A stretch of DNA of 27,363 nucleotides from Candidatus Poribacteria bacterium (GCA_016215705.1 JACRIR010000170.1:1-27363); one strand, 5' to 3'; shown: positions 1-27,363, counted from the first letter of the stretch. Made by a program: numbers and translations. Notes: generated by a model from the letters alone, not told the origin.

Positions 1-30
1 ACACGATGCTACATCGTGTCCCCGATTCTC
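1..30. repeat. Partial palindromic GGGGACAC-family repeat cut by the window edge
   Basis: ACACGATG, a 3-nt loop and CATCGTGT form a hairpin, followed by CCCCGATT. The left arm is truncated by the start of the window. It shares the core GGGGACAC/GTGTCCCC with the hairpins at 8065-8109, 16868-16914 and 18866-18910, so it is a fourth copy of that family. No gene is visible in 1-234. Confidence 0.7.
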
Positions 31-43
31 TTCATTTATGTGT

Positions 44-70
44 GTAGGGGCGCAATTCATTACGCCCATG
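44..70 (+). repeat. GTAGGGGCG-type dispersed repeat
   Basis: GTAGGGGCGCAATTCAT followed by TACGCCCATG forms a short imperfect palindrome (GGGCG...CGCCC). Near-identical text occurs at 24434-24460, and related copies occur at 6592-6653, 22737-22764, 24388-24411 (opposite orientation) and 26407-26430. It is intergenic here, upstream of the efflux operon. Confidence 0.75.
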
Positions 71-234
71 ATTAATATGCGTTTTTCCATGACCACCCTT
101 CTCAAGAGAACCGGATAATCAAACAAACCATTAACATTTCAGAGATTCTGTGTAATACTGTTGTTTGACGCCTCTCCCTCAAGTCACAGTAGCTTAAGAG
201 ATAACCTGGATCAGAATACGCGAGCATCTCAATT

Positions 235-1683
235 ATGCGGAGTCCAAGGCGCGTCATAAGTGTTCGAATACGTTTCGCCCCGGCGCGGTTCCTGATGATT
301 CTGCTATGTGCCATTCTTCCGCTCGCGGTATTCGCCCTGCCCTTTGATGCATCGGCTCAGGATGAACCAACTCATCCGCTCAGCCTTAGGGATTGCATCG
401 ATTTGTCGCTTGCGTCGAGTCCCGATGCTCTTGCGGCGCAGGAACGAATCGAGCAGGCTCGCGCCGCCGTGAAGCAGGCCCAGGCCGGCTTTTATCCGAG
501 GCTGTCAATCAACGAAACCTTTCTTCGAAGCAATTTCGCGCCGATGGTATTCAGCAACGAACTGGCGCAGGCACAACTCTCGGGCAGCTTCCCCTTCCCT
601 CCCCCGCCCGGATTCGATCCGTTTGGCGGATTCAATAATCCTCCACCTCTGAGCAACTGGAACACGCAACTCCTGCTGCAGTGGCCGCTCTTTCAGGGTG
701 GTCGCACGTTCTACGGAAATCGGGCCGCTGTTCGATCCTTGAGCGCATCGGAACTGGGTCTGAAGACGGTTCACAATGACCTCACGTTCGCGGTCACATC
801 CGCCTATTATGAAATCCTAAAGACTGAAAACTCCATCAAGATCGCGGAGGAGTCCGTTCGGCAGATTCGCTCACAACTTGATGTGGCAAGTGCGCGGTTC
901 GAGAATGAGGTCGCGCTCAAGTCGGACGTGCTAAGAGTGACTGTTCGACTTGCCGAATCAGAAGAAGCGCTCGCAATCGCTCGCCACAACATCGAGAGGG
1001 CAAAATCCCAACTTAACCTGGCGATGGGACAGCCAGTGACACGCCCCCTTGAACTCGCGGGGACCACGTCGGAAGCACTAGGCGGTTTCGTTGACAAGCC
1101 AAGCCTTGAAGAGTCGCTGGAACTTGCGCGTCGAAACCGGCCGGAACTCGAAGGGATGAACAAAAACATAGAGGCCCTTGAAAATTCGGCCGGCGCCGCG
1201 AAGGCCGGTTATTATCCTCAGATTAATGCGTTCGCCCATTACGACATTGACAGCGAAGATTTCTCTGATTCGAACGATAGTTGGACAATAGGCATCGGCG
1301 CGAGTCTGTCGATTTTCGACGGCTTCCTCACGCGATCGGCAGTACAATCGACGCGTGCCAAACTTCGCGAGGCAGAGGCGCAAAGAGACAAACTTCTTCT
1401 GCAAATAGAGTCTGAAGTCAAGAACGCGATCCTCGCAAAGTCGGAGGCGGCAACCCGGCTCGACGCGCTCGCCCAAAGCGTTGCTGAAGCCGAGGAGACC
1501 TTTCGAATTGTTTCCGACAGATATTCCGAGGGGCTCGCTCTTGTGACTGAATTGCTTGACGCAGAGGTTGCCCTCACGAACGTGCGCCTGCACCGCCTCT
1601 CGGCTGAATACAACTACATGGTTGCGTCCGCGGCGATCGAGCGCGCAACGGGCGGAGCAATCTCGGAAGGATTCAAACAATGA
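235..1683 (+). CDS. TolC-family outer-membrane efflux channel
   Basis: Outer-membrane factor of a tripartite efflux pump, predicted to form the trimeric barrel and periplasmic tunnel through which the RND pump exports its substrate. The 482-residue length fits the OEP/TolC family. A hydrophobic signal sequence ends near DASAQ, followed by DCIDLSLASSPDALAA, which is typical of the first OEP helix. A second OEP repeat with long alternating helices starts near residue 290. A proline/phenylalanine-rich stretch (about residues 120-140) interrupts the first repeat and is longer than I would expect in TolC. The given ATG has no evident Shine-Dalgarno site. Met21 (base 295) would give a shorter signal peptide and is a reasonable alternative start. 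The stop overlaps the adaptor start as ATGA, so the two are translationally coupled. It is the first gene of the operon, whereas many RND operons place the channel last. Confidence 0.93.
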   Translation: MRSPRRVISVRIRFAPARFLMILLCAILPLAVFALPFDASAQDEPTHPLSLRDCIDLSLASSPDALAAQERIEQARAAVKQAQAGFYPRLSINETFLRSNFAPMVFSNELAQAQLSGSFPFPPPPGFDPFGGFNNPPPLSNWNTQLLLQWPLFQGGRTFYGNRAAVRSLSASELGLKTVHNDLTFAVTSAYYEILKTENSIKIAEESVRQIRSQLDVASARFENEVALKSDVLRVTVRLAESEEALAIARHNIERAKSQLNLAMGQPVTRPLELAGTTSEALGGFVDKPSLEESLELARRNRPELEGMNKNIEALENSAGAAKAGYYPQINAFAHYDIDSEDFSDSNDSWTIGIGASLSIFDGFLTRSAVQSTRAKLREAEAQRDKLLLQIESEVKNAILAKSEAATRLDALAQSVAEAEETFRIVSDRYSEGLALVTELLDAEVALTNVRLHRLSAEYNYMVASAAIERATGGAISEGFKQ

Positions 1684-2738
1684 AGCGGTGGCACAAACTC
1701 TTTGCAATTGCCGGCGCCGGCGCCGTGCTCGTGTTGATGCTGTTGTGGCTCATGGGAAGTCTGTCGCCCGGTGGAAAGATTGCGCCCGACAAAGCAGAAA
1801 TCAAACAGGCCCCTTCCACCACTCTCAAAACTATTGAAGTGAAGACCATTGCGTTTCCAGTCGAAGTCGAGGCCATCGGCACAGTGACGGCCCGGGAGAC
1901 GGCTGAGATCACGAGCAGGATCATGGCGACCATAATATCTGTGAACGCGGACGCAGGCGATACAGTGCAAAGGGCACAGCCGCTCTTCGCCCTTGATTCC
2001 AGAGACGCCCAAACCCGAGTCATGCAAGCAGGCGAGGCTGTTGCATCGGCTGAGGCGGCATTGGAACAGGCGACTCTCGATGCGGGCCGCATAGAGCGTT
2101 TGTATGGCAAGCAGGCGGCCACAAAGCAGGAGTTCGACCGCTCACAGGCAGGGTTGAAGATGGCGCGCGCCTCTGCGGAGTCGACCAGGGCAATGCTCCA
2201 CGAGGCCGAAATCAATCTTTCCTATACGAAGATTGTTTCCCCGGTTCCCGGAAAGGTGATTGATCGTCTTGCTAACCCGGGAGAGATGGCCATGCCCGGA
2301 AAACCACTCATGTCGATTTATAATCCCTCAACACTCAGGCTGGAGGTCTCAGTCGCAGAACATCTGCGCCCAAAAGTCTCAGTGGGACAGTCTGTCCGCG
2401 CCTCAATCGACCCTAAGGGCGCAACATTCGACAGCAAGATTATCGAGATTGTGCCTGCGTCAAACGCATCAAGCCGGTCATTCATTGTCCGGGCATCGAT
2501 TCCTGCGCCGGAAACAGCATACCCTGGCATGTATGGACGAATCTGGCTGCCCGTGGACAAGGGTGAGGTGACCTTGATTCCACCCGAAGCTTTGGAGCAT
2601 GTCGGTCAATTGGATATGGTGACCGTGGTGGAAAACGGAATTGCGCAGAAACGATCCGTGAAGACAGGGAAAACATATCCCGAGGGCGTCGAGATTCTCT
2701 CGGGCCTGCGCGCGGGCGAAATGATTTCAGCGCCATGA
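1680..2738 (+). CDS. RND efflux periplasmic adaptor (membrane fusion protein, HlyD/AcrA type)
   Basis: Periplasmic adaptor that joins the RND permease to the outer-membrane channel. One N-terminal hydrophobic segment (AIAGAGAVLVLMLLWLMGS, about residues 9-27) acts as an anchor or signal. It is followed by the beta-barrel/lipoyl half (VEVEAIGTVTARETAEI), a helical hairpin (about residues 105-170, alanine/glutamate-rich), the second lipoyl half (SPVPGKVIDRLANPGE) and a barrel plus membrane-proximal domain ending at SGLRAGEMISAP. The length of 352 residues is normal. The start codon lies inside the channel gene's stop (ATGA overlap) and has an upstream GGAAGG. No lipoprotein lipobox is visible. 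Substrate cannot be told from sequence. Confidence 0.94.
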   Translation: MKRWHKLFAIAGAGAVLVLMLLWLMGSLSPGGKIAPDKAEIKQAPSTTLKTIEVKTIAFPVEVEAIGTVTARETAEITSRIMATIISVNADAGDTVQRAQPLFALDSRDAQTRVMQAGEAVASAEAALEQATLDAGRIERLYGKQAATKQEFDRSQAGLKMARASAESTRAMLHEAEINLSYTKIVSPVPGKVIDRLANPGEMAMPGKPLMSIYNPSTLRLEVSVAEHLRPKVSVGQSVRASIDPKGATFDSKIIEIVPASNASSRSFIVRASIPAPETAYPGMYGRIWLPVDKGEVTLIPPEALEHVGQLDMVTVVENGIAQKRSVKTGKTYPEGVEILSGLRAGEMISAP

Positions 2739-2851
2739 GATGTCTTCACCGCAAAAGGCCACAGCCCCGAGGAGCAAACGGCGCAAAGAAGACAATCATC
2801 GTTACCTTTGCTCCTTTTCGGTAAATTCCTTTTGATTATCCACGAAAGATT

Positions 2852-5800
2852 ATGATGAACGACAGCCAGGTCAAACCGGAACAAAAGCTCTCGGCTATCG
2901 GAAAGATAGTCGAGAAATTTCTTACGACTGACCTTTCGATCATCCTCATCGTAGTCTCACTTATCGCCGGGGTCGCCGCTCTTTTGGTGACGCCTCGTGA
3001 AGAAGAACCCCAGATCGTAGTGCCGCTGGCCGATGTCTATGTGTCTTTTCCGGGAGCCAGCGCAGAAGAAGTCGAGCAACTCGTTTCGACGCGCCTCGAA
3101 AAACTGCTTTGGCAAATAGACGGTGTCGAGTATGTATACTCGATGTCCGCGCCGGACGTCGCAATAGTTACTGTCCGCTTTTTCGTGGGCGAGGACCGTG
3201 AGGACAGCCTAATCAAGCTTTACAACAAGATACAGCAAAACATCGACCTTGTGCCGCCGGGGCTCGCGGGCTGGATAGTCAAGCCGGTCGAGATAGACGA
3301 CGTTCCCATTGTCACACTCACTTTCTATGGCGAGAACGCCTCTGACTATGAGTTGCGCCGTGTGGCTGAAGAGGTGATAGACCGCCTGCAAGGGGTGAAG
3401 AATGCCGCCCGCACTTTCATGGTGGGAGGCCGTGAAAGACAGATCAGGGTCGGCCTCGATGTTGAGAAGCTGGCTTCCCGCGGTTTGACTCCACTGGAGG
3501 TTGCAAACTCCATCCGCGTCGCCAACGTGACGCTTTCGGCGGGCTCCTTCACCCGGAACGGCGTCGAAAACGTCGTTCGCGGCGGCATTTTCTTTTCATC
3601 CCCCGAAGAGGTCAAGGAACTCGTGGTGGGCGTGTACGACGGGCGCCCCGTATATCTGAAAGACGTCGCGGATATCTCGGACGGCCCGGCCGAAGTGACG
3701 ACATATTCTCGAGTCAATTTTGGAGCGGCCGCCGAGCATAAGGAAATCGGCGATACATCCAAGACAGCTTCACTCCCGGCTGTGACACTGGCGATTGCCA
3801 AGAAGCGCGGAACGAATGCCGTTTGGGTGGCCGAGGAAGTTCTCAGGCGCATCGACGATCTGAAGGGAAGCGTCATACCGGGCGATGTCAACGTCCTGGT
3901 AACCCGCAATTATGGTGAAACGGCGAACGACAAAGTGAATGAACTTGTCGAGGGATTGGCGGTCGCTATCGTCACGGTCATCGCGCTGATAGGACTGATT
4001 CTCGGGTGGCGCGAAGCGCTGATTATTGCGCTCGCAGTCCCGATAACGTTCTCGCTTACACTGATCCTGAACTATCTATTTGGATATACAATCAACAGGG
4101 TCACGCTCTTCGCTCTCACGCTCTCGCTCGGCCTCGTCGTGGACGATCCGATTGTCGACGTCGAAAACATTTTTAGATATTTCAAGATGCGCCTGTATCC
4201 GCCAATGCAGTCAGTGCTGGTCGCGGTGAACGAAGTGAGACCTCCGATCATTCTTGCGACGCTGAGTGTTATCGCGTCGTTCCTTCCAATGTTCTTTATT
4301 ACCGGGATGATGGGACCCTACATGCGCCCGATGGCCGTCAACGTTCCTCTCGCCATGATGATGTCCATGGTTGTCGCCTTTACGATAACCCCCTGGTCGG
4401 CGTATCACATATTGAAGAAGGAATATGGAAAAGCGGAGGAAGAGCCGTTCGATATTCGCAAGACTACGTTCTATCGCGTATACAGCAGACTCCTTGCGCC
4501 CTTCCTCCTTTCGCGCGGGCTAAGCTTCATATCCCTCGGTGTGGTTGTTCTGCTGCTGCTGTTTTCCATCTCGCTTGCGCTTTTCAGAAAAGTTCCTCTC
4601 AAGATGCTTCCGTTTGACAACAAGAACGAATTGCAGGTAGTCATCGATTTGCCGGAGGGCGCCACGCTCGAGCAGACTGACAAAGTTGTCCGCGATTTCG
4701 AGAACTATCTTCGATCCGTCCCCGAGTGCACCAATTTCGAAAGCTACGTGGGCGCTTCATCGCCGATGGATTTCAACGGAATGGTACGGCACTACTATCT
4801 GCGCCGCCTGCCGAATCTGGCCGACATCCGAATCAACCTGGTTCATAAGAAACAACGCGAACAGCAGAGCCACGAAATCGCTCTCAGGCTGCGGAACGAT
4901 TTGCAGGAAATTGCCGACCGCAACGGCGCACTCATAAAGATTGTCGAGCCCCCGCCCGGCCCGCCGGTCATCTCGACGCTTGTGGCCGAAGTCTATGCAG
5001 AGCCCTCCTATTCATACGACGAGATCATCGAGACGGCGTCGATCGTGCGCGACCGCATGAAACAGGAGTATCGCGTCGTCGATGTCGATGACACGGTCGA
5101 GGCAAACCAGAAGCGGTTCACGTTCGTTCTGGACAAGGGAAAAGCCAGCCTGAACGGAATCACGACAGCCGACGTTGCGAGTACGCTTCGGCTGGCGCTG
5201 CAGGGAGATTCTCCGGGAACGCTCCACATTCCCACGGAGAGAAACCCGCTACTGATACAACTCCGCCTGCCACGCGATGCAAGATCGAGCGTGGAGCAAC
5301 TCGCCCGCCTCTACGTGAAAGGCGCTATGGGAAACATCGTGCAACTGACTGAGATCGGCCGCTTCACAGACGATACCATCGACAAAACGATCTACCACAA
5401 AAACCTCTCCCGTGTTTCGTACGTCTTCGGCGAAATGGCCGGACGCAGCCCCGCAGAAGCAATACTCGACATGCAGGCGCATTTCAAGAAGAATCCCCTG
5501 CCGGACGGATTCAAAATCGTGTGGAGCGGAGAAGGTGAATGGAAAATAACGGTAGACGTGTTCCGCGACCTCGGCATTGCGTTCGGGGCAGCCTTGATAG
5601 CCATCTACATTCTCCTCATAATCGAGACCCATTCGTTCTTCATGCCGCTGATAATCATGTTGGCGATTCCGCTGACGCTCATCGGCATCATGCCCGGCTT
5701 CTGGCTCCTGAACGCGCTCACCGCAGGGAAAGTCGGCGGCTATGACAACCCGGTTTTCTTTACGGCCACGGCGATGATCGGCATGATTGCTCTCGCAGGA

Positions 5801-6082
5801 ATCGTGGTCAGGAACTCAATCATCCTTATAGATTTCGTCCACCATTCGCTTGCGCAGGGGAAACCGCTGAAGGATGCTCTTCTAGAATCCGGCGCGGTGC
5901 GGTTCAGGCCGATCCTTTTGACCGCAGGCACAACGCTGCTCGGCAACGTCGTGATAACGCTCGACCCGATTTTCAGCGGTCTCGCATGGGCGATCATCTT
6001 TGGCCTCTTCGCCTCGACCGCATTCACCCTCTTCGTCATTCCTGTCGTATACAACATGGTCTACGGCACTAAACCGCAATAG
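2852..6082 (+). CDS. RND efflux transporter permease (AcrB/HAE-like)
   Basis: Inner-membrane proton-driven RND pump of 1076 residues, the usual size, with two copies of six TM helices and two large periplasmic loops. TM4 reads GLVVDDPIVDVENIFRYF. The adjacent aspartates (about D431 and D432) match the proton-relay Asp pair of AcrB, whereas heavy-metal CusA-type pumps have Asp-Ala here. In TM10 the position of the AcrB relay lysine appears to be arginine (R987, in GIVVRNSIILIDF). The second large loop carries an extended proline-rich segment (EPPPGPPV). The start is ATG-ATG at 2852/2855 with only a weak GAAAG upstream. The 113-bp spacer from the adaptor holds GCGCAAAG-type repeat text with a GGAGCAAA/TTTGCTCC inverted repeat. 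It is probably co-transcribed with the two upstream genes, though the spacer could lower its translation. Confidence 0.95.
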   Translation: MMNDSQVKPEQKLSAIGKIVEKFLTTDLSIILIVVSLIAGVAALLVTPREEEPQIVVPLADVYVSFPGASAEEVEQLVSTRLEKLLWQIDGVEYVYSMSAPDVAIVTVRFFVGEDREDSLIKLYNKIQQNIDLVPPGLAGWIVKPVEIDDVPIVTLTFYGENASDYELRRVAEEVIDRLQGVKNAARTFMVGGRERQIRVGLDVEKLASRGLTPLEVANSIRVANVTLSAGSFTRNGVENVVRGGIFFSSPEEVKELVVGVYDGRPVYLKDVADISDGPAEVTTYSRVNFGAAAEHKEIGDTSKTASLPAVTLAIAKKRGTNAVWVAEEVLRRIDDLKGSVIPGDVNVLVTRNYGETANDKVNELVEGLAVAIVTVIALIGLILGWREALIIALAVPITFSLTLILNYLFGYTINRVTLFALTLSLGLVVDDPIVDVENIFRYFKMRLYPPMQSVLVAVNEVRPPIILATLSVIASFLPMFFITGMMGPYMRPMAVNVPLAMMMSMVVAFTITPWSAYHILKKEYGKAEEEPFDIRKTTFYRVYSRLLAPFLLSRGLSFISLGVVVLLLLFSISLALFRKVPLKMLPFDNKNELQVVIDLPEGATLEQTDKVVRDFENYLRSVPECTNFESYVGASSPMDFNGMVRHYYLRRLPNLADIRINLVHKKQREQQSHEIALRLRNDLQEIADRNGALIKIVEPPPGPPVISTLVAEVYAEPSYSYDEIIETASIVRDRMKQEYRVVDVDDTVEANQKRFTFVLDKGKASLNGITTADVASTLRLALQGDSPGTLHIPTERNPLLIQLRLPRDARSSVEQLARLYVKGAMGNIVQLTEIGRFTDDTIDKTIYHKNLSRVSYVFGEMAGRSPAEAILDMQAHFKKNPLPDGFKIVWSGEGEWKITVDVFRDLGIAFGAALIAIYILLIIETHSFFMPLIIMLAIPLTLIGIMPGFWLLNALTAGKVGGYDNPVFFTATAMIGMIALAGIVVRNSIILIDFVHHSLAQGKPLKDALLESGAVRFRPILLTAGTTLLGNVVITLDPIFSGLAWAIIFGLFASTAFTLFVIPVVYNMVYGTKPQ

Positions 6083-6136
6083 AAGGAAGGGAAGGGCCAA
6101 TTCATTCGCACATAATGCAGCGCGAGAAAACATCCT

Positions 6137-6166
6137 TTGACTATTCTGCGGAAACTGTGCTAGAGT
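6137..6166 (+). promoter_or_regulatory. Possible sigma-70 promoter for the metal-uptake locus
   Basis: TTGACT, an 18-bp spacer and TAGAGT lie 58-87 bp upstream of the small membrane-protein gene. The -35 box is one base off consensus and the -10 box two. No clear Zur-type palindrome is visible next to it. It is weak evidence by itself, but the position suits a new transcription unit after the RND operon. Confidence 0.3.
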
Positions 6167-6223
6167 GTTGCGCGCGCGAAAGGATTGCCATTGGCGCTTG
6201 GATACAAGAAGTGAATCATACCC

Positions 6224-6541
6224 ATGACTGAGAATTGTCCCAATACCCACCAGAACTTGCTTCGGCGTACGGTCTGCTTCGTAGGCGCACTGGTTTTGCT
6301 ATGGGCCTTGTTTCTCAACGCCTTCCACCTTTCGGGCTCGCATCCTTTCCACAAAGACGCCACTTGCCACGTCTGCAAGTTCTATCAAAGCTCCCAGGCG
6401 GAAGACGTTTCGCAGCGCTCTGAATGGAGCTCTCTGTTCTCAACGGACACCTGTCCAACACCCGTTTTCTCACGTGATTCCTCGCCGGCTGTTTCCTTCC
6501 ACGACCCACGCGGTCCACCTTCCTTGATGGTTTGCGCCTGA
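6224..6541 (+). CDS. Small membrane protein with His/CxxC cluster, function unknown
   Basis: A 105-residue protein of no family I recognise. It has one hydrophobic segment (about residues 16-34, CFVGALVLLWALFLNAF), immediately followed by a metal-ligand-like cluster: H35, H40, H43, C48, H49 and C51 (HPFHKD then CHVC). The remaining tail is Ser/Pro-rich and ends at a cysteine near the C-terminus. The arrangement suggests a membrane-anchored periplasmic protein able to bind zinc or another soft metal, and its place just upstream of a metal ABC locus supports that. No good Shine-Dalgarno site precedes the ATG. An overlapping 62-codon frame (6235-6423) is a less likely alternative. Whether it is expressed is inferred only from the coherent TM-plus-CxxC design and its position. 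Confidence 0.55.
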   Translation: MTENCPNTHQNLLRRTVCFVGALVLLWALFLNAFHLSGSHPFHKDATCHVCKFYQSSQAEDVSQRSEWSSLFSTDTCPTPVFSRDSSPAVSFHDPRGPPSLMVCA

Positions 6542-6591
6542 CTCGCTCATTCCGTCCGATAAATACGGCGATTTGGAGATGACCATTGTTT

Positions 6592-6653
6592 GTAGGGGCG
6601 AACCTTGTGTTCGCCCTGCATTCGATTCAGGCAAACACAAGGCTCGCCCCTAC
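6592..6653. repeat. Long imperfect hairpin of the GTAGGGGCG family
   Basis: Two 24-bp arms (GTAGGGGCG...GCC at 6592-6615 and GGC...CGCCCCTAC at 6630-6653) pair with only two mismatches around a 14-nt loop. It lies 70-130 bp upstream of the outer-membrane barrel gene. There is no T-run after it, so it is not a standard terminator. It belongs to the same dispersed family as 44-70 and 24388-24460. Confidence 0.75.
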
Positions 6654-6722
6654 GGGTTTCAGTTCTTATCTCAGTGTCCCTGTCGATGACCTTGACACTC
6701 ATCACAAAGGAGAGAGGACATC

Positions 6723-8063
6723 ATGAGGCATATGATTCCTGGGTTTCTCTTGTCTCTATCCTTATGTCTCACCGCTTGGGCAGACGTCGGAAAACCCGAA
6801 TCCGAACTCGAGCTTCTCAAGGCTCAAATCGAGAATCTTCGAAAGGATTTCGAGCAATCACGGCAGCGGGATGAGGCAGAAGTCATGCAGATGCAGAATC
6901 GTATCCGCGAACTCGCGGATCAACTTGCAGAACAACGCGCGGCTCAGTCCGGAGGGGCGTCCGTCGCTTACACGGAAGTCCAGCAAGTCCAACCACCCGC
7001 ATATGCGGCTTTTGGCCAACGCGCCATATCGCAAATCTTCAATCCCGACATAGCAGTAATCGGAGACGTGCTCGGGCAATATACCAGTCATGAGAACGAA
7101 GGCCAGAGGCCGGATGACGAGTTCATATTCCGTGAACTCGAGCTCAACTTCGCTGGAGCGCTCGACCCGTTTGCCCGGGCCGACGTGACTATTTCCATCG
7201 AAAAGGAATTCCCGGAATCCGCTCTTCCGGGAGAAGAACCTGAGGGGGAAGAGGGCTTCGCGATCGACGTCGAGGAGGCCTACTTGACGGTGCTTTCTCT
7301 CCCCCATGGCTTGCAGGCCCGCGTGGGAAAGATGCGGGAGAAGTTTGGCAAGGCTAATCCACTGCATGGGCATTCACTTCCGTGGGTCGAGGAACCACTC
7401 ATGATTCAGAATTTCTTCGGCGATGAGGGTCTTACAGGCGAAGGCGCCGAGGTGAGCTGGCTGGCGCCTACCGACCATTATCTCGAACTCACCTACGAGA
7501 TTTTCAACAATGACAACGACTCTTCATTTGCCGGAGGAGACCACGACGACGTCGTGCATCTTGCCCATGCAAAGAATCTCTTTGAGCTTTCGGACGCCAC
7601 AACTCTTGAAGTGGGTGGTACGCTTGCGACTGCTCCGAACGACGACGGACATGGCGCTAATCGCACGTGGCTCGAAGGAGCAGACCTGACCGTGAAATGG
7701 CTGCCCCCGGAAAAGTCTCTCTATAGAGGTCTGACGTGGCAGACTGAGGCTCTGTTCTCGCAAAAAGACACCGACGTAGGCGAACAAGACACATGGGGGC
7801 TTTACTCCTCGCTGGAATATCGGCTTTCCAGACGATGGAAAGCGGCAGCGCGTTACGATTACTCCGAATTTCCTGATTCCGAAGATTTACGCGAGAAGGG
7901 CTATTCGGCTTATCTCACGTTCCTCCAGAGCGAATTTGTGTTCTGGAGGCTCGGCTACATGTTCGTTGACCGGAACTTTGCTGACCCGGTCGATGAAGAC
8001 GAGCACCTTGTCTGGCTTCAACTGAACTTCGGTCTGGGGGCGCATCGCGCTCATGAATATTGA
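6723..8063 (+). CDS. Outer-membrane beta-barrel (porin-like) protein of a metal-uptake locus
   Basis: A 446-residue secreted protein. The signal peptide ends near TAWA-D (residue 20). Residues about 25-70 form a heptad-rich coiled coil (ELELLKAQIENLRKDFEQ onward), the usual N-terminal trimerisation helix of some porins. The rest has alternating amphipathic strands with many aromatic and acidic residues, for example GLQARVGKMREKFGKANP, SLEYRLSRRWKAAARYDY and a C-terminal strand LVWLQLNFGLGAHRAHEY. This suggests an outer-membrane barrel. Proteins of this kind next to ZnuA/ZnuB genes are sometimes annotated as zinc-regulated outer-membrane receptors, but no TonB box or plug domain is visible, so I call it porin-like. 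A good Shine-Dalgarno (AAAGGAGAGAGG) supports the start. It probably admits the metal that the downstream ABC proteins import. Confidence 0.75.
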   Translation: MRHMIPGFLLSLSLCLTAWADVGKPESELELLKAQIENLRKDFEQSRQRDEAEVMQMQNRIRELADQLAEQRAAQSGGASVAYTEVQQVQPPAYAAFGQRAISQIFNPDIAVIGDVLGQYTSHENEGQRPDDEFIFRELELNFAGALDPFARADVTISIEKEFPESALPGEEPEGEEGFAIDVEEAYLTVLSLPHGLQARVGKMREKFGKANPLHGHSLPWVEEPLMIQNFFGDEGLTGEGAEVSWLAPTDHYLELTYEIFNNDNDSSFAGGDHDDVVHLAHAKNLFELSDATTLEVGGTLATAPNDDGHGANRTWLEGADLTVKWLPPEKSLYRGLTWQTEALFSQKDTDVGEQDTWGLYSSLEYRLSRRWKAAARYDYSEFPDSEDLREKGYSAYLTFLQSEFVFWRLGYMFVDRNFADPVDEDEHLVWLQLNFGLGAHRAHEY

Positions 8064-8064
8064 A

Positions 8065-8109
8065 CGGAAAATCGGGGACACGATGCGGCATCATGTCGCC
8101 GATTTTCCG
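8065..8109. repeat. Palindromic GGGGACAC-family hairpin between barrel gene and metal-binding protein gene
   Basis: Two 21-bp arms (CGGAAAATCGGGGACACGATG and its partner) pair with two mismatches around a 3-nt CGG loop. The hairpin starts two bases after the barrel gene's stop. It lacks a T-run, so it is better seen as a REP-like element that may stabilise or process the polycistronic mRNA. The same core occurs at 1-30, 16868-16914 and 18866-18910. Confidence 0.85.
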
Positions 8110-8161
8110 AAGGTCGAAAGCCAAAATGGACAACGATAAACATTGATTGAGGTGAAACCCA

Positions 8162-9208
8162 ATGAGAAAAAGAATCACAGTAGTTCTGACTGTGGCCATT
8201 GCATTTCTGTTGGCTCTCCATTCTCCACGGAGAGCGGAATGCGCGGGGAAACCCAACGTTCTGACAACACACACAGTGTTGAAATCCATAACCGAAACAA
8301 TTGGGAAAGATCATGTTTCGGTTTCGTGCCTCAGCACCGGGAAAGAGGACCCGCATGCGATTTCGGCAAAACCCAGTTACATGGTGAGCGCAAGGAAAGC
8401 GGACCTGTTCATCAAGATGGGAATGGAGTTGGAAATCGGCTACGAACAACTCATTGTTGACGGAGCCCGGAACTACAAAATCCGGTATGGCCAGCCGGGC
8501 TATCTGGATGTTTCACTAGACGTCTTGCGGCGCGAGGTCCCCACGACGCGGATCGACAGATCGCTCGGAGACGTCCATCCCCTCGGCAATCCGCATTATT
8601 GGATGGACCCTTACAACGCGCGTATCATGGCGCACACGATAGCCAACAAACTCGCCGAGTTGGACCCTCAAAATACGGCCTACTATACAGCTAACAGCGC
8701 GGATTTCGTCAGGCGAGTTGATGAAGCGATGTTCGGAAAGTCACTCGTTGAGCAACTTGGCGGCGACAAGCTGTGGTCGCTTGACCTATCCGGCAAACTG
8801 GATTCTTATCTGATCGAAAAAGGATTGAACGGAAACACCGGTGGCTGGTACGCCCAACTCAAGCCGCTTGGCGGAACAGAGGTAATTACATATCATCGCA
8901 GTTGGGTCTATTTCACGGATCGCTTCAACCTCAAGATCGCCTCTGAACTCGAGCCGAAACCGGGGATACCCCCGAGTCCCTCGCATTTGCTCGGCGTAGT
9001 CCAAACAGCATCGCAACGGAAGGTGAAAGTAATACTGATGGAGCCTTTTTATGACCCAAGGGCCGCCGAATTCGTGGCTCTAAAAACGGGCGCAAAGGTA
9101 GTCGAAATCGCCAATGCAGTCAATGGCTGGCCCGGAGTGACCGATTACTTTTCGTTGATCGATAATGCAGTTGGAAAGATAAGGCAGGCAATACTCGGGG
9201 CCGCGTAG
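8162..9208 (+). CDS. Metal (probably zinc) ABC transporter substrate-binding protein, ZnuA-like
   Basis: Periplasmic cluster-A1 binding protein of 348 residues. A signal peptide (hydrophobic residues 5-19) is probably cut near ECA-G. Candidate metal ligands are H65 (in DPHAISAKPS), H139 and/or H145 (in VHPLGNPHYWMDP) and H245 (in ITYHRSW), matching the usual three-His pattern of ZnuA/TroA proteins. The His/Asp-rich mobile loop typical of E. coli ZnuA is absent. The region about residues 190-240, with repeated Gly and Leu and GGWYAQLKPLGG, marks a subfamily separate from classical ZnuA. The Shine-Dalgarno GAGGTG is well placed. The next gene is the cognate permease. Zinc is the likely substrate, but manganese or another divalent metal is not excluded. 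Confidence 0.88.
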   Translation: MRKRITVVLTVAIAFLLALHSPRRAECAGKPNVLTTHTVLKSITETIGKDHVSVSCLSTGKEDPHAISAKPSYMVSARKADLFIKMGMELEIGYEQLIVDGARNYKIRYGQPGYLDVSLDVLRREVPTTRIDRSLGDVHPLGNPHYWMDPYNARIMAHTIANKLAELDPQNTAYYTANSADFVRRVDEAMFGKSLVEQLGGDKLWSLDLSGKLDSYLIEKGLNGNTGGWYAQLKPLGGTEVITYHRSWVYFTDRFNLKIASELEPKPGIPPSPSHLLGVVQTASQRKVKVILMEPFYDPRAAEFVALKTGAKVVEIANAVNGWPGVTDYFSLIDNAVGKIRQAILGAA

Positions 9209-9216
9209 ACATACAG

Positions 9217-9261
9217 AAATCCCCCTTCACCCCCCTTTGACAAAGGGGGAAGGGGGGATTT
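9217..9261. repeat. C-run/G-run hairpin repeat between metal-binding protein and permease genes
   Basis: AAATCCCCC...CCCCTTTG and CAAAGGGGG...GGGGATTT pair almost completely across a 1-nt loop. Similar C-rich text (without the full hairpin) is at 18978-19053. No T-run follows, so termination is unlikely. It may set the ratio of binding protein to permease or may simply be a dispersed repeat. Confidence 0.75.
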
Positions 9262-9329
9262 ATCAGGCTTTGACATTCTGCACAATACATGTCGCATAAA
9301 TTCCGGCCTCAACGGAAGAGGAACAACAC

Positions 9330-10205
9330 ATGACTGATATGCTCGTATTCATGGCGGCGCCATTTGTCGCATGTCTGATACTGACCGGCATCCACTGCTA
9401 TCTCGGCCTTCACATTGTTACTCGCGGAGTGATTTTCGTTGACCTGGCGCTCGCCCAAGTCGCCGCGCTCGGAGCAACAATTGCGGTCTTGTTCGGCTAC
9501 GTGTTGAACAGCCCGGAGGCCTATTGTCTCTCGCTCGCGTTCACATTCGTCGGAGCCGCTATTTTCGCGATCGGCAGATTCCGCGACGAAAGAATCCCGC
9601 AGGAAGCCATAATAGGAATCGTCTACGCCGTTTGTTCTGCGACCGCGATTCTGGTGCTCGACCGCGCTCCGCACGGCCACGAGGCAATCAGCGCCATGCT
9701 CGTTGGGAGCATTCTTTACGTGACATGGCCGGGCATACTGAAGACGTTCCTCGTATATTCGGTGGTCGGCCTGATTCACTACTACTTCAGGAGCAAATTC
9801 TTGTTGATCTCGTTCGACGTAAAAGAAGCATGGAATCGTGGCCTTTCGGTGCGTTGGTGGGACTTCGTCTTCTATGTCACTTTCGGATTCGTCGTCACGA
9901 GTTCGGTTCAGATTGCGGGAGTGCTGCTTGTATTCAGCTACCTGGTTGTTCCGGCCGCATGTGCGATCCTTTTCGCCCGCAAGACCTCCTCGAGGCTTTT
10001 TCTGGGATGGGGAATCGCCTTCCTGGCAAGCGTAGCGGGCATATTCATGTCCACAAAATGGGACTTCCCTACGGGCGCGTCCATCGTTTCAGCATTCGGC
10101 CTCGCCCTCATTATCTGCGCGCTCATCGCCCGCGCGACGAGAAAGAAGAGAGAGAACACAAATGAGGCCGAACCTGAATCCGCCCATTGCGCACAACATC
10201 GCTGA
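9330..10205 (+). CDS. Metal ABC transporter permease (ABC-3/ZnuB family)
   Basis: Polytopic inner-membrane permease of 291 residues with about eight hydrophobic segments. The signature near residues 30-55 (HIVTRGVIFVDLALAQVAA) replaces the ZnuB-type FGDxLAHxxLLG text, marking a divergent ABC-3 branch. The segment APHGHEAISAMLVGSILYV and the later LLVFSYLVVPAACAILF are typical of the family. A hydrophilic tail (RKKRENTNEAEPESAHCAQHR) ends in Cys/His residues that could bind metal. AGAGGA lies 7 bases before the ATG. It follows the binding protein by 121 bp, with a hairpin in between. No ATPase gene follows: the next gene is convergent, so the energy-coupling subunit must come from elsewhere. 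Confidence 0.88.
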   Translation: MTDMLVFMAAPFVACLILTGIHCYLGLHIVTRGVIFVDLALAQVAALGATIAVLFGYVLNSPEAYCLSLAFTFVGAAIFAIGRFRDERIPQEAIIGIVYAVCSATAILVLDRAPHGHEAISAMLVGSILYVTWPGILKTFLVYSVVGLIHYYFRSKFLLISFDVKEAWNRGLSVRWWDFVFYVTFGFVVTSSVQIAGVLLVFSYLVVPAACAILFARKTSSRLFLGWGIAFLASVAGIFMSTKWDFPTGASIVSAFGLALIICALIARATRKKRENTNEAEPESAHCAQHR

Positions 10206-10313
10206 CAACACTAGCCGGAGAGAGAAAACCATGAGAGAGGGAGCAGAAGATTCACGCTTATGAACGTGATGGCGCACGGCATTTGCGCAAACCTGTTACT
10301 CATTCCTTACTGC

Positions 10314-11264
10314 TCATACTTGAGAAGCTGCTAAGCCCGTTCTTTTCTCATACCATACCAGCGCTGTCTTCAGTTTGAACCCGGCCCTCTTGTACAGCGA
10401 GCAGGCCGCCTCGTTTTGACAATCCACGGTCAGTTCAACGGTTTGAAGGCCTCTGCCCGCCAAATATTTCAAGCCGGACCACAAGACAGACCTTCCCAAG
10501 CCCCGGCCGCGAAACTCCGGCACAATGCCCATCATGTGGATTCGGCCAACTACTTCGCCGGTCTTGCCGTCCGGCCGGTGTACTTTCGCGGTCCAGCAGT
10601 AACCGGCGGCATCTTCTCCGTAATACGTCAATATGACGCCATTATGGCCGTAGCCACATGTATTCAACTGTTGGAAAATCTCAGATGTCGTATTTGGACA
10701 AAACCCCCAGGATTCACCGAAGGCGCGGTTCTGAAGCAGGGTGAATTCCGTCTCAGCGCCCGGTTCGAGTGGTCGATGGGACAGACCTATATACTTTGAT
10801 TCAACAACCAGGGCAGGCCAAAGTTCCAGCCTCATCTCTGCATACCGGCGGACCGGCCTGAATTCTAAATCGGCGAACAAATTACGGGCGGCCCGGTCGT
10901 TTTCTCTCAGGTCCGCATGCACTATTGCCGCTTTGAGATCGCTGGCCCTCTTGATTGCCGAACGGAGTAAGCCGGCCGTAACTCTCCGGCCAAGAAAACC
11001 GGGCCTGACCAACAGCCTCAACACTGCGCGGCCAATGGCCAACTCCGGGATCACCCGACATGCGCCGACAATTCTCCCTTGTTCCTCAGCCAAGAATAGA
11101 TTCTCTCCGGAAAAATCGGTGGGTTTCAGCGACTCGCCTGTAAGCCAACCGAGCAGGAACGTATCAACTGACCCGCAGATGGATTCGGCCTCTGCATGCA
11201 ATCGGACATATTGACCCAAGTCAGCCGAACAATAATTTCTTATTACGCAGGAATCGCTATCCAT
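10314..11264 (-). CDS. Tandem-GNAT N-acetyltransferase (MshD-like architecture)
   Basis: A 316-residue protein with two GNAT folds. The N-terminal domain (about 1-150) keeps a degenerate acetyl-CoA loop (LLVRPGFLGRRVTAGLL). The C-terminal domain (about 160-305) has an intact motif A (GIVPEFRGRGLGRSVL) and a typical motif B (NEAACSLYKRAGFK). This two-domain layout, with one active and one degenerate domain, is that of mycothiol synthase MshD and related enzymes, but the substrate cannot be assigned. It is the last gene of the minus-strand run, 23 bp after the TIGR03084-type gene. The start lacks a clear Shine-Dalgarno site, so a later start is possible. Confidence 0.8.
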   Translation of the reverse strand: MDSDSCVIRNYCSADLGQYVRLHAEAESICGSVDTFLLGWLTGESLKPTDFSGENLFLAEEQGRIVGACRVIPELAIGRAVLRLLVRPGFLGRRVTAGLLRSAIKRASDLKAAIVHADLRENDRAARNLFADLEFRPVRRYAEMRLELWPALVVESKYIGLSHRPLEPGAETEFTLLQNRAFGESWGFCPNTTSEIFQQLNTCGYGHNGVILTYYGEDAAGYCWTAKVHRPDGKTGEVVGRIHMMGIVPEFRGRGLGRSVLWSGLKYLAGRGLQTVELTVDCQNEAACSLYKRAGFKLKTALVWYEKRTGLAASQV

Positions 11265-11287
11265 CGGTCACGCCATAGACGAAAAGG

Positions 11288-12085
11288 TCAGTCTTTCCCT
11301 TGCACAACCCGCTCACCGGGTTTGGGGCCGTTTGTCGCAGGACCGGCAAAGCATTGGGCCTTAAGCATCCAGTCGCGCGCCGTTTCTCCGACGACTTCGA
11401 GCCGGGTGTCATCCACATGCCGCCTTTGCGCCACCACCAGGCAGAAACCTTCTGCCGGGCCGCTTATCTTGTCTGACGCATCTTCCGGTCCCCATGTCCA
11501 AAGGTTTCCGGACGGAGCAGTGAGTTCCACGCGTACTCGTGTTTTGGGGACCTCCAAGCCACGGTTTGTGTAACTCCAGCCGAATGTGGTTACACCGAGG
11601 TGGGCGATGTGGCGCAGGCGATCGGTGTTTATGCGCTTTAGACGGAGGGCGTCAAACACATCCTGGCCGTGAGCCCATGTCTCCATCAACCGCGCCGTGG
11701 CGTGAGACAGGGCGCTCATGGGCGGTCCATACCACGGCAGCCGATCTTTCGGACCGATGGCCGCATATGCCTCTACCAACCTTTTCCGTTCTCTTCTCCA
11801 CCAGCCCATCAGTTCCGGAATAGGCATATCCTTGCCGACACCTTCGAGCTTTTTCATGAATGCATCGATGTCGCTCACAACTTCTTCAATGTGTTTACCA
11901 AACATATCCGGCGCAGTCGCCGAAAGCGCAGCCCGATCGTCAAAGTACGCCAGATGGCGGATTTGGTCTTTGATGTTCCATGGGCGTGAAGGGGTCATGG
12001 TCATCCATCTCTCTTCTTCCAGATTCGCCACGACGGCGTCCAAAGCCTCATGTTCAGCTCTTAGATCCTCGCAGATCTGCTCCAT
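11288..12085 (-). CDS. TIGR03084-type DinB/MDMPI-like metal-binding protein
   Basis: A 265-residue protein of the DinB / mycothiol-dependent maleylpyruvate isomerase N-terminal fold, a four-helix bundle binding a metal through three histidines. Likely ligands are H44 (QIRHLAYFDD), H128 (LSHATARLMETW) and H139 (AHGQDVFDAL). The text DLRAEHEALDAVVANL at the start and WSYTNRGLEVP near residue 175 match what I recall of the TIGR03084 family, which often sits in acyl-CoA catabolic clusters. No biochemical role is established for it. GGGAGG precedes the ATG, and the leader contains the repeated GGTTCA module also found before other genes here. It may carry out a thiol- or metal-dependent step on a pathway intermediate. 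That is inference. Confidence 0.82.
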   Translation of the reverse strand: MEQICEDLRAEHEALDAVVANLEEERWMTMTPSRPWNIKDQIRHLAYFDDRAALSATAPDMFGKHIEEVVSDIDAFMKKLEGVGKDMPIPELMGWWRRERKRLVEAYAAIGPKDRLPWYGPPMSALSHATARLMETWAHGQDVFDALRLKRINTDRLRHIAHLGVTTFGWSYTNRGLEVPKTRVRVELTAPSGNLWTWGPEDASDKISGPAEGFCLVVAQRRHVDDTRLEVVGETARDWMLKAQCFAGPATNGPKPGERVVQGKD

Positions 12086-12123
12086 TTTTCACCTCCCAAG
12101 AAACTCGGTTCACGGTCTATGGT

Positions 12124-13107
12124 TCATGGCTTAATAGTGATCCGGCATCTCGACAGGCGGACTTCCCTGCCGCCTAACCGGTATTTATAGGGCTCGGCGC
12201 CTTTCAGGAAATCGTACTTTTTCCGGCCGATCTCGATGCTATGCTTTATGCTGAGAATCTTGCAGAGCAACCCGGCGCTCAACGAAGCGTATCGAGGATC
12301 ATATCCGCTATTGTAGAGGTACATGGTTTTCTGGTAGTCGAAACATACAGCCGCCGCCGCGATTAAATCGAATAGTCTAAGAACAAAGAGTCGAAGAACT
12401 CCTTCTTCGGACATCGCCCGTATCATCGACCGGAAAAAAGACTCCATTCGAGGGTCCATGAAAGCCGCTTTATCCGACCGGCTTTCGCGAAACATTTTCA
12501 GGAAAGCATCCAGGTATTCCGCTATTTCCTCGGGGTTTTCCAAAACAAGTAAACTTACATCCGTTTTCTCGTGCAGTCTTCTCAGTTTGCGTCTGATTTC
12601 ATGTCGCTGTTTTCCGTTCAATGAATTCAGGTATTCATTCCAGTCGCCGGGCAAATCCATTTCCAGCGACACCCCATCCGGCTCAAAGGAGCATACTCCA
12701 TCTCGCTCTTGCGCCGTTTCCACCAGGTGTGAAAATACCGTTGATTCCGGTCGCAGACATCTTAGGTCAAGTTCTGTTATACACCGTTTTTGAAGATTAT
12801 CGAGAAGCACGTTGTAGAATTCTTTTTCATATCCGGGCGCTACGGTGAAATCCATGTAGTCACAAACATCGGCACAGCCTACGAAAGAGGCCGTCATACC
12901 ATTGATGGATAGCGGGGCGACACCGATCAAGTCCTTGTCCATCTTGATCAGACATACACAGAGTTCATCATCCGGTTTGAACGCCTGCCTCCATGTCTGC
13001 ATCCAACGCGGCAACATAAAAACGTGCCGCCCCTCCCGGATGCCTTCAAAATGGTCTAAATAAGAGTCGATGGTGTCAAAACTTTCAACAGTGGCCGTGA
13101 TTCCCAT
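12124..13107 (-). CDS. BioF2/FemAB-like GNAT acyltransferase
   Basis: A 327-residue protein of the BioF2-like acetyltransferase group (also labelled CelD/BcsL or FemAB-like). The N-terminal half has PRWMQTWRQAFKPDDELCV and a domain of mixed strands. The C-terminal half has the family core: LNGKQRHEIRRKLRRL, then a GNAT-like region with AAAVCFDYQKTMYLYNSGYDP and YDFLKGAEPYKYRLGG near the end, which is highly typical. Its substrate is unknown; relatives transfer aminoacyl or acyl groups in cell-envelope or exopolysaccharide contexts. I chose ATG at 13107 because GGGGGA lies 9 bases upstream; a TTG three codons earlier would be too close to that site. It lies between biotin carboxylase and the TIGR03084-type gene. 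Confidence 0.82.
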   Translation of the reverse strand: MGITATVESFDTIDSYLDHFEGIREGRHVFMLPRWMQTWRQAFKPDDELCVCLIKMDKDLIGVAPLSINGMTASFVGCADVCDYMDFTVAPGYEKEFYNVLLDNLQKRCITELDLRCLRPESTVFSHLVETAQERDGVCSFEPDGVSLEMDLPGDWNEYLNSLNGKQRHEIRRKLRRLHEKTDVSLLVLENPEEIAEYLDAFLKMFRESRSDKAAFMDPRMESFFRSMIRAMSEEGVLRLFVLRLFDLIAAAAVCFDYQKTMYLYNSGYDPRYASLSAGLLCKILSIKHSIEIGRKKYDFLKGAEPYKYRLGGREVRLSRCRITIKP

Positions 13108-13191
13108 CCCATTCAATCCCCCAGGAGGGCATCGGCGGCTTTCCCTGAATGATAATCCGCGTCTCCGATGACATATTCGTGCCTCCCGGAC

Positions 13192-14556
13192 TTACTCTTC
13201 ATCGTCATCATCGTCATCCGGAACGAATTTCTTGATATACCCGGTATGAATATCTCCTCGCTGGAATGCGGGATCATCGAGAATCTTCAGATGCAAGGGA
13301 ATTGTCGTTTTTACCGGCCGGATTACAAACTCGTCGAGAGCTTTCCTTAGAACGCGAATAGCTCCGTCTCTTGTGAGATCGTACCCGATGAGTTTGGCCA
13401 CGAGGGAATCATAATATATTGGGAGATCGTATCCCTGGTAGAGGTGCGTATCCAGTCTGATGCCGGAGCCGCCAGGAGGACTGTACTCCTTAACAATCCC
13501 GGGAGAAGGCAGAAAGTTAAGGTCCGGATTCTCAGCGTTGATCCGGCACTCGATGGCCCAACCTTTCAGACGAATGTCGTCGAAACTGTATTCCAGTCTT
13601 CCGCCATCGGCCAGCCGAATCTGTTCCTTGACCAGGTCCACGCCGGTGACCATCTCCGTGACCGGGTGCTCCACCTGGATGCGAGCATTGATCTCCATGA
13701 AGTAGAAGTTGCCTTCCCGATCAAGCAAGAATTCAACCGTGCCTGCATTCAAATAGTTCACGGCCTTTGCCGCTCTAATGGCGGCCTGGCCCATTGCCTT
13801 CCTCAGTTCCGGCCTCATGGCCGGAGAGGGCGCCTCTTCGATCAATTTTTGATAACGTCGCTGAATCGAGCATTCCCGTTCACCCAGATGGATGACGTTA
13901 CCGAATTTGTCGGCCAGAACCTGAAACTCAATGTGCCTCGGGTTCACCAGGCATTTCTCAATATACAGCGAGTCGTCGCCGAAAGCCGCCTTCACTTCCG
14001 CTTTGGCCACGGCGAACTCTTCCCTTAGAGTATCTTCATCCGGGCAGATGCGAATGCCGCGCCCGCCGCCGCCGGCCGAGGCTTTGACCATCACCGGATA
14101 GCCTATTTCAGAAGAGAATGCAACCGCTTCATTAATCGATCCCACCCCGCCGGGACTTGATGGAACAATGGGAACCCCGGTCCGGTTAACAACCTCCTTG
14201 GCCATGATCTTATCGCCGGCCAGATACAGGCTTTCCGGCGTCGGACCGATGAAGACGAGGCCGGCGTCCTTGCAGGCGCGGGCAAAGTCTCCGTTTTCGG
14301 CAAGATAGCCGTAGCCGGGATGAATCGCTTCCGCACCCGTTTTCCTTGCTGCTTTGATAACGGCCTCTATGTCCAGATAACTACGCGCGCTTATGGCGGG
14401 TCCGATGCAGACGCTCTCGTCGGCACGGCTAACGTGCAAGCTGTCCGTATCAGCCTCGGAATACACGGCCACACTGCGCAACCCCAGGTCTCTTACCGCA
14501 CGTATGACTCTGACGGCGATCTCGCCTCTATTGGCTATCAATATCTTGGATAACAT
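13192..14556 (-). CDS. accC: Biotin carboxylase subunit of an acyl-CoA carboxylase
   Basis: Carboxylates biotin on the carrier protein with ATP and bicarbonate. The 454-residue length equals free-standing AccC. It contains the N-terminal KILIANRGEIAVRVIRA, the ATP-grasp glycine loop KASAGGGGRG (about 159-168) and EINARIQVEHPVTE. E288, N290 and R292 fall at the same numbers as the catalytic residues of E. coli AccC. No biotin-carrier domain is fused, which fits the separate BCCP gene 126 bp upstream. The protein ends in an acidic tail (six Asp and two Glu), an unusual extension. AGGA lies just before the ATG. Its neighbours are two CT subunits, so it probably serves the catabolic carboxylase here. 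A shared role in fatty-acid synthesis cannot be excluded. Confidence 0.96.
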   Translation of the reverse strand: MLSKILIANRGEIAVRVIRAVRDLGLRSVAVYSEADTDSLHVSRADESVCIGPAISARSYLDIEAVIKAARKTGAEAIHPGYGYLAENGDFARACKDAGLVFIGPTPESLYLAGDKIMAKEVVNRTGVPIVPSSPGGVGSINEAVAFSSEIGYPVMVKASAGGGGRGIRICPDEDTLREEFAVAKAEVKAAFGDDSLYIEKCLVNPRHIEFQVLADKFGNVIHLGERECSIQRRYQKLIEEAPSPAMRPELRKAMGQAAIRAAKAVNYLNAGTVEFLLDREGNFYFMEINARIQVEHPVTEMVTGVDLVKEQIRLADGGRLEYSFDDIRLKGWAIECRINAENPDLNFLPSPGIVKEYSPPGGSGIRLDTHLYQGYDLPIYYDSLVAKLIGYDLTRDGAIRVLRKALDEFVIRPVKTTIPLHLKILDDPAFQRGDIHTGYIKKFVPDDDDDDEE

Positions 14557-14682
14557 TGCTTCCTATCCATACAAGGTGTTTGATTTCCAATGAGAAAGAA
14601 TACGACTCTCGTATTCCATTGGAGCGTCATGCTCAATCATGTTATCAGCGGAATTCCGTGGGAGAATGCGACCAGCAATCCT

Positions 14683-14931
14683 TCATAGGGTCTCAATAAC
14701 GAGTATTAGATCCCCGTCCGCCAACGGCGATTCATTCTCTGCGACGATCTCGGCGATCTTGCCGTCCGCCGGCGCTTTGATCTTCTGATAGACCTTCATT
14801 GTTTCAAGTAGGGCAAGAACCTGCTTCTTCTTGACTACATTGCCCACTTCAACGTATGCCGGCTGATCGGGCGCCGGCCTTCTATAAAACACTCCGGACA
14901 TTGGCGCTCTCACTTCGATTCTCTTGCTCAA
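14683..14931 (-). CDS. Free-standing biotin carboxyl carrier protein
   Basis: An 82-residue biotinyl/lipoyl domain protein that carries carboxybiotin between the biotin carboxylase and the carboxyltransferase. The biotinylation motif is ETMKVYQ, with K46 as the predicted modified lysine. Most BCCPs have AMKM or AMKV, so Thr before Met is a variant. The opening APMSGVFYRRPAP resembles the thumb-containing AccB type. The best start is TTG at 14931: AGGAGG lies 9 bases upstream and no in-frame ATG precedes the domain. An out-of-frame ATG lies at 14936-14938. The leader carries the AACCGAG repeat module. No biotin ligase gene is in the window. Confidence 0.93.
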   Translation of the reverse strand: MSKRIEVRAPMSGVFYRRPAPDQPAYVEVGNVVKKKQVLALLETMKVYQKIKAPADGKIAEIVAENESPLADGDLILVIETL

Positions 14932-15027
14932 AACTCATTTCCTCCTGAGAAACTCGGTTCAGGGTTTAGGATTCGTGGTCTGCCCTCGACCTGATCGGGG
15001 GCGGCGCCGCAAGCGTCGTCAGGCGCT

Positions 15028-15813
15028 CTAACGCCCCTTCCATATTGGCTCGCGTTTCTCCATAAACGCTGCGATGCCTTCCATCAAGTCCTCGACCTGG
15101 GTGTTAATGGTCAGTTGTGAATGAAGAAAAACAAGAGCGTCATCCATGGCCATGTCCGCAACCCGGTAGAAGGAGGATTTGCCGAGCCCCATCACGGCCG
15201 GACTGTATGATGACAGCTTCCGGGCCATCTCCGCGACCTTTTCCCGGAATAAGTCCTTGGGCACACAATAGTTGATCATGCCGATGCGCTCCGCCTCGGC
15301 CGCCGGGATACGGTCTCCGGTCATGCACAATTCGATCGCCTTTTTCCGGCCCACGTTGCGGATGAGCACGGCCGTTACCATGTAAGGCCAGAGGCCGCGC
15401 TTAATCTCCGGCACGCCGAACTGAGCATTCTCACTGGCGATGACCACGTCGCTTGACAGGCAGAGCCCCATCCCTCCAGCCAGGCAGTAGCCCTCGATGG
15501 CGGCCAGGATCGGCTTCCTGCATTTGTTCATCTTAACCAGAAGGTCGGCGAAATGCTTCCGGTCATTGTGCATGTCAAGAAAGGATTGTTCCGTTGTGAA
15601 ACTGCCGCCCAGGTCTGCGCCCGAGCAAAAATTGCCCCCCGCGCCGGTCAGAACGATTGCCGATACGCCGGGGTCAGCCCCGGCCTGATCGAAAAATTGG
15701 TTCAGCCCTGCCAGCACGTTGGGATTGAGTGAATTACGCCGCTCAGGCCGATTAAGAGTAATGGTTGACACTTTGTCCTTGACGTCGTAAAGGACCTCCT
15801 GGTTTTCACTCAT
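15028..15813 (-). CDS. Enoyl-CoA hydratase/isomerase family protein (crotonase 1)
   Basis: A 261-residue crotonase-fold protein acting on an acyl-CoA. The oxyanion-hole segments are NFCSGADLGG (about 61-70) and YCLAGGMGLCLSSD (about 109-122). Compared with rat enoyl-CoA hydratase, the first catalytic glutamate (E144, in the CEL motif) is glycine (G116), and the second (E164) is kept as E136 in VPEIKRGLWP. From memory, this pattern with RGL-P downstream resembles the LiuC/AtuE hydratases that act on carboxylated branched enoyl-CoAs, which fits the neighbouring carboxylase. An isomerase or decarboxylase is also possible. The start is ATG at 15813, with AGGAG 8 bases upstream; an upstream in-frame ATG at 15870 adds 19 residues without support. 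Confidence 0.9.
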   Translation of the reverse strand: MSENQEVLYDVKDKVSTITLNRPERRNSLNPNVLAGLNQFFDQAGADPGVSAIVLTGAGGNFCSGADLGGSFTTEQSFLDMHNDRKHFADLLVKMNKCRKPILAAIEGYCLAGGMGLCLSSDVVIASENAQFGVPEIKRGLWPYMVTAVLIRNVGRKKAIELCMTGDRIPAAEAERIGMINYCVPKDLFREKVAEMARKLSSYSPAVMGLGKSSFYRVADMAMDDALVFLHSQLTINTQVEDLMEGIAAFMEKREPIWKGR

Positions 15814-15853
15814 CTTCATCTCTCCTCTTAAGAAAGTAGATTTGCCGGCAATT

Positions 15854-15893
15854 CCCATCCCAAACCCCAAACTGCAAAACCCTCAAACCCCCC
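15854..15893 (-). other. G-run cluster on the transcribed-sense strand of the BKACE/crotonase-1 junction
   Basis: On the minus strand, runs of 6, 3, 4, 3 and 3 guanines lie within 40 bases around the BKACE stop codon, separated by T-rich linkers; one linker is 11 nt. This could fold as a G-quadruplex in the mRNA just ahead of the crotonase-1 start. It may also be a degenerate GGTTT repeat with no function. Confidence 0.35.
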
Positions 15894-16755
15894 TTGCGGT
15901 ACCCAGAATACGGCGCGCTTCCTCAGCCGTGGCGATCTCCCTGCCGACTTCGCGCGTGATCTTGGCCAGGGCTTCGACCAGTTCCCCATTGCTTCGGGCT
16001 TTCTCGCCGCTTGGCAGATAGAACGTGTCCTCCAACCCGGTGCGCACGTTGCCGCCTTCTGCCAGAGCTTTTCGCTGAAGGTCCCACACTTCTTTCCGAC
16101 CGACACAGATTACCTGCCAGTGAGAGCCGGGCAGCATTTCGTTCTTCAAGAGTGGCACCCATTCCGGCTTGGCCGGCTGGCCACTGGCTACACCCATTAC
16201 CAACGATATGTGCGGGTCCCCCTGGAACATGCCGGCCTTCTTGAATAAGGCCACACTGCGAACGATGCCGGAATCGAAGCACTCGAACTCGGGAACGATG
16301 TCGTTGGCAGTCATAACGTCCAGAAAGGCCTGGACCTTTTCCACCGGATTATCGAAAGCCATAGGCGGCCATGCCCATGTGCCGTCTTCCTTGAGCTTGA
16401 GATAGTTCAAAGACCCGGCGTTGCATGCGGCCATCTCAGGCTTCACCGCCTGGAGGCACGCCACCGGTCCGGAAATGTCGGGCCCGACTACGCCGGTGCT
16501 CTGGTTTATGATTATCTCAGGCACTCGAGCTTTGATGGCATCAATGATTGATTTGACAACCCCGACGTCCCAGGTGGGATATGCGCCCATCCCCGGCCTC
16601 TGGTCACGGAAATGGCAGTGCACGATAGTGGCCCCCTGATTCCATGCCTGCTCAGCCGCATCGGCCATTTCCTCGGGCGTGACCGGGATGTTGCCCATAT
16701 TGGGATTGGTCAGCACACCGGTAAGGGCGCAAGTCAGTATGGCTTTGTCACTCAT
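15883..16755 (-). CDS. Beta-keto acid cleavage enzyme (BKACE, DUF849 family)
   Basis: A TIM-barrel zinc enzyme of 290 residues. BKACE proteins, including 3-keto-5-aminohexanoate cleavage enzyme (Kce), condense a beta-keto acid with acetyl-CoA to give acetoacetate and a shortened acyl-CoA. Visible motifs are TCALTG at the N-terminus, zinc ligands H46 and H48 in IVHCHFRD, the STG loop near residue 86, EFECFDSG near 156 and RTGLEDTFYLP near 238 with E242 as the likely third ligand. The substrate class depends on side-chain residues I cannot judge. Here it could perform the C-C cleavage that ends the carboxylation route. AGGAG precedes the ATG. The 359-bp leader contains a perfect hairpin (16868-16914) and repeats. 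Confidence 0.94.
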   Translation of the reverse strand: MSDKAILTCALTGVLTNPNMGNIPVTPEEMADAAEQAWNQGATIVHCHFRDQRPGMGAYPTWDVGVVKSIIDAIKARVPEIIINQSTGVVGPDISGPVACLQAVKPEMAACNAGSLNYLKLKEDGTWAWPPMAFDNPVEKVQAFLDVMTANDIVPEFECFDSGIVRSVALFKKAGMFQGDPHISLVMGVASGQPAKPEWVPLLKNEMLPGSHWQVICVGRKEVWDLQRKALAEGGNVRTGLEDTFYLPSGEKARSNGELVEALAKITREVGREIATAEEARRILGTARGV

Positions 16756-17114
16756 GCGATATCTCCTGAAAAACTCGGTTCATGGTTTAGGGTTCATGGT
16801 TCATGGTTGAATCCCAAAGAAACTGAACACTTATGTCATTCCCTCGCCGAGAAACCGGCGACTGTTTCCTTTAATTCGGGGACACCATGCGGCATGGTGT
16901 CCCCGAATTAAAGGCTGTTCTCTTCACAATTAATTATGCTAGAGGCGTGATCAGGCGCTCCTAAGAAAATAGGTTTACAGTTCACGGTTCACGGTTTACG
17001 GTTGAGAGGAAAAAGACGGTTTCAGGTTTCAAGCTTCAGGTTTCAGATTAAATCCATATTTTCTTCCATAATCAATCCCTAACCAGGAACCAGATACCCC
17101 GCGCCTTGCGCGGC
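16756..17114. other. 359-bp repeat-filled spacer between CT1 and BKACE
   Basis: No gene seen. Read plus-strand left to right it holds: the BKACE ribosome site and AACCGAG module (opposite strand), GGTTCATGG reiterations, TGTCATTCCC text, a perfect hairpin (16868-16914), an AT-rich stretch and an orphan copy of the TTTCTTAGGAG/AACC module near 16958-16980. Its order parallels the spacer at 18672-19064. Confidence 0.7.
16868..16914. repeat. Perfect 22-bp inverted repeat of the GGGGACAC family
   Basis: CCTTTAATTCGGGGACACC-ATG, loop CGG, then the exact reverse complement ending AATTAAAGG. The 22-bp arms have no mismatch. It lies in the leader of the BKACE gene, about 115 bp upstream of its start. 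No T-run follows. REP-like element; compare 8065-8109 and 18866-18910. Confidence 0.9.
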
Positions 17115-18671
17115 TCAAGTCGGAGAAGACCCGTGTTTCTTGGCTCTGGGCGGCCGCTTCTCCGCTTTGTTTCTGACAATATCCAGAGCTTCGATGATTC
17201 TCTTCCGCGTATCTTTCGGTTCAATGATCTCGTCGACCACCTGGGCAGTCCATGAGTGAGCCGCGTCAAAGACGTCCACTTTCTCGCGGGACCGGTTCAA
17301 ATAGGCTTCATACGCATCTTCCTCGATCCCTTTCCCGTAAACCTCCTTATAGTTCAACTCGGAAGCCTCAGTCGCGAACCGGGCAATGGGCCATGCATAG
17401 GTCACGTCCGCGCCCAGCCCTTTCAGGCCGCTCAAAATCATGCTGCCGGAATCGGAGTACGCCTCACGCAGGACCACGCCGATCTTCGGGATGGTCGCCG
17501 TGGCATAGACATCGACAATCTTGCCGATATGCCGGAGCAACCCTCGAGTTTCCTCTTTCTCGCCGGGAACCGCGGCCGGCGTGTCCACAAGGTTGACCAA
17601 CGGTGTATTGTAGGCGTCCAGCGCTTGCAGGAAGCGGTAGTATTTGTCACAAGCATTGACTTCGTAAATGCTGCGGTCCTCAACCGGATTATTGGCCACG
17701 AGGCCGACCACTTCACCGTTAAAGCGACAGTATCCGGTGATTAGTTGTTTTGCGTATTCGTTCTTGATCTCAAAGAAATCCCCGCCATCAACTATTTCTC
17801 GAATGACGTCGTGCATATCATATTTCTGCTCGAATTCGCCAGGCACGATATCAAGCAGTCTCCCCACTTCTCGTTTGGCGTCGTCGGTCCGCCCCCAGGC
17901 AAGCGGTTTTTCGCGATAATTCTGAGGCAAGTATCGGAGCAGTTCGCGGCAGGCCAAAATGGTTTCTTTATCGCCGGCGCCTACCAGGTCGCACGTGCCG
18001 CTCAACTGCATGTGATAGTCGGCTCCGCCCACGTTGCGATCGATCTTCTCGGAAGTGGCCGCAGCGGTCTGGCGCGGCCCACCCAGCCACAGATTGCCTG
18101 ACACCCGACTGATGAACAGGAAATCGCACAATGTCGGAATATAAGCGCCTCCGGCAATGCAAGGACCCATCAACACCGTAATCTGGGGCATGACACCCGA
18201 GTAAATGGACTGGATGCGAAACATCCAATCTATGCCGGCCTGGGCCACTTCACGATATCCCAGCCTGCCACCCGAGGAATCCAGAAGGTTAACAAGGGGG
18301 ATGCCCCACGTCGCCGACAATTCCAAAGAACGGGCATATTTCATAAGATGTTGTTGACCGGTCGATCCGCCCAACACGGTGAAGTCCGAGGCATAAATCA
18401 TGGCGGTGCGGCCATGAACCTTGGCCGTTCCCAAAACGGCTCCGTCGCAGGGCGCATCCGTAAAGCGGCCGTCAATGCGGGTTCCGGTAGTGTTTACACA
18501 AGAACCCAACTCGCTGAAGGAGCCTGCGTCTATGAGGATTTCGATCCTTTCTCGCGCGGTCAACTTGCCGCGGCCGTGCTGCCGCTCAATATGCTCAATG
18601 CCGCCGCCAAGTTGATTCTTCTTTTGTATTTCGCGATATCGGTTGATCGCTTCTTCCATTCGTTTGCCCAT
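17115..18671 (-). CDS. Acyl-CoA carboxylase carboxyltransferase subunit (CT1), acyl-CoA-site type
   Basis: A 518-residue PccB/MccB-like carboxyltransferase with N- and C-terminal crotonase-like domains. The start LGGGIEHIERQHGRGKLTARERI is typical of the family. The N-domain oxyanion motif GPCIAGGAYIPT (about 169-180) is intact and close to the MCC-beta form. The C-domain motif, normally RKAFGGAYxVMGSK and contacting biotin, is AYSDSGSMILSG (about 404-415), and the canonical RHGAK reads RHIGK. The biotin side therefore looks degenerate. The adjacent CT2 has the reverse pattern, so the two probably form one hetero-oligomeric enzyme. AGGAG lies 11 bases before the ATG. With the biotin carboxylase and BCCP it makes a four-subunit acyl-CoA carboxylase of unknown substrate. 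Confidence 0.93.
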   Translation of the reverse strand: MGKRMEEAINRYREIQKKNQLGGGIEHIERQHGRGKLTARERIEILIDAGSFSELGSCVNTTGTRIDGRFTDAPCDGAVLGTAKVHGRTAMIYASDFTVLGGSTGQQHLMKYARSLELSATWGIPLVNLLDSSGGRLGYREVAQAGIDWMFRIQSIYSGVMPQITVLMGPCIAGGAYIPTLCDFLFISRVSGNLWLGGPRQTAAATSEKIDRNVGGADYHMQLSGTCDLVGAGDKETILACRELLRYLPQNYREKPLAWGRTDDAKREVGRLLDIVPGEFEQKYDMHDVIREIVDGGDFFEIKNEYAKQLITGYCRFNGEVVGLVANNPVEDRSIYEVNACDKYYRFLQALDAYNTPLVNLVDTPAAVPGEKEETRGLLRHIGKIVDVYATATIPKIGVVLREAYSDSGSMILSGLKGLGADVTYAWPIARFATEASELNYKEVYGKGIEEDAYEAYLNRSREKVDVFDAAHSWTAQVVDEIIEPKDTRKRIIEALDIVRNKAEKRPPRAKKHGSSPT

Positions 18672-18759
18672 GTCTCAATAATCTCCTGAGAAAGCAGGTT
18701 CGCAGCCCACAGTTCACGGTTTACGGTTGAATCACGGAGCAGCACAGCCGCAACCAAGC

Positions 18760-18837
18760 AAAGAAGAAAAAGTTTGGATCACGAATTACATGAATACAAC
18801 TTCCTGAGTGTCATTCCCGCGAAAGCGGGAATCCATT
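18760..18837 (+). repeat. Left arm of 78-bp inverted repeats flanking CT2
   Basis: By eye this matches the reverse complement of 20721-20798 with six mismatches in 78 bp, including an exact 31-base start (AAAGAAG through CACGAATTACA). It contains a small TTCCCGC/GCGGGAA palindrome. Partly related text occurs at 23010-23080. Confidence 0.85.
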
Positions 18838-18865
18838 CCTGAGATGGAAAACCATCGACTGATTC

Positions 18866-18910
18866 CCTTAGTTCGGGGACAGCATGTGGCATGGTGTCCC
18901 CGAATTAAGG
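18866..18910. repeat. GGGGACAC-family hairpin in the CT2/CT1 spacer
   Basis: CCTTAGTTCGGGGACAGCATG, loop TGG, then a reverse-complement arm ending AATTAAGG. The 21-bp arms have two mismatches. It is the close sister of 16868-16914; the flanking text after both (AATTAA, then a TC-rich stretch and CACAATTAA) is also shared. Confidence 0.88.
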
Positions 18911-19064
18911 GCTCTTTCTCCCACAATTAACAACGCCCAAACGTGTTCATGCGCCGCTAAGAAACCCTCCTCTTTCCCCCCTTTACAAAAGTCACCATTG
19001 TCCCCCCTTAATTCTTTCACCTTTCCCCTTCCGGCAGGGGGGAGGGGGGATTTCTCCCCTATAC

Positions 19065-20615
19065 TCATGCCGGCTTAATGTAGCGTCTCTTATCCGGCGT
19101 TTCTTCTCGTTTGTCGGCCGACGCGCGCAGCGCCTTGACGATCCGCGAACGCGAGTCCCTGGGGTCGATGACCTCATGCACTGTATACCAATGCGTGAAT
19201 ATCTTACCCATCGTCATGACACTGAACATCTCGCGAAGAATACTCACGTAAAACTCGAACAGTTCATTATAGTTGCCCTCTTCCTTGGCCTTGGCCAGCT
19301 CCTTGTGGAACACGGCGTGGACCATCATCTCCGGGCCGGTAGGCGCGAACTCGGTCGTCGGCCATCCGTAAATAAAATCCGGCCCCATCTTGCTGGCGCC
19401 CATGACGATGTTGGAACCACCGTAAGACCTGCGCAGCACAAGGGTCACCTTTTGTGTCGTCAGGTTGGAATAGCCGTGCAGATTCTTGGCGCCGTGGCGG
19501 ATGACTCCCATGCGCTCCCACCGGTCGCCGGGAGGAAACGCCGTGGTGTCGGACATGGTCAGCAACGGAATATTAAAGCAATCGAGGAACATCAGGAAGC
19601 GATCATATTTGTCGGAGGAGTCCGGTTCCATGATGCCGCTTAATTCATCAGGATTGTTGGCGGCGATACCCGTAACCATGCCGTCAAACCGCGCGAAGCC
19701 GATAACCATGTTGGGGGCAAAGTCCCCTTGAAGCTCGAAGAATTTCCCATCATCCACAATCAGATCGATGATCTCGTGGACGTCATACGTGAACCGAACC
19801 TGATTGGGCATCACATCGAGCAGGGCCTCTTCCCGCCGATTAGGATCGTCGGCGGACTCGATTGCCTTCGGCCGCTCCCAGCAGTTCTGAGGCATGAACT
19901 CCAGGAGCTGCTTACAGAGGTCAATAGCCTCCTCGTCGCTGCCGGCCATCAAATGACACTGGCCGGATTTCGTCATGTGGAAATCGGCCGAGCCCGCATC
20001 TTCAGACTCGATCGGACCCCCTAACCATAAGAACCCTGTCTTGCTGTTCATAATCAGGAAATCCGACAACACCGGGACCTTCGCCATCGGCCCCGTGCAC
20101 GGCCCCAATACCAGAGCGATTCGAGGAACTATTCCGGAGTAAAGGCAGTAATTCTTTAGCACACGCGCAATGCCGTGTTGGCCGACGAATCCCTTTTTCA
20201 TGCTGACACGACTTCCGGCGGAATCGAAGATTCCAATAAGAGGCATCTGTTCCTGCCCGGCCATCTGAGCCAATTCGGCGATCTTCCACACGCCTTGGTC
20301 GCCGAAAGAGCCCGACATGACCGTGAAATCCATGGAATACACCATCACCTGTCGGCCGTTCACCTTGGCCATACCCATGATCACGCCGTCTCCGGGACTC
20401 GGTTTATCGCTGGACTCCTGAGGCGGCCGAAACTCCCGGACGACAGAACCGATTTCCTCGAAAGTGCCCGCGTCGGCCAACCTCTCGATTCGTTCCCGCG
20501 CTGTGAGCTTGCCCAGACTATGCTGCAAGGCCACCCTGTCAGGCCCACCGGCCGCAAGATTCTCCTGTCGACACGTTTCCAACTTCGCCAGATACCCGTC
20601 CATCCACTCGCCCAC
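19065..20615 (-). CDS. Acyl-CoA carboxylase carboxyltransferase subunit (CT2), biotin-site type
   Basis: A 516-residue carboxyltransferase paralogous to CT1 (shared SLGKLTARERIERLADAGTF, YDVHEIIDLIVDDGKFFE and similar). The N-domain motif, normally GPCAGGAVYSP, is GPCTGPMAKVPV (about 171-182), losing the paired glycines that hold the acyl-CoA thioester. The C-domain biotin motif is kept: RRSYGGSNIVMGASK (about 395-409) after RHGAKNLHGYS. This is the mirror image of CT1. The first oxyanion loss makes a functional homo-oligomer doubtful; hetero-oligomerisation with CT1 is the simplest reading. The start is GTG at 20615: AGGAGA lies 8 bases upstream. The ATG four codons later is an alternative. 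The gene lies between 78-bp inverted repeats. Confidence 0.92.
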   Translation of the reverse strand: MGEWMDGYLAKLETCRQENLAAGGPDRVALQHSLGKLTARERIERLADAGTFEEIGSVVREFRPPQESSDKPSPGDGVIMGMAKVNGRQVMVYSMDFTVMSGSFGDQGVWKIAELAQMAGQEQMPLIGIFDSAGSRVSMKKGFVGQHGIARVLKNYCLYSGIVPRIALVLGPCTGPMAKVPVLSDFLIMNSKTGFLWLGGPIESEDAGSADFHMTKSGQCHLMAGSDEEAIDLCKQLLEFMPQNCWERPKAIESADDPNRREEALLDVMPNQVRFTYDVHEIIDLIVDDGKFFELQGDFAPNMVIGFARFDGMVTGIAANNPDELSGIMEPDSSDKYDRFLMFLDCFNIPLLTMSDTTAFPPGDRWERMGVIRHGAKNLHGYSNLTTQKVTLVLRRSYGGSNIVMGASKMGPDFIYGWPTTEFAPTGPEMMVHAVFHKELAKAKEEGNYNELFEFYVSILREMFSVMTMGKIFTHWYTVHEVIDPRDSRSRIVKALRASADKREETPDKRRYIKPA

Positions 20616-20720
20616 TCTAACTATCTCCTTTCGTTGAATCTTCTTTGACTCTGAATCATCCGGGAAGCGCGCCTCCTGGTCTTGAATGTCTATACAACCA
20701 TAGACGACTCATAGTCCTGA

Positions 20721-20798
20721 AATGGATTCCCGCCTTCGCGGGAATGACACCCAGGAGTGTGTATTCGTGTAATTCGTGATCCAAACTTTTTCTTCTTT
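20721..20798 (-). repeat. Right arm of 78-bp inverted repeats flanking CT2
   Basis: Reverse complement of 18760-18837 with six mismatches by eye. A 1.88-kb segment holding the whole CT2 gene lies between the arms. Confidence 0.85.
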
Positions 20799-20989
20799 GG
20801 TTGTGGGCTACGCCGTGCTGTGGATTCCCAACTTCTTCTTTTCCCCTTCTTCTCCCCAAATCCGCGCTAATCAGTGTAAATCAGTGGATCCAGTTCCTTT
20901 TCTTCTTCCCGATTTTCTTAGTGTTCCTTCCTGCTTCTTCGTGCGCCTTCGTGGATTATATATCTTTTTGTTGCTTCTTCTTCTTCTCC

Positions 20990-21024
20990 GAATCTGTGAC
21001 AATCAGCGAAAGCTGCGGATTCCT
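20990..21024 (+). repeat. GAATCTGTG...CTGCGGATTCCT dispersed repeat, copy 1
   Basis: 35 bp ending CTGCGGATTCCT matches 22933-22967 with three differences. A weaker relative (AATCCGCGCTAATCAGTG) lies at 20859-20890. Both copies lie in spacers upstream of minus-strand genes. Confidence 0.7.
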
Positions 21025-21099
21025 TCATGGATAGGCGCCTATTCTACCATTTGACAAGGCCCCTTTCAAAACGGACCAAACCGCAAACCTGCGCGGACT

Positions 21100-22662
21100 T
21101 CAGTGAACCATTCTGTCCTTGCCTGCCCAATATTTCTCACGAAGCACGCGCTTTAGCACTTTTCCGCTGGGGTTTCTGGGAAGCGATTCCACAAACTCGA
21201 CGCTCTTCGGCTTCTTGTACCCCGCGAGATTCGCCTTACAGTGAGCGATCAAGTCCTGCTCCGCACATGTGGCGCCCGGTCTCAACACCACCAGCGCTTT
21301 CACGCTCTCACCCCACTCTTCATCGGGCACGCCGATGACTGCCGCGTCGAGCACTGCGGGGTGCGCGAACAGAACATCCTCAATCTCGCGAGGGTATATG
21401 TTCGAGCCACCGCTGATTATCATGTCTTTCTTCCTATCGACGATATAAATAAATCCTTCACCATCTACTGTCGCGAGGTCACCCGTGTACACCCTGCCGT
21501 CCTTGAGCACTTCCGCTGTGGCCTCGGGCCACTTCCAGTAGCCCTTCATGACGCACGCCCCTTTCGCCGTAATCTCGCCCACCTCTCCCGGCTTCACGTC
21601 CCGGCCGTTCTCATTAAGAATGCGCACGCCCACCTCGGGCAAGCCCTTCCCGCACGAACCCAATCGGCGCGTTTTCTCCTTCGGACCATCAACAACATGG
21701 TCGGCCTCAAACAAGATGGCCAGCAACCCTCCCTCGGTGCACGCATAATCTTGAATGAAGATCGGGCCAATCTTTTCAATTGCCCTCTTCACGAGTTCCG
21801 GCGGCATAGGTGAGCCGCCGTAAGTAATCCTCTTGAGGCTGGACAAGTCATATTTGCCGAAATCAGGACTGTTCAAAATAAAATTGATGATCGCGGGCAC
21901 AAGATGGACATCAGTAATTTTTTCTCTCTGTATAGTTTCGAGAACCCCGGCAGGGGTGAAACGGCGGAGAATGACAGTTGTGCTCCCCATGTATGAACAG
22001 GCGAGGTCCCAGCCTCCACCGCCGAACGAATAGAACGGAGTGACTACCAGCGAACGGGTGTCTTCGTCTATTGCGAGGCGGCTGGCCGCAAGGTCAATCA
22101 CGGCAGTTATGCTGCCGTGAGTGTGCATCGCCCCCTTGGGTAGGCCCGTCGTGCCGCTGGTATATAGCAGCCAGAGCATATCTTCAGCCGACGGCAGAGA
22201 ATCCGGTGGTTCCGCCGCGCCCTTTCCGACCAACTCTTCATAATCAAGGAAACCGGCCGCTTGAGTCTGGATGCCGATGAGAAATCGAATGGTCTTGAAG
22301 CGCTCTCTTGCGGAACTGATGATCTGTGAATACTCATCGGATACAAGAAGCGCTTTCGACTCGGAGTCATTTAGTATGCATTCGATTTCACGAGGCGCCA
22401 GACGGTAGTTCACCGGAACGATCATGAACCCGCCCAAAGCCGCCGCCCAGAACAGTTCACGATACTGAAAACAGTTCTGGGAAAGGATAGCGACATGATC
22501 TCCCTTCTGCAGCCCTATTTCCCGAAGCGCATTCACGAGCCTATACACACGATTAAGAAGCTGTCCAAATGTGAATTCGTTCTGCTCATATTTGACCGCA
22601 AGTTTGTCAGGATTCTTTTCGGCAACCTCGATCAGCCTTTGCGCTATGAGCTTCTTTTCCAT
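21100..22662 (-). CDS. AMP-forming acyl-CoA synthetase
   Basis: ANL-superfamily ligase of 520 residues that activates a carboxylic acid with ATP and CoA. The phosphate-binding loop is LYTSGTTGLPKG (about 167-178). The A5 region reads YACTEGG, the A7/A8 region is YTGDLATVDGEGFIYIVDRKKDMIISGG, and the adenylation lysine is K501 in NPSGKVLKR. There is no signal peptide. It probably makes the CoA ester that enters the cluster's pathway; chain type cannot be told. I prefer ATG at 22662, because GGGGAG lies about 6 bases upstream. An upstream ATG at 22677 adds five residues. It follows the oxidoreductase gene after a 629-bp repeat-rich spacer, which may contain another promoter. Confidence 0.94.
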   Translation of the reverse strand: MEKKLIAQRLIEVAEKNPDKLAVKYEQNEFTFGQLLNRVYRLVNALREIGLQKGDHVAILSQNCFQYRELFWAAALGGFMIVPVNYRLAPREIECILNDSESKALLVSDEYSQIISSARERFKTIRFLIGIQTQAAGFLDYEELVGKGAAEPPDSLPSAEDMLWLLYTSGTTGLPKGAMHTHGSITAVIDLAASRLAIDEDTRSLVVTPFYSFGGGGWDLACSYMGSTTVILRRFTPAGVLETIQREKITDVHLVPAIINFILNSPDFGKYDLSSLKRITYGGSPMPPELVKRAIEKIGPIFIQDYACTEGGLLAILFEADHVVDGPKEKTRRLGSCGKGLPEVGVRILNENGRDVKPGEVGEITAKGACVMKGYWKWPEATAEVLKDGRVYTGDLATVDGEGFIYIVDRKKDMIISGGSNIYPREIEDVLFAHPAVLDAAVIGVPDEEWGESVKALVVLRPGATCAEQDLIAHCKANLAGYKKPKSVEFVESLPRNPSGKVLKRVLREKYWAGKDRMVH

Positions 22663-22736
22663 CGTTTCTCCCCCCATCCCTGTCTGTGCGCGAATGACAT
22701 TGAGCGGTTTTCATTCATACAGTTCGTCCCGCGCCT

Positions 22737-22764
22737 GTAGTGGCGCGATCCACCGCGCCCATTC
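22737..22764 (+). repeat. GTAGGGGCG-family repeat, diverged copy
   Basis: GTAGTGGCGCGATCC followed by ACCGCGCCCATTC; GGCGCG and CGCGCC can pair. It is the same family as 44-70 with one change in the opening box. Confidence 0.6.
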
Positions 22765-22932
22765 TGCATTGCTCACTGTCAATTTCTTGAATTTGCGTCG
22801 TGATTTCCTTTTGTTTTCCCTGAAATCTGCGTAAATCAGTCCAAATTGGTGAACTTCTTTATTCGTAATTCGTGATATAATTCGTGATCCGTGATCCAAC
22901 TCTTTTTCTTTTCTTTCTTCTTCTTCCTCCCT

Positions 22933-22967
22933 GAATCTGTGCAAATCAGCGAAATCTGCGGATTCCT
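22933..22967 (+). repeat. GAATCTGTG...CTGCGGATTCCT dispersed repeat, copy 2
   Basis: 35 bp with three differences from 20990-21024. It sits upstream (minus-strand sense) of the acyl-CoA synthetase gene. Confidence 0.7.
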
Positions 22968-23291
22968 CTTCTTTTTGGTTGCGGCTTTGCTGCGCCGTGT
23001 AACTCATTGTTCTGAAATGGATTCCTATATTCGTGTAGTTCGCATAATTCGTGTAATTCGTGATCCAACTCTTCTTCTTTCTCCTCTTCCAAAATCAAAA
23101 TCTTTGTGCCTTGGTGACTTGGTGGTAATGCTCTTCGCTAATCCGTGTGAATCCGTGGTTGCATGCTTCTTCTTTTTCTTCGTACCCTCGTATCCCTGTG
23201 GTGAATTCTTTTCGTTGTCTTGGTTGCGGCTCCGCCGCACGGTGTGCATCTGTGGTGAGAGATGTTTCCTTTTCTTCTTCTTTCCTTACGC

Positions 23292-24296
23292 CTACGCAAC
23301 TGACAACTTCCTGAGAATCTCCTCGGCTTCATTCATAATATCATCAACGATGTCCGCCACGCTCTTAACATCATGGATCAGCGCCGACGACTGCCCTGCA
23401 GCGCACGAGCCCAGATCGATCTTGCCGTGCAAGCGAGCAAGCTCAAATGCATTGTCGCCAAGCTCTTCGCTGATTTTCATAAGTTGCAGCGGAAATGGCT
23501 CAATCTCGGCCTCGCGGCTCTCCCACGCGGCAGTAGTGGCATTCTTGATCACACGACACGGTTTGCCCGTAAAACAGCGCGAACGGACTGTGGCCTCGTC
23601 GTCGATTTCTACGATTTTGTTCTTATAGTTCATGTGAGCAAAGGCCTCCTTGCTCGCAACGAACCGGGTGCCGATCCAAACGCCGATTGCGCCAAACGCA
23701 AGCGCAGCCACGAGCCCGCGCCCATCCGCGATCCCTCCCGCTGCTACCACCGGCTGATTGATCACGTCGCACACCGCAGGAACGAGCGTAAACGTGCCCA
23801 CTCGTCCGGTATGCCCGCCGCCGTCGTATCCTTGTGCGACTACAATATCGACTCCGCCCGCTGCGACTCGCTTTGCGTTCTTAGTGTTCCCGACGACCGC
23901 GATGACCTTGATGCCGAGTTCGTGCGCTTGAGGCACTACCGGCGCAGGATTTCCCAGCCCCGACGCGAGCACGGGAACCCTCTCCTTAAAAACGCTGTCA
24001 ATCTGCTCCCTGACATCATCCGTGAATTCCTCTATCCTGGGGTCAGAAGACGGCTTGCCATAGGTGGCGAACAGGATATCGACACCAAACGGCTTGTCCG
24101 TCATGTCCTTAACTTTGCGAATCTCCTCTCGAAGCTGGTCAAGCGTCAGAGAAGCCGCCCCGATAACTCCAAGCGCACCCGCATTGGAAGCAGCCGCCAC
24201 AAGGTCCGCCCTTGCCACGAAACCCATGCCCGCCTGTAGAATGGGTTTCTCGATACCCAGCAGTTCACACAACTGAGTCTTCAAAACGGGATGCAT
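23292..24296 (-). CDS. NAD(P)H-dependent FMN oxidoreductase, NPD/nitronate monooxygenase-like family
   Basis: A 334-residue TIM-barrel flavoprotein of the 2-nitropropane dioxygenase-like group, which also includes FabK-type enoyl reductases. Visible motifs are KPILQAGMGFVARADLVAAASNAG at the N-terminus, VVAQGYDGGGHTGRVGTFTLVP (FMN phosphate and catalytic His region) and AAGGIADGRGLVAALAFGAIGVWIGTRF. Members in acyl-CoA clusters are often misnamed; true nitronate activity is not implied. It may reduce or oxidise an enoyl-CoA intermediate. ATG at 24296 is set by a perfect AGGAGG 6 bases upstream; a TTG at 24314 lies ahead of that site. The C-terminus keeps a short Leu/Glu-rich helix. Confidence 0.87.
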   Translation of the reverse strand: MHPVLKTQLCELLGIEKPILQAGMGFVARADLVAAASNAGALGVIGAASLTLDQLREEIRKVKDMTDKPFGVDILFATYGKPSSDPRIEEFTDDVREQIDSVFKERVPVLASGLGNPAPVVPQAHELGIKVIAVVGNTKNAKRVAAGGVDIVVAQGYDGGGHTGRVGTFTLVPAVCDVINQPVVAAGGIADGRGLVAALAFGAIGVWIGTRFVASKEAFAHMNYKNKIVEIDDEATVRSRCFTGKPCRVIKNATTAAWESREAEIEPFPLQLMKISEELGDNAFELARLHGKIDLGSCAAGQSSALIHDVKSVADIVDDIMNEAEEILRKLSVA

Positions 24297-24387
24297 TCTT
24301 AGCCTCCTTGACAATGAATTTCAATGATTTTCAACCACGGGGAACACAACGCGGCACAGCCGCAACCCAACAAAAACAACGGGAATC

Positions 24388-24460
24388 GGGCGCGATGAAT
24401 CGCGCCCCTACGAGGATGTCCCGATTTGTTCCTGTAGGGGCGCAATTCATTGCGCCCATG
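24388..24460. repeat. Head-to-head pair of GTAGGGGCG-family repeats
   Basis: GGGCGCGATGAATCGCGCCCCTAC (24388-24411, itself palindromic) is followed 22 bp later by GTAGGGGCGCAATTCATTGCGCCC in the opposite orientation (24434-24457). Together they can form two small hairpins or one long one. Confidence 0.8.
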
Positions 24461-24553
24461 CGATTTCCACATAAGGGATTCCAAGAATCACGACAAGAAT
24501 TCACGATTCTGATATTGAGTAGTACAGCGCGGCGTGGCCGCAACCAAACGAAC

Positions 24554-24588
24554 TGTCATTGCGAGGAGCGAAGCGACGAAGCAATCTC
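24554..24588. repeat. CATTGCGAGGAGCGAAGCGACGAAGCAATC palindromic-type repeat
   Basis: TGTCATTGCGAGGAGCGAAG followed by CGACGAAGCAATCTC. ATTGC and GCAAT arms enclose purine-rich GA/GC units. I recall near-identical elements dispersed in many unrelated bacterial genomes; only one copy is in this window. Confidence 0.6.
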
Positions 24589-24722
24589 AATATATTCCAG
24601 GGACTGTCTTCTCTCGTCGCACGGGTATATTCTCTCTTTCATCATTCATCACTCATCATTCCCTACCAGTCCTTTTTCACCCTTCACCCTTCACTCTTCA
24701 TTCGATCTTTGACCTCCGACTA

Positions 24723-25514
24723 TTATCTCCCCCTGAACTCCGGCTTTCGACGCTGGATGAAAGCCATCAGGCCTTCCATTAAATCCTCGCTTGTGAGACA
24801 CCGGACCATGTGCTCGCGAAGATCGTTGTGCTCGATGTCCTGCTCGTAGGCGAGACAGCGTCCCAGCGTCTTCTTCATTCCCTCGAGCGAAAGAGGAGCA
24901 TTCCCCGCGATCTCTTCCGCAAGCTGCCGAACACGTGTCTCAAGTTCGGCCAGTGGCGCCACTTCTTTCACCATTCCCATCTGTTTCGCTTCCGCTGCTG
25001 CTACCATTCTTCCCGTCAAAAGCATATCGCGCGCATTGGTGATTCCAACCGCGTTCACCAGCCGCTGCGCCAGCGGAAATGGAACAAGAAGCCCTATCTT
25101 TGCCAGCGGCATCGCGAAACGAGCCGTATCGGCCGCGACTATAATGTCGCAATGGAGCGCAAGCTCGCAGCCGCCTGCGACGGCGTATCCGTTCACCATG
25201 CCGATAACCGGATAGCGGAACTCGGTAATGCTCTTCATGGCCTCCTCGATGCCGATTCCTTCCCACGCATGAGGATCGGTTATCGACTTCCCGCTCGACG
25301 CCAACTCGGCAAGGTCGATTCCCGAGGAAAACGACTTCTCGCCCGCCCCTCTGATTATCGCCACCCGCACGTCCTCTTCCTGGCTCAACCCGCGCATGAG
25401 AGCCGTGAATTCCTTCCACATGGCAAGACTGAACGAATTTCGGCTCTCAGGTCGGTTAATAGTAATCGTACACGTGCGCCCTTGCTTCTCGACTATGAAA
25501 TTCTCGCTGGCCAT
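24723..25514 (-). CDS. Enoyl-CoA hydratase/isomerase family protein (crotonase 2)
   Basis: A 263-residue crotonase. The oxyanion segments are SFSSGIDLAELAS (about 61-73) and GYAVAGGCELALHCD (about 109-123). The first catalytic glutamate of enoyl-CoA hydratase is present (E118 in CEL), but the second is missing: PEI is replaced by PLA (L137). This is the opposite of crotonase 1, so the two proteins are probably not redundant; each may catalyse a hydration, dehydration, isomerisation or hydrolysis needing a single Glu. The C-terminal YEQDIEHNDLREHMVRCLTSEDLMEGLMAF is a standard trimerisation tail. ATG at 25514 gives the family length; the frame is open for 28 more codons, but that part is repeat text. 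It is the second gene after tetR. Confidence 0.9.
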   Translation of the reverse strand: MASENFIVEKQGRTCTITINRPESRNSFSLAMWKEFTALMRGLSQEEDVRVAIIRGAGEKSFSSGIDLAELASSGKSITDPHAWEGIGIEEAMKSITEFRYPVIGMVNGYAVAGGCELALHCDIIVAADTARFAMPLAKIGLLVPFPLAQRLVNAVGITNARDMLLTGRMVAAAEAKQMGMVKEVAPLAELETRVRQLAEEIAGNAPLSLEGMKKTLGRCLAYEQDIEHNDLREHMVRCLTSEDLMEGLMAFIQRRKPEFRGR

Positions 25515-25597
25515 CTGTACCCCCAGAACTGATTCGTAATGATTCGCCCTATTCGTGACATCGGTGATCCCAGCTTCTTCACTCCCATTCGGGCGCA

Positions 25598-25655
25598 ATT
25601 CGTCTCGCGCCTTGCGCGATTCGTGAAATTCGTGTTCCCATAGTTCCTTCTTCTT
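25598..25655 (+). repeat. ATTCGTCTCGCGCC direct repeat, copy 1
   Basis: 58 bp matching 26953-27010 with four differences by eye; the first 26 bases are identical. It ends at the tetR stop codon, in the spacer before crotonase 2. The shared unit has CGCGCC/GGCGCG-type symmetry and a TTCTTCT tail. Confidence 0.8.
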
Positions 25656-26354
25656 TTACTGTTCCACACGCACTTTGAATTTGGTGTCCTCAAGAAGAAA
25701 TGAAAGCCAATTCGCATTGAGGACAGCGAGACCCCGCGCGGCTTCATCGAGATTCGTGAGCCGGCCATCCAGAAGCGCCTCGGCAACCGCAAAAGTCTCG
25801 GCCATCATGATCTCCGCGAAAAACGGAGTTTGTTTGAGGACTTTCGCAGGAGCCCTCAATTTCCGGGCAAATTTGTGGAGAGCCGACGCGAACTCCGCCC
25901 GCGTCTCCGCCCAGACGGCCCCTACTTCGCGGCCAACCAACGTCGTCGGGTCTCGACGATATCTCAGCACAAGCTCCGTGCCTAACGGGTCGGCCAGCAG
26001 AGTATTCAGGCTTTCCCGATACGCCAACGCTCTTGCTTCGATCAAATTGCCCTGAACAACGGCATCCGGTGTGACACGGCTCAAGACCTTGCGCATAGCG
26101 GCGCGCATCGCCTTGCCCCGCTCTGTTATTGCAGTGGTCAGGAGATGCTCGATATTCTCGAAGTAGGCATAAAAGGTAGGCTGGGCCAACCCGATGCGAG
26201 AACTGACATTGGCAGTAGTCAGCTCCGCAAGCCCCTGCTTGATCAGCACCTCCAGCGCCGTCTGGATCAGCCTGTGGCGATTCTCTTCCTTCCGCTGGGC
26301 GCGCACCCCAAGGTTCTGCCTCTCACCCACCTGATTCACCATCTCGTTTCCCAT
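25656..26354 (-). CDS. TetR-family transcriptional regulator
   Basis: A 232-residue one-component regulator. The N-terminal helix-turn-helix domain (about 20-68) reads RHRLIQTALEVLIKQG, then TTANVSSRIGLAQPTFYAYFENIEHLL, with YAYF matching the TetR consensus YxYF. The C-terminal ligand-binding domain is unassigned. It is the promoter-proximal gene of the catabolic run and is preceded by a consensus promoter overlapped by a 22-bp palindrome (26454-26475), so it probably represses itself and the following genes until a pathway CoA ester or acid is bound. The start is ATG at 26354 with AGGGAAG upstream; TTG at 26357 and ATG at 26342 are alternatives. Confidence 0.93.
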   Translation of the reverse strand: MGNEMVNQVGERQNLGVRAQRKEENRHRLIQTALEVLIKQGLAELTTANVSSRIGLAQPTFYAYFENIEHLLTTAITERGKAMRAAMRKVLSRVTPDAVVQGNLIEARALAYRESLNTLLADPLGTELVLRYRRDPTTLVGREVGAVWAETRAEFASALHKFARKLRAPAKVLKQTPFFAEIMMAETFAVAEALLDGRLTNLDEAARGLAVLNANWLSFLLEDTKFKVRVEQ

Positions 26355-26406
26355 CAATGCTTCCCTTCCGTGCGCCTCACGCGGCCCCCTTTCGCCTCTT
26401 TCTCTT

Positions 26407-26430
26407 GTAGGGCCGAATTCATTCGGCCAT
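26407..26430 (+). repeat. GTAGGGCCG-family repeat in the tetR leader
   Basis: GTAGGGCCGAATTCATTCGG followed by CCAT is a perfect GGCCGAAT/ATTCGGCC hairpin with a TC loop. It lies between the predicted promoter and the tetR start, so it would be in the 5' untranslated mRNA. Related to 44-70. Confidence 0.7.
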
Positions 26431-26453
26431 CCCCCCCGTATGATGGACTTTCA

Positions 26454-26475
26454 TCAATACCAATATCGGTATTGA
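26454..26475. promoter_or_regulatory. 22-bp palindrome, probable TetR operator
   Basis: TCAATACC-AATATC-GGTATTGA has exact 8-bp arms, and 10 of 11 base pairs match over the full 22 bp. It begins at the last base of the -10 box and covers the expected start site on the minus strand. Length and symmetry suit a TetR dimer. I saw no second copy in the window. Confidence 0.72.
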
Positions 26476-26503
26476 TTATATCGCGCGCCATAACCCCTGT
26501 CAA
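26475..26503 (-). promoter_or_regulatory. Consensus sigma-70 promoter of tetR and the catabolic cluster
   Basis: On the minus strand, TTGACA (26503-26498), 17 bp, then TATAAT (26480-26475). Both hexamers and the spacing are exact consensus. Transcription would start near 26468, inside the palindrome, about 115 bp before the tetR ATG. A strong promoter paired with an operator suggests tight repression and strong induction. Confidence 0.85.
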
Positions 26504-27363
26504 GATACGCCTCCGACCTTAATCGGGAATCCTCAATCTAAAACCAGCAGACTCCTGACTGATCCTTTTCCTTTCACTCTTCACGCCTCCCACTTCATTG
26601 TTCCCCTTTCACCGTTCCCCTCCTGGCCTTTGCGTCCTTGTGGTGAATTCTTCGACGTTTCTTTTTCTTGCTATTCTTCTCTAATACCTCGGTGCGCTCT
26701 GTCGCTCACGCAGTTTTATGGCTTCCCCCGTGACTCCCCGAGTTCCCCGTGGTTGTGGCTTTGCCGCACTCTGGACTCCGAGCCTCTCACTACTCCCCTT
26801 GTGCTCTTTGTTGGTTTGCGGTCCGACCCCTCTTCTTTTTCACTCATCATTCATCACTCATCATTCGTTGTCGCTTCCCTTTCCCCCTTCACTCTTCCCA
26901 CTTCCCCCATCTTCCGTTTCCCTTTTTCCCCCCAAGAATTCCTATTCGTGCGATTCGTCTCGCGCCTTGCGCGATTCGCGACATTCGTGTTCCCAGAGTT
27001 TCTTCTTCTTTTTTGTTTCTTCTTCTTTTTGATTGCTGCTCCGCGCCCTCTGCGTCCTCTGCGGTGAGCGATTCTTCTTCTGAAAAAAAAAGACCCTGCA
27101 ATCCGCAATTATGATGTCCGCGTTCGCCGGCGGTTCGCACGGCTTCTTCTTTTGTTCAATCCGCAATCCGCAATCATGATGTCCGCGTTTATCCGCCGGT
27201 CCCATTCATCACTCATCATCCCCCTTCGTTCCCCTTTCGCCTTTCGCCTTGCTCCTTTCGCCTATTCCTCCCCTCCTTCCTTCGTCCTTCATCACTCATC
27301 ATTGTCCTTTCAATCCGCAATCCTCATCCGGAATCCGGCGACAAATTGACGAAGCGAGATAGA
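26504..27363. other. 860-bp gene-free, pyrimidine-rich repeat tract
   Basis: No gene seen. The plus strand is strongly C/T-rich. It holds CATTCATCACTCATCATT units (26838-26868, 27205-27222, 27286-27303), CAATCCGCAAT...ATGATGTCCGCGTT units (about 27098-27127 and 27167-27190), CTTTGCGTCCTTGTGGTGAA text (26627-26645), direct-repeat copy 2 (26953-27010) and a run of A at 27083-27090. Minus-strand frames over it are Lys/Arg/Glu-rich low complexity and start in repeat text. Confidence 0.75.
26953..27010 (+). repeat. ATTCGTCTCGCGCC direct repeat, copy 2
   Basis: 58 bp with four differences from 25598-25655, in the same orientation. The two copies bracket the tetR gene and its promoter. Confidence 0.8.

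Follow-up and report, generated by a model that had tools for sequence, protein, structure and literature searches.

A carboxylase gene cluster with two carboxyltransferase subunits

The window, by which is meant the whole stretch of 27,363 nucleotides that was analysed, contains a run of genes on the minus strand, to which all of the features described below belong. In order of transcription these encode an acyl-CoA synthetase (21100..22677; PF00501, E 6e-82), which opens the run, two carboxyltransferase subunits termed here CT2 (19065..20615) and CT1 (17115..18671), a BKACE-family beta-keto acid cleavage enzyme (15883..16755; PF05853, E 2e-82), a protein of the enoyl-CoA hydratase/isomerase family (15028..15870; PF00378, E 1e-57), a stand-alone biotin carrier protein of 82 residues with the motif ETMKV (14683..14931; PF00364, E 1e-17) and a stand-alone biotin carboxylase of AccC type (13192..14556). 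The last of these has no carrier domain and scores above the cut-off of NCBIfam TIGR00514 (E 7e-202). The cluster thus holds both of the partners, biotin carboxylase and biotin carrier, by which a biotin-dependent acyl-CoA carboxylase is recognized.

CT1 (518 residues) and CT2 (516 residues, from a GTG start) are full-length subunits of the PccB type and are 39% identical to one another. The Pfam family Carboxyl_trans (PF01039) covers both over its whole profile (E 9e-98 for CT1 and 1.3e-110 for CT2), and scores of 328 and 371 bits against a curated cut-off of 22.3 place the pair within the family. On TIGR01117, the model for the alpha subunit of methylmalonyl-CoA decarboxylase (mmdA), the pair scores 428 and 422 bits, below the cut-off of 998.8. 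The nearest solved structures by sequence are 1x0u for CT1 (E 4e-109) and 1vrg for CT2 (E 4e-113). The predicted monomer models have pLDDT values of 86.5 and 88.2, and match 1on3 with a VIA-align Z of 43.0 (CT1) and 1vrg with a Z of 45.9 (CT2). Both proteins share the full-length two-domain crotonase-type fold of the PccB-type beta subunits (PccB, 12S transcarboxylase, MmdA; PF01039), to which they show 35-39% identity over the whole chain and VIA-align Z scores of 43-46.

The gamma-carboxylating lineage of MCC and GCC is marked by a lengthened N-terminal helix, some 30 residues long (PMC4673880). The predicted CT1 and CT2 models begin with a helix at residues 3-21 and a second at 25-33. In the phylogenetic tree the pair falls with the PccB-like sequences, apart from the sole MCC-like sequence included (L146). 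Outside the locus, the source genome encodes three more carboxyltransferases; two of these score above CT1 and CT2 on the Pfam family model, and the third is encoded in the same reading frame as a biotin carboxylase.

Complementary changes in opposite domains

Each active site in this fold is composed of the N-domain of one subunit, forming the acyl-CoA side, and the C-domain of its partner, forming the carboxybiotin side. A preliminary description of the locus held that CT1 and CT2 had lost opposite halves of this site, citing motifs that translate exactly from the minus strand: GPCIAGGAYIPT (18132-18167), AYSDSGSMILSG (17427-17462) and RHIGK in CT1, and GPCTGPMAKVPV, RRSYGGSNIVMGASK and RHGAK in CT2. 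The differences are beyond chance, as they are fixed or nearly so in sets of 40 CT1 and 41 CT2 homologues. These sets were compared with 76 other carboxyltransferase reference sequences, mostly PccB-like and known here from their sequence.

In the N-domain it is CT2 that is altered. CT1 has, in GPCIAGGAYIPT (18132..18167), an Ala-Gly form of the canonical GG pair, a form also present in a long-chain-type sequence (L130) and the MCC-like sequence of the reference set. In the corresponding CT2 motif, GPCTGPMAKVPV (20070..20105), the second Gly is replaced by Pro. The claim that CT2 has lost its N-domain glycines stands to the extent that GP, GV or GL replaces GG, but Pro itself occupies the position in only 34/41 homologues, with Val or Leu in the other 7/41, and was accordingly rejected as a universal marker. 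At a second place, where FLWLGG now runs directly into PIESEDAG (19992..20033), 10 residues of the GPxVIxxxTxE helix are gone from CT2. CT1 retains this helix as GPRQTAAATSEK (18045..18080). The loss is found in 41/41 CT2 sequences, whereas the helix is kept in 76/76 references and 40/40 CT1 sequences; the segment containing it measures 20 residues in every reference, 19 in every CT1 and 10 in every CT2. The predicted models agree, with a helix at residues 198-206 of CT1 and none at that place in CT2. By analogy with other crotonase-fold proteins, the missing helix would presumably line the acyl-CoA pocket.

The position is reversed in the C-domain. The CT2 motif RRSYGGSNIVMGASK (19389..19433) has canonical length and glycines in 41/41 homologues and the GAK of RHGAK (19485..19499) is likewise invariant (41/41), in agreement with the view that CT2 keeps this half of the site. 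In the equivalent loop of CT1, LREAYSDSGSMILSG (17427..17471), the Lys of RK-x-Y is replaced and the loop is two residues longer. This Lys is invariant in 76/76 references; it is Arg in 41/41 CT2 sequences and Glu or Gln in 40/40 CT1 sequences. From the Tyr of RKxY to the Trp of AWP there are 20 residues in 72/76 references and 41/41 CT2 sequences, and 22 in 40/40 CT1 sequences. The CT1 motif had been called degenerate, which is correct as regards the lengthening of the loop but not as regards its glycine: the Gly aligned with the oxyanion Gly is kept in 40/40 CT1 sequences, preceded by an insertion whose exact placement is ambiguous. The altered loop is itself strongly conserved, as AY[AGS]D[AST]G. 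Because this Gly is kept and the domain is well conserved, the site to which the CT1 C-domain contributes need not be dead and may still be active, or serve another purpose.

RHIGK (17520..17534) stands in CT1 where RHGAK is expected, and the GA is kept in 0/40 homologues. It had been read as a further sign of loss, an argument that must be withdrawn since variants occur at this position in other carboxyltransferases, such as the RHFSR of a long-chain-type enzyme. Similarly, the C loop is one residue longer in some other carboxyltransferase homologues. Variation in RHGAK and in the GG motif was rejected as proof of inactivity, as both vary elsewhere among carboxyltransferase homologues. Neither the helix deletion in CT2 nor the Lys change in CT1 had been noticed in the preliminary description; both are stronger facts than the motifs on which it relied.

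The firm evidence for complementary divergence is that each family has a fixed indel shared by all of its members, in the N-domain for CT2 and in the C-domain for CT1, which supports the earlier proposal of domain-specific change better than the motifs first cited. Neither chain has both half-sites intact, as a self-sufficient PccB-type subunit does, because CT2 is without the N-domain helix (41/41) and CT1 has the C-loop insertion together with the Lys to Glu/Gln change (40/40). Nor are these the single-domain alpha and beta subunits of the AccA/AccD split, for both domains are present in CT1 and in CT2.

If only the interface between the CT1 N-domain and the CT2 C-domain were catalytic, tighter constraint would be expected on the N-domain in CT1 and on the C-domain in CT2. 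Over 38 paired CT1-CT2 loci, conservation does cross over in this way. Invariant columns make up 31% of the N-domain and 22% of the C-domain in CT1 (p 0.02), and 20% and 32%, respectively, in CT2 (p 0.002), these p-values being indicative in view of the partial dependence between columns and the relatedness of the sequences. The interaction between domain and CT family amounts to 0.32 bits of entropy (95% CI 0.12-0.52); in a PccB control group the two domains hardly differ, with 22% invariant columns in the N-domain and 18% in the C-domain. Among all four domains, conservation is highest in the C-domain of CT2. Within-clade depth in CT2 is 0.80 for the N-domain against 0.39 for the C-domain, a difference of about twofold; the values in CT1 are 0.57 and 0.48. 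A cruder measure, mean retention of reference-conserved residues, gives 0.91 (CT1) and 0.86 (CT2) for the N-domains and 0.74 (CT1) and 0.80 (CT2) for the C-domains, a modest reciprocal shift weakly in the same direction as the invariant columns. Both C-domains have lost more reference-conserved residues than the N-domains.

Origin and inheritance of the pair

In a maximum-likelihood tree with 24 other carboxyltransferases as reference set, CT1 forms one clade and CT2 another, and the two are sister clades, all with support of 100/100, beside the PccB-like sequences. Branching inside the two clades is similar. The alternative in which CT1 groups with PccB and CT2 lies outside was rejected (p-AU 0.0002), with long branches remaining a caveat. 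Trees built separately from the N-domains and the C-domains both recover the sisterhood of CT1 and CT2, so that no domain swap need be invoked. The trees thus uphold the origin by duplication that had been suggested for the pair, and point to a PccB-type gene that was duplicated once, both copies being inherited jointly thereafter.

When 84,980 species genomes were scanned with CT2, 26 close relatives were found at 68-81% identity, followed by a gap down to 38%. At 26/26 of these loci CT1 adjoins CT2 on the same strand and in the same order, CT2-CT1, bearing out the side-by-side occurrence that the preliminary description had proposed as a check. Conversely, a search of 12 whole genomes with CT1 shows CT2 adjacent in 12/12, two CT2-CT1 pairs being present in Desulfatibacillum alkenivorans DSM 16219. 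Among 395 sampled genomes of Desulfobacterota, the phylum of D. alkenivorans, a strict threshold detects CT1 in 19 and CT2 in 19, the lists differing by one genome each; after inspection of the singles, 20/395 have both, 375/395 have neither, and none of the 395 has just one member of the pair. An apparently lone CT1 (in genome G106) was rejected as CT2 there runs off the contig end, and an apparently lone CT2 (in G125) was rejected as that gene carries a frameshift and CT1 is cut off by the end of the contig. An apparent single in the second pair of a further genome (G060) was put down to a contig end or frameshift.

The surroundings of the pair are also recurrent. A BKACE gene is found at 18 of the related loci, and biotin carboxylase and/or carrier genes adjoin the pair in over half. 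Enoyl-CoA hydratase genes, acyl-CoA dehydrogenases and a TetR regulator are likewise repeated around it.

A probable heteromer and its alternatives

CT1 and CT2 would together make up the carboxyltransferase component of one biotin-dependent acyl-CoA carboxylase, with CT1 supplying the acyl-CoA half of the active site through its N-domain and CT2 the biotin half through its C-domain. In the simplest assembly, (CT1)3(CT2)3, each dimer would have one competent site, CT1-N/CT2-C, while the other, CT2-N/CT1-C, would be vestigial or repurposed; neither a CT1 nor a CT2 homohexamer would hold a complete canonical site. Carboxybiotin would come from the neighbouring biotin carboxylase and the small biotin carrier. 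Acyl-CoA catabolism is indicated as the setting by the neighbouring genes for acyl-CoA synthetase, acyl-CoA dehydrogenase, enoyl-CoA hydratase and BKACE; a speculative scheme compatible with them is that a 3-methyl-2-enoyl-CoA would be carboxylated first, then hydrated and cleaved by BKACE. On the sequence evidence, it is probable that CT1 and CT2, products of one duplication, form an obligate heterohexamer that is catalytic only at the CT1-N/CT2-C interface, the assembly and the active interface both being inferred.

The next-rated alternative, on account of the conserved loop in CT1, is that the heteromer is obligate but both classes of interface function, CT2-N/CT1-C being specialized for a regulatory acyl-CoA, a smaller substrate or a second carboxyl transfer. 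Conservation of the altered domains falls only moderately short of that of the intact ones, unlike the pattern of unconstrained decay, and the CT1 loop, with its Gly in 40/40, is itself strongly conserved. Nevertheless, such an interface would have to operate with a CT2 N-domain that is without a helix found in 76/76 references and evolves about twice as fast as the CT2 C-domain, and with a CT1 C-domain in which an invariant Lys has undergone a charge-changing swap; this reading is considered unlikely. It is a good deal more doubtful still that one subunit, such as CT2, is mainly a structural scaffold and the other a catalytic homomer. Unequal mixed complexes do exist, with AccD5 and AccD4 chains present at 24:12 in entries for the long-chain acyl-CoA carboxylase, but the C-domain of CT2, which is more conserved than any of the other three domains, keeps canonical motifs for which a pure scaffold has no need. 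The least probable arrangement is that of two independent homohexameric carboxylases acting on different substrates and served by a common biotin carboxylase and carrier. Although the predicted models of CT1 and CT2 both keep the full-length two-domain fold, either protein alone would be without one canonical half-site at every interface, and the two were not found separated in any of the 395 genomes or at any of the 26 loci.

The preferred arrangement, an obligate heterohexamer catalytic at CT1-N/CT2-C, has partial counterparts among known systems. PccB-type enzymes consist of one subunit, as homohexamers with six equal sites, in contrast to paired paralogues with fixed complementary lesions. 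Mixing of two different full-length carboxyltransferase paralogues in one complex, as proposed for CT1 and CT2, is known from mycobacterial AccD4 and AccD5 (PMC4347857; long-chain acyl-CoA carboxylase entries 9t97 and 9yx). No report of complementary active-site loss in AccD4-AccD5 was found in the open-access literature, and no AccE-like subunit was noted at the CT1/CT2 locus. In the AccA/AccD enzyme (E. coli-type acetyl-CoA carboxylase) two polypeptides provide the acyl-CoA and biotin sides of a single class of site, as would CT1 and CT2, but AccA and AccD are single-domain subunits whereas CT1 and CT2 keep both domains. For a split enzyme it has been shown that acyl-CoA is bound mainly by one partner and carboxybiotin by the other (PMC5534430). 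In the MdcD-MdcE malonate decarboxylase heterodimer, too, two proteins of crotonase fold contribute unequally to a single interface (PMC5534430), although, unlike the CT1/CT2 system, this enzyme is biotin-independent and acts on malonyl-ACP.

As a form of PccB-type acyl-CoA carboxylase, the CT1/CT2 pair appears to be undescribed: no account of a comparable carboxyltransferase pair was found in the open-access literature, to which the search was confined. A further proposal, for and against which the balance seems even, is that three of the six sites in (CT1)3(CT2)3 are catalytic as a result of duplication and reciprocal half-site loss, that the pair represents an extant intermediate between PccB and AccA/AccD, and that the vestigial site has been kept for another role.

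Annotation of either gene alone as a plain propionyl-CoA or methylmalonyl-CoA carboxyltransferase would mislead. A proposed route to an obligate heteromer is that, once the subunit of a homomer has been duplicated, each copy gives up a function that the other still provides. There seem to be few clear natural cases in which such lesions fall in the two complementary halves of a single active site. The hypothesis is directly testable in this pair, for which there are intact outgroup homologues, about 40 sequences of CT1 and of CT2, two clean indels and, in D. alkenivorans, a host in culture, and the pair would provide a natural test of how an enzyme made of one protein comes to depend on two.

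Gene spacing and intergenic repeats

The gaps among the genes for the acyl-CoA synthetase, the carboxyltransferase subunits CT2 and CT1, and BKACE, a beta-keto acid cleavage enzyme, are packed in the window with dispersed direct and palindromic repeats (16760-17010, 18680-18930, 20700-20805 and 22880-23190). One of them, at 16868-16914, is a perfect palindrome whose arms are 23 nt long. Among the compared loci, the CT2-CT1 spacing is merely ~20-30 bp in many relatives.

Copies of the pair in relatives

Desulfatibacillum alkenivorans carries two CT1/CT2 pairs, at loci L123 (G003:C4) and L020, which share 68-69% and 59-62% identity with the window pair; each has its own biotin carrier close by. 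Frameshifted copies of CT2 are found at L151 (genome G125), where there is also an internal TGA, and at L025; these are either assembly errors or pseudogenes. At the strict threshold, CT1 was not found in one of only three genomes searched from the window organism's phylum.

Neighbouring genes and a possible catabolic route

In the window, the carboxylase genes are followed by two others (10314-12085): one for a mycothiol-synthase-like acetyltransferase, whose score falls short of the cut-off, and one for a member of the mycothiol-dependent isomerase family, matching TIGR03084. Actinobacteria are the best-known hosts of mycothiol systems. In several relatives, divergent acyl-CoA dehydrogenase genes lie in adjacent twos near the carboxylase (L007:15286-17832 and related loci), resembling the arrangement of heteromeric acyl-CoA dehydrogenases.

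The BKACE-family gene of the window (15883-16755) scores below every NCBIfam BKACE cut-off; a gene of this family adjoins the CT1/CT2 pair repeatedly, at 18 loci. Because it links an acyl-CoA carboxylase with BKACE and a hydratase, this arrangement suggests a catabolic route that has not yet been described.
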